A stretch of DNA of 50,445 nucleotides, taken from Oscillospiraceae bacterium (GTDB lineage: Bacteria; Bacillota; Clostridia; UBA1381; UBA9506). Shown piece by piece: positions 1 through 50,445 of this stretch; positions within the stretch are counted from its first letter, which is position 1; the number at the start of each line of letters is the position of its first letter. The notes under the pieces were generated by a model that worked only from the letters and a program-made list of their open reading frames with translations, made no database searches and was not told the origin of the DNA. Location: the NCBI GenBank assembly GCA_015069045.1, contig SVJJ01000011.1, positions 1 to 50,445 of the forward strand. Reading direction: 5' to 3'. The translations under genes and the position numbers were made by a program.

Positions 1-81
1 TTGTATACCGAAAACCACGGAAAAGTCGCGTGGCTTGAAAAAAGGTTAACCGATGAACAATTAGCAGCTTATTATGTATAA
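1..81 (+). CDS. C-terminal end of an unidentified protein (partial)
   Basis: An open frame enters from the left edge and stops at a TAA after 26 codons; its last residues read KRLTDEQLAAYYV. The composition is protein-like (mixed charged and hydrophobic residues), and the non-coding repeat block begins about 50 bases after the stop. No family can be named from so short a tail, and the frame could be open by chance. Confidence 0.4.
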   Translation: MYTENHGKVAWLEKRLTDEQLAAYYV

Positions 82-136
82 CAAATTGAATTGTTTAGGT
101 GACGTTTTGAAATAGTATAAAGCATTTTCTGAAAAG

Positions 137-324
137 CCTTCCCCTTGAGGGGAAGGTGGGCTTTGCAAAGCAAAGATCGGATGAGGTGTAGAAAATGCAC
201 TGTATTTTCGTATTTTATGCCCTGCCGGGCTGGCCTACTTTTGTGCGACAAAAGTAGCAAAAACATGGGGGAGTTTCGATTCTCCCCCATGCCCCCTTAA
301 AACGACACAGGGGCGTTGCCCCTG
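137..324. repeat. Tandem array of perfect hairpins, REP/MITE-like
   Basis: Five inverted repeats follow one another with no mismatches: ccttcccc/ggggaagg (137-156), the palindrome gctttgcaaagc (160-171), a 10-bp stem with a gcg loop (235-257), a 10-bp stem catgggggag/ctcccccatg (264-291) and caggggc/gcccctg (308-324). From memory, blocks with the 'ccttcccc..ggggaagg' hairpin followed by 'ggatgagg' are common multicopy elements in Clostridia, but only one copy is visible here, so the repeat status is inferred. Confidence 0.55.
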
Positions 325-403
325 GACCTCCTTTACATAGAGAAGAACGATTTACATAACCCATTTATGGGTAGCAAGTAGCGGCTCTATGGCTGGCAGG
401 CCA

Positions 404-425
404 ATAAAAAAGCGCACTTGTGCGC
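404..425 (-). terminator. Intrinsic terminator, minus strand (distal)
   Basis: On the minus strand a gcgca/tgcgc stem with a four-base loop is followed directly by TTTTTTAT. It lies about 26 bases beyond the first terminator of the LOG-family gene and probably acts as a backup. Confidence 0.5.
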
Positions 426-450
426 AGCCAGTAGCATTAGGGCTATGCCC

Positions 451-481
451 GAAAATGAAAAACCACCCGCTATGCGGGTGG
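451..481 (-). terminator. Intrinsic terminator of the LOG-family gene
   Basis: A perfect 8-bp stem ccacccgc/gcgggtgg with a three-base loop is followed on the minus strand by TTTTTCATTTTC. It sits about 50 bases after the stop of the minus-strand LOG-family gene. The plus-strand side is also T-rich, so it may work in both directions. Confidence 0.65.
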
Positions 482-532
482 ATATTTATTTATTTCTCTT
501 TTTTATTCAAAATAGAACAGATATAGCGGTTT

Positions 533-1114
533 TTAACCATTTTTTAGGTCATGCACATTTTGCCGGATGGGTTGGTCATCCTCAATATAGCGGAGCGCAT
601 CTATATGGTCTGTGGTATAATGGTACAATTTTTTGCAGTTATCTCGCACAAAGCCTTCCTGCATAGAATGGTCCAAAAAATTCTCTAATTTTTTATAATA
701 ATTTCTATGATCTACAATAGCAATAGGTTTAGTATGCCGACATAATTGTTTTAAAGTAAGCACCTCAAAGAACTCCTCAAAGGTACCGATGCCGCCGGGA
801 ACGATGATAAATGCATCAGCCAAATCCTCCATTTTCGCTTTCCGTTGAGCCATGGTTTCAGTATAAATCAGTTCTGTGCAGTTTTCAAAAATCTTTTCTA
901 CATTTTCAATCTTAAAAAAAGAGGGAATAACGCCAATAATTTTGCTACCACCTCTGTGTACACCACGGGCGACGGCACCCATCAAACCATTACCACCGGC
1001 GCCAAATACGAGGGTATGACCACGTTTGGCCATCTCCTCTCCCAATGCTTCAACAGCGGTGATATAGCTGTTGTCAATTTCGTTGCTGGCTGCACCAAAT
1101 ACACAAATGTTCAT
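533..1114 (-). CDS. LOG family protein (TIGR00730-type Rossmann fold)
   Basis: The 193-residue product belongs to the LOG / lysine-decarboxylase-like family. It shows a GAGGNGLMG segment near residues 38-46 and the signature PGGxGTxxE at residues 106-114. Characterised members are cytosolic phosphoribohydrolases that release the free base from cytokinin riboside 5'-monophosphates or related nucleotides. The true substrate in bacteria outside plant interactions is often unknown, so only the family is assigned. The ATG follows an AAGGAG site (aaaaaggagaatcgta). It is the downstream partner of an AraC-type regulator on the same strand with a 91-base gap. Two terminators follow it. Confidence 0.88.
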   Translation of the reverse strand: MNICVFGAASNEIDNSYITAVEALGEEMAKRGHTLVFGAGGNGLMGAVARGVHRGGSKIIGVIPSFFKIENVEKIFENCTELIYTETMAQRKAKMEDLADAFIIVPGGIGTFEEFFEVLTLKQLCRHTKPIAIVDHRNYYKKLENFLDHSMQEGFVRDNCKKLYHYTTDHIDALRYIEDDQPIRQNVHDLKNG

Positions 1115-1205
1115 TACGATTCTCCTTTTTGTTATTCTAGACTATATGGCACTCAATCTTATGCAAACAAAACTAGTAATATGCATACTAATTTCGCTAT
1201 TTTTC

Positions 1206-2018
1206 TTACTGATGAGCATATTCTTGAGGGGTTACGCCAAATTGTTTTTTAAAAGCTTTTAAAAAGTTAGACAATGACGAAAAACCACATTCAAAGCAAA
1301 CGTCAGTGCTGGTCATTTTATTTTGTTTTAATAAATGCTTGGCATAGTTGAGCTTTAGATTGGTAATATATTCCTTATATGTTTGCCCAGTATGTTGATG
1401 GAATATTTCACTAAAATAATTGGCAGAAAAACCGGATACAGTAGCCACTACGGATAGGGTTGGATTTTCTCTAAAATGCGTGTGTATATACAAAAGAGAC
1501 TTTTTAATAGGTGTGGCGGCAACATATTCACCCCGCGGGATTAGATTGCATGCACGCATAAACATCATGAGTAATGTTTCCGATAGATTATGAATACAGG
1601 ATTCCTTAAAAGGGTTATTTTCATTAAACTCCGTATCCAGGATGTGTGTCAGGTAGCTGATGTGCTCGAAAACGGGCGGAGTTAAGGTTGTTAAAATATC
1701 CTCAGACGTATTTAATAAAGTTTCGATAAAGTGGTCTGACAAGGCATTTTCATTAAACATAATGTTATAAAAGGTTAAGGGTGTACTGACATACATTTCG
1801 TGGAAATCGGTTGGTTTTAAAATGTAACCAACACCTTTTTCCAGCGGATATTCTTTTCCGTTGAAATTTTGATAGCCCTTTCCTTCTAAAATCAGGTCAA
1901 ATTCAAAAAAATTATGCCAATGGAGATTGCATTTCTCTTCCAGTCTTTTTTTCTGCACGACTAATACATTATCACCATAAATATGGTCCTTGGCTTGCAG
2001 ATGAGGAATATATTCCAT
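1206..2018 (-). CDS. AraC family transcriptional regulator with N-terminal cupin domain
   Basis: A cytosolic DNA-binding regulator. The first ~150 residues look like a cupin sensing domain (HWHNFFEFDLILEGKG, then a second strand set around GVGYILKPTDFHE). The last ~100 residues form the AraC double helix-turn-helix (VATVSGFSANYFSEIFHQ, then CGFSSLSNFLKAFKKQFG). The chosen ATG gives 270 residues, usual for the family. The frame stays open 32 codons further upstream, but that part is Lys/Ile-rich and not domain-like, while GGAGTGTGGAGAG lies just before this ATG. It is divergent from the CDF transporter and upstream of the LOG-family gene, so either may be its target. The ligand is unknown, though cupin AraC proteins often sense sugars. 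Confidence 0.88.
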   Translation of the reverse strand: MEYIPHLQAKDHIYGDNVLVVQKKRLEEKCNLHWHNFFEFDLILEGKGYQNFNGKEYPLEKGVGYILKPTDFHEMYVSTPLTFYNIMFNENALSDHFIETLLNTSEDILTTLTPPVFEHISYLTHILDTEFNENNPFKESCIHNLSETLLMMFMRACNLIPRGEYVAATPIKKSLLYIHTHFRENPTLSVVATVSGFSANYFSEIFHQHTGQTYKEYITNLKLNYAKHLLKQNKMTSTDVCFECGFSSLSNFLKAFKKQFGVTPQEYAHQ

Positions 2019-2282
2019 GACTCTCCACACTCCTTTTCCTTTAGCATACAGTATTTTTTTCGTAAAGTCAATATAAATCGTAATTTTTGATAATAATTTT
2101 ACTGTATAAGACAAGGCAAGAGGATGTAGTTTCTATTAGATCATGATCATAAATAATAGGAAAACTATTTTAATAGGGCCCGAAGGGCGTTCATCTTTTA
2201 GGAATTTGCTAAAATGGTGGAATCCGTGTGCTTCTGTGAAATGATGTTTATTTGATGCTGCATAAAGGTGTTTAGGAATCAA

Positions 2283-2311
2283 TTGACAAAAAAAGGGAAA
2301 TATGGTATTCT
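2283..2311 (+). promoter_or_regulatory. Sigma-A type promoter of the CDF transporter gene
   Basis: TTGACA (2283-2288) and TATTCT (2306-2311) are separated by exactly 17 bases. The start codon of the transporter lies about 35 bases further on, with GGGTGG just before it. No manganese (yybP-ykoY) riboswitch-like structure was recognised in the 231-base divergent region. Confidence 0.7.
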
Positions 2312-2345
2312 AATATATACAATATTTTAGGGTGGCAGTATTACT

Positions 2346-3512
2346 ATGATTAAGCTATTGATTCGAAAATTTGTTAAAAACTATGAACATACAGATGAAC
2401 TCAGTGTACGCTCCGCATATGGCCAATTGGCCGGCAGCTTGGGTATTGGCTGCAATTTAGTTTTGTTTGTACTTAAACTATGTGCCGGATTAATTGTTGG
2501 CTCTATGGCTGTGATTTCGGATGCCTTCAACAATTTGTCGGATATGGGCGCGTCCATTGTATCCTTAATTGGCACTGCGGCTTCAGGACGCCGCGCAGAT
2601 GAAGAGCACCCTTTTGGTCATGGACGATCAGAATACATTGGTTCGCTGATTGTATCTTTTCTTATTATACTAGTGGGATTTGAACTTTTTAAAAGCTCTG
2701 TAGGGGCAATATTGCGACGTGAAATGACAGGTTTTAGCTGGCTGTCGGTCAGTATTATGTTTTTTTCAATTGTTGTTAAACTGTGGATGTTTGCATATAA
2801 CCATTACATCGGTCAAAAAATTCAGTCACCTGTTTTGCGGGCAACGGCGCAGGATAGTTTGCATGATGTATATGCCACGACAGCTATTGTGTCATCATTA
2901 TTTATTGGACAATGGATTGATGCACCGATAGATGGTATTATGGGATTGGCAATTTCTATCTTAATTGTAGTTGCTGGCTATGGCATCGCCAAGGATACAA
3001 TTACAGTTTTACTAGGTGCACCCCCTGATCCGATGATGGCAGAACGAATTTGTCAAATCATTTTAGAGCAGGAAGGGATTGAGGGTGTCCATGATTTAAT
3101 TATCCATGACTATGGTCCGGGTCGATGCATGGCATCTGTTCATGCGGAAGTGCCTGTTATGGGGGATATTGTTAAAATACATGAAATAGTGGATATAACG
3201 GAAAAGAAAATTCAACAGGACCTGGGTGTACACATTGTGATTCACATAGATCCTATTATGGCTAATTGCGAGCAGGTTGACGAAGTGCGTCGGTTTACTC
3301 TGCATTGTGTTCATGCAGTTAATCCTGTTTTTGGGATACATGACTTTAGAATGACAGATGGCGAACAGACGATAAACTTAATTTTTGATTTAGAAGTGCC
3401 TTATAGCCTACAACAATCAGAGTGCGATAGAGCAGTAGCGGATATTCAAGCTAAACTTAAGGAGCGAGAAGAACGCTACAATGCTATTATTCAGGTAGAC
3501 CGAAAAAAATAG
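2346..3512 (+). CDS. Cation diffusion facilitator family transporter, probable Mn(II) exporter
   Basis: A membrane metal/proton antiporter of 388 residues. The CDF transmembrane core spans about residues 30-220, followed by a cytosolic metal-binding domain that is longer than usual (about 220-388). The metal-site segments are SDAFNNLSD (N62xxxD66) in helix 2 and QDSLHD (D170xxxD174) in helix 5. Zinc exporters of the YiiP type have D-D/H-D here, whereas manganese CDFs such as MntE carry Asn or Asp with no His, so manganese efflux is the better guess. The region EEHPFGHGRSEY after helix 2 is the usual CDF loop. It has its own promoter and is not co-transcribed with its left-hand neighbours. Confidence 0.85.
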   Translation: MIKLLIRKFVKNYEHTDELSVRSAYGQLAGSLGIGCNLVLFVLKLCAGLIVGSMAVISDAFNNLSDMGASIVSLIGTAASGRRADEEHPFGHGRSEYIGSLIVSFLIILVGFELFKSSVGAILRREMTGFSWLSVSIMFFSIVVKLWMFAYNHYIGQKIQSPVLRATAQDSLHDVYATTAIVSSLFIGQWIDAPIDGIMGLAISILIVVAGYGIAKDTITVLLGAPPDPMMAERICQIILEQEGIEGVHDLIIHDYGPGRCMASVHAEVPVMGDIVKIHEIVDITEKKIQQDLGVHIVIHIDPIMANCEQVDEVRRFTLHCVHAVNPVFGIHDFRMTDGEQTINLIFDLEVPYSLQQSECDRAVADIQAKLKEREERYNAIIQVDRKK

Positions 3513-4073
3513 ACGGGCAATATACTATATATCGTTGCTATTCATCATGATGACATAAGTATGTGCAAAATAAACAAAAAACATAAAGATATTTCGCAAA
3601 AGTTTGTTACTTTTTTAATTTGCTTTTTTTCATATATCTCTTGCAATTTTCTTTCATTTAGTGTATCATTAAAGAGCTGTGACATGACATACGATGATGC
3701 GGGAGGTTGCCGTCTATAAGGCGGGTTTTTCCGCGGAGAATGTCCGATTCAAGAAACCGGGCGACTAGTCATACGCAAATGGAGAGAAAAAAGCTTATGG
3801 GGCGGCTTTGTCTGCCTTTTTGTCCTTTTTTATTTTCGTTTGTGTTCGGGATTTCCAAATGGGGAAGACCGCAAAAAAAGCATGACTGGCCCAGAAACAA
3901 AGGTTTTTGGGTTTTATTTATGGCCAAGGTTGCAACACCCGGCCGAGTGTATGCTTTTTGAGAGGGACTGTACGGATTTTTGTGCAGTACTCGGCGAGCC
4001 GTTTCTTCATGCACAGACAGGATGGCTTCCTATTTTAATAGGTGAGCGCAAAATTAAGAAGGAGGAAAGTACC
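3513..4073 (+). other. rpsJ leader: 560-base gap: ribosomal cluster promoter and long S10 leader
   Basis: After the CDF gene come about 120 A+T-rich bases, then a strong promoter, then roughly 400 transcribed bases before rpsJ. No credible gene is present: the frame in phase with rpsJ lacks a ribosome-binding site at its upstream ATGs. The leader contains several short stems, including ggcgg/ctgcc followed by a T-rich run (3800-3830), actgtac/gtgcagt around 3967-3990, and cctatt/aatagg (4029-4042) just before the rpsJ ribosome-binding site. This suggests autogenous or attenuation control, but I cannot match it to a known ribosomal leader family. Confidence 0.6.
3641..3669 (+). promoter_or_regulatory. 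Promoter of the S10-spc-alpha ribosomal cluster
   Basis: TTGCAA (3641-3646) and TATCAT (3664-3669) are separated by 17 bases, preceded by a very A+T-rich tract that could act as an UP element. Transcription would begin near 3676 and give a leader of about 400 nt before rpsJ. Confidence 0.75.
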
Positions 4074-4385
4074 ATGGCACAAAGTCAAAAAATCAGAATC
4101 AGATTAAAGGCATATGATCATGTTCTTTTAGATCAGTCTGCCGAAAAAATCGTGGAAACAGCCAAGAGAACAGGTGCGAAGGTTTCCGGACCTATTCCGC
4201 TACCGACAAAGAAAGAGGTTGTTACCATTCTGCGTGCTGTTCACAAGTATAAGGATTCCCGTGAGCAGTTCGAAACCAGAACCCATAAACGGTTAATTGA
4301 CATTCTGCTTCCCACCAACAAGACAGTTGATGCTTTAATGCGCATTGAGTTGCCTGCTGGTGTGGATATCGAAATGAAATATTAA
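4074..4385 (+). CDS. rpsJ: 30S ribosomal protein S10
   Basis: S10 (103 residues, family-typical length) is part of the 30S head and, as NusE, also takes part in transcription antitermination. The N-terminus [15 protein letters not shown] and the segment [10 protein letters not shown] are hallmark S10 sequence. The ATG sits 8 bases after AAGGAGG. The frame is open 78 codons further upstream, but that extension is leader RNA. It is the first gene of the fused S10-spc-alpha cluster and is followed by an unusually long, hairpin-rich spacer before rplC. Confidence 0.97.
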
Positions 4386-4520
4386 TGCGTTTCGCAAACC
4401 GGATGGCTTATGTAGCCTGGCTGCGGGTCTGAAGGTTTGTTAAAAGGCACTGTTGCATATGCAACGGGTCATGTTCCGATTTAAACGGAACCAATAACCA
4501 ATTTTTTAGGAGGTGCTTTT
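4386..4520 (+). promoter_or_regulatory. Hairpin-rich spacer between rpsJ and rplC
   Basis: This 135-base spacer is much longer than most gaps in the cluster. It contains the perfect 14-base palindrome gttgcatatgcaac (4452-4465), the stem gttccg/cggaac (4473-4491) and a ggct/agcc hairpin nested inside an aaacc/ggttt pair near 4416-4438. It lies in the 5' region of the L3-L4 genes. L4 controls the S10 operon in Escherichia coli, so a regulatory role is plausible but unproven. Confidence 0.4.
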
Positions 4521-5153
4521 GTGAAAAAAGCGATTTTAGGCAAAAAGCTCGGCATGACACAGCTTTTTGGCGAAGACGGCGTTTTGATTCCCGTCACTGT
4601 CATTGAAGCCGGTCCTTGCAGAGTTATCCAGAAAAAAACCGCTGATAATGACGGCTATGATGCTGTTCAGGTTGGTTTTCTGGAAAAGAAGGAAAAACAT
4701 ACCACAAAGCCCTTACAGGGTCATTTCAAGAAGGCCGGTACCGGCTACATGAAATACCTGAAGGAGTTCAAGCTGGACGATGCAGCTCAGATGAATGTGG
4801 GCGATGAAATCAAGGCAGATGTGTTTGCCGAAGGTGATTCTGTTGATGTAACAGGAATCAGCAAAGGTAAAGGTTACGCCGGCACAATTAAGCGTTGGGG
4901 TACACATCGTGGTCCTATGACACACGGTTCCGGCTATCACAGAGGTCCCGGTTCTATGGGTGCCTGCTCCACACCTTCCCGTGTTATGAAGGGTAAGAAA
5001 TTAGCTGGTCACTTGGGTGTTGAAAAGGTAACAGTACAGAACTTGTCTGTTGTTAAGATTGATGCGGAGAATAACATTTTGGCTATCCGCGGTGCTGTTC
5101 CCGGACCTAAGGGCGGTTTAGTGGTTATTAAGAATTCTGTAAAGGCGCGGTAA
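4521..5153 (+). CDS. rplC: 50S ribosomal protein L3
   Basis: L3 (210 residues) is an early-assembly 23S rRNA binding protein whose extended loop reaches the peptidyl transferase centre. The sequence opens with [15 protein letters not shown], contains the loop [13 protein letters not shown] and ends with the conserved GAVPGPKGG. Translation starts at a GTG preceded by TTAGGAGGTG. The hairpin-rich spacer lies directly upstream and rplD follows 28 bases later. Confidence 0.97.
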
Positions 5154-5181
5154 GCGACCTATATCGAAAGGAGGAAGTATC

Positions 5182-5805
5182 ATGCCGAACGTGGTATTAT
5201 ACAATATGGAAGGCAAAGAAGTTGGCAACTATGAGTTAAACGATGCGGTATTTGGTATTAAGCCGAATGAAGCAGCTGTTCACACCACGGTTGTTGCTTA
5301 TCTTGCCAATCAAAGACAAGGCACACAGAGCGCTCTGACTCGGGCGGAGGTTCGTGGCGGCGGCGCTAAGCCCTGGAGACAAAAGGGTACCGGTCGCGCA
5401 AGACAGGGTTCCACACGTTCTCCCCAGTGGACAGGTGGTGGTGTTGTATTTGCACCGAAGCCGAGAAGCTACGCAATGAGCGTTAACAAGAAAATCCGTG
5501 CACTGGCTATGAAATCTGCACTGTCAGCTAAGGCGCAGGAACAGGCTATTATGGTGTTGGATGAAATTGCAGTAAAAGAAATTAAGACCAAACAGATTGC
5601 AGAAATGCTGAAAAATCTGAAGGTAAGTGGTAAAGCGTTGATTGTTCTGCCTGAAAAGAACGAGGCGGTATACCGCAGCGCCAAGAATATTGAGGGTGTT
5701 AAAACCAGCTTTATTGGGATGCTGAATGTATACGACCTACTGAATTGTAGTACGGTTATTATCGCTAAAAGCGCTGCCGATCAGTTAGGGGAGGTGTATG
5801 CATAA
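5182..5805 (+). CDS. rplD: 50S ribosomal protein L4
   Basis: L4 (207 residues) binds 23S rRNA domain I and lines the peptide exit tunnel. In enteric bacteria it also represses its own operon. The conserved loop [18 protein letters not shown] is intact, and the C-terminal globular part contains [11 protein letters not shown] strong AAGGAGGA site precedes the ATG. Its stop overlaps the rplW start by one base (TAATG), which favours translational coupling. Confidence 0.97.
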
Positions 5806-6098
5806 TGACATACGCACATGATATTATCATTAAGCCCATTATTTCTGAGCAGAGCATGGATCAGATTTCTGATAAGAAGTACACCTTTGAAGTCAAGAAA
5901 TCTGCCAATAAAATTGAAATTAAAAAAGCGGTTGAGGAAATCTTCGGTGTAAAGGTTGAAAGTGTCAACACGTTGAATATGTTGGGTAAAATGAAACGTA
6001 TGGGTCGTACAGAAGGTAGAAGACCCAGCTGGAAGAAAGCTATTGTTAAGTTAACGGCTGACAGCAAAACCATCGAATTTTTCGACGGCATGGCGTAA
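5805..6098 (+). CDS. rplW: 50S ribosomal protein L23
   Basis: L23 (97 residues) sits at the tunnel exit and is the docking site for trigger factor, signal recognition particle and SecYEG. The N-terminal [12 protein letters not shown] and the basic loop [18 protein letters not shown] are typical of bacterial L23. The start overlaps the rplD stop by one base, and the ribosome-binding site GGGGAGG lies inside the end of rplD. Confidence 0.96.
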
Positions 6099-6130
6099 TG
6101 CCAACACCAATTTAGTAAGGAGTGAAAAGG

Positions 6131-6964
6131 ATGCCTACCAAAAAATTTAATCCTACCTCTCCTGCCAGACGATTCATGACTGTTTCTACTTTCGAAGAGA
6201 TTACTAAGCAAGAGCCTGAACGTTCTCTCTTAGCATCCATCAGTAAGAATGGTGGTAGAAACAATTATGGTAGAATTACTGTCCGGCATAGAGGCGGCGG
6301 AAATAAAAGAAAGTACAGAATTATTGATTTTAAGAGAAACAAGGTTGGCGCGGCTACCGTTATCGGTGTGGAATATGATCCCAACCGCTCCGCCAATATT
6401 GCACTGGTGCAATATGAGGATGGCGAAAAACGCTATTTCTTGGCACCTCTCGGCGTAACAGATGGTCATGTTTTAATTACAGATCCTATGGGCGCCGATA
6501 TTAAGCCCGGTAATGCAATGCAGATTCAGTTCATTCCCGTGGGTACCTTAATCCACAATATTGAACTGATGCCCGGCAAAGGCGGTCAGTTGGTTCGTAG
6601 CGCCGGCGGCGCTGCACAGCTGATGGCTAAAGAAGATAAGTATGCTCAGGTTAGACTGCCGTCCGGCGAAGTTCGTTACATCCGGCTTGACTGCATGGCC
6701 ACCATTGGTCAGGTTGGTAATTTGGATCATGAGAATATATCCATCGGTAAAGCTGGTCGTAAACGTCACATGGGTATTCGTCCTACAGTCAGAGGTTCTG
6801 TTATGAACCCGAATGACCATCCCCATGGTGGTGGTGAAGGTCGTTCTCCCATTGGTCGTCCCGGACCTGTTACCCCTTGGGGCAAACCGGCACTGGGTCT
6901 TAAGACCAGAAAGAAAAAGAATCTTAATGATAAGTTTATCGTTAAACGTCGCGGCGTTCGCTAA
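6131..6964 (+). CDS. rplB: 50S ribosomal protein L2
   Basis: L2 (277 residues) is needed for 50S assembly and subunit association. It begins [16 protein letters not shown] and carries the hallmark [13 protein letters not shown] near the C-terminus, including the histidine close to the peptidyl transferase centre. An upstream in-frame GTG exists three codons earlier, but it overlaps the AAGGAG site; the ATG used here is 8 bases after that site. Large antisense frames opposite this gene are shadows. Confidence 0.97.
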
Positions 6965-7037
6965 GTAACCCGCGTAACGCTGCCGGGCCGCCTGGTTGCG
7001 GCTCTGGCAAGCCAATTTGGGCGAAGGAGGAAAAAGA

Positions 7038-7316
7038 ATGGGCAGATCGGTTAAAAAAGGGCCTTTCGTTGCAGAAAGCCTGATTAAGAAGATTGTTGCT
7101 ATGAACGAGTCCGGCGACAAAAAAGTTGTTAAGACTTGGTCCAGAAGCTCTACCATTTTCCCTGAAATGGTGGGTCATACAATTGCAGTACATGATGGTA
7201 GAAAACATGTTCCGGTTTATGTATCCGAGGACATGGTTGGACACAAGCTGGGCGAATTTGCGCCGACTAGAACCTATAAAGGTCATGCCGGCAACAAAAC
7301 GTCGGGCGTTAAATAA
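7038..7316 (+). CDS. rpsS: 30S ribosomal protein S19
   Basis: S19 (92 residues) forms part of the 30S head next to S13 and contacts the A-site side. The sequence [10 protein letters not shown] opens the protein, and [20 protein letters not shown] is diagnostic. The ATG was chosen because it follows GAAGGAGGAAAAAG; the 14-codon upstream extension in the same frame has no family match. Confidence 0.97.
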
Positions 7317-7345
7317 AATTTCCTTGTAGGAAAGGAGGAATCTTT

Positions 7346-7681
7346 GTGGAAGCCAGAGCAAAACTGAGCTATGCACGCATTTCATCTCGTAAAGTTAAGA
7401 TTGTGATAGATTTAATTAGAAATAAGCCCGTAGGTGTAGCGTTGGGTATTTTGAAAAATACACCAAAAGCAGCCAGCGAGCCGGTGGAAAAGCTTTTGAA
7501 GTCTGCGGTTGCAAATGCAGAGAATAACCATGGTATGGACGTTAACAGTCTGTATGTGGCCGAGATCTTTGCTTGTCAGGGACCGACTTTAAAGAGAGTT
7601 CGTCCCCGTGCACAGGGCAGAGCGTTCCGTATCAGAAAACGGACCAGCCATATCACGATTGTTCTAAAGGAAAAAGAATAA
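7346..7681 (+). CDS. rplV: 50S ribosomal protein L22
   Basis: L22 (111 residues) has a globular domain on the ribosome surface and a beta-hairpin that lines the exit tunnel, where macrolide-resistance changes are known in other species. Conserved stretches include [17 protein letters not shown] and the hairpin region [19 protein letters not shown]. It starts at a GTG about 8 bases after AAAGGAGG. No resistance-type insertion is evident by eye. Confidence 0.96.
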
Positions 7682-7702
7682 GATAAGAAGGAGGTAAGAA
7701 GC

Positions 7703-8371
7703 TTGGGTCAGAAAGTAAATCCGCATGGATTAAGAGTCGGTATCATCAAGGATTGGGATTCCAGATGGTTTGCACAGGATTCTCAGTTCGGTGATCTTTT
7801 GGTTGAAGATTACAACATTAGAAAGTTCTTAAAGAATAAGCTGTTTGCATCAGGTGTATCTAAAATTGAAATTGAGCGTACCGCAAAAAGAATTAAGGTT
7901 AACATTTTTGCAGCAAAGCCCGGTATTATTATTGGTCGTGGCGGCAGCGAAATTGATAAAGTTAAAAAAGAACTGGAAACAATGACCGGTAAAAACATTG
8001 CGCTGAACATCGAAGAGGTTAAACACCCCGATGTTGATGCACAACTCATTGCTGAAAATATTGCAGCACAGCTGGAAAGAAGAATTTCTTTCAGAAAAGC
8101 TATGAAGTCTACAATGGGTCGTGCGATGAAATTAGGCGCAAAGGGAATTAAGACTAGTTGTGCAGGACGTTTAGGCGGTGCTGAAATTGCCAGAACAGAG
8201 CATTATCATGAGGGGACAATTCCTCTGCAGACTCTGCGTGCCGATATTGATTACGGTTTCTGGGAAGCCAACACTACCTATGGTAAAATTGGTGTAAAGG
8301 TTTGGATTTACAAAGGTGAAATCCTTCCTGAAAGCAAAAAAATTCAAAAGCCGGCAGCAGCAAAGGCCTAA
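7703..8371 (+). CDS. rpsC: 30S ribosomal protein S3
   Basis: S3 (222 residues) is a 30S head protein at the mRNA entry channel. It opens [17 protein letters not shown], has a type II KH domain with the motif [12 protein letters not shown] and a C-terminal domain containing [12 protein letters not shown]. It uses a TTG start, 7 bases after AAGGAGG, one of three TTG starts in the cluster. Confidence 0.97.
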
Positions 8372-8413
8372 TGCACGGCGTTTGTGCATTCTGAAAGAAA
8401 GGAATGAGAAAGC

Positions 8414-8839
8414 ATGTTATTGCCTAAAAGAGTGAAATACAGAAGAGTCATGCGCGGCAGAATGACAGGCAAGGCAACACGTGGTAACACCGTTACCTAT
8501 GGTGAATATGGTTTACAGGCGTTAAGCCCTGCTTGGATTACCTCAAATCAAATTGAGGCTGCTCGTATTGCCATGACCCGTTATATTAAGAGAGGCGGAC
8601 AGGTCTGGATTAAAATTTTCCCGGATAAGCCCATCACCGAGAAACCGGCTGAAACCCGTATGGGTAGCGGTAAAGGTTCTCCCGAATATTGGGTAGCTGT
8701 CGTTAAGCCCGGTCGGGTCATGTTTGAAATCGGCGGCGTTTCCGAGGAGGTAGCAAGAGAGGCGATGCGTCTTGCATCTCACAAGCTGCCCGTTAAGTGC
8801 AAATTCGTAACGCGCGCCCAGAAAGAAGAGGAGGCGTAA
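8414..8839 (+). CDS. rplP: 50S ribosomal protein L16
   Basis: L16 (141 residues) helps position the A-site tRNA. It opens [16 protein letters not shown], and the segment [18 protein letters not shown] is the family signature that lies near the peptidyl transferase centre. GAAAGGAATGAGAAAGC precedes the ATG. Only 4 bases separate its stop from rpmC, so translational coupling is likely. Confidence 0.97.
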
Positions 8840-8843
8840 GCAT

Positions 8844-9047
8844 ATGAAGGTGACAGAAATTCGCGATTTTACAAATCAAGAGCTTGAGAGTAATTTAGCT
8901 GACCTTAAAAAAGAATTGTTTAACCTGCGTTTCCAAAACGCCACGAATCAACTGGAAAATCCCATGCGAATCGTGGAGGTAAAAAAGACAATTGCCAGAA
9001 TTAAAACCGTTTTGGCGGAGAGAAAGCTGGAAGAGGAAGCTAACTAA
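8844..9047 (+). CDS. rpmC: 50S ribosomal protein L29
   Basis: L29 (67 residues) is a small helical-hairpin protein at the tunnel exit beside L23. The sequence [19 protein letters not shown], followed by a second helix containing [15 protein letters not shown], is typical. AGAGGAGGCG lies within the end of rplP. The length is family-typical. Confidence 0.95.
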
Positions 9048-9075
9048 TTGCAACTAAGCGGAAAGGAGTGAAATC

Positions 9076-9330
9076 ATGGAACGTAATTTTAGAAAACAGA
9101 GAACAGGTAAGGTCGTTAGTGATAAAATGGATAAAACCATTGTTGTAGCGATTGAATATAATGTGAAGCATCCGCTTTACGGCAAAATTGTAAAACGTAC
9201 CTACAAGCTCAAAGCCCATGACGAAAACAACGAATGCCGCATTGGTGATCGCGTTCGCGTTATGGAAACCAGACGTTTATCTAAGGATAAGAGATGGCGG
9301 TTGGTTGAGATTGTGGAGAAGGCCAAGTAA
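9076..9330 (+). CDS. rpsQ: 30S ribosomal protein S17
   Basis: S17 (84 residues) is a primary 16S rRNA binder with an OB fold. The signature [16 protein letters not shown] near the N-terminus and the strand [20 protein letters not shown] identify it. GGAAAGGAGTG precedes the ATG. It sits in the conserved order rplP, rpmC, rpsQ, rplN. Confidence 0.96.
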
Positions 9331-9369
9331 TAAACCCTTGGCGCGATACTAAATAAGGAGGAAACCGAA

Positions 9370-9738
9370 ATGATTCAACAGCAAACGCTTTTGAAGGTTG
9401 CCGATAACACCGGCGCAAAAGAACTGATGTGTATTCGTGTTTTGGGTGGTTCCAAAAGAAGATATGCAGCAATCGGTGACGTTGTGGTCGCTTCCGTTAA
9501 AAAGGCGACACCCGGCGGTGTTGTTAAAAAAGGCGACGTTGTAAAGGCTGTTATTGTCCGGTCCGCCAGCGGTGTTAGACGTAATGACGGTACCTATATT
9601 AAGTTTGATGAGAACGCAGCCGTTATCATAAGAGACGATAAAAATCCAAGAGGAACCCGTATTTTTGGCCCCGTTGCAAGAGAGCTTCGTGAAAAGGAAT
9701 ATATGAAGATTCTCTCTCTGGCTCCCGAGGTGCTGTAA
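9370..9738 (+). CDS. rplN: 50S ribosomal protein L14
   Basis: L14 (122 residues) lies at the subunit interface and contacts 16S helix 14; it is also the docking site of the silencing factor RsfS. The N-terminus [20 protein letters not shown] and the segment [20 protein letters not shown] are strongly conserved. AAGGAGGAAACC precedes the ATG. Confidence 0.97.
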
Positions 9739-9752
9739 GGAGGTACGCTATC

Positions 9753-10076
9753 ATGGCAAAAATGCATATTAAATCCGGCGATGAAGTTATCGTTATTTCC
9801 GGTAAGGATAAAGGCAAAAAGGGCAAGGTTCTGAGTGTGTTCCCGGAAAAAGGCAGGGCAATTGTGGAAGGTGTTGCAGTTGCAACTAAACACCAAAAAC
9901 CCCGTCGTGCCGGCGATCCCGGTGGAATTATTAAGCAGGAAGCAGCTATAGACGCTTCCAACCTGATGAACATTTGCTCTAAGTGCAACAAACCTACCCG
10001 TGTAGGCCGTAAGGTACTGGAAAACGGTGAAAAGGTAAGATATTGCAAAAAGTGTAATGAAGTATTCAGCAAATAG
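9753..10076 (+). CDS. rplX: 50S ribosomal protein L24 with C-terminal cysteine pairs
   Basis: L24 (107 residues) initiates 50S assembly. The KOW motif GDEVIVISGKDKGKKGKVL lies near the N-terminus. The C-terminal part carries two CxxC pairs (CSKC and CKKC) flanking RVGRKVLENGEKVRY, the zinc-ribbon-like version of L24. TAAGGAGGTACG precedes the ATG, and only 14 bases separate it from rplN. Confidence 0.96.
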   Translation: MAKMHIKSGDEVIVISGKDKGKKGKVLSVFPEKGRAIVEGVAVATKHQKPRRAGDPGGIIKQEAAIDASNLMNICSKCNKPTRVGRKVLENGEKVRYCKKCNEVFSK

Positions 10077-10106
10077 TATAATTGAGCAAAGGAGGTTAAC
10101 AAGCTA

Positions 10107-10649
10107 ATGTCTAGAATGCAGGATAAATACACCAGCGAAGCTGCACCCGCTTTGATGAAGAAATTTAACTATAAGAGCACGATGCAGATTCCGAAACTGG
10201 ATAAAATTGTGGTTAATATCGGCTTGGGTGAGGCAAAGGATAATGCCAAAGCGTTAGACGGTGCGGTTGAAGATTTAACAGCTATCACCGGTCAGAAACC
10301 CGTGATCACAAAGGCTAAAAAGTCCGTTGCTGCGTTTAAACTCAGAGAAGGCATGAATATTGGCTGCAAGGTAACACTGCGTGGCAAGAAAATGTATGAG
10401 TTTTTAGACAGACTCTTTTCCGTGGCTCTGCCTCGCGTAAGAGACTTCAGAGGTATCAATCCTGATGCATTTGATGGTCGCGGAAATTATTCTTTGGGAA
10501 TTAAAGAACAGCTTATTTTCCCGGAAATAGATTATGATAAGATCGATAAAATCAGAGGTATGGACATTATTGTCGTTACCACAGCTGAGACCGACGAAGA
10601 AGCAAGAGAACTGCTCACGTTAATGGGCGCTCCTTTTGCCAACCGGTAG
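10107..10649 (+). CDS. rplE: 50S ribosomal protein L5
   Basis: L5 (180 residues) binds 5S rRNA and contacts the P-site tRNA and S13. Recognisable segments are [37 protein letters not shown] and [28 protein letters not shown] precedes the ATG. Length and position between rplX and rpsZ are normal. Confidence 0.97.
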
Positions 10650-10674
10650 GCTCTGATTGTGAAGGAGGAAAATT

Positions 10675-10860
10675 ATGGCTAAAAAATCGATGGTTAACAA
10701 ACAGCAGAGAACGCCTAAGTTTAGCACCAGGCAATATAACCGCTGTAAAATCTGCGGTCGGCCCCATGCTTATTTAAGAAAGTATGGTATTTGCCGTATC
10801 TGCTTTAGAGAACTGGCTTACAAAGGCCAGATTCCCGGTGTGAAAAAGGCCAGCTGGTAA
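10675..10860 (+). CDS. rpsZ: 30S ribosomal protein S14, zinc-binding type (type Z)
   Basis: This is the short 61-residue, zinc-containing S14 of Gram-positive bacteria. Cysteines C24, C27, C40 and C43 form the zinc ribbon (CKIC and CRIC). It ends [11 protein letters not shown], typical of the family. GAAGGAGG precedes the ATG. The cysteine-free paralogue that some species switch to under zinc limitation is not in this window. Confidence 0.97.
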
Positions 10861-10885
10861 AACAAATTGGAAGGAGGCTAAAATC

Positions 10886-11281
10886 ATGCAAGTGACCGAT
10901 CCTATCGCGGATATGCTAACCAGAATCCGGAATGCAAATTCCGCACGGCACGAAACGGTTGATGTGCCCGCATCAAACATGAAGAAGGCTATTGCGGCCA
11001 TTCTGCTTGAGGAAGGGTATATAAAGAATTATCAGGTCATTGAGGACGGAAAGCAGGGCATTATCAGAATTGCTCTGAAGTATGTAGGAAAAGAAAAAGT
11101 TATTTCCGGTTTGCAGAGAGTATCTAAGCCGGGTCTTAGAATTTATAAGAATACTGAGGAACTGCCTAAAGTGTTAAAGGGCCTGGGTATTGCAATTATT
11201 TCTACATCTAAAGGTATTATGACCGATAAAAAGGCAAGGCAGGAAAACGTCGGTGGCGAGGTCCTGGCCTTTGTTTGGTAA
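10886..11281 (+). CDS. rpsH: 30S ribosomal protein S8
   Basis: S8 (131 residues) is a primary binder of the 16S central domain and, in enteric bacteria, represses the spc operon. It opens [15 protein letters not shown], and the C-terminal RNA-binding segment [19 protein letters not shown] is intact. GGAAGGAGGC precedes the ATG. Confidence 0.97.
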
Positions 11282-11306
11282 AAACTAGACAGGGAGGTGT
11301 CAGAGA

Positions 11307-11852
11307 ATGTCCAGAATTGGTAAAATGCCGATCATGGTTCCCAACGGTGTTGAAGTCACAATTGGTGCTGATAACAATATTACCGTTAAAGGACCGAAAG
11401 GCACGTTAACAAAGAATTTACATCCTGATATGATCATCAAGAAGGACAATGGTGTTCTTACCGTTGAGAGACCTTCAGAAATAAAAGCACACAAGGCTCT
11501 TCATGGTTTAACCCGTTCTTTGCTGAACAACATGGTTGTTGGCGTAACGGAGGGCTATGAAAAGACCTTGGAAGTCAACGGTGTTGGTTATAGAGCACAG
11601 TTACAGGGCAAAAACCTGCTGATGAACTTGGGTTATTCCCATCCTGTTGAAATGGCTCCTGTAGAGGGAATCACCATTGAAGTTCCAAATCCGAATACCA
11701 TTATCATTAAAGGAACAGATAAACAGGTTGTTGGTGAATTTGCAGCTAAGGTTAGAGAAAAGAGACAACCTGAGCCCTATAAAGGTAAGGGTATTAAATA
11801 CTCTTATGAGCATATCAGACGCAAGGAAGGTAAAGCGGGCGGTAAGAAATAA
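11307..11852 (+). CDS. rplF: 50S ribosomal protein L6
   Basis: L6 (181 residues) lies near the factor-binding site of the 50S subunit. The two repeated alpha/beta domains are visible. It opens SRIGKMPIMVPNGVEV, and the C-terminal signature PEPYKGKGIKYSYEHIRRKEGK is intact. AGGGAGGTG precedes the ATG. A 63-base spacer separates it from rplR. Confidence 0.97.
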   Translation: MSRIGKMPIMVPNGVEVTIGADNNITVKGPKGTLTKNLHPDMIIKKDNGVLTVERPSEIKAHKALHGLTRSLLNNMVVGVTEGYEKTLEVNGVGYRAQLQGKNLLMNLGYSHPVEMAPVEGITIEVPNPNTIIIKGTDKQVVGEFAAKVREKRQPEPYKGKGIKYSYEHIRRKEGKAGGKK

Positions 11853-11915
11853 TACGCTTCCTTTGCTTAAACGGCATGGCAAAATCCATGCAGCATAAAA
11901 AAAGGAGTGAACAAA

Positions 11916-12278
11916 GTGATTAAGAAGCCTGTCAGTAATGTGGCAAGACTCAGAAGACATAAGCGCGTTCGTAAACTGATCAGCGGAACAGCAGAGCGTC
12001 CCAGACTGAACGTGTTTAGAAGCTTAAAGCATATTTATGCCCAGATCATTGATGACACAAAGGGTGTTACGCTGGTTTCCGCCTCTACCTTAGATAAGGA
12101 GCTTAAAGAAAGCTACGGTGGTAACAAGGAAGCGGCTAAGGCTGTTGGCAAACTGATTGCTCAACGTGCAATCGATGCCGGTATTAAAGCGGTTGTTTTT
12201 GACCGTGGTGGCTATATCTATCATGGTCGCGTGCAGGAATTAGCCGAGGGCGCCCGTGAAGGCGGTCTGGAATTTTAA
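11916..12278 (+). CDS. rplR: 50S ribosomal protein L18
   Basis: L18 (120 residues) binds 5S rRNA together with L5. Typical segments are [35 protein letters not shown] and the C-terminal [14 protein letters not shown]. The GTG chosen is 8 bases after AAGGAG; another in-frame GTG three codons upstream overlaps that site and is unlikely to be used. Confidence 0.96.
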
Positions 12279-12296
12279 GAAAAGGAGGAAACCAGT

Positions 12297-12800
12297 TTGG
12301 CTCAATTAATAGATGCAAGCGTATTGGATATCAAGGAAAAAGTTGTGAAACTCAGCCGTGTTGCAAAGGTTGTTAAGGGCGGTCGTACTTTCCGTTTTTC
12401 TGCGTTAGTTGTTGTTGGTGATGAAAACGGTCATGTTGGCTGTGGCACCGGTAAGGCTGCTGAAATTCCCGAAGCAATTCGCAAGGGTATCGAAGATGCT
12501 AAAAAGAATATGATTTCTGTAAACTTGGTGGGTAGTACAATCCCCCATGAGACAATCGGTGAGTTTGGTGCGGGTAGAATTTTGTTAAAGCCTGCTGCAC
12601 CTGGTACTGGTGTTATTGCTGGTGGCGCAGCCAGAGCAGTTATTGAACTCGCTGGAATTCGCGATATCAGAACCAAATCCCTTCGTTCCAACAATGCAAG
12701 GAATGTGGTAAAAGCCACAATTTCCGGATTAGTCTCCTTAAAGGATGCCGGTGAAGTGGCAAAGCTACGCGGTAAATCCAAGGAAGATTTAGTAGATTAA
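12297..12800 (+). CDS. rpsE: 30S ribosomal protein S5
   Basis: S5 (167 residues) contributes to decoding fidelity and the mRNA entry-pore helicase activity with S3 and S4. It has the N-terminal double-stranded-RNA-binding fold ([24 protein letters not shown], in part) and the C-terminal domain with [15 protein letters not shown]. It starts at a TTG 8 bases after AAAGGAGG. Confidence 0.97.
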
Positions 12801-12814
12801 GGAGGTACGGTATT

Positions 12815-12994
12815 ATGGCAATGCTAAAGGTGAAGCTTGTAAAAAGCACCATCGGCAGAAAGAAAGACCATATTGCTACGGTACGTGCTCTGGGTCTTAA
12901 AAAGATCAGAGATGAAAAAGAACACCAGGATAATGCTGCTATTCGTGGCATGATCGCTAAGGTGGACTATCTTCTTGAGGTAGAAGAAATATAG
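12815..12994 (+). CDS. rpmD: 50S ribosomal protein L30
   Basis: A 59-residue protein beginning [19 protein letters not shown], with [10 protein letters not shown] in the middle, the standard bacterial L30 pattern. AAGGAGGTACGG precedes the ATG. It lies between rpsE and rplO, the invariant place for rpmD, and ends LLEVEEI before a TAG. Confidence 0.96.
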
Positions 12995-13013
12995 TAGAAG
13001 GAGGTGCTTTATA

Positions 13014-13457
13014 ATGAAACTGAACGAATTAAAGCCGGCAAAAGGTTCTAAAAAGGCAGCGTTCAGAGTTGGCCGTGGTCACGGTTCCGGAAACGGAAAA
13101 ACAGCTGGCAGAGGTCACAAGGGCCAGAACGCTCGTTCAGGCGGCGGTGTAAGACCGGGTTTTGAAGGTGGACAGATGCCTCTTTACAGACGCTTGCCGA
13201 AGAAGGGCTTTACTAATATTTTTGCAAAGACATATTCTCAGATTAACGTTTCAGATTTAAACAGATTCGCCGATGGTAGTGAGGTAACAGTCGCAACATT
13301 ACTTGCTGAGGGCATCATCAAAAAGGCTAATGATGGTGTTGTTGTTTTAGGCCGTGGTGATCTGATAGCTAAGAATCTGACCGTTAAAGCAGCACGCTTC
13401 TCTGCTACTGCGGCGGAAAAGATTGCAAACGCCGGTGGAAAGGCGGAGGTGGTATAA
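13014..13457 (+). CDS. rplO: 50S ribosomal protein L15
   Basis: L15 (147 residues) is a late-assembly 23S rRNA binder. The glycine/arginine-rich N-terminal extension ([20 protein letters not shown]), then [17 protein letters not shown], is diagnostic. GAAGGAGGTGC precedes the ATG. Its TAA directly abuts the secY ATG with no spacer. Confidence 0.97.
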
Positions 13458-14750
13458 ATGCTGCAAACGCTCAGAAACGCATGGAAAATTCCTGAACTAA
13501 GAAAGAAAATGCTTTATACGCTCTTGTTGTTGGTCGTTTTCCGCTTAGGCTCATACATTCCGGTTCCCGGTTTAAGTTCCAGTGCTGTTGCCGAAATGAT
13601 GGGTGGTTTTTCAGAAGGTATGCAAGGTCTCTTGAATAACTTTTCAGGCGGTGCTTTGGAGCGTGGGTCCATTTTTGCCATGAGTATTTCGCCCTATATT
13701 AATGCGTCTATCATTATTCAGCTCTTAACAGTAGCTATTCCGGCCTTGGAACGGCTTTCTAAAGAGGGTGAGGAGGGTAGAAAGAAGATTTCTTCTTATA
13801 CGCGTTATGGTACGGTTATTCTGGGATTTTTGCAGGCAACAGGTTTGTATTTCGGCTTGCGGAATACCCTTGTTGGTGGTCCCAGTATTATGAACTACAT
13901 CATTTTGACCTTGTCCTTTACGGCAGGTACAGCATTTTTGATGTGGCTTGGTGAGGAAATTACAGAGAAGGGTATCGGCAATGGTATTTCTCTCTTAATC
14001 TTTACCGGTATCGTTTCTCGCGGACCGGCTATGATTCAGTCCCTGCGCGCCACGTTGGTGACGGCAGAAGGTATGAACATTCAATCAATTGTTACTTTGA
14101 TTGCGATTATTGTTGTTGCAGTATTAGCTATTGCGTTTGTTGTACTGATGAATGATGCAGAACGTAGAATTCCTGTACAATATGCAAAACGTGTAGTTGG
14201 CAGAAAAATGTATGGTGGACAAAGTACACACATCCCCATTAAAGTGGCGATGGCAGGTGTTATGCCTATTATCTTCGCTATTTCCATTATGTCTTTCCCG
14301 CAAACTATTAATATGTTTATTAATGGGGAAACAATTCCTGCGGGTTTTTGGGGTACAGTGCTCAGATGGTTCCAACAGACCCATCCGTTCTATATCATCG
14401 CATATTTCCTGCTGATCGTATTCTTTACGTATTTCTATACTGCGATACAGTTTAACCCCATTGAAATCTCCAATAATATGAAGAAAAACGGCGGATTTGT
14501 TCCGGGAATTCGTCCTGGCAGACCTACCTCTGACTTTATTGCGAGAATTGTGTCCAAGATTACATTGTTTGGTTCATTGTTCTTGGCTGTTATTGCTCTC
14601 TTCCCCTTACTGTTGGCATTTGTGCCCAACCTTTCCGGTATTTCTATCGGCGGTACATCCTTGTTGATTATCGTAGGTGTTGCACTTGAAACTGTGAAGC
14701 AGATGGAATCTCAAATGCTCATGAGACATTATAAGGGTTTCCTAGAATAA
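13458..14750 (+). CDS. secY: Preprotein translocase subunit SecY
   Basis: The channel-forming subunit of the SecYEG translocase in the cytoplasmic membrane, 430 residues with ten predicted membrane segments. Conserved features include the plug and TM2 region after GGALERGSIFAMSISPYINASI and the C-terminal NPIEISNNMKKNGGFVPGIRPG. It begins immediately after the rplO stop and its ribosome-binding site lies inside rplO (AAGGCGGAGGTGG). It is the usual sixth-from-last gene block of the spc operon. Confidence 0.98.
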   Translation: MLQTLRNAWKIPELRKKMLYTLLLLVVFRLGSYIPVPGLSSSAVAEMMGGFSEGMQGLLNNFSGGALERGSIFAMSISPYINASIIIQLLTVAIPALERLSKEGEEGRKKISSYTRYGTVILGFLQATGLYFGLRNTLVGGPSIMNYIILTLSFTAGTAFLMWLGEEITEKGIGNGISLLIFTGIVSRGPAMIQSLRATLVTAEGMNIQSIVTLIAIIVVAVLAIAFVVLMNDAERRIPVQYAKRVVGRKMYGGQSTHIPIKVAMAGVMPIIFAISIMSFPQTINMFINGETIPAGFWGTVLRWFQQTHPFYIIAYFLLIVFFTYFYTAIQFNPIEISNNMKKNGGFVPGIRPGRPTSDFIARIVSKITLFGSLFLAVIALFPLLLAFVPNLSGISIGGTSLLIIVGVALETVKQMESQMLMRHYKGFLE

Positions 14751-14763
14751 GGAGAGCAGTGAT

Positions 14764-15411
14764 ATGAAGGTAGTTTTTTTTGGACCGCCGGGTGCCGGTA
14801 AAGGCACACAGGCGGCTAAACTTTCCGAGTGTTTCGGCATTCCCGCTATTTCTACCGGTCATATTATCCGGCAGGCAATGGTGGCAGGAACATCGGTAGG
14901 TAAAATTGCCGAAGACTATATTAAAAGTGGTGCATTATTACCTGACGATATAGTTTTTTTATTAGTAGCTGAACGCATCCAAAATGATGATTGTCAAAAG
15001 GGATACATTCTTGATGGCTTTCCTCGTACATTGGTGCAAGCGCAGCTTATGGATGAAAAGAGAATATTAGTAGATTTTGTTTTAGACATTGAGCTTTCTG
15101 ATGATTCTATTGTAAAGCGCATGTCCGGGCGTAGGGTTTGTAATGCCTGTGGGGCAGCTTTCCATATTGAATTTAACCCACCAACAGTTGATGGTGTTTG
15201 TAATGAGTGTGGCGAGTCCCTCACAATCAGGGCAGATGATGCACCCGAAGTTGTGCTTAAACGATTGGCCGTTTATCACGAGCAGACAGAACCGCTGAAG
15301 GCATATTATGAGAAACAAAATAAGCTAATAGCAATTGATGGAGAAGGAACTGTTGAAGAAATTTTCCGTCAAATAAAAGAAGTAGCTTCAAAGGCGGGCG
15401 ATTTGATATGA
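14764..15411 (+). CDS. adk: Adenylate kinase, zinc-lid type
   Basis: Cytosolic enzyme that interconverts ATP + AMP and 2 ADP. The P-loop is GPPGAGKGTQ near residue 7, the NMP-binding region contains STGHIIRQAM, and DGFPRT is the conserved core motif. The LID carries CxxC pairs (CNAC and CNEC), the Gram-positive zinc-binding form. The length (215) is normal. AAGGAGAGCAG precedes the ATG. Its stop overlaps the map start (ATGA). Confidence 0.97.
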   Translation: MKVVFFGPPGAGKGTQAAKLSECFGIPAISTGHIIRQAMVAGTSVGKIAEDYIKSGALLPDDIVFLLVAERIQNDDCQKGYILDGFPRTLVQAQLMDEKRILVDFVLDIELSDDSIVKRMSGRRVCNACGAAFHIEFNPPTVDGVCNECGESLTIRADDAPEVVLKRLAVYHEQTEPLKAYYEKQNKLIAIDGEGTVEEIFRQIKEVASKAGDLI

Positions 15412-16157
15412 TTAAGATTAAAGCGTCCTACGAAATTGAAGCCATGCGTGCAGCTGGTCAAATTACGGCTGCCACTTTCCAGCGTTTAGCCGAGGCAATT
15501 GTTCCCGGGGTGACAACCGGGGAACTTGATGACATTGCTGCTCGATTCATCCGATCAAACAATGCCACCTGTTCTTTCTGGCATTACAACGGTTATCCTG
15601 CTCATATTTGTACGTCTGTAAACGGACAAGTGGTACACGGCATCCCTTCAAAGCATACAGTGCTTCATGAAGGTGATATTGTCAGCATTGATATTGGTGT
15701 TTGCTACAGAGGGTATCATGGCGATAGTGCCAAAACCTTTCCGGTAGGTAAAATCAATTCTGAGGCTGAAAAATTAATTCGTGTTACCCGTGAAAGTTTT
15801 TATGAGGGTCTTAAACAGGCTCAAGCAGGCAATCGTATATTTGATATTGGTGCGGCCATACAGGGCCATGCTGAGAAAAACGGTTATTCTGTTGTAAGAA
15901 GTCTGGTGGGTCATGGTGTGGGCAGTGCCCTGCATGAGGATCCGGAGGTGCCGAATTTTGGTATAGCCGGTCGTGGTGCTCGGCTTTTAGCCGGCATGAC
16001 CTTGGCCATTGAGCCAATGGTAAATCAAGGAACGTATCATGTTAATACCCTGCCTGATCAATGGACAGTGGTAACAGCGGATGGTAAGCTTTCTGCTCAT
16101 TATGAACATTCCGTCTTAATACGGGATGGCGAAGCAGAAATTCTCACCACCTGTTAA
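15408..16157 (+). CDS. map: Methionine aminopeptidase, type I
   Basis: Removes the N-terminal methionine from nascent proteins in the cytosol. The 249-residue sequence retains the dinuclear-metal ligands of the pita-bread fold: SIDIGV (Asp), HGDSAKTF (Asp), GHGVGSALHE (His), AIEPMV (Glu) and the final EHSVLI (Glu). HYNGYPAHICTSVN is the substrate-pocket histidine region. It overlaps adk by four bases, implying coupled translation. Confidence 0.97.
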   Translation: MIKIKASYEIEAMRAAGQITAATFQRLAEAIVPGVTTGELDDIAARFIRSNNATCSFWHYNGYPAHICTSVNGQVVHGIPSKHTVLHEGDIVSIDIGVCYRGYHGDSAKTFPVGKINSEAEKLIRVTRESFYEGLKQAQAGNRIFDIGAAIQGHAEKNGYSVVRSLVGHGVGSALHEDPEVPNFGIAGRGARLLAGMTLAIEPMVNQGTYHVNTLPDQWTVVTADGKLSAHYEHSVLIRDGEAEILTTC

Positions 16158-16178
16158 AGTTTTTTGAGGTGATGATCT

Positions 16179-16454
16179 TTGGATATTTTTGCCGGAGATA
16201 TTGTATATTCCAAGGCGGGCAGAGATAAGGATAAGGTCTTTGTTGTTCTGTCGGTGTTAGAAGGGCAATATGCATTACTGGCCGATGGTCGGTTGCGGCG
16301 TGTAGACAAACCGAAGAAAAAGAAACTGAAGCATCTGTTAAAAAGCGGTCATGCATCTTCTTATATTGCTGAAAAGCTTAGCGAGGGCATGAAGGTTACC
16401 AATCCGGATTTAAAAAAAGTTTTGGCAGAGTTTTTAAATGACGTTGATGCATAA
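16179..16454 (+). CDS. KOW domain-containing RNA-binding protein (L14e/YbzG-like)
   Basis: A 91-residue basic protein located between map and infA, as is the equivalent KOW-type gene (ybzG) in Bacillus subtilis. Residues 4-42 form a KOW-like segment (FAGDIVYSKAGRDKDKVFVV), followed by a lysine-rich stretch DKPKKKKLKHLLKS. KOW proteins bind RNA, and this type resembles archaeal/eukaryotic L14e. Its role on the bacterial ribosome is not established. It starts at a TTG after GAGGTGATG. Presence in the translation operon supports a ribosome-linked role. Confidence 0.85.
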   Translation: MDIFAGDIVYSKAGRDKDKVFVVLSVLEGQYALLADGRLRRVDKPKKKKLKHLLKSGHASSYIAEKLSEGMKVTNPDLKKVLAEFLNDVDA

Positions 16455-16466
16455 GGAGGTTTTACT

Positions 16467-16685
16467 GTGGCAAAGGAAGGCGTTTTAGAGCTGGAGGGAA
16501 CAGTTCTGGAATCATTGCCAAATGCAATGTTTCAGGTTGAGCTGGAAAATGGACACCAAATTTTAGCTCATATTTCCGGTAAACTCCGGATGAATTTTAT
16601 AAGAATTTTACCGGGCGACCGCGTTACCGTGGAGTTATCGCCCTATGACCTGACGAAAGGCAGAATCACCTGGCGAGCTAAATAG
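16467..16685 (+). CDS. infA: Translation initiation factor IF-1
   Basis: IF-1 (72 residues) binds the 30S A site during initiation. The OB-fold sequence [20 protein letters not shown] and the C-terminal end [12 protein letters not shown] are diagnostic. It starts at a GTG after AAGGAGGTT. It is followed 67 bases later by rpmJ. Confidence 0.97.
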
Positions 16686-16740
16686 GCTACGGGTGCTATA
16701 GCCGCATAAAGATTTTAAGACGCAATATGTCGTCTTTTAA

Positions 16741-16866
<126 letters not shown>

Positions 16867-16993
16867 AAAAAAGACAGCCCCCCTTGGGGGCACGTATACA
16901 TGTTAAAACCCGCGTGGGGCGGCTGCACGCTTGAAGCGTGACCTGCGTGGTTATGGCATATACACACAATCGAAATGTATTGGAGGTGCAAAA
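16867..16993 (+). promoter_or_regulatory. Hairpin-containing spacer ahead of the alpha operon genes
   Basis: This 127-base gap before rpsM contains a G+C-rich hairpin gccccc/gggggc (16877-16891) and a second stem cacgc/gcgtg (16926-16940). Neither is followed by a run of T, so they are unlikely to terminate transcription. The place matches the alpha-operon leader, the S4-binding control site in Escherichia coli; a similar role here is only a guess. Confidence 0.4.
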
Positions 16994-17362
16994 ATGGCAA
17001 GAATTTCAGGTGTAGATTTACCTAGAGAAAAAAGAGTTGAAATTGGCTTGACTTATGTTTTTGGTATCGGCCTATCCAGCTCCCGTAAAATTCTGGCGGC
17101 CACCGGTATTAATCCTGATACACGTGTAAAGGATTTGACTGAGGATGAGGTATCCAAACTGAGAGAAATCATTGATCGTGATTATACTGTTGAAGGCGAT
17201 TTGAGACGTAACGTTGCGTTAGACATCAAACGGCTCATGGAAATCGGCTGCTATAGAGGCATCCGTCACAGAAAGGGCTTACCGGTTCGCGGTCAAAGAA
17301 CCAAGACCAACGCCAGAACCAGAAAAGGTCCGGCCAGAACCATTGCAAATAAGAAAAAGTAA
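16994..17362 (+). CDS. rpsM: 30S ribosomal protein S13
   Basis: S13 (122 residues) is a 30S head protein that contacts S19, L5 and the P-site tRNA. It opens [18 protein letters not shown] and has the C-terminal [19 protein letters not shown]. The ATG follows TGGAGGTGC; the 21-codon upstream extension in frame runs through the spacer hairpin and was rejected. Confidence 0.97.
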
Positions 17363-17429
17363 ACCTTTCTAAAATACATGATTCGGATTACCGAATACGA
17401 TTTTGAGCTTTTTGAAAGGAGGAGCAAAC

Positions 17430-17822
17430 ATGGCTAAGGTAGCTAGAAGAACAACTCGCAGAAAGGCGAAGAAAAATATCGAGCGTGGTGCGGTGCATAT
17501 TCGTTCCAGCTTCAATAATACGATTGTTACAATCACAGACGTAGCCGGCAATGCAATCAGCTGGGCGTCCTCTGGTGGACTTGGATTCCGCGGTTCCAGA
17601 AAGAGTACACCTTTTGCAGCTCAGATGGCAGCAGAAACAGCAGCTAAGGCTGCTCAGGAGCACGGTCTGAAAACCGTTGAGGTTTATGTTAAAGGTCCTG
17701 GTTCTGGTAGAGAAGCAGCTATTCGTGCCCTGCAGGCAGCTGGTCTTGAGGTTAGCATGATTAAGGATGTTACCCCCATTCCGCATAATGGTTGCAGACC
17801 GCCAAAAAGAAGAAGAGTTTGA
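17430..17822 (+). CDS. rpsK: 30S ribosomal protein S11
   Basis: S11 (130 residues) lies on the 30S platform near the mRNA exit. Diagnostic segments are [16 protein letters not shown]-like ([16 protein letters not shown]) and the C-terminal [17 protein letters not shown]. The ATG follows AAAGGAGGAGC; the upstream in-frame ATG nine codons earlier overlaps this site and is not used. Confidence 0.97.
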
Positions 17823-17895
17823 TTTTATACAAAGTTTGTCTTTTGCCGGATGACCGGCGGGCAAACGCCAATAATTGAGGAGGTGTAATTCCGAA

Positions 17896-18525
17896 ATGGC
17901 ACGTTATACAGGTGCAGTGTGCAGGCTTTGCCGTCGTGAGGGCCAGAAGTTGTTCTTAAAAGGTGAGCGCTGCTATACTGATAAATGTGGTATTGAGAGA
18001 AGAAAGTATGCCCCTGGCATGCATGGCCAGAACAGAAAAAAACTTTCTGAGTATGGCATACAGCTGAGAGAAAAACAGAAAGCCAGAAGATATTACGGCG
18101 TTTTAGAATCTCAGTTTGCAAAATATTTTGAAATGGCCAATAAGATGAAGGGTATTACCGGTGAAAATTTGCTGACTATTTTAGAGAGTAGATTAGACAA
18201 TGTGGTATACCGTCTTGGTTTTGGTATGTCAAGACCGGAAGCTCGTCAGTTGGTTACCCATGGTCATTTTACCGTAAACGGTAAAAAGGTCAACATTCCG
18301 TCTTATTTAGTTAACCCCGGTGATGTAGTTGCTATTTGCGAAAAGAGCAGAGGCAGCGAAAAGATTAAAGAGGTGCTGGAAAAGACAGAATCCAGAATCG
18401 TTCCCAAGTGGTTAGATTTAGATCGCAACACGCTTTCCGGTAAGGTATTAGCCTTGGCGCAACGTGATGACATCGATTTAGAACTGGCAGAGCACTTGAT
18501 CGTCGAGCTGTATTCAAAGAACTAA
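17896..18525 (+). CDS. rpsD: 30S ribosomal protein S4, zinc-binding form
   Basis: S4 (209 residues) starts 16S 5'-domain assembly and in many bacteria represses its own operon. It opens [15 protein letters not shown]. Cysteines C9, C12, C26 and C31 form the zinc knuckle of the C-plus form. The S4 RNA-binding domain is visible in the middle ([20 protein letters not shown]). The ATG follows GAGGAGGTG. A 225-base spacer separates it from rpoA. Confidence 0.97.
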
Positions 18526-18750
18526 GGTTGATCTTATCGCCGTGTTACAAAATAAATTATTTTCATTTATTTTGGGCCTTCCGTTGGAAGGCTATAACAC
18601 CCTCGCAAATAAGATTTATGCTTATTAAGTGTAAAAAACCTAAGAAAGTGTTCGGTGTGCTGTCATCGAAACACGCAAATGAACACTTTTTGTTGATGGA
18701 GGCAAGCAGACGCTTCTTCTGTACAATAAAAGAGAGGGAGGGTTTAGTCT
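18526..18750 (+). promoter_or_regulatory. Structured spacer between rpsD and rpoA
   Basis: No gene was found in these 225 bases. They contain a perfect 7-bp hairpin gccttcc/ggaaggc with a gtt loop (18576-18592) and a longer stem aaagtgttc/gaacacttt (18645-18689) running into a short T tract. The second could act as a weak terminator or attenuator that sets rpoA expression relative to the ribosomal genes upstream. A separate rpoA promoter was not convincingly seen. Confidence 0.4.
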
Positions 18751-19701
18751 ATGTTGGAAATTGAAAAACCATGTGTTGAGTGTTTGGAATTAGCTCCGGA
18801 TGGTAAATATGGAAAATTTACTGCAGAACCTTTAGAACGTGGATACGGCACAACGTTGGGCAATTCGCTAAGAAGAATGTTGTTGTCATCTCTGCCGGGT
18901 GCTGCTGCCACCAGTGTTAAAATTGATGGTGTGCTTCACGAATTTTCCACAATTCCGGGTGTTACAGAGGATGTAACGGAGATTATCCTCAATATAAAGC
19001 AAATCGCTGTTAAGCTTCATTGTGATACACCCAAGGTTGTATACATTGAAAAAGAAGGCGAAGGCGAGATAAAGGCTGGCGATATTAAGCTGGATTCCGA
19101 TATTGAGATATTTAATCCCGATCTTCACATTGCAACGCTTAATAAAGATGCGAAACTTTACATGGAAATTACCTTCTGCAAAGGCAGAGGTTATGTTTCC
19201 GCAGAACGGAATAAGCAGATTAACCAAAACATTATTGGTGTTATTCCTGTTGATTCCATTTACACTCCTGTTCATCGAGTTAACTATTTTGTAGAAAATA
19301 CTCGTGTTGGACAGATTACCGATTATGATAAGCTCACCTTGGAGGTTTGGACCGACGGTTCCATTCGTCCTGATGAAGCAGTGAGCCTGGCTGCTAAAAT
19401 CATTAACGAGCATTTGATGCAGTTCATCGATTTATCCGAAGAGGCAAAAAATGCTGAGATTATGATTGAAAAGGAAGAGGGTAAGAAAGAAAAAGTTCTG
19501 GAAATGTCCATTGAAGAGTTGGATCTTTCTGTTCGTTCTTACAACTGCTTAAAACGCGCCGGTATCAATACGGTTGAGGATTTGACAAAGCGCACTGAGG
19601 AGGATATGGTTAAGGTGAGAAACCTGGGCCGTAAGTCCTTGGAGGAAGTTATTGAAAAGCTTAATGGCTTGGGTCAGACCTTTGCAAAAAAGGAAGACTA
19701 A
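18751..19701 (+). CDS. rpoA: DNA-directed RNA polymerase subunit alpha
   Basis: RpoA (316 residues) dimerises to nucleate RNA polymerase. The N-terminal domain contains [22 protein letters not shown], the assembly region. The C-terminal domain (about residues 250-310), with [23 protein letters not shown] and [10 protein letters not shown], binds UP-element DNA and activators. GGGAGGGTTTAG precedes the ATG. The linker is acidic and lysine-rich. Confidence 0.98.
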
Positions 19702-19813
19702 GTTTCGCTGTATAACAGGATGAGATTTTTACTTTAGCAGGCCATCATCCTCTATGCAGCAGCAATTGCTGCCAGGCCTGCTGAATTAAACCGATTAAAA
19801 GGAGGGTAATAAG
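19702..19813 (+). promoter_or_regulatory. Nested hairpin spacer between rpoA and rplQ
   Basis: An 8-bp stem agcaggcc/ggcctgct (19736-19782) encloses a perfect 14-base palindrome gcagcaattgctgc (19759-19772). No T tract follows, so it is more likely an RNA-processing or regulatory structure than a terminator. Confidence 0.4.
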
Positions 19814-20158
19814 ATGCCGGGAACAAGAAAACTCGGTCGTCCTACCGACCAGAGAAATGCTATGCTCAGAAATCTTGTCACATCCCTTTTGGAAAACGGC
19901 CGTGTAGAAACGACTGTTAGCCGTGCTAAGGAGACAAGATGTATGGCCGAAAAAATGATTACACTGGGTAAAGAGAATACCCTTGCATCCAGAAGAAGTG
20001 CTTTGGCTTATATTACAAAGAAAAGCGTGGTATATAAGCTGTTTGAAGAAATCGCTCCTAAATATGCAGAGCGTAACGGCGGTTATACCAGAATCATTAA
20101 GGCTGGCCCCAGACGTGGTGATGCCGCAGAAATGGCTATTATTGAGCTGGTTGACTAA
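19814..20158 (+). CDS. rplQ: 50S ribosomal protein L17
   Basis: L17 (114 residues) lies near the tunnel exit. It opens [20 protein letters not shown], the family signature, and ends [25 protein letters not shown] precedes the ATG. It is the last gene of the ribosomal cluster and is followed by a strong terminator. Confidence 0.97.
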
Positions 20159-20170
20159 TTGTTAATTTAA

Positions 20171-20207
20171 ATAGCTGCTTTCCTTTTTGGAAAGTAGCTA
20201 TTTTTTA
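20171..20207 (+). terminator. Intrinsic terminator of the ribosomal cluster
   Basis: A 13-bp stem (atagctgctttcc / ggaaagtagctat, one G-T pair) with a TTTTT loop is followed by a T-rich tract. It lies 12 bases after the rplQ stop and marks the end of the S10-spc-alpha unit. Confidence 0.9.
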
Positions 20208-20294
20208 TTAGCAGAATGGTATCAAACAGCATTACTATATCCTTATAAAAATACTCCGTAAACATTACATTTTCTTTAAAATTTTAAAAATGTA

Positions 20295-20323
20295 TTGAAA
20301 TCATACCGATTTCATAGTATTAT
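20295..20323 (+). promoter_or_regulatory. Promoter of the ddl-murI-argS group
   Basis: TTGAAA (20295-20300) and TATTAT (20318-20323) are 17 bases apart. Transcription would begin near 20330, which makes the earliest possible ddl starts leaderless and favours the later TTG start. Confidence 0.65.
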
Positions 20324-20366
20324 ATAAGATAAGGTAGTGTATCTATTGCCAAAAAGGTTTAAGGAG

Positions 20367-21422
20367 TTGATTGCAACGAAGAAGACGGTTTGTGTATTAT
20401 TTGGTGGCAATTCATCTGAACATGAGATCTCCCGCGTTTCTGCAGGAAATGTGGTGAGCCAACTTGACAGAAATAAATTTAACGTTATCACCGTGGGCAT
20501 TACCAAAGGAGGCGACTGGTTTTTAACAGAGGCAACATCGGAGGAAATGAAATCCGGCGCGTGGGAACAGTGTCACAACAAGGCTTGTGTGCCTTCTCCC
20601 AGTCCTAAGCACCATGGGCTTTTAGTATTTAATAAAAATGGGGATGTTTCCGTTACCCATATTGATGTTGTATTCCCTGTTTTGCATGGTAAAAATGGAG
20701 AGGATGGAACGGTGCAGGGGTTATGCAGTTTGGCGGGGATTCCTTTTGTTGGCCCTGGCGTGTTAGGTTCTTCTTTGTGTATGGATAAAGCTGCGACTAA
20801 GACAATGCTTGCAGCTGGTGGTGTACCGGTAACAGAAGGATTTTGTCTGGAGCGGAACTATGACATTCAAGCAGTACATACTCGTATAGTGGAAACAATA
20901 TCATATCCGGTTGTTGTTAAACCTTCCAGCGCCGGCTCTTCTGTGGGTGTTACAAAGGTGGAAAAGCAAGAAGATTTAGCGTTGGCTCTTCAATTAGCAG
21001 CAGAAGAAGATGAAAAAATTTTAGTGGAACGGGCCGTGGATGCACGGGAAATAGAATGTGCGGTTCTAGGTACCAATCAGAAGCCGCAGGCCTCTTGCTT
21101 AGGTGAAATTGTTAAAGAAGGCATGTACGATTATGCCACGAAATATGAAAAGAATACAGCAGAATTGGTTATTCCGGCGGCAGTAGATGAAAAAACAGCT
21201 AATAAAATTCGTGCTCTTGCTTGTCGTGCTTTTACATTAACCGAATGCAGGGGACTGGCACGAGTTGACTTTTTTATTGACAAAAAAACAGGTAATGTTA
21301 TGCTGAATGAAATTAATACGTTGCCTGGTTTTACTGATATTAGCATGTATCCCATGTTATGGAAAGCCTCAGGTCTTTCCTATCAAACGCTTCTTGCTCA
21401 ATTAATTGAGTTGGCGCAATAA
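20367..21422 (+). CDS. ddl: D-alanine--D-alanine ligase
   Basis: Makes the D-Ala-D-Ala dipeptide of peptidoglycan using ATP, in the cytosol. The glycine-rich start TVCVLFGGNSSEHEIS, the ATP-grasp segments VVKPSSAGSSVGV and LVERAVDAREIEC, and the metal/catalytic end MLNEINTLPGFT are present. The start is uncertain: GTG at 20337 and TTG at 20346 are in frame, but the promoter would leave almost no leader for them. The TTG used here gives about 351 residues with an N-terminus that aligns with the family; its ribosome-binding site is either AAAAGG 9 bases away or the abutting AAGGAG. Confidence 0.93.
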   Translation: MIATKKTVCVLFGGNSSEHEISRVSAGNVVSQLDRNKFNVITVGITKGGDWFLTEATSEEMKSGAWEQCHNKACVPSPSPKHHGLLVFNKNGDVSVTHIDVVFPVLHGKNGEDGTVQGLCSLAGIPFVGPGVLGSSLCMDKAATKTMLAAGGVPVTEGFCLERNYDIQAVHTRIVETISYPVVVKPSSAGSSVGVTKVEKQEDLALALQLAAEEDEKILVERAVDAREIECAVLGTNQKPQASCLGEIVKEGMYDYATKYEKNTAELVIPAAVDEKTANKIRALACRAFTLTECRGLARVDFFIDKKTGNVMLNEINTLPGFTDISMYPMLWKASGLSYQTLLAQLIELAQ

Positions 21423-21431
21423 GGAGATATT

Positions 21432-22244
21432 ATGGATAACAGAAGAATCGGTTTGTTTGATTCCGGTTTAGGTGGATTGACAGTTATGAAGGAGCTTATG
21501 GCGCTGCTTCCTAATGAATCTATTGTGTATTTTGGAGATACAGGTCGTATTCCCTATGGCAGTAAATCGGTGAATACGGTTATTAAGTATACCAAAAGTG
21601 ATATTAATTTTTTAAACACCTTTGATTTAAAAGCCATTATTGCTGCCTGTGGCACTGTCAGCTCTATTGCCTTGCCACATTTGCGAGGTGCATACGATGT
21701 GCCCATCATGGGCGTTGTAGCATCTGCTGCACGTGCGGCAGCAAGAGCAACAAAAAATGGTTGTATTGGTGTTATTGGTACAGCAGGTACCATTCGATCA
21801 GGTGCATATCGAAAAATTTTAGCAAAAGAAAATCCTGTCCTGCGCACGGTGGCTGTGGCATGTCCCTTATTTGTTCATTTGGTTGAGGGCGGTTTTGCGA
21901 CTAAGGAGGCAGCTCGTCTAGTTGCAGAGGAATATTTAGCACCCATACGCGAAAGTGGCGCAGACACCTTGATTTTAGGCTGTACCCACTATCCTCTTTT
22001 GCGTCAGGTTATTACCCAGGTGTTAGGCGAGCACGTTACGCTCATTAATCCGGGCTATAGCGCGGCTTTGGAAATTAAAGAAAAATTAGCATCTGCTGAT
22101 ATGTTAGCAGAAACGCCGGCACATGACCAATATCGGTTTTATGTCAGTGATGACCCGGCGGATTTTACCCGTTTAGGCTCTGTGTTTTTAGAACGCCCTA
22201 TAGAGGGATTGGCAGAGCAAGTGGATATTGAACAATATTTATAA
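21432..22244 (+). CDS. murI: Glutamate racemase
   Basis: Supplies D-glutamate for peptidoglycan. It is 270 residues and starts with GLFDSGLGGLTVMKEL. The two catalytic cysteines are C73 (in AACGTVSS) and C184 (in LGCTHYPLL). The first motif has Gly where most MurI proteins have Asn (ACNTAS). The D10/S11 pair is intact. It follows ddl by 9 bases with AAGGAGATATT, so both probably form one transcript for cell-wall precursors. Confidence 0.94.
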   Translation: MDNRRIGLFDSGLGGLTVMKELMALLPNESIVYFGDTGRIPYGSKSVNTVIKYTKSDINFLNTFDLKAIIAACGTVSSIALPHLRGAYDVPIMGVVASAARAAARATKNGCIGVIGTAGTIRSGAYRKILAKENPVLRTVAVACPLFVHLVEGGFATKEAARLVAEEYLAPIRESGADTLILGCTHYPLLRQVITQVLGEHVTLINPGYSAALEIKEKLASADMLAETPAHDQYRFYVSDDPADFTRLGSVFLERPIEGLAEQVDIEQYL

Positions 22245-22280
22245 AACATAGTGATATAGTAGGCTGTCTATGGCAGCAAA

Positions 22281-22724
22281 ATGGGGGACTCTATGGATAC
22301 AAATGCACTCATAACACTAAGCGGTAACCAGTTCGTAGATGGTGAAAGCGATCAATATGAGCTGACAACCTTGGGAAAATATATTAAAAAAGGTGATAAA
22401 TATTACATTACATATGAAGGGTCAGAGTTGACGGGCTACGAAGGTACAACGACAACCTTGAAAATTCGTGATGGTTGTGTTTCTATGATTCGATTTGGCC
22501 AATCCACTTCTCAAATGATTTTTGAAAAAGAAAAAAAATATGTGGGTTATTACGAAACACCGTTTGGCAGCATGTCTGTTGGTGTGACTACCAATAGTTT
22601 GAAGGTGGATATGGATGAAGATGGCGGCGAAATTGATTTAGATTATTTGGTAGAACTGAACAACAGCATGCCCGTTCATAACGGACTACACTTAAAAATC
22701 AGGAAGGTAGGGAATCAGGAGTGA
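22281..22724 (+). CDS. DUF1934 domain-containing protein (YwiB-like)
   Basis: A 147-residue protein with a predicted beta-barrel pattern of alternating strands (YELTTLGKYIKKGDKYYITYEGSE, in part, then TTTLKIRDGCVSMIRFG and KYVGYYETPFGSMSVGV). This matches DUF1934, whose Bacillus member ywiB also lies next to argS. Its function is not known; the fold resembles lipocalin-like barrels. Start may be the first ATG or the one four codons later. The stop overlaps the argS GTG (GTGA). Confidence 0.85.
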   Translation: MGDSMDTNALITLSGNQFVDGESDQYELTTLGKYIKKGDKYYITYEGSELTGYEGTTTTLKIRDGCVSMIRFGQSTSQMIFEKEKKYVGYYETPFGSMSVGVTTNSLKVDMDEDGGEIDLDYLVELNNSMPVHNGLHLKIRKVGNQE

Positions 22725-24412
22725 CAATTTACGAAGAGATAAAAACAATTATTGGGGAGCGCATCAATAAGGCATTGCTTAAGGCTAAGGAACAAGGTCT
22801 TATTTCCTTTGATGACATTCCTGATTATATAATTGAGGAACCAAGGGAAAAAGAGCATGGTGATTTTGCTACGAATGTGGCTATGCTTTTGGCTAAACAG
22901 GCTAAAAAAGCCCCCCGAGTCATTGCAGATGCTATCGTAAGTTGCTTGCAGACAGAGGGAACTTTTATTCAAAGTGCTGAACCTGCCGGTGCCGGTTTTG
23001 TTAACTTTCGATTAAATCCGGCATGGATTAGTCAAATTTTGCAAGTTGTTGAGCGGGAAGGCTCACAGTTCGGTCGTGTGAATGTAGGCAAAGGCAAAAA
23101 GGTTATGGTGGAATTTGTCAGCGCCAACCCTACGGGTCCTATGCATATGGGAAATGCTCGCGGCGGTGCCTTGGGTGATTGTTTAGCTAGTGTTTTAGAA
23201 TGGGCCGGCTACGATGTAACACGGGAATTTTATGTGAATGATGCAGGCAACCAAATTGAAAAGTTTGGTAATTCTTTAGAGGCAAGATACATTCAAATTT
23301 TACAAGGTGAAGACGCTATTGAATTTCCTGAAGACGGCTACCATGGCGACGATATTCGCCAGCGTGCGCAGGCCTACATAGACCAATATGGTGATAGTCT
23401 TTTAGAGGCCACGCGAGAGGAACGAAAAAAGGCATTGGTGTCTTTTTCGCTTGAAAAAAATATTCATGATTTACAATCTGATTTGGAGAAATACCGCATT
23501 TTTTATGATGTGTGGTTCCGTGAGAGCGTTCTTCACGAAAACGGAGAAGCCCGCAAAACGGTGGAGGAGCTTATGGACCGTGGTTATGCTTATGAAAAAG
23601 AGGGTGCCATTTGGTTCCGTGCTACAGATTTCGGAGAAGGCAAGGATGAAGTTTTGGTACGACAAAACGGATTTTTAACCTATTATGCGGTGGATATTGC
23701 GTATCATAAAAATAAATTTGTAGATCGTGGCTTTGATACGGTTATTAATATTTGGGGTGCGGACCATCACGGCCATGTGGCACGTTTAAAAGGCGCCTTG
23801 GCAGCTTTGGGTATTGAGCCGGAACGCCTGGAAATTATTTTGATGCAGCTGGTGCGGTTGGTATCCGGCGGTGAAGTTGTGCGCATGTCTAAGCGAACAG
23901 GCAAATCCATAACATTAAAGGATTTGCTGGAGGAAACCAGTATTGATGCTGCTCGATTCTTTTTTAACATGCGGCAGGCTAACAGCCATTTTGACTTTGA
24001 TTTAGATTTAGCAGTGGAGCAATCTAATGAGAATCCTGTTTTTTATGTGCAGTACGCGCATGCTCGTATTTGCAGTATTTTACGGTTGTTATCTGAACAA
24101 AGTGTGGTGGTTAAACCTGTAGCGCAGATTAACCCAACCTTACTTGCATCAGAGCAAGAAATAGATTTAATGAAGAAATTGGCTGATTTTCCGGAAACTA
24201 TCCGTCAAGCCGCACAGTTACGGGAGCCAAGCTTAGTGACGCGATATGCGATGGATTTGGCATCAACTTTTCATGCTTTTTACGCAGCCTGCAAGGTAAA
24301 TTGCGAGGATGAAGCACTACGGGATGCCCGTTTGGTGCTTTGTAATGCCACGCGTATTGCCTTATATAATACATTAACACTGTTAGCGATTTCAGCACCG
24401 GAGCAAATGTAA
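22721..24412 (+). CDS. argS: Arginyl-tRNA synthetase
   Basis: Class I synthetase charging tRNA-Arg, 563 residues. An N-terminal tRNA-recognition domain (about residues 1-100) precedes the catalytic fold. The HIGH-like motif is PTGPMHMGNARGG and the KMSKS-like motif is VRMSKRTGKS. A C-terminal anticodon-binding domain starts near residue 430. The GTG start overlaps the upstream DUF1934 gene and follows AGGAG. Length and motifs are complete. Confidence 0.97.
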   Translation: MTIYEEIKTIIGERINKALLKAKEQGLISFDDIPDYIIEEPREKEHGDFATNVAMLLAKQAKKAPRVIADAIVSCLQTEGTFIQSAEPAGAGFVNFRLNPAWISQILQVVEREGSQFGRVNVGKGKKVMVEFVSANPTGPMHMGNARGGALGDCLASVLEWAGYDVTREFYVNDAGNQIEKFGNSLEARYIQILQGEDAIEFPEDGYHGDDIRQRAQAYIDQYGDSLLEATREERKKALVSFSLEKNIHDLQSDLEKYRIFYDVWFRESVLHENGEARKTVEELMDRGYAYEKEGAIWFRATDFGEGKDEVLVRQNGFLTYYAVDIAYHKNKFVDRGFDTVINIWGADHHGHVARLKGALAALGIEPERLEIILMQLVRLVSGGEVVRMSKRTGKSITLKDLLEETSIDAARFFFNMRQANSHFDFDLDLAVEQSNENPVFYVQYAHARICSILRLLSEQSVVVKPVAQINPTLLASEQEIDLMKKLADFPETIRQAAQLREPSLVTRYAMDLASTFHAFYAACKVNCEDEALRDARLVLCNATRIALYNTLTLLAISAPEQM

Positions 24413-24479
24413 GCAGAAAAACTACAGCAGGGAAACTGACCCGTTATAAATCTTATTGAAAAAACGGAGGCATATGAAA

Positions 24480-25922
24480 ATGAAAAAAATATATAAACAA
24501 TTGGTTTGTCTGCTGATGGCCATGATGCTTTTATGTAGCGTATCTGTTTTTGCGGAAGGAGATTCTACCTATGAATCTTTCTACTATGACACAGTTTTAG
24601 AGGGAATGTTACAAACCTATCCCTTTGAGGCAGAGACAGAGGAAATAGCAAGAGCAATAGCGAAGATTGCATTGGATAAACATCCGGAGCTATTGGAAGA
24701 ATTTATTAATGCGACAGCAGACCAGTTTGATGACCATACTGATTATTTTACACCCGCAGAATTAGATGATTTTACCGGCCAGATTAATGCTGAATATGTC
24801 GGTATTGGTGTTTCTGTGGTTCGTGTTGAAGGCGGCGTTGCCATTGAAAGTATTTTTGCAGATAGTCCGGCGGCTAAGGCGGGTTTGTTAGCCGGAGACA
24901 TTTTTTTACAGGTAGATGGCCAAGATGTTGCCGATTTATCAGTCACAGAGCTGGCGCAATTAATTCGGGGTATTAGTGGTACAACAGTTCATTTAACCAT
25001 GAAACGCCAGGAGCAAATCTTTGACATTACTGTTATGCGTCGTGCTGTGCAGCAAAATACAGTGAGTTACACTGTTTTATCAGAGGATATTGGCTATGTA
25101 TCCATTTCCATCTTTAATAGCAATACGCCGGCAGAATTAAAAGTGGCAGATACACATTTTCGTGAACTTGGTATTCGAAATTTAATTGTGGATTTGCGTG
25201 ATAACCCCGGCGGTGAATTGCTTGGTGTTGTGGGTGCTTTGGGTTACTTTGTCCCCAGAGGCAAAACACTTGTCACCATTGAGTATAACATTCCGGGTCG
25301 CACTACGTCCCTGCGTAGTGTAGGCGATGTGGTAGGTCAGCCTTATTACAAGCCGGTGGTATTAATTAATGGGGGAACTGCCAGTGCCGCAGAGCTTTTT
25401 GCCGGTAATATTCGGGACCACGGTATTGGCACGTTGGTAGGCACAACCTCTTATGGTAAAGGCACCGTTCAGGAATTTATGGATTTGAGGAACAGCGGCC
25501 TTCCTTTGGGGGCTATTAAAATTACGGCAGCGGAGTACGTTTTGCCCGGTGGTGACAAGGTAAACGGCGTAGGAATTCATCCCGATTATCGGGAGGTTAA
25601 TCGTAAGACTTTGCTCGATACAAGCGATATGGAGCCAATGATTTATTGTGCACTATATCGGGAAGGAGATACAGGCCCCGGGGTGCTGGCGCTTAAGCAA
25701 CGGTTTGATGCTATGGGCTATTTTGTAGGTCAGGTTAACGACCAATATGATAGAGAGCTTACCCTGGCAGTTCGACAAATCCAGCAGCAAGGTGGGCTTA
25801 CCGTGACGGGTGAGATGGATATTGATACCCAAACCTTATTTTCTAATATGGTTCTCAAGACCCGTGTTCTTTGGGATGATCAGTTTGATAAGGCTTATGA
25901 ATTACTGCAGGCGTTACAATAG
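24480..25922 (+). CDS. S41 family carboxy-terminal processing protease with peptidoglycan-binding tail
   Basis: An exported CtpA/CtpB-type serine protease of about 480 residues. It has a signal peptide (MKKIYKQLVCLLMAMMLLC), a short helical N-terminal segment, a PDZ domain (around GIGVSVVRVEGGVAIESIF), and the tail-specific protease core with Ser302 (GTASAAELFAG) and Lys327 (TSYGKGT), 25 residues apart as in CtpB. The C-terminal ~75 residues (LKQRFDAMGYF, then GEMDIDTQTLF) look like a PG_binding_1 domain. The second ATG after GGAGG was chosen for spacing. An adjacent second S41 protease and an M23 peptidase suggest cell-wall hydrolase processing. Confidence 0.92.
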   Translation: MKKIYKQLVCLLMAMMLLCSVSVFAEGDSTYESFYYDTVLEGMLQTYPFEAETEEIARAIAKIALDKHPELLEEFINATADQFDDHTDYFTPAELDDFTGQINAEYVGIGVSVVRVEGGVAIESIFADSPAAKAGLLAGDIFLQVDGQDVADLSVTELAQLIRGISGTTVHLTMKRQEQIFDITVMRRAVQQNTVSYTVLSEDIGYVSISIFNSNTPAELKVADTHFRELGIRNLIVDLRDNPGGELLGVVGALGYFVPRGKTLVTIEYNIPGRTTSLRSVGDVVGQPYYKPVVLINGGTASAAELFAGNIRDHGIGTLVGTTSYGKGTVQEFMDLRNSGLPLGAIKITAAEYVLPGGDKVNGVGIHPDYREVNRKTLLDTSDMEPMIYCALYREGDTGPGVLALKQRFDAMGYFVGQVNDQYDRELTLAVRQIQQQGGLTVTGEMDIDTQTLFSNMVLKTRVLWDDQFDKAYELLQALQ

Positions 25923-25998
25923 AGCAGAGGAGACGCATAGAAGGGGATATATTTCAATGTATTGTGATTAAATAAGGCACATAAGGTGGAGAGAAGAC

Positions 25999-27168
25999 AT
26001 GAACATACTAACTAAAAAAGTTGTATCTGTTGTATCGACAGCAATTCTGGCTGTGAGTTTAACGACGTTTTCCGGCAATATACAAGCTGCTTTTGGTGCA
26101 TCTACCTTGCAGGAACGTTTGGATCAGGCCAAGAAAGACAAACAGGCGGCACAGGCTGCTCAAAATGAATCTAAACAAAAGTTAACAGGCGCCATGGAGC
26201 AGATTACGAAGCTGGATAATGAGGCAGATGCTATTAACGCTGAGCTGGCTGAGATAGACCGTATTATTAACGAGGCAGAGGAAAAAATTGCAGAGAAAGA
26301 AGCGGAAATAGCGGAATTTGAGAAAAAAATTGCTGAGAATGAAGAGGCGTTTTGTGCTCGTCTGCGTGCTATGGATGAATCCAATACCTCAGATTATATT
26401 GATTTATTGTTGAATTCTCAAAGTATTTCCGATTTTGTATCCCGTATGGAGACAGTTCGAGAGATTACCGAGCATGACCAAGGCATTATTAATGAGATGA
26501 TTACACTGAAACAAGGTGTTGAGGATAGCCGAAATGAATTGGTGGCACATCGAAACGAACAACAGGAGGCTCGTGGGTTGGTGCAAACCAAGCAAAACGA
26601 GTTAAATGCTAAAATTGCAGAAAAACAAAGCTATATTAAATCCTTGGAAAAGGATATTGAAAAGTATGACAGTTTGTATCAGGCGGCGGCGGCTCAGGAG
26701 GAGAGTTTGAAACGAAGCATTGCATCCTCTTCTTCCAAGGGAACAGTCTCTAATGGACAACGGATTGTCTATTCCGGTGGTGTATTCTGCTGGCCGGCCC
26801 CCAGTTATACTTATGTATCCTCAGAATTTGGTTATCGCATCCATCCGGTTTATGGAACGAGAAAGTATCATTCCGGTATGGATCTTGCTGCACCGGGCGG
26901 GTCGCCGATTTTGGCGGCTGCTAACGGCACTGTGAAATTTGCCGGTTGGAATGGTGGCTACGGCTATTGTGTTATTATAGACCATGGTGGTGGCATCCAA
27001 ACCCTTTATGGACATTCTAGCAAGTTATTGGTTTCTGCCGGGCAGAGTGTAACCCGGGGTCAAAAAATTGCGTTGGTGGGCACGACAGGCACTTCAACGG
27101 GTAACCACCTGCACTTTGAGGTGTTAAACAACGGTGTGGCTACAGATCCGAGACCATACCTGCAATAA
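25999..27168 (+). CDS. Coiled-coil M23 (LytM) family metallopeptidase, EnvC/PcsB-like
   Basis: An exported protein of 389 residues. A signal peptide is followed by a long coiled coil (about residues 35-245, rich in Glu, Lys, Ala). The LytM domain follows, with zinc ligands H291 and D295 (HSGMD) and H370/H372 (NHLHFEV). It is complete, so probably an active peptidoglycan endopeptidase. Coiled-coil LytM proteins of this kind are usually controlled by FtsEX, whose genes are often adjacent; they are not in this window. Downstream lies another S41 protease. Confidence 0.92.
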   Translation: MNILTKKVVSVVSTAILAVSLTTFSGNIQAAFGASTLQERLDQAKKDKQAAQAAQNESKQKLTGAMEQITKLDNEADAINAELAEIDRIINEAEEKIAEKEAEIAEFEKKIAENEEAFCARLRAMDESNTSDYIDLLLNSQSISDFVSRMETVREITEHDQGIINEMITLKQGVEDSRNELVAHRNEQQEARGLVQTKQNELNAKIAEKQSYIKSLEKDIEKYDSLYQAAAAQEESLKRSIASSSSKGTVSNGQRIVYSGGVFCWPAPSYTYVSSEFGYRIHPVYGTRKYHSGMDLAAPGGSPILAAANGTVKFAGWNGGYGYCVIIDHGGGIQTLYGHSSKLLVSAGQSVTRGQKIALVGTTGTSTGNHLHFEVLNNGVATDPRPYLQ

Positions 27169-27199
27169 TGGAATTTCCAAAAAGAGGAGTGTACGTGGC

Positions 27200-28372
27200 T
27201 TGTACAGGAAAAAACACATTCTGATTGTTGCTTTATGCGTGGCGACTGTAACCTGGATTTTTGCGTGCTTTTATTTTATCGGTATTGGTGGTTATGATGC
27301 TGCTGATCCCATTATGAAAGCCAAGCGTCTTATTGAAAAGACTTATGTGAACCCATTAACGGAAGAGCAACAGCAAAATATAATAGATGGTGCTATTAGC
27401 GGTATGGTTTCCGGCTTGGGCGACCCCTACAGTCGATATTTAAATACAGAGGCGCTGTCTGACTACGAAGAAACACGACAAGAAAAATTTTCGGGCATTG
27501 GTGTTACTGTTCGCTATGATGCGGAGGAAGATGCCATTGTTGTTGTCTCATGCTACGAAAATTCACCAGCGGAAAGGGCCGGGATTTTGCCCGGGGATAT
27601 CCTGGTGCAGGCAGGGGATATATTGGTAAGCCTTACTACCTATGAGGAAATGCTTCAGTATATTAGAGAGGGTTCTTGTGAAGATATTTCCCTGACCATA
27701 AGACGGGGCGATAAAACCTTAGATTTTATGGTACATCGTGAGGAAATCAGACGGCAATCAATTCATCATACAATGTATTCCAATTGTATAGGGTTTGTGC
27801 GCATTTCCGAGTTTATCCATAACACAACAGAGGATTTTGCAGCGGCATTAACAGAGTTGCAGGAGCAAAATATGGAAGCGCTCATTATTGATTTGCGGGG
27901 CAACCCGGGTGGTTATGCAGAAAGCGTTTTGCAAATGACCGATATGTTATTACCTGAGGGTGTTATTGCTTATTTAGAGGATAATAATGGGAAACGGCAG
28001 TATTTTAATTCAGATAAAACAAGTCTTACTTTACCTATGGTTGTATTAATTAATTCCGGAACGGCCAGCGCCTCAGAGCTGATGGCCGGGAGTTTGCAAG
28101 CCCATGGTTTAGCTACGATTATCGGAGAAAAAAGCTATGGAAAGGCAGTTGGTCAGGCTTTGTATGCTCTAACGCCTGAAACTGCGTTATATCTAACCAA
28201 TGCCCGATACTTTACACCAAAGGGTGATTGCATTGATGGTGTGGGTATTGAACCGGATATTTTGGTGACATTACCCACAGAATTAATTGACGAAATAGGA
28301 GTCTTAACGCCGGAAGAAGACCCACAATTAGCTAAGGCTTTGACGGTATTAGAGGCGTCTGTGGCACGATAA
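27200..28372 (+). CDS. S41 family carboxy-terminal processing protease (CtpB-like)
   Basis: A membrane-anchored protease of about 390 residues. One N-terminal transmembrane helix (ILIVALCVATVTWIFACFYF) is followed by a helical dimerisation segment, a PDZ domain (FSGIGVTVRYDAEEDAIVVV) and the S41 core with Ser290 (NSGTASASELMAG) and Lys315 (KSYGKAVGQ). The TTG chosen is 10 bases after AGGAG; the frame extends further upstream into the M23 gene but without a signal there. Unlike its upstream paralogue it lacks a peptidoglycan-binding tail. Confidence 0.9.
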   Translation: MYRKKHILIVALCVATVTWIFACFYFIGIGGYDAADPIMKAKRLIEKTYVNPLTEEQQQNIIDGAISGMVSGLGDPYSRYLNTEALSDYEETRQEKFSGIGVTVRYDAEEDAIVVVSCYENSPAERAGILPGDILVQAGDILVSLTTYEEMLQYIREGSCEDISLTIRRGDKTLDFMVHREEIRRQSIHHTMYSNCIGFVRISEFIHNTTEDFAAALTELQEQNMEALIIDLRGNPGGYAESVLQMTDMLLPEGVIAYLEDNNGKRQYFNSDKTSLTLPMVVLINSGTASASELMAGSLQAHGLATIIGEKSYGKAVGQALYALTPETALYLTNARYFTPKGDCIDGVGIEPDILVTLPTELIDEIGVLTPEEDPQLAKALTVLEASVAR

Positions 28373-28391
28373 GATGTAGGAGGCAATTTTA

Positions 28392-31300
28392 ATGAATTCT
28401 TTAGTGATCTATTCCATTATATATGCCCTTTTGTTTTTAGGGTTTTATTTCAGGACTATTTGCAGCCCCCAGGAAGACTTGAGGACCTATGGTGCACATA
28501 CATCGGTTTTAGCCGGGTGTGGGCTCATTGGGCTATTTATTCTTCAATTAGTAATAACCGGGTTTATGCCGGGGCATATTCAGGATACCGGTTTATTCCG
28601 AGCCTGGACAGCCTTTGCTAATGAACATTCCCTTTGGGAGTATTATACGACAGAGTTGTACGTAGATTACCCGCCGGTGTATCTTTATGTTTTATATGGC
28701 ATAGGTAAATTGACCAAACTCTTGGGCATTGTACCCACATCTGGTCTGTATATTGTTTTTGTTCGAAGCATTCCGATTTTGTTTGACGGGTTGACCACTT
28801 TATGTATATATGTAATGGCTAAGTCGGTTATTGGGGAGAAAAAAGCTTTAGTGATTGCTTTTTTAAGCGCTGTAAATCCAACCAATATTTTAAACTCCAC
28901 ATTATGGGGGCAGGTTGATAGCATAACTGCTTTTATGGTAACGGCTATGCTTCTCTTGCTATATAAAAAGAAATATGTAGGTTCTTGCACTTTATTTGCA
29001 CTTTTATTTCTCACAAAACCGCAGATGATTATCTTTGCACCGTTGATGGGTTTTGTTTTTTTATTTGACATAGTGGAAATATGGCAAAACAAGGACGAAC
29101 GGAGCAAAATTTTGGGACAGGCGGGCTTATCTATTGTTGCCATGGTGGCGGTGCTCTTGCTTGTACCCTTGCCTATTACAGGGGGAAACTATAGCCTTTT
29201 GATTGCAAACTATCAAAAGGCATTGGGACTGTATCCCTATGCAACACTGAATGCAGCTAATTTATATGGTGCGTTGGGTGCTAATTGGGCTAAACATGGA
29301 GATAAGTTCTTTATTTTTTCCTATAAGACCTGGGGCTTCATTTTTATTGTTATAGCTTCCCTTGTTGTGGGATGGGGCGCCTGGAAAAGCAAAGACCGCA
29401 GAAAAATATTTTATTTAGGCATATTTATGGTGTTGGCTATTTACATGTTAGCCCATGGTATGCATGAGCGGTATATGCATCCTGCGTTTCTTTTAATGCT
29501 TGTTGCTTATGTGCTGAATCATGATGAAAAAATCCTTTTATTTTACGGTGCATTTTCCATTACAACGTTTTTGGGCTGTGGAGCTGTGATGCTTTTAAAC
29601 CAGCAGAATCAATTTATTTACGGCGATAATATGCTGTTTCGTCTTTTATCCGCAGTTAATGTGCTTTTATTTGTTTTGTTTATTATGCATGGCATTCGGT
29701 TCTGGAAAAAAGATGGTATTACAAGATCGGTTCCCGTTGTTCATACAAAGACAGAAGTTGTTTGCAATACAAAAACTTTTAAACTCCAGCCTTCTGCTAT
29801 GCCAACCCGTTTTAAAAAGATTGACTATTGGTTAATGTTAGGCTTGACAGTTTTTTATGCCCTTTTTGGATTTTATCATTTAGGGTCTAATACTGTGCCG
29901 GAATCCGGTTGGTATGTAGAAAAGGCCGGAGAAAGTATTGTGCTCGATTTAGGCAGCGCAGAGGATGTTAAAAAGCTTTACATCCATGCAGGCTGGATCG
30001 ATCGTCGACAAAGTGACCAAGCTGTATCTCGTGACATAAAGGTTGAATGTTCTTTCAATGAACGGTCTTGGATAGAGGCAGAAACTCCTATGGTACTGAA
30101 TAAGGTCTTTAACTGGCATGTTTTTAAGGATTTTCCACAAAAATGTCGATATATTCGTTTGACCTGTGATGACGGACGATTCTATATGAACGAAATTGCC
30201 TTGTTTGGTGATAGTGAAGAGGTACGGTTTATCCCCAGAGTTAGGGGCAACGAGGATCCTGCAGCCCAATGTGTAATTGATGAGCCGGAACGAGTTATAT
30301 ACGATTTCACTTGGTATGATGGGACCTATTTTGATGAGATTTATCATCCCCGTACAGCATATGAATTTATTACCCATCGCTATCCTTATGAAAATACACA
30401 TCCGCCTTTGGGCAAAGTTATTATTGCCTGTGGTATGCTTCTGTTTGGTGTTAATCCCTTTGGGTGGCGTTTTTTTGGAACGTTGTGCGGTGTTCTTATG
30501 GTACCGCTTACATATACTATGGGCAAAAAGATGTTGAAAAAAACATCCTATGCCTTTATTGTAGCCTTTTTGTTCAGTTTTGATTTTATGCATTTGGCCC
30601 AAACACGATTAGCGACCATAGATTCCTATACAGCCTTTTTTGTTATGGGTATGTACCTGTTTATGTATCTTTACATGGAGAAAAACTTTTATACAGATGG
30701 CATAAAGGCAACCATGTTACCTTTGTTTGCCTCTGGTCTATGTTTTGGGTTAGGTGCGGCAACCAAGTGGCAAGGTATTTATGCCGGAATCGGTTTAGCA
30801 GTACTGTTTTTCTACACGCTGTATCGTCGGTATGCAGAGTATCGGGCCGCATTACAGAGTGAGCCAACAGCCGAAACAGCTCACGTAATTCAAAACTTTC
30901 GGCCTATGGCAATTAAAACAATAGGTGCCGGCTTTTTATTCTTTGTTTTCATACCGGCAGTGATATATTTCCTCTCTTACATTCCGGCTATGATGTCAGA
31001 GAGTACAGGCCTATCCTTTTTCTTTACCAATCAAGGGTCTATGCTGCGTTATCACTCTAATTTGGAGGCGACGCACAGCTATGGATCATCCTGGTGGCAA
31101 TGGCCCTTTGACTATAAACCTCTGTATGCCTACAGTCCAAATCGGGATTTTGTACCGCCAACTATGTCAATGGGGATTACCAGCTTTGGCAATCCGGCTA
31201 TTTGGTGGCTTACCATTCCTGCGGTTTTATGGGGGATTTATCAAATTTATCGGCAAAAGAGTCAAGTGGATTCAGGTATACTTACAGCGGTCGTCGGGTT

Positions 31301-31565
31301 CTTTTCCCTATACGCACCCTGGATGCTGGTCAAACGTACGGCTTTTATTTATCACTTCTTCCCCTGTGTGATTTTCGTAGTATTACTTATTGTTTTCTAC
31401 CTGCGGGAGAAGGAACAGGATAGAAAATGGCGTTTTATAGGTATAGCGTATATGGTATTGGTATTTGCATTATTCATTATGTTTTACCCTGTTCTGACCG
31501 GTATGGAAATTCCGGTATGGTATGCCAGTATGTTACGCTGGGTTCCCGGTTGGGTATTGGGGTAA
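28392..31565 (+). CDS. Fused GT-C glycosyltransferase: Gpi18-like module, discoidin-like domain, PMT-like module
   Basis: A 1057-residue membrane protein. Residues 1-435 form a multi-pass module with D65 (QDTGLFRAW), DYPPVYLYVL, WGQVDS (W172-S177) and HERYMHP (H358), the pattern of Gpi18-type (COG5542) mannosyltransferases. After another helix (~480-505), residues ~510-625 are an extracellular beta-sandwich like F5/8-type C (discoidin) domains. Residues ~640-1057 resemble protein O-mannosyltransferases (PMT, GT39), with the D648-E649 catalytic pair, then THPPLGK and further membrane helices. Substrate is likely a polyprenyl-phosphate sugar; the acceptor could be surface protein or polymer. 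It is close behind the S41 gene (AGGAGG). Confidence 0.85.
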   Translation: MNSLVIYSIIYALLFLGFYFRTICSPQEDLRTYGAHTSVLAGCGLIGLFILQLVITGFMPGHIQDTGLFRAWTAFANEHSLWEYYTTELYVDYPPVYLYVLYGIGKLTKLLGIVPTSGLYIVFVRSIPILFDGLTTLCIYVMAKSVIGEKKALVIAFLSAVNPTNILNSTLWGQVDSITAFMVTAMLLLLYKKKYVGSCTLFALLFLTKPQMIIFAPLMGFVFLFDIVEIWQNKDERSKILGQAGLSIVAMVAVLLLVPLPITGGNYSLLIANYQKALGLYPYATLNAANLYGALGANWAKHGDKFFIFSYKTWGFIFIVIASLVVGWGAWKSKDRRKIFYLGIFMVLAIYMLAHGMHERYMHPAFLLMLVAYVLNHDEKILLFYGAFSITTFLGCGAVMLLNQQNQFIYGDNMLFRLLSAVNVLLFVLFIMHGIRFWKKDGITRSVPVVHTKTEVVCNTKTFKLQPSAMPTRFKKIDYWLMLGLTVFYALFGFYHLGSNTVPESGWYVEKAGESIVLDLGSAEDVKKLYIHAGWIDRRQSDQAVSRDIKVECSFNERSWIEAETPMVLNKVFNWHVFKDFPQKCRYIRLTCDDGRFYMNEIALFGDSEEVRFIPRVRGNEDPAAQCVIDEPERVIYDFTWYDGTYFDEIYHPRTAYEFITHRYPYENTHPPLGKVIIACGMLLFGVNPFGWRFFGTLCGVLMVPLTYTMGKKMLKKTSYAFIVAFLFSFDFMHLAQTRLATIDSYTAFFVMGMYLFMYLYMEKNFYTDGIKATMLPLFASGLCFGLGAATKWQGIYAGIGLAVLFFYTLYRRYAEYRAALQSEPTAETAHVIQNFRPMAIKTIGAGFLFFVFIPAVIYFLSYIPAMMSESTGLSFFFTNQGSMLRYHSNLEATHSYGSSWWQWPFDYKPLYAYSPNRDFVPPTMSMGITSFGNPAIWWLTIPAVLWGIYQIYRQKSQVDSGILTAVVGFFSLYAPWMLVKRTAFIYHFFPCVIFVVLLIVFYLREKEQDRKWRFIGIAYMVLVFALFIMFYPVLTGMEIPVWYASMLRWVPGWVLG

Positions 31566-31593
31566 AAACAGTTCGCATGGAAGAGGTATTAGT

Positions 31594-32400
31594 ATGGAGC
31601 AAAACAGAGGACAACAAGGTTATAAACATACAGAATCCATTGGAAAACAATTGAATGAACGCAGGACAATTGAGGGCAGAAATCCCGTTATAGAGGCCTT
31701 AGTTGCCGGCGTTCCCCTTGATAAAATTTGGATTAGTGAAACGGTACGCCCTGGTGGTATACAAAAACTAACCTCGTTGGCTCGTGAAAAGCAAGTGCCT
31801 ATTCAATTTGTAAATCCTAAAAAAATAGATAGTATTAGCCAAACAACATCCAATCAAGGAGTTGTGGCTATTTGCGGTGCCGTGGCCTATAGTTCTTTAG
31901 AGGACATTCTTCATCGTGCAGAGATAGGAGGACATCAACCTTTTATTGTGATAGCTGATGAAATAACAGACCCGCACAATTTAGGGGCTATTATTCGTAG
32001 TGCCAATGCTGCCGGAGCCGATGGAGTTATTATTCCTAAAAATCGTTCGGCAGGCTTGGACGCAGTAGTGGCAAAAACATCAGCCGGTGCCGTATATCAT
32101 ACACCGGTAGCACGTGTGACAAACCTGGTTCAAACGGCAATTGACCTAAAGAAAAAAGGTCTTTGGCTGGTTGGTGCCGATATGTCCGGTGAAAAAACTT
32201 TATTTGAAAGCGATATGACCGGTTCTGTTGCGTTAGTTGTCGGTTCTGAGGGCAAGGGTATTTCCCGGTTGCTTAAAGAAATTTGTGATTTTATGGTTAA
32301 AATTCCCATGTTGGGGGAAACGGAGTCATTAAATGCATCAGTGGCGGCGGCGATTATGATGTATGAGGTGGTTCGGCAGCGAGCAGAACAGAGGAAATAA
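31594..32400 (+). CDS. rlmB: 23S rRNA (guanosine(2251)-2'-O)-methyltransferase RlmB
   Basis: A SpoU/TrmH-type methyltransferase of 268 residues. The N-terminal substrate-binding domain has RRTIEGRNPVIEAL; the knotted catalytic domain has DPHNLGAIIRSANAAGADG, VVGSEGKGISRL and the final knot motif SLNASVAAAIMMYE. It methylates the ribose of a guanosine in the 23S P loop in Escherichia coli. The frame starts 24 codons earlier inside the upstream gene; the ATG used here has GAAGAGG before it. Confidence 0.92.
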   Translation: MEQNRGQQGYKHTESIGKQLNERRTIEGRNPVIEALVAGVPLDKIWISETVRPGGIQKLTSLAREKQVPIQFVNPKKIDSISQTTSNQGVVAICGAVAYSSLEDILHRAEIGGHQPFIVIADEITDPHNLGAIIRSANAAGADGVIIPKNRSAGLDAVVAKTSAGAVYHTPVARVTNLVQTAIDLKKKGLWLVGADMSGEKTLFESDMTGSVALVVGSEGKGISRLLKEICDFMVKIPMLGETESLNASVAAAIMMYEVVRQRAEQRK

Positions 32401-32435
32401 AATATAAGAATAATCGACGTGAGGAGAAAATAAAC

Positions 32436-33395
32436 ATGCATGTAGGAATTGATTTAGGTGGCATCAATATAGCCATTGGTTTAGTGGACGAGGAATATAA
32501 TCTTTTAGCCAAGGGTTCTGTACCAACAGTAAGAGAACGGGCATTTAGTGATATTATGAAAGATGCGGCTCAGCTTATTCAACGTCTATTGACTGAAACA
32601 GGAAAAACGGTTAACGACATTCAAAGCATTGGCATGGGCTCTCCTGGTACATTGGATGTAAAAAAGAAAACAATTGTTAAGGCTTGTTCGTTTCCGAAGG
32701 TTCATCACTCTAACGTGGGAACCGAGATAGAGAAATATTTTCCTGGCATACCGGTTTATGTGGGAAATGATGCCAATGCGGCGGCTTATGGCGAAATTTT
32801 AGCCGGTACGAGCAAGGGACTTGCTAATGCCGTTATGGTTACCCTGGGAACTGGTGTTGGTGGTGGCATTATTATTGACAACAAAATTTATGCCGGCTTT
32901 AATCATGCTGGTGCCGAATTGGGCCATATGGTGCTAAACTTTAACGGTCCTAAATGCAATTGTGGTCGCAGTGGTTGTTTTGAATGTTACGCTTCCGCTA
33001 CGGCGCTGATTAAACAAACAGCGGATATGATTCAGTCATATCCTGACAGTATTATTCATGAAATGATTAATCATGATCCTGCAAAAATTAGTGGCAAAAC
33101 TGCATTTGATGCGGCAAAACAAGGAGACCGTGCAGGACAGAAAATTGTTGGAAAATATATTGAATATTTAGGTGTTGGTCTTTTGAATATTATCCACATT
33201 TTTCAACCGGAGGCTATTATTATTGGCGGCGGTATTTGTAAGGAAGGCGATTATTTACTTAACCCCCTGAATGAGTACATCAATCAATATATTGTAACAA
33301 CAGATATTCCACGAACAAAGCTAATGACGGCTTCGTTAGGAAACGACGCAGGCATTATTGGTGCCGCAATGCTTTGGAAACAGCAAGATAAATAG
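32436..33395 (+). CDS. ROK family sugar kinase (probable glucokinase)
   Basis: A 319-residue cytosolic kinase of the ROK family. The phosphate motif GIDLGGINIAIGLVD is at the N-terminus; the catalytic aspartate is D112 (GNDANAAA). The zinc site is complete: H164 in ELGHM, then CNCGRSGCFE (C174, C176, C181). Most such proteins in Firmicutes are glucokinases, though N-acetylmannosamine or fructose specificity cannot be excluded. GTGAGGAG precedes the ATG. It lies 35 bases after rlmB. Confidence 0.88.
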   Translation: MHVGIDLGGINIAIGLVDEEYNLLAKGSVPTVRERAFSDIMKDAAQLIQRLLTETGKTVNDIQSIGMGSPGTLDVKKKTIVKACSFPKVHHSNVGTEIEKYFPGIPVYVGNDANAAAYGEILAGTSKGLANAVMVTLGTGVGGGIIIDNKIYAGFNHAGAELGHMVLNFNGPKCNCGRSGCFECYASATALIKQTADMIQSYPDSIIHEMINHDPAKISGKTAFDAAKQGDRAGQKIVGKYIEYLGVGLLNIIHIFQPEAIIIGGGICKEGDYLLNPLNEYINQYIVTTDIPRTKLMTASLGNDAGIIGAAMLWKQQDK

Positions 33396-33466
33396 ATTGT
33401 TTTGTAGTAAAACGTTATCCATATAGAATCCCAAATAAAATTTCTCTTTCATTTTTAATCATTATA

Positions 33467-33475
33467 TGTTATAAT
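33467..33475 (+). promoter_or_regulatory. Extended -10 promoter of the surface locus
   Basis: TGTTATAAT fits the extended -10 form (TGnTATAAT). No good -35 box was seen at the usual spacing. It lies about 70 bases upstream of the nucleotide-sugar dehydratase gene in an A+T-rich gap and may start the transcript that runs through the SLH genes. Confidence 0.5.
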
Positions 33476-33552
33476 GGTATAGTGTGGTGTTATATTTTTT
33501 AGCAGTTGTGCAAATGTCTTTATGATTTATATACATGGAGAGGATTATGAAA

Positions 33553-35403
33553 ATGAATTGGTTGAATCGTTTTAAGAAGTATATCCTTGCTCTTTTGGAT
33601 GTTATCATGGTGACTGTAGCCTTTTGTGGATCCTATTTTTTCTCGGGACTACAGATGAATTTTGGTGGTTTTTTTAGTGGATTGTATATGTCAATCGTTA
33701 CATATCTGCTGGTTTTTTTGGTCTTGGGTATTTATAATAATATTGTATCTTATTTCAGTATTCGTGAATATGCGGCTTGTCTTTTTGCCTGTTTGGTATC
33801 CGGGTTGTTGGTTTGTATGGAAAAAGAACTGTTCAGTTTCCCCGGGACTATTCGGCAGATCATGCTGTCAGCCATATTAAGTGCCGTTTTGTGTGTTGGT
33901 ATGCGTATTGCCATTCGCACAGTCCTTCGGCATCGATTTATTATTAACAGACTTTTCGGTCGGCACACAGGGAAAAGGCTTTTGATTATCGGTGCAGGTG
34001 AAGCAGGCAATCACGTCATTCGAGAATTATCAATAACGGATAACCAGCAATACGATATTGTTGGGCTTATTGATGATAATCCGGCTAAAATCGGATGCCG
34101 AATTTCCGGTTATAAGGTATTGGGCAATCGGCATGCCATACCTTCCGTTTGCAAAAATTATAAAGTTCAGGTCTTGCTATTTGCTATTCCCACCGCTAAT
34201 GGAGAGGCGCGCAAGGCCATTTTAGATATTTGTAAGACAACAGGTTGTCAGTTGCAAGTGTTGCCGGGCATTAATGAATTGATATCCGGCAAACCGATTA
34301 TGGCCCATATGCGAAAAATCAACGTTACGGATATACTCTCTCGGGATCCTGTTCGCTTGAATAATAAAGATTTAGGCCGTTTGATTGAAAATCATGTGGT
34401 TATGGTGACCGGTGGTGGTGGTTCCATTGGTTCGGAACTTTGTCGCAATATTGCACGGTTTCATCCGGCAAAACTCCTAATTTTGGATATTTATGAAAAT
34501 AATGCTTATGATATTCAACAGGAATTAAAAAACAGTTATCCGGAATTGCAACAGCAAGTCATTATTGCCAGTGTACGAGATCAAGCACGGCTTGACGAAA
34601 TATTTGCCAAGCATCGGCCTTCTTTGGTGTTTCATGCGGCGGCCCATAAGCATGTACCGTTGATGGAGGATGATCCCCAAGAAGCAGTAAAAAACAATGT
34701 ATTTGGTACTTTACATGTAGCAGAATGTGCCGATAAATATGGTGTAGATAAATTTGTATTAATCTCAACAGATAAAGCGGTTAATCCAACCAATGTTATG
34801 GGTGCCACGAAACGACTTTGCGAAATGATTATTCAGGCAATGGACAACCATAGCCATACGGAATATGTGGCTGTTCGTTTTGGTAATGTGTTAGGTAGTA
34901 GCGGCTCAGTTATCCCTTTGTTTCAACGCCAAATTGCTGCTGGTGGACCGGTAACTGTTACCCATAAAGATATTACGCGGTTCTTTATGACTATACCGGA
35001 AGCAGCCCAATTGGTATTGCAGGCAGCAAGCTATGCAACAGGTGGAGAAATTTTTCTGCTGGATATGGGTGAGCCAGTTAAAATTTATGATTTAGCAGAA
35101 AATCTTATTAAGCTTTCAGGTTTGCAATTAGGTCGGGATATTGAAATTAAAATTATAGGCCTGCGTCCCGGTGAAAAGTTGTATGAGGAACTCATGATGG
35201 AGGAAGAAAATCTTATTTCCACTCAGAATGAAAAAATATTTATTACGCAACCGCTTTCGCTGGATATGGAGGAGCTGCGTGCAGGGTTAAACACCTTACA
35301 AAAGCTTGTTCATGAGGGGAATAAGCAACATGTAAAAGAGGCAATTGCGGCCATGGTTTCCACCTATACAATTGATACGGGTTGTTGTGTTCAGGAAGAC
35401 TAG
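33553..35403 (+). CDS. Membrane nucleotide-sugar 4,6-dehydratase/epimerase, FlaA1/CapD family
   Basis: About 616 residues. Four N-terminal membrane helices (to about residue 125) are followed by a first Rossmann domain (RLLIIGAGEAGNHVIREL) and a second, catalytic SDR domain starting with TGGGGSIGSELCR, then DILSRDPVRLNN just before it and STDKAVNPTNVMGATKR as the active-site region. This is the architecture of PglF/WbpM/CapD enzymes that convert UDP-GlcNAc or a related sugar into a 4-keto-6-deoxy sugar for surface glycans. ATG chosen is 9 bases after GGAGAGG; an earlier ATG is possible. It is first in the surface locus. Confidence 0.9.
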   Translation: MNWLNRFKKYILALLDVIMVTVAFCGSYFFSGLQMNFGGFFSGLYMSIVTYLLVFLVLGIYNNIVSYFSIREYAACLFACLVSGLLVCMEKELFSFPGTIRQIMLSAILSAVLCVGMRIAIRTVLRHRFIINRLFGRHTGKRLLIIGAGEAGNHVIRELSITDNQQYDIVGLIDDNPAKIGCRISGYKVLGNRHAIPSVCKNYKVQVLLFAIPTANGEARKAILDICKTTGCQLQVLPGINELISGKPIMAHMRKINVTDILSRDPVRLNNKDLGRLIENHVVMVTGGGGSIGSELCRNIARFHPAKLLILDIYENNAYDIQQELKNSYPELQQQVIIASVRDQARLDEIFAKHRPSLVFHAAAHKHVPLMEDDPQEAVKNNVFGTLHVAECADKYGVDKFVLISTDKAVNPTNVMGATKRLCEMIIQAMDNHSHTEYVAVRFGNVLGSSGSVIPLFQRQIAAGGPVTVTHKDITRFFMTIPEAAQLVLQAASYATGGEIFLLDMGEPVKIYDLAENLIKLSGLQLGRDIEIKIIGLRPGEKLYEELMMEEENLISTQNEKIFITQPLSLDMEELRAGLNTLQKLVHEGNKQHVKEAIAAMVSTYTIDTGCCVQED

Positions 35404-35454
35404 GTTTATGGTGTATCAGGGCAAGTAATTGTAGCTCAATAGGAGTTATGGATT

Positions 35455-35955
35455 ATGCAGAAAAAAAAAGTATATATCGTGGGCGGGGTTATTGTCCTTG
35501 TCCTTGGCTTAATATTGTTAGCTGGATATTTTGCCATTGATAAAATGTTTTCCATTTTTTCAGATTCCTTTTATCAAGTAGAAAGTGTCCGGCCAACAGC
35601 TCTTCCGGAGGAAACCCTGCAGCCAAATGAATCGCCTGATGCGGCAACACAATCGGCTGCACCACCTTTGGAAACTGCCACACCCAATTTGTTGCCGGAG
35701 AATATGCAATTCTCGGCAAGTGAATCGAAGGCATTGATTGAGAGCGTCTCTTTTAGTGATAAATTACGCGTGATGGCCATATTGCAATCGTCTCTATCGA
35801 GTGAGGAGTATAAAACAATGTTTTCCATGCTCAGTGGTGGCATTAGTCAGGCTGAAATACAAAGGGCTAAGGCAATTTTAAGCCGAAGGCTTTCGCCGGA
35901 TGAGAAAAAAGAGATTTTAGGATATTATCAAAAATATAGTGATTTACTTAAATGA
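35455..35955 (+). CDS. Small membrane-anchored protein of unknown function
   Basis: 166 residues; I do not recognise a family. Residues 5-28 form a transmembrane helix (VYIVGGVIVLVLGLILLAGY); residues ~40-80 are a Pro/Thr/Glu-rich linker; the C-terminal ~70 residues are helical with repeated short elements (SFSDKLRVMAILQSSLS, EYKTMFSMLSGGIS, RAKAILSRRLSPDEKKEILG). The topology suggests a short helical domain outside the cell. AGGAG precedes the ATG. It lies between the dehydratase and the giant SLH protein, which hints at a role in that surface system. Confidence 0.7.
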   Translation: MQKKKVYIVGGVIVLVLGLILLAGYFAIDKMFSIFSDSFYQVESVRPTALPEETLQPNESPDAATQSAAPPLETATPNLLPENMQFSASESKALIESVSFSDKLRVMAILQSSLSSEEYKTMFSMLSGGISQAEIQRAKAILSRRLSPDEKKEILGYYQKYSDLLK

Positions 35956-36003
35956 TATATATTTGTCATATTTTATAGGAATAGGGTATAAGGAGCGAAG
36001 AAG

Positions 36004-39000
36004 ATGAGTAGGAAGATGAAACAATTTATAGCCCTTTTGCTTACGGTTTGCATGCTTTGTTCAGTGATGCCTATCACGATGGCAGCAACCGTAAATGATT
36101 TTATGGATTTTCCAACCGGATGGTCGAAGGAGGCTATGACAGCAGCAGTTGACAATGGTCTTTTATCCGGTGTTACATCCAATGAAATCAGACCCCAGGC
36201 CAACTTAACCCGTGCAGAGGCTGCGACTATTATTACCCGTGCTTTTGGTGCGGTTACAAAAGCAGATATTTCCAGCTATGTAGATGTTTCGCCTTCTGCC
36301 TGGTACTATGAGAGTATAGCAAAGGCAGTTAAAATGGGTGCTCTTAATGGTAAAAGCAGTACGCATATGGAACCGGATGCACCTATTACCCGTGAGGAAA
36401 TTTTTACTATTTTAGCTCGCGTTTTGGTTTTATCTGATGAAAGCTTATCCGGCCTCAGCCGCTTTGGTGACGGTAGCCTGGTGTCCGATTGGGCTGCATC
36501 TTCTGTGTCAGCGTTGGCGGTTAGATACTATGTTAACGGTGATGATGAGGGTAACGTTAATCCAAAAGCCTACATTACCCGTGAAGAATTCGCGCAGCTC
36601 ATGTATAATACCATTAAAACCTATCTTACCAAGTCAACTGCCTATGAGGGCGAGTTGACCGGTATTGTTGTTGTACGCGTTGGTGACGTTTCGCTTAATA
36701 ATGCTACCATTCATGGGGATTTAGTTCTTGGTGACGGCGTTGGTCTTTCTGCAGTTCTTATACAAAATACAACCATTCAGGGCCGGCTGCTGGCACGCGG
36801 CGGTTACAATACACTCCGCAACACCACAACACAAGATGGTGTGGTTGTTAAAAATATGAATGGTGTTACCAGATTTAACAACAGAGAAACAGAATCTGTT
36901 TTTAAGGGTATGCTTGCATACACACCGGTTCAGTTTATAACAGGTGTGGGTCCTGCCAGTTCTGGCGGCAGCAGTGACGGTAATAACGAAGATATAGGGA
37001 CATATAAGGTTATTTTTAAGGTATTGGATGAGGAAGTGGCAAGATTTTCCATTGAGGAATATGCTACCATTGGTTCCCGTATGCCTTCAGACCCGGTGAA
37101 AAATGGTTATACCTTTCATGGTTGGTATGATGAAAATGGAGACCCTGTTGATAGCACTACAGTTGTAGATCGGCGTATGACCGTTACAGCGGACATGAGG
37201 CTCATTACTTACACGGCTAATTTTCACAACCGTGGCGAAATCATTCCTGTTACCTATACCATTGAGGATCCTTCCCTGCCAAGTTTGCTTACACAAGATG
37301 AAGTGACAGTTCCCGGCGCAGACTATGTACTGGATGGATGGTATGATGGGGATGGCAATCCCGTTTCATCAATTCCGGCTATTTCTATTGGCGCACCTTT
37401 AACCATAGATGTATATGCCCGTTGGAAAGTACCCATTTACTATAATGATGCAGGAGACTATGTTCTGATTATTGAAAATGGGACCTTTGGTCAGCAGTTA
37501 CCGGTTCCCAACGAGCAGCTTGGTTATACATTTGATGGTTGGTACGATGAAAACGGAGACCCTGTTGATGAGAATACTTCTGTCGGCTTAAATGGGTTCA
37601 CTATTGAAGCCAGATTTTCTATAAACACATATATGCTGACTCTGTATGATGATGACGAAACAACAATCCTCTATTCAGATGATTTTGATGTTTTAAATAA
37701 AATCACTTTAGAGAACATTGATTTTGATTCCACAACAGATGGGGTGCAAACTCCCGGTAAAACAGGAAAGGTATTCTTAGGCTGGTTTACAGCTGCATCC
37801 GGCGGCACACAAGTTACGGGGGAAGTAGCCATTCCTGCAGGGGATATCCGTAGTGTTGCTCTGTATGCCCATTGGGAAGACGCAACATTAACTGTTAATT
37901 TTTACGAAGGCTACAATGAAACCTATCGGTATTTAACTGAGTCCGGCATCGAGTCCGGTGCTGTTCAGATAGCCTACGGAAAGAGCTTTGCAGAAGCTCA
38001 ACTAAGCGTACCTCAGCCGAAACGGTCAATTTATAAAGATCCTATTTTCACAATAAATCCTGATGATTTTCCAATGAGTGATGGTTCTTTCTTATATCCC
38101 GCAGAGGAAATTTTATATGCTTATCCGGCGTTATGGTATGTGGATGATAGCGGCAAGATGGTCCCCTTTGATGAAAATGTATCCATCACTAAAAATATGA
38201 GCGTATTTATGCTCTATAAAAACTTTGGTGTTAACCTTTATTTAAACGACGAGACAGCTTTAGTTTCTACATCCTATGAACTTGATGAAACCAGAGCGGT
38301 TGATTCAGCTAAAGGCTTATTAATCAATGGCGGAACAGAGTTAAACCTTGCCATTCAACAAGATCGGATACCAAATTACGATGAAAGAATAGCAGCCCTT
38401 TACAATCGTTTAGCATCTACTGGTGTTATGGATTCATCCGGTAATATTAAAATTTATCCCTTATCTGTCCCGATTTCTCAGTTTATCTCAGAGACAACGG
38501 CTGCCGGCATGATTAAAACATATATTCGTGATGTGATAAACGATCCAACCTTGTTGGAATCTATGTTGACAATGATAGATGCGTCTATATTGGTGAATGA
38601 AATTGGCGTTGAAAACCTGATTGGTATGCTAACGGATGTGGATCTGTTGCAGTTGATTAAAAATCAAAAAGCAGCATCGGTTGATTTCATTTACGGCGAT
38701 TTGACAAGTGCTACTTCCCAATTGCGTGATGAAATTGTTGCCTATGTTCGTACCGATGGGGAGTTCCGCGGCATGCTTATTAATGAAGCAGTGGGCGTTT
38801 TAAAAGGAACCATTACGAATGCACCCATGAAAAGCGCTATATTGTCCTATATTCAGGGACAACTGAGCAGTAACCAACCGAATGATTTGCAAAATTTATT
38901 TGTAGATACTATTTTAACCTCCCTGCGGGCGGCACAAAACAGTACTGCATCTAATCCCTATACTGACCCTTATGGCATTATGTCCACTTTGCGTGGTGGC

Positions 39001-42000
39001 GCATTGTCTGACCTGCTCATGAACTCCTTGCTGCCTGCAAATGATGGCAATCCGGTTACTGACCCCTATGGCATTATGGGAGAAATAAAAACCTATGACA
39101 GTGACTTGAATAAACAAGTGGCCAGCGTGATTTTGGATGCTGTGGATGAGGAGGAAGATTTTGATGAGGATCCTATAACCGGAGAAAGTCAAAATCCGGC
39201 TATTCAATACTTAGTGGGCCAAATTAAAACAGATCATTCAGACCTTCAAATGATTGTCATTGATGATTTAGAGGACAAACTGGCTGCACGGAATGAGGCG
39301 ATCCTCAACAAGGTCATTTTCTATGTAAAGGATCATTTGACTGCTGAAGAAGAGAATATAATTGCAGGTAGCATCAAACAAACTCTGCGGGGCGTGGATG
39401 GTACACTTCGTGAACTTGTTTTAACGGAGGAAAGTATTAAGATATTACTGGAAAATCCCAGCGCTGATACAAAGACTATGTTGATAGGTGAGTTGGTTTC
39501 AGAAGATGTCCTTACCGTTCTTTTGAGCGATTCTACTCTTAAACAAGAGTTGTTGCTTCAGGCTCTTACTAAGACAGACTTTGTTGATTATCTGTATGAA
39601 ATTGACCAGTTTAAATCTTATGTAATTGGTGAGGTTAAGGGATATACAACCACCACCCATCTGCATGAAACATTGGTTAACTTATCATTAACAGACTCAA
39701 TGACAACGGAGTTGTTGTCGGAAATAAAGAGCGATGATACCTTCAAAGCTCTGTTTGCGGCAGCAGATGGGGTTACACCGGAGGGTGAATTACGACAGAC
39801 CGTTTTAGATTCCATTGTATTAAGTGATTATGTGTCTGATGAGTCAGATTTCTGGGCTTATATTTTGGATTATGGGACCTATGGCAACTATGACTTTATT
39901 TCATCTGACATGCTGGCAACTATTCGTAACACATGCGGTAATCCCCATTTGCTATCAGACCCTCAGAAACAATTGGCATATAACGAAGGCTTACCTGTAG
40001 AGGCAAGAAGTGAATTGGAGACTCAATTTGCGTCCTTTAAAACAGGTGTTGTAAATGATTTAGCTGCAGGTAATGATATTGCCAACGAAGATGCAAAGAC
40101 AACAATTAATGAATATATTTTAGAGCTTGTTCAGAATTATGCAAATGATGTAACCGGCCCTGCGGATGATGTTATTGAGAGTATATTACTTTCTTATGTT
40201 CGTGACCTTTTAACAACATCTTCCGGGGATGATGATATTGACGCATTGGTTGAAGAACTGAAAGATGCGTTTATTCAGGATGTTGAGAACGGCACAATTT
40301 CAGTTCCCGATGAGGATATTATTGACTTTGCTGCAACACATACGGACATTATGAAGTCTGTTGTAGAGGATGACTATGATACCATTATAAGCTATATTGC
40401 AGAAGATGTTGAGACTGTTCCGGAGTTAAAGACTCAAATGGATTCTTTACTTAAAAGGAAGGCAGAAGAAATTGCCACTGTGGACATCATAAACCTGCTA
40501 GATGCTATGCTGGTTCATATTGATGAGGTGGACGATGTAGATCCACTTGAAGAACAGGCCAGAGGCTTCATAATCGACGAGATCGACCGCTTGTTGGCAG
40601 ATCCTGCTGATACCACCATTGATGAGGGTGTTCAGTCAGTCATTGCAGGCATGTCTGCTAAGGAGATTCATGCTGAGTTGGTTGATGTTTTGCACCATTA
40701 TGACATTAATGCTATTGTTTTAGCGAATATTCAAACCTATATTAGTGGCTTATCCTTCAGCGAAATACAAACAATAGTCAGCGAAAATGAAACTATGGTT
40801 CGCAGCGCTATTAATACCTACATTAATGGTGACGGAACGGCGGATAATCCCGGTTTAACGGATGCGACGTTGGCTACTAAGGTTCTGCAGCAGGAGGATG
40901 CCGTTCGTGGTGTCATTATTTCTGAGATTGGTGCAATGTCCGAGGATACGATTGCCGGTTATTTAAAGGATTTTCTGAATCCGGAGAAAAATACTAATGC
41001 AGCTAGTAATGAGACAATGGTCCGTAGCTCCCTTGATACCTTCCTTATAGATAGTAATGGCACCAATGCAAGTACGATTACAGGTTTGATTCAGGATTAT
41101 ATTTCTGCCTGTGAAACGGAGAGGCTCAATGGTGATTCTACCAAAGCAGATGCCCTGAAGGAAGGTATTGGTGGATTTATTGATGAATTGGATTCTGGGG
41201 AAGATGAAGATGTTGCCTTTATTGCCGCAAATCGTACATTAATTATCAATGGTTTAAATAATGTTGATATCTCTTCTGTTGTGAATAATGACCTAATTAT
41301 TCAATATATTAATCAATTGGGCGATGATGAAGCCGGCAGAGAACGAAAACGACAGATTGCCGATAAGATTTATGAGGTATTTACAGGCTTGCCTCATTAC
41401 GCACCTTTTATGGACAGCATGCAAAACAACGAGCCTCTCATGGTTACGAAAGAAAATTTGACTTTTATAACCATTGCAAATGCGGCAATTGGTGGTTTGA
41501 CTTATGCTTCTATTACAAGCAATACGGATAACCCGACCTTAGAAAGAGTCGAGCAGATTTTAGGGGAGGAAGTATTAGCACACTACTGTGACACTGCAAT
41601 TGGTGACTATTCAGATGGGTTATCACAGGTAATTGAAGAAGTAGACTTGAGTGTAGATGTAAATGAGAGCGCATCTTATACCACCGATGTAACGGTTTAC
41701 ATTAATATAGTGGATGAAATTCTGGCACCCTTATATGAAAAAGCGAAGAATGAATTGGTAGCAAGGCTGGCAGGTGCCGGGGTATACTATGATGAAAATC
41801 CGTATTTGCAATATTTGGCAACACAAAACTTAATTGGCGTACTGTTTGACGGTGATAGTACTGCAGCATCGGGCAACTTAACAGGTTACACCATTAAGCC
41901 GGAAATGGATTACTACGATCACATGGTTAACACCTTAATTGTAGCGGATGATGCGTTAACCTGGTATGGTGATGAGGAGAATGTTCCTGTTAACGCCTTA

Positions 42001-42672
42001 GACGCAGTAAAAGAAAGCGTAGTGGGAGAAGCATTGTATGCTCACGAAAGAATAGGTGAATTATTAGAAGCCTATCATGTGGAAGGTTCCTTACCATCCC
42101 AATTAGAAAATGTAATTAACAGTATAGACCGCGTCAATGATTTACTGGTTAGCTTCCATTCTCAAATCAGCAACATGTTGAATAGATATCTGGGCAGCAA
42201 TTTGAATCAAAAATTTGAAACGGATCAGGTGTTAGACAATGAAAGATTCCAGACAGCCTTTGATATTATGATTGGTGTGGAGGACCCCGTTTTCACAATT
42301 GACAGCCTTTACGACTTATTCTATCGCTATGATGAGGCACTGCAGGAAAGATTACAAACCTTGATTGATAGCGGTAGGTTACAGGCTGCTGTTACAAGGT
42401 TTGAGGAACTTTCTTTTGGCGGATTAGGCTCCCTGGGAAGTGCAGGTGCTACCTTAGAACAGCAACTGAATGAAATTCGGGATACCGGCAAGGTGCAAAG
42501 TGCCTTTAACTCACTTTACGATGTTCTGGTTGTTGTTGCTGAGCATGGTATCGAGCCCTTCCGTGTAGACGAAAATGTTACTAATATTGGCGATGAACGG
42601 TATGTAGAAGATGCATATGCGTTTAGCTTGCGTGGTCTGACAGTGAAATTGAGTCGTTTTTATGCGGCATAG
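36004..42672 (+). CDS. Giant SLH-domain surface protein with InlB-type repeats and a long helical region
   Basis: 2222 residues. After a signal peptide (MKQFIALLLTVCMLCSVMP region), three SLH domains occupy about residues 30-215 and would hold the protein to the secondary wall polymer. Residues ~215-300 form a short beta-helix-like segment (NATIHGDLVLGDGVGLSAVL). Residues ~334-620 hold several InlB/Flg_new-type repeats, with GWYDENGDPVD occurring at residues 373 and 512. From about 780 to the C-terminus there are ~1400 acidic, helical residues with degenerate repeats and no family I recognise. It is adjacent to another SLH protein and probably shares its transcript. AAGGAG precedes the ATG. 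Confidence 0.88.
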   Translation: MSRKMKQFIALLLTVCMLCSVMPITMAATVNDFMDFPTGWSKEAMTAAVDNGLLSGVTSNEIRPQANLTRAEAATIITRAFGAVTKADISSYVDVSPSAWYYESIAKAVKMGALNGKSSTHMEPDAPITREEIFTILARVLVLSDESLSGLSRFGDGSLVSDWAASSVSALAVRYYVNGDDEGNVNPKAYITREEFAQLMYNTIKTYLTKSTAYEGELTGIVVVRVGDVSLNNATIHGDLVLGDGVGLSAVLIQNTTIQGRLLARGGYNTLRNTTTQDGVVVKNMNGVTRFNNRETESVFKGMLAYTPVQFITGVGPASSGGSSDGNNEDIGTYKVIFKVLDEEVARFSIEEYATIGSRMPSDPVKNGYTFHGWYDENGDPVDSTTVVDRRMTVTADMRLITYTANFHNRGEIIPVTYTIEDPSLPSLLTQDEVTVPGADYVLDGWYDGDGNPVSSIPAISIGAPLTIDVYARWKVPIYYNDAGDYVLIIENGTFGQQLPVPNEQLGYTFDGWYDENGDPVDENTSVGLNGFTIEARFSINTYMLTLYDDDETTILYSDDFDVLNKITLENIDFDSTTDGVQTPGKTGKVFLGWFTAASGGTQVTGEVAIPAGDIRSVALYAHWEDATLTVNFYEGYNETYRYLTESGIESGAVQIAYGKSFAEAQLSVPQPKRSIYKDPIFTINPDDFPMSDGSFLYPAEEILYAYPALWYVDDSGKMVPFDENVSITKNMSVFMLYKNFGVNLYLNDETALVSTSYELDETRAVDSAKGLLINGGTELNLAIQQDRIPNYDERIAALYNRLASTGVMDSSGNIKIYPLSVPISQFISETTAAGMIKTYIRDVINDPTLLESMLTMIDASILVNEIGVENLIGMLTDVDLLQLIKNQKAASVDFIYGDLTSATSQLRDEIVAYVRTDGEFRGMLINEAVGVLKGTITNAPMKSAILSYIQGQLSSNQPNDLQNLFVDTILTSLRAAQNSTASNPYTDPYGIMSTLRGGALSDLLMNSLLPANDGNPVTDPYGIMGEIKTYDSDLNKQVASVILDAVDEEEDFDEDPITGESQNPAIQYLVGQIKTDHSDLQMIVIDDLEDKLAARNEAILNKVIFYVKDHLTAEEENIIAGSIKQTLRGVDGTLRELVLTEESIKILLENPSADTKTMLIGELVSEDVLTVLLSDSTLKQELLLQALTKTDFVDYLYEIDQFKSYVIGEVKGYTTTTHLHETLVNLSLTDSMTTELLSEIKSDDTFKALFAAADGVTPEGELRQTVLDSIVLSDYVSDESDFWAYILDYGTYGNYDFISSDMLATIRNTCGNPHLLSDPQKQLAYNEGLPVEARSELETQFASFKTGVVNDLAAGNDIANEDAKTTINEYILELVQNYANDVTGPADDVIESILLSYVRDLLTTSSGDDDIDALVEELKDAFIQDVENGTISVPDEDIIDFAATHTDIMKSVVEDDYDTIISYIAEDVETVPELKTQMDSLLKRKAEEIATVDIINLLDAMLVHIDEVDDVDPLEEQARGFIIDEIDRLLADPADTTIDEGVQSVIAGMSAKEIHAELVDVLHHYDINAIVLANIQTYISGLSFSEIQTIVSENETMVRSAINTYINGDGTADNPGLTDATLATKVLQQEDAVRGVIISEIGAMSEDTIAGYLKDFLNPEKNTNAASNETMVRSSLDTFLIDSNGTNASTITGLIQDYISACETERLNGDSTKADALKEGIGGFIDELDSGEDEDVAFIAANRTLIINGLNNVDISSVVNNDLIIQYINQLGDDEAGRERKRQIADKIYEVFTGLPHYAPFMDSMQNNEPLMVTKENLTFITIANAAIGGLTYASITSNTDNPTLERVEQILGEEVLAHYCDTAIGDYSDGLSQVIEEVDLSVDVNESASYTTDVTVYINIVDEILAPLYEKAKNELVARLAGAGVYYDENPYLQYLATQNLIGVLFDGDSTAASGNLTGYTIKPEMDYYDHMVNTLIVADDALTWYGDEENVPVNALDAVKESVVGEALYAHERIGELLEAYHVEGSLPSQLENVINSIDRVNDLLVSFHSQISNMLNRYLGSNLNQKFETDQVLDNERFQTAFDIMIGVEDPVFTIDSLYDLFYRYDEALQERLQTLIDSGRLQAAVTRFEELSFGGLGSLGSAGATLEQQLNEIRDTGKVQSAFNSLYDVLVVVAEHGIEPFRVDENVTNIGDERYVEDAYAFSLRGLTVKLSRFYAA

Positions 42673-42735
42673 TTGTGTTTGCCGAAACAGGTGGTACATT
42701 TTTTACTTGTTTTGGTGTAGTTAAAGGAGGAAAAA

Positions 42736-44034
42736 ATGAAAAGAACGATAAGTATTTTGCTAACCATTTTAATGAGTATGTCTGTTTTTTGTGTAAATGC
42801 CATTACTTTTACTGATGTAGATTTGTCAACAGAACAGGGAAAGGCAATTCAGGCATTAGCTAATGCCGGCATTTTAAATGGTAATGGAGATGGAACGTTT
42901 TTACCTAATGCCCCCATTAAGCGTGCAGAACTTTGTAAAATTATAAACTTGATTTTTGGCTATACTGCCAAAGATGAGGTTGGTTTTAGCGATGTTACTT
43001 CCGATAAGTGGTATTACAACCAGGTGTTAATTGCGAAAAAAGCAGGTTATATTAAAGGTTATGAAGATGGTACTTTTCGCGGAGAAAATTATGTTACCAG
43101 AGAACAGGCCTGTGTTATTTTAGCACGGACAGCGAAACTTACTGATAATGGTAAAGTGTCTGCCGTTACAATTGCTGATGAAGTAGCTGCTTGGGCGTTG
43201 CCTTCCGTTCGGTTGGTTATTGCCCATGGTTATATGAGCTTGGAAGAAGGCAACACCTTCCGTGCGACAGAAAATATTACACGGGGTGAGTTTAGCGAAA
43301 CAAATGTAGATTTTGTTAAACCAAGCGGTGGCAGTATCAGTGGCGGCAGTATAAGCGGTGGTTCCAGTGGTGGTCATAATGGCGGTTCCAATAGCGGCTC
43401 TAATAGCGGTTCCAATAGTGGCTCCAATAGCGGCTCTAATGGCTCTGACAATGGAGGCGAGCCCGCTCCATCCACCTATACAATCACTTTTGAAACAAAT
43501 GGTGCAGAGGAAACCATCCAAAGCCAAACCATAGCGGCTAATGGCAAAGCCACAAAGCCTGCCACTCCCCGTAAACGCGGTGGTTATGTTTTCAAAAATT
43601 GGTATACAGATGAAGGGCTAACTGCGGTATATGATTTTAATACACAGGTCACAGCATCCTTTACATTGTATGCCGGATGGGATGCAATTGATTTGGAGAC
43701 TGTTAATGACGAAATGATATATCATCTCGAAAAAGCCAGCGCTGCATTGGTGGAAGGGAAATACAGTTTTGCAGTAGGAGATCAAAGAAACATTATTATT
43801 TATGTTGAAACCTGTATTAATGATGCCATTAGCCAGCAAAACGATTGGGTTATTGATGAAGCCTTTATTATGGAAGAATATGGTCAAGAAAATGGTGAGA
43901 TTGATAAGGCGTCTGACTTATATCATGGACTTACAGAATATGCTCTTACAGCATTTCACCAACAGGTATCTCTTCTTAATGATGCATGTCAAGGCAGTAT
44001 TGCATGGCTATTTAATAAATTTGGTCTTCTATAA
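42736..44034 (+). CDS. SLH-domain surface protein with Gly/Ser/Asn linker and one InlB-type repeat
   Basis: 432 residues. A signal peptide precedes three SLH domains (FTDVDLSTEQGKAIQALANA; FSDVTSDKWYYNQVLIAKKA; and a weaker third around AAWALPSVRLVIAHGY). Residues ~197-245 are a low-complexity Gly/Ser/Asn linker. One InlB/Flg_new repeat (ITFETNGAEETIQSQTI to LYAGW) and a helical C-terminal region of ~115 residues follow. The layout is a shorter version of its giant neighbour 63 bases upstream. AAAGGAGG precedes the ATG; a terminator follows. Confidence 0.9.
   Translation: MKRTISILLTILMSMSVFCVNAITFTDVDLSTEQGKAIQALANAGILNGNGDGTFLPNAPIKRAELCKIINLIFGYTAKDEVGFSDVTSDKWYYNQVLIAKKAGYIKGYEDGTFRGENYVTREQACVILARTAKLTDNGKVSAVTIADEVAAWALPSVRLVIAHGYMSLEEGNTFRATENITRGEFSETNVDFVKPSGGSISGGSISGGSSGGHNGGSNSGSNSGSNSGSNSGSNGSDNGGEPAPSTYTITFETNGAEETIQSQTIAANGKATKPATPRKRGGYVFKNWYTDEGLTAVYDFNTQVTASFTLYAGWDAIDLETVNDEMIYHLEKASAALVEGKYSFAVGDQRNIIIYVETCINDAISQQNDWVIDEAFIMEEYGQENGEIDKASDLYHGLTEYALTAFHQQVSLLNDACQGSIAWLFNKFGLL
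43384..43440 (+). repeat. 12-bp minisatellite inside the SLH gene
   Basis: Nearly five copies of a 12-base unit (consensus ggYtcYaatagY) run in frame and encode the Gly-Ser-Asn-Ser linker. Length is a multiple of three, so copy-number change would alter linker length without breaking the frame. Confidence 0.85.
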
Positions 44035-44052
44035 TTGAGGTTATGAAAGATG

Positions 44053-44098
44053 AAAAACACCTGTCCTTACCCTTTGTGGGAAAGAGAGGTGTTTTTCT
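44053..44098 (+). terminator. Intrinsic terminator after the SLH gene
   Basis: An outer stem aaaaacacct/aggtgttttt with an imperfect inner stem (accc/tggg) lies 20 bases after the SLH gene stop. The right arm ends in a T run, giving a typical terminator at the end of the surface locus. Confidence 0.85.
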
Positions 44099-44226
44099 AT
44101 TTTGTTGTGCAACTTTACCGAATTATTTTTTTTATTTTTGGTCAAAAATAGCCTAACAATTTATGAAGAATTATGGTATCATAATACATGTGAATTAATG
44201 TTTCAATTACGAGGAGGTAAACAATA

Positions 44227-45342
44227 ATGGCAAGTCTTAATCTAAAGGGCATATATAAAAAATATGCCGGTGGGGTTACGGCTGTAAGCGACTTCAATTT
44301 AGATATTGATGATAAAGAGTTTGTCGTTTTAGTTGGTCCTTCGGGTTGCGGTAAATCAACAACACTCAGAATGATTGCCGGACTTGAAGAAATTACAGAA
44401 GGTGAGCTTTACATTGGCGACCGCATGGTTAATGATGTTGCACCAAAGGATAGGGATATTGCAATGGTTTTCCAGAACTATGCATTGTATCCTCATATGA
44501 CTGTATATGATAATATGGCATTTGGCTTAAAATTGAATAAAATGCCTAAAGCAGAAATAAAAAAACGTGTTGAAGAAGCTGCTAGGATTTTGGACATTCA
44601 GCATTTATTGGACAGAAAGCCAAAGGCTCTTTCCGGCGGTCAGAGACAGAGAGTTGCCCTGGGTCGTGCTATTGTGCGTGAACCTAAAGTTTTCTTGATG
44701 GATGAGCCCCTTTCAAACTTAGATGCTAAGTTGAGAGGTCAGATGAGAACAGAAATCAGTAAATTACATAAGAGACTACAAACAACCTTTATTTATGTAA
44801 CCCATGACCAAACAGAGGCTATGACCATGGGTACCAGAATTGTTGTTATGAAGGATGGTTTTATCCAGCAAATTGATTCTCCTCAGGTCTTATATGAAAA
44901 GCCCAATAATGTCTTTGTTGCAGGGTTTATTGGTAGCCCACCGATGAACTTTATTGATGCAGAACTGCAAGAAGCCGCTGGTGGCGGTTTACAACTGACA
45001 TTTGGTAACACAACGATTAAGCTGCCCGAAGCGAAGGCTAAAGCCTTAGAAGGAACTGAATATGTTGGCAAAACAGTGTTGATGGGCATTCGTCCCGAGA
45101 ATATTCATGACGAGGCTGTCATGGCAGGCATGAGTCCTGATTGTGCAGTAACGGCTCATGTAGATGTTACTGAAATGATGGGTGCAGAAACCTATCTTTA
45201 TGTAACGATTGAAGATACGTCGTTTGTAGCCAGAGTTAACCCCAGAACAAAAGCTAAAGTCGGTGATACCATTACTTTAATTCTGGATGGTAACAGAATT
45301 CATCTGTTTGATAAAGAAACAGAAATGACTATTTTAAATTAA
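44227..45342 (+). CDS. ugpC: Sugar ABC transporter ATP-binding protein (MsmX/UgpC type)
   Basis: A 371-residue ATPase of the MalK/MsmX class. Walker A is GPSGCGKST, the Q loop MVFQNYALYP, the signature LSGGQRQRVALGRA and Walker B VFLMDEPLSNLD; the H loop is VTHDQTEA. The C-terminal ~130 residues form the regulatory TOBE/OB domain. No permease or binding protein is adjacent, and terminators lie on both sides, so it is a single-gene unit; in Bacillus, MsmX is likewise a stand-alone ATPase shared by several sugar importers. GAGGAGG precedes the ATG. Confidence 0.93.
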   Translation: MASLNLKGIYKKYAGGVTAVSDFNLDIDDKEFVVLVGPSGCGKSTTLRMIAGLEEITEGELYIGDRMVNDVAPKDRDIAMVFQNYALYPHMTVYDNMAFGLKLNKMPKAEIKKRVEEAARILDIQHLLDRKPKALSGGQRQRVALGRAIVREPKVFLMDEPLSNLDAKLRGQMRTEISKLHKRLQTTFIYVTHDQTEAMTMGTRIVVMKDGFIQQIDSPQVLYEKPNNVFVAGFIGSPPMNFIDAELQEAAGGGLQLTFGNTTIKLPEAKAKALEGTEYVGKTVLMGIRPENIHDEAVMAGMSPDCAVTAHVDVTEMMGAETYLYVTIEDTSFVARVNPRTKAKVGDTITLILDGNRIHLFDKETEMTILN

Positions 45343-45356
45343 TTGAGCTTTATGAG

Positions 45357-45397
45357 AGATTGCAGTTTATTGTAGAATATACTGCAATCTTTTTTTG
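45357..45397 (+). terminator. Intrinsic terminator after the ABC ATPase gene
   Basis: A 10-bp perfect stem agattgcagt/actgcaatct with a 14-base A+T-rich loop is followed by TTTTTTT. It begins 14 bases after the stop codon. Confidence 0.92.
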
Positions 45398-45427
45398 TGG
45401 AGAATACCCGTTATTATTTTATGCCTT

Positions 45428-45457
45428 AGGAAATTTAAAGGAAAAGGTAAATTTCCT
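45428..45457 (+). promoter_or_regulatory. Inverted repeat next to the pyrK promoter, candidate operator
   Basis: A perfect 9-bp inverted repeat aggaaattt/aaatttcct with a 12-base spacer ends on the first base of the -35 box of the pyrK promoter. The position suits an operator, but the cognate regulator is unknown; it would lie outside the transcript, so it is not a PyrR-type RNA site. Confidence 0.4.
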
Positions 45458-45485
45458 TGCAATTAGTAGCAATATTTGTTATAAT
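45457..45485 (+). promoter_or_regulatory. Promoter of pyrK-pyrD
   Basis: TTGCAA (45457-45462) and TATAAT (45480-45485) are separated by 17 bases, and TG precedes the -10 box by one base. This is the best promoter match in the right half of the window. The leader before pyrK is about 55 bases, too short for a PyrR attenuator. Confidence 0.8.
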
Positions 45486-45544
45486 GAAAATTAAGACATT
45501 ATCAGGATTTATATTGCTTTGCAGATATACAAAGGAGATACCCG

Positions 45545-46312
45545 ATGGAATATAATATTTACAAATGTCATATATGTTATCAACAGGAGATTGCTCCGGA
45601 CATTGTGGCATGTCAGGTGCGGAATCTGGAACTGGCTAAAAAGGCTAAAGCTGGCCAGTTTTTACATGTACAGTGTGGAGATGTTACATCTATGCCTCTA
45701 CGTCGTCCCATTAGCATTTGTGATGTGAATGAAGATTGCATTACATTTATTTATGAGATAAAAGGTCGCGGAACAAAGGCTTTGCAGGAACAGGCGGGCG
45801 AATTAGATATTTTAGGTCCCTTGGGAAATGGCTTTGCTGTTGAGAAAACGCTCTATCATCACCCGGCTGTTATAGGTGGCGGTATTGGTGTGTATCCTAT
45901 GCTGTTTCTTACCAAACAATTGCAGAATGCAACCGTTTACTTGGGTTTTAGAACAAAAAATTTGGTTACACTAGAAACAGAGTTTCGCCAAAACGCTCCT
46001 TATGTTACGGTTATGACAGATGATGGCAGTTATGGCCGTCATGGTTATGCTCTTTCGGCCTTGGAAGAAGATTATCTCCAACAAAAATTTGACATTATTT
46101 ATGCCTGTGGTCCCAAACCCATGCTTAAAGCGGTTAAAATTTTTGCTGAGGGGCATAATATTCCATGTCAACTATCCTTAGAGGAACGGATGGGTTGCGG
46201 TATTGGTGCATGCCTTACCTGCAGTTGTGAAACCCATGGTGAGGGATCTGAAAAATACAAATGTGTGTGCAAACAGGGTCCTGTTTTTTGGTCTAAGGAG
46301 GTGATTCTATGA
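45545..46312 (+). CDS. pyrK: Dihydroorotate dehydrogenase electron transfer subunit PyrK
   Basis: 255 residues. The FAD-binding part contains RRPISICD and GRGTKAL; the NAD-binding part contains GGGIGVYPM; the C-terminal 2Fe-2S cluster has the cysteine pattern GCGIGACLTCSC then CVC. PyrK passes electrons from the PyrD FMN to NAD+ in pyrimidine synthesis. AAAGGAGATACCCG precedes the ATG. It overlaps pyrD by four bases. Confidence 0.96.
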   Translation: MEYNIYKCHICYQQEIAPDIVACQVRNLELAKKAKAGQFLHVQCGDVTSMPLRRPISICDVNEDCITFIYEIKGRGTKALQEQAGELDILGPLGNGFAVEKTLYHHPAVIGGGIGVYPMLFLTKQLQNATVYLGFRTKNLVTLETEFRQNAPYVTVMTDDGSYGRHGYALSALEEDYLQQKFDIIYACGPKPMLKAVKIFAEGHNIPCQLSLEERMGCGIGACLTCSCETHGEGSEKYKCVCKQGPVFWSKEVIL

Positions 46313-47220
46313 CGGATATGAAGGTTCATATTGCCGGAGTAGAATTACAAAATCCTGTTATTGCTGCATCCGGAACCTTTGGTTTTGGTCGGGAATATGG
46401 TCAGCTTTACGATTTAAGTGAAATTGGTGCTATTTCGGTTAAAGGCTTGACAAAGGCGCCCAGAGCAGGGAATCCTCCACCACGCATCACGGAGACCCCC
46501 GGTGGTATTTTAAATAGTGTTGGTTTACAGAATCCAGGTGTAGATGCCTTTATTCGGGATGAAATTCCTTATTTGCGACAATATCGTTGTAAAATCATTG
46601 CCAATATGGCGGGTAATACCTTTGAAGATTATTGTGAAATGGCTGAAAAACTTTCTGCTGCTGATGTGGATTTTTTAGAAATGAATATTTCTTGTCCTAA
46701 TGTAAAAGCAGGGGGCGCTGCTTTTGGTACCCATCCAGATACAGTTTTCGCCATTACGGATGCAGTGCGCAAGTATGCCAAAAAGCCTCTTATTGTTAAA
46801 CTGTCTCCCAATGTTGCCGATATTACGGAAACGGCTAAGGCAGCAGAGGCAGCAGGTGCCGATGCATTGTCATTGATTAATACCTTAACCGGTATGGCAA
46901 TTGATATTCGCACCAGACGACCCATTTTAGCTAATGTTATTGGAGGCATGTCTGGTCCCTGCGTTAAGCCGGTGGCATTACGCATGGTATATCAGGTGTA
47001 TCGTGCTGTACAGGTGCCAATTATAGGCATGGGTGGTATTACAAGCGGAGAGGATGCAGTGGAATTTTTATTGGCTGGCAGCACGGCTATATCAGTAGGG
47101 ACAGCTAATTTTACTGATCCCTATGCCTGTATAAAAATTCGCGATGGAATTAGGCAATATATGCAAGATCAAACTATCACAAAAATTGGCGACCTAACCG
47201 GAGGACTACTTTTAGAATAA
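46309..47220 (+). CDS. pyrD: Dihydroorotate dehydrogenase (NAD+) catalytic subunit, type 1B
   Basis: 303 residues, cytosolic, oxidises dihydroorotate to orotate. The FMN barrel has AASGTFGFGREY, the catalytic cysteine in NISCPNVK, the lysine in IVKLSPN and the phosphate site GMGGITSGEDA. Type 1B is expected because pyrK is adjacent. The start overlaps the pyrK stop (ATGA) with AAGGAGG inside pyrK. Confidence 0.97.
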   Translation: MTDMKVHIAGVELQNPVIAASGTFGFGREYGQLYDLSEIGAISVKGLTKAPRAGNPPPRITETPGGILNSVGLQNPGVDAFIRDEIPYLRQYRCKIIANMAGNTFEDYCEMAEKLSAADVDFLEMNISCPNVKAGGAAFGTHPDTVFAITDAVRKYAKKPLIVKLSPNVADITETAKAAEAAGADALSLINTLTGMAIDIRTRRPILANVIGGMSGPCVKPVALRMVYQVYRAVQVPIIGMGGITSGEDAVEFLLAGSTAISVGTANFTDPYACIKIRDGIRQYMQDQTITKIGDLTGGLLLE

Positions 47221-47279
47221 AATTATAAACAGATTAATTAGAATGAGGAGCCGCACAAAAGCGGCAGAATGGAGAGAAA

Positions 47280-48629
47280 ATGAGCGATATTACCTTAGAC
47301 TATAGTAAAGCTTTAATAACCATTACTCACGAAGAATTAGTCAACATAGCTGGACAGGTCAAAGAGGCTCACGACAAATTAACAAATAAGACAGGCGCCG
47401 GTCGTGATTTTTTAGGCTGGGTAAACCTGCCTAAGGATTATGACAAGGCAGAATATACACGCATTAAGGCGGCTGCAGAAAAGATTAGAAAAAGTGCAGA
47501 TGTGCTTATTGTTATTGGTGTTGGAGGCTCCTATTTGGGAGCCAAAGCAGCCATTGACATGCTTACAGACAGTTTTTATAACCTGCAAGATCGGACAGAA
47601 CGCAATGCACCCCAAATTTTATTTGCCGGTAATTCAATCAGTTCTACCTATCTGTCAGATTTATATCACTTAGTTAAAGATAAAGATATTTGTTTAAATG
47701 TTATTTCAAAATCCGGTACAACCATGGAGCCGGCAATGGCTTTTCGGGTTTTTAAGGACCTGGTAGAACAGAAATATGGCAAAGAGGGTGCTCGTGAACG
47801 TATTTTTGTTACAACTGATAAGGCAAAGGGTGCATTGAAAATCCTATCAGACCGGGAAGGCTATGAAAGCTTTGTTATTGCCGACGATATTGGTGGTCGC
47901 TATTCTGTGTTGAGTGCAGTTGGACTTTTGCCTATTGCTGTTTGTGGCGCAGATATAGATGCCATTATGCAAGGTGCTCAGGATGCCTATCGGGAGTACG
48001 CTGATGAAGATATGAGCAAGAATATTTGCTATCAATATGCGGCTTTGCGTAATATTCTGTATCATAAGGGTAAAACCACTGAAATCATGGTGAATTATGA
48101 ACCTAGATTGCGCTATTTTGCAGAATGGTGGAAACAGCTTTATGGCGAAAGTGAAGGAAAGGACCATAAAGGTATTTTTCCTGCTGCTGCAGATTTTTCA
48201 ACGGAGTTACATTCCATTGGCCAATACATTCAGGATGGTATACGGAACCTGTTTGAAACGGTGCTTCATGTGGAAAACCCCCGTGCAGATGTAACCATTA
48301 AAGAAGATGCTGATAATGTAGATGGATTGAATTATCTTGCGGGCAAAACTTTTTCCCACGTAAATGAAATGGCATTCTTAAGTGCTGTTTTGGCTCATAA
48401 CGATGGGGGTGTTCCTAATATTATTATTAATATTCCCACATTGAACGAGTACTATTTTGGAAAGCTTGTTTATTTCTTTGAAAGGGCTTGTGGCATCAGT
48501 GGATACATGCTGGGGGTTAATCCTTTTGATCAACCGGGTGTTGAAGCCTATAAAAGGAATATGTTTGCTCTTTTGGATAGACCCGGCTTTGAAAAGGAAA
48601 AATCTGCTTTAAAAGCACGACTTTACTAA
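47280..48629 (+). CDS. pgi: Glucose-6-phosphate isomerase
   Basis: 449 residues, the short Firmicutes-type form. It carries the two sugar-phosphate isomerase motifs [12 protein letters not shown] and [11 protein letters not shown], and the late segment with the catalytic lysine in [12 protein letters not shown]. It interconverts glucose-6-phosphate and fructose-6-phosphate in the cytosol. A small gccgc/gcggc hairpin (47250-47265) lies just before its ribosome-binding site GGAGAG. The ROK kinase elsewhere in the window would supply its substrate. Confidence 0.97.
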
Positions 48630-48709
48630 GTGTTGCAGATGACGTAACAAATAGACAATAAATTAAATAGACATAAAACGGATATTGAATGATATCTAAG
48701 GAGGATATA

Positions 48710-50212
48710 ATGAAGTATACAAGCACTAGGGATAAATCCCTGTCAGTCAGTTCCGCAGAGGCTATTAAAACAGGATTGGCACCGGATGGGGGGTTGTTTG
48801 TACCCCGGGAAATTCCCCAACTAACCATGGAGGACATTGATAAACTGGTACCCATGACCTATTCTGACCGTGCTGTTAAAATTCTAGAATGTTTTTTAAC
48901 AGATTTTACAGGTTCTGAATTGTCAGAATGTGCCCATAGTGCCTATAATAAAAATAAATTCGAAACAGATGAAATTGCACCTTTGTATAAAGTAACGGGG
49001 GATATGTATTTTTTAGAATTATGGCATGGTCCTACCTGTGCATTTAAGGATATGGCACTTCAAATTTTGCCTCATTTATTAAAGAAATCCATGGTTAAAA
49101 CCGGAGAAACAAAAGAAGTGGTTATTTTGGTTGCCACATCCGGTGACACAGGTAAGGCGGCATTAGAGGGATTTAAGGATGTGGAAGGTACCCGCATTAT
49201 CGTTTTCTATCCGGAGAATGGTGTATCCGACATGCAGAAACGCCAAATGATTACCCAGGAGGGTAATAATGTGGATGTTGCGGCGGTTAATGGAAATTTT
49301 GATGATGCTCAAAGTGGTGTTAAACAAATTTTTAATGACCATGAATATGCTGAGGTACTGGAACGGAACAATTTTATGTTATCCAGTGCAAACTCAATCA
49401 ACTGGGGTCGGTTGGTCCCGCAAATTGTATACTACTTTTCAGCATACTGTAATCTGGTTAAGAACAATGAGATTCAATTAGGCGATTCTATCAATTTTGT
49501 TGTACCTACCGGCAATTTTGGTAATATTTTGGCGGCTTATTATGCCATGGAAATGGGTTTGCCCATTCATAAGCTGATTTGTGCTTCTAATGAAAACAAT
49601 GTATTGACCGACTTTATTCGTACCGGCGTGTATGATAAAAATCGTGATTTTAAAACTACCTGTTCTCCCTCTATGGATATTTTGATTTCTAGCAATTTAG
49701 AGCGATTCTTATATCAGGTTACAGGTTGCGATGATGCGCGCGTAAGTATCTGGATGGGTGAGCTGCAGAAAACAGGACGATATGAAGTACCTGATGTGAC
49801 AAAGACAAAAATTAAGGAAATCTTTTATGGCGGCTGTTGCGACGATGAGAAAACCTTAGAGACAATTCAATCAGTGGCCCAAAACAACGGCTACGTAATG
49901 GATACTCACACAGCTGTTGCTAAATGCGTTTATGACCAATATAAGCAGGAAACCGGAGATGTAACCAAAACAGTTATTGTATCTACAGCTAGTCCCTTTA
50001 AATTTAGTGACAGTGTGTTAACTGCCATAGCCGGTGAAGAAACAACGGCAGGTGCTGACGAATTTGCTTTGTTAGATATGTTGGCAACCAGGGCAGAACT
50101 TACCATCCCTGCATCCCTAGCGGGGCTGGCTGCTAAGCCTGTTATCTTCACTACCACATGTGACAAAACAGAAATGTACGATGTAGTTAGCCACATGTTG
50201 AACCTGTCTTAG
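48710..50212 (+). CDS. thrC: Threonine synthase
   Basis: A PLP enzyme of 500 residues that makes threonine from O-phosphohomoserine. The PLP lysine is in TCAFKDMALQ; SGDTGKAALEG and VPTGNFGNILAAYYA are phosphate-binding loops. The length and the N-terminal domain (LAPDGGLFVPREIP) fit the long form of the enzyme. The ATG follows AAGGAGGATATA; an in-frame ATG seven codons upstream lacks a good site. prmA follows 9 bases later. Confidence 0.96.
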   Translation: MKYTSTRDKSLSVSSAEAIKTGLAPDGGLFVPREIPQLTMEDIDKLVPMTYSDRAVKILECFLTDFTGSELSECAHSAYNKNKFETDEIAPLYKVTGDMYFLELWHGPTCAFKDMALQILPHLLKKSMVKTGETKEVVILVATSGDTGKAALEGFKDVEGTRIIVFYPENGVSDMQKRQMITQEGNNVDVAAVNGNFDDAQSGVKQIFNDHEYAEVLERNNFMLSSANSINWGRLVPQIVYYFSAYCNLVKNNEIQLGDSINFVVPTGNFGNILAAYYAMEMGLPIHKLICASNENNVLTDFIRTGVYDKNRDFKTTCSPSMDILISSNLERFLYQVTGCDDARVSIWMGELQKTGRYEVPDVTKTKIKEIFYGGCCDDEKTLETIQSVAQNNGYVMDTHTAVAKCVYDQYKQETGDVTKTVIVSTASPFKFSDSVLTAIAGEETTAGADEFALLDMLATRAELTIPASLAGLAAKPVIFTTTCDKTEMYDVVSHMLNLS

Positions 50213-50221
50213 GAGGCTGTT

Positions 50222-50445
50222 ATGGGAACAAGTTGGATTCAGGCCGTGGTCTTTACCACGGCAGCGGGAATTGAGCCGGTTAGCGGCCGTCTGTATCAAC
50301 TGGGTATACAAGGTGTTGAAATCGAAGATGAAGCTGATTTTAAAACCTTTTTAGAAGAAAATCGTTCTGCATGGGATTATGTGGACGAGGAACTTATGCG
50401 AGCAAAGTCCGGTGAAACAAATGTTAAATTTATGTCACAGCTGAT
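50222..50445 (+). CDS. prmA: Ribosomal protein L11 methyltransferase, N-terminal part
   Basis: The gene runs off the right edge; 74 residues are visible. The segment WIQAVVFTTAAGIEPVSGRL, then LGIQGVEIEDEADFKTFLEE, matches the N-terminal domain of PrmA, which binds L11; the SAM-binding part lies beyond the window. AGGAGGCTGTT precedes the ATG. Confidence 0.85.
   Translation, partial: MGTSWIQAVVFTTAAGIEPVSGRLYQLGIQGVEIEDEADFKTFLEENRSAWDYVDEELMRAKSGETNVKFMSQL

Follow-up and report, generated by a model that had tools for sequence, protein, structure and literature searches.

The question raised by this locus is what kind of protein a product of 2222 residues can be when Pfam and NCBIfam recognize only SLH domains and InlB B-repeats in it, both within its N-terminal third. 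The gene (36004-42672, forward strand, an intact open reading frame) lies in a window of 50,445 nucleotides, which is the entire contig 11 of a 1.48-Mb, 97.5%-complete Oscillospiraceae genome, assembled in 26 contigs, in which the region that sets the giant apart is present once. The reading that we favor, with a probability of roughly 0.55, is that of an SLH-anchored, fibrillar-adhesin-like surface protein working together with a partner.

The N-terminal third is readily interpreted. An initial segment resembles a signal peptide and is followed by three SLH domains (PF00395, E 3.4e-27) at positions 36088-36630, and the closest solved relative of this N-terminus is the Sap S-layer protein (phmmer E 1.2e-11). 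A beta-helix-like stretch common to family members follows (xxGDLVLGDGVG...GRLLARGG; 36650-36960, drawn by eye with approximate limits), and then three InlB B-repeats (PF09479, Flg_new, E 1.1e-17; 37003-37890). Wall anchoring by the SLH trio and a stalk made of B-repeats can thus be regarded as established by homology. As judged from sequence, residues ~630 to 2222 constitute a module specific to Clostridia, a hitherto unnamed domain family that forms the outer two-thirds of the giant. All on the forward strand, it comprises an N-cap that is first beta and then alpha (residues 630-829; 37891-38490), a fast-evolving helical array (residues 830-1795, 966 aa; 38491-41388), a C-cap that is the most conserved part (residues 1796-2041; 41389-42126; TGYxLKxxxxYYxxxxxxxILxDDAxxWYxD) and a C-terminal tail (42127-42669) with a predicted terminal beta-hairpin, whose signature [DE]xYxhxhxGxhxhxRxh is found in nearly all relatives. 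A first-pass annotation of this DNA had described a region of no recognizable family starting at 38340; the region is real, but it begins at the N-cap, near residue 630 (37891). Its lack of a known family was confirmed by the absence of any Pfam, NCBIfam or convincing PDB sequence match: Pfam gave none over residues 800-1800, and PDB sequence searches with the array, the C-cap and partner profiles returned chance or designed-helix matches only.

A single-sequence search of genome contigs yielded no match, and in these contigs relatives had to be sought with an alignment. Among 101 related genomes, five others carry the region (two from its own genus, two from its family and one from its order), the two same-genus relatives being 40% and 39% identical across its whole length. 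A profile of the C-terminal part, applied to 391 genomes of the class Clostridia, recovered 15 credible members, the own genome included; a phylum sample of 398 genomes contained no further credible member and one weak partial match (G834, E 5e-5). Another weak match (G430, E 8e-4) was read as chance, its gene neighbourhood being unrelated. The named relatives are gut MAGs from goat cecum, water buffalo colon and roe deer rectum, and others are labeled Oscillospiraceae SIG442 and Clostridia E27 bin387. The giant is probably under-counted in MAGs, because contigs often break in or beside its gene (L089, L090, L091, L043). In one such cut-off giant (G040; L015, 2-110), a dockerin-like piece, GDVSADGIRDAKDIILIRRYIAGG, precedes the N-cap; Pfam made no call on it.

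Hidden Markov models built for the two ends of the region and extended across the family traced the C-cap in 20 giants and the N-cap, also conserved, in 18; in L049 the N-cap search detected none. The array between them measures 0 (L015), 18 (L092), 79, 122, 138, 139, 445, 445 and 566 aa in the shorter members, and 631, 704, 820, 861, 868, 908, 908, 966 (window) and 999 aa in the longer ones. With such a span between conserved caps, the caps are the constant element and the array the variable one. B-repeats vary as well, from 0 (L051) through 3 (window) and 5 (L039) to 13-17 (L042, L041, L011, L047), and complete relatives of the window's 2222-aa giant range from 1005 to 4636 aa. In one close comparison, between the window and L011, identity is 62% for the SLH part, 41% for the N-cap, 36% for the array, 46% for the C-cap and 54% for the tail, so that, of the long pieces of the giant, the array is conserved least; the housekeeping neighbours PyrD and UgpC are 81 to 87% identical, and the giant thus diverges in the manner of a surface protein.

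The second constant element is the partner. Its gene (42736-44034, forward strand), 63 bp downstream of the giant, encodes 432 aa with three SLH domains, Flg_new and a C-terminal helical domain of ~110 aa, and it lies directly 3' of the giant in all 20 loci in which the contig continues. In the class sample of 391 genomes, the partner domain was found in 14 of the 15 giant-positive genomes, the 15th being cut by a contig end, and its 18 strong matches all adjoin a giant or are truncated by a contig end, none being seen in another context; these co-occurrence counts are biased upward, partly by construction, because the partner profile was built from giant-adjacent partners. Since the caps enclose anything from 0 to ~1000 residues of array and the partner is always adjacent, the giant probably serves as a surface stalk or adhesin and not as an enzyme. 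Adhesion and partner docking are inferred; Pfam found no known adhesive domain in the giant, and the C-cap is a candidate for this role. The partner domain and the C-cap are both acidic, with a pI of about 4, so simple charge complementarity does not link them. In the window, a 12/24-bp tandem repeat (43377-43440) encodes a Gly-Ser-Asn linker of the partner, and comparably long repetitive linkers occur in the partners of relatives.

The constancy of the partner also feeds the strongest competing scenario, which we consider possible, if rather unlikely: the giant could be an envelope scaffold held at its two ends, at the N-terminus by its own SLH domains and at the C-terminus by those of the partner, so that it forms arches or cross-links in the wall or S-layer and no free stalk. 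Indeed, the constant neighbour is itself an SLH protein, in which nothing but a helical domain is conserved besides the SLH domains, and the conserved C-terminal hairpin of the giant could complement a partner. Moreover, some members are devoid of array, so that the constant function would reside in the caps. However, the partner domain is the fastest-evolving piece of all (29% identity between the window and L011), which is odd for a fixed interface unless both sides co-evolve. A more speculative arrangement, somewhat less probable still, would have the two caps fold as a single unit from which the array leaves and to which it returns, giving a helical hairpin or closed ring whose size can be adjusted and which the partner SLH protein would clamp to the wall; this would be an undescribed two-component, two-anchor surface system.

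An SLH trio, acidity, secretion and an N-terminus similar to that of Sap would also suit a self-assembling S-layer lattice protein. We nevertheless hold this to be improbable: the giant has no recognizable lattice domains, its presence is patchy even within the genus, which is unexpected for a main lattice protein, and the genome encodes a dozen or more further SLH proteins. Altogether 39 SLH matches above the cut-off, distributed over at least a dozen proteins, were counted in the 1.48 Mb, a large investment in surface proteins.

What, then, is the array made of? The first-pass annotation had called the region from 38340 onward acidic and helical, possibly a long fibre or an array of helical repeats, with heptad-like stretches and perhaps a dependence on calcium. 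The acidity of the region (net charge -164; pI of the array about 4.05) and its nature as a repeat-built helical array on a long surface protein are supported, the two motifs discussed below being genuine traces of repeat units. The heptads are not: hydrophobic residues display no coherent 3.5-residue period and the predicted helices are short, with a median of 11 aa, which speaks against a long coiled coil. Nor did calcium find support, as DxDxDG, EF-hand-loop and RTX (GGxGxD) patterns had 0 matches each in residues 780-2222. AlphaFold2 models, of mean pLDDT 43.2 for residues 628-1600 (5 sequences) and 45.8 for residues 1500-2222 (7 sequences), are usable for secondary structure only, such low values being expected from alignments of only 5 to 7 sequences. 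At this low confidence, residues 829-1600 are predicted to be 72% helical, with 45 helices spaced by ~15 residues. A Foldseek search with the model of residues 1500-2222 returned nothing below E 0.87.

The array could also be a lipid-binding one, its amphipathic helices taking up lipids or other hydrophobic ligands, like the membrane proteins with DUF445 (PF04286). That domain does match the array of L042 above the cut-off (E 1.1e-11) and that of L043 below it (E 1.5e-6). Yet neither the window array nor those of most relatives are matched, and DUF445 may recognize any chain of short amphipathic helices, which is possibly all that is shared. We therefore give little credit to a lipid-binding array, marginally less than to a lattice.

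Two recurring motifs had been noted in the array, NPxTDPYGIM (residues 984 and 1016, a distance of 32) and NETMVRS (residues 1595 and 1669, a distance of 74). Both are there: NPYTD and NPVTD begin at residues 984 and 1016 (units at 38953-39078, forward strand), followed by TDPYGIM at 987 and 1019 (DPYGIM at 988 and 1020), and the two NETMVRS copies are exact. TDPYGIM and NETMVRS are the sole exact 7-mer recurrences in a stretch of 1443 aa, and composition-preserving shuffles produced a mean of 0.0095 recurring 7-mers, with any recurrence at all in 0.85% of shuffles. The TDPYGIM pair has counterparts in L011 and L012, DAYGI and VFGI, ~30 aa apart. Comparison with relatives places NETMVRS in helix 2 of helix-helix units arranged in tandem, which in the window start at residues 1583, 1618, 1645 and 1689 (40750-41070, forward strand) and carry NETMVRS, QEDAVRG and NETMVRS. 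These units measure 27, 27 and 33 aa in both L011 and L012, and the motifs of L011 read NEATVRS, NETEVKG and NETTVRE. The exact copies of the window are 74 residues, that is, two units, apart because the middle copy, QEDAVRG near residue 1631, is degenerate.

Other members have more regular arrays: nine units YIxxLxxDELKAEIxx, a 16-residue single-helix repeat, in L044 (identity-lag z 7.8), and a 17-residue single-helix repeat in L049 (z 5.9). The repeats of the window array are degenerate, and identity-lag analysis gave no clear period. Self-comparison accordingly recovers internal similarity only in part: BLASTP of the single sequence against itself detected the motif pairs and no self-similarity in the rest, and profile self-comparison gave weak off-diagonal pairs, the best at E ~4e-6 and 87% probability, in a run without a column-shuffled null. 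At the DNA level, TRF found no tandem repeat in the giant gene except one 2.4-copy 9-mer. That the array would be mere filler, a drifting and partly disordered acidic spacer of no specific structure, is the least credible of the scenarios, since, for all its fast divergence, the missing period in the window and the low pLDDT (equally expected from alignments of 5-7 sequences), it can be aligned between species at 31 to 36% identity over ~900 aa, has a strong predicted helix content and shows recurring repeat units.

Upstream, 48 bp before the giant gene, lies a gene for a 166-aa protein with a single transmembrane (TM) segment and a helical extracellular C-terminus (35455-35955, forward strand). 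A homologue (36% identity, E 9e-28) occupies the same place in sister species without the giant. In three of these (G002, G004, G009), the slot between the TM protein gene and ugpC is filled by two other SLH proteins of 513 to 541 aa (L106 6625-9880, L107 3096-6341, L108 3062-6336), whose helical N-termini are unrelated to the giant and its partner, and in a further sister genome (G006, locus L109) the slot is empty. Whole SLH gene pairs thus appear to be exchanged at one chromosomal slot among sister species, which points to a surface-switching locus in gut bacteria. We considered the TM protein as a fixed third component of the system and rejected this, as the window-type protein lies ahead of the unrelated SLH pair too, the protein found in f20, f21 and f30 loci is not convincingly alignable with it, and no such protein is present in L013. 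In six loci (L042 1689-2618, L046 13141-14223, L049 14848-15687, L050 13994-14761, L051 8026-8772, L039 11881-12672), the giant is preceded by another TM protein, whose C-terminal helical domain is conserved (YVLxAxF...ECDxxVxxIL...AYxxEKxLxKxYY) and which has no convincing Pfam match. In three f20 genomes, a serine recombinase (Resolvase plus Recombinase, ~280 aa) adjoins the partner gene (L041 2959-3810, L045 2129-2944, L046 2387-3244); no convincing invertible repeats were seen in the two genomes checked. Scans for promoters and terminators gave signals close to background.

Returning to the fibrillar-adhesin-like protein, it might be built and work as follows. By homology, the SLH trio fixes the giant to the cell wall and the InlB B-repeats serve as a first stalk, beyond which lies the new module with its N-cap, short acidic helices, C-cap and terminal beta-hairpin. 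The array, which lengthens this module by anything between 0 and about 1000 residues while the caps are kept, would, jointly with the number of B-repeats, determine how far the C-cap reaches; the length variation is observed, the reach is deduced from it. The C-cap and tail would then be the likely functional end, binding an extracellular ligand or the partner, and the partner would act with the giant, perhaps by docking to the C-cap, as its constant adjacency, the one indication, suggests. Both the domain family and the constant partner domain are new to Pfam, NCBIfam and the PDB, and they occur in uncultured Clostridia of the gut, about whose surfaces little is known. Relatives that share the caps but differ in array length, from 0 to about 1000 residues, form a natural series, in which the contribution of the array is directly testable.

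How does the giant compare with known systems? Like its array, DUF445 proteins contain chains of short amphipathic helices, but they are membrane proteins without SLH domains. Antigen I/II of streptococci has a long stalk whose segments leave and return, so that its two ends meet, an arrangement to which two caps flanking an insert may be analogous; its stalk is, however, of the alpha/polyproline type and its anchor a sortase one. Sap, the Bacillus S-layer protein, shares the N-terminal SLH trio, and the relation is limited to it, as Sap-type lattice domains are absent from the giant. In Periscope Proteins, variable stalk length is a device regulating reach (PMC8201768), and in the giant, too, a region of variable length would set the reach of a distal domain. 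Periscope stalks, however, consist of near-identical tandem repeats at the DNA level (PMC8201768), which the giant does not have, and its array length varies between species (0-999 aa). The closest likeness is with fibrillar adhesins (PMC8286594, PMC9210967), which are very long, secreted and wall-anchored, with repeated stalk domains that include Flg_new, classed as a stalk domain in that work (PMC9210967). The giant has the large length, the surface anchor (SLH) and the repeated stalk (three Flg_new). It differs in having its SLH anchor at the N-terminus, a putative distal domain at the C-terminus and no known adhesive domain, and it possesses in addition a two-capped helical module and, next to its gene, that of a partner.
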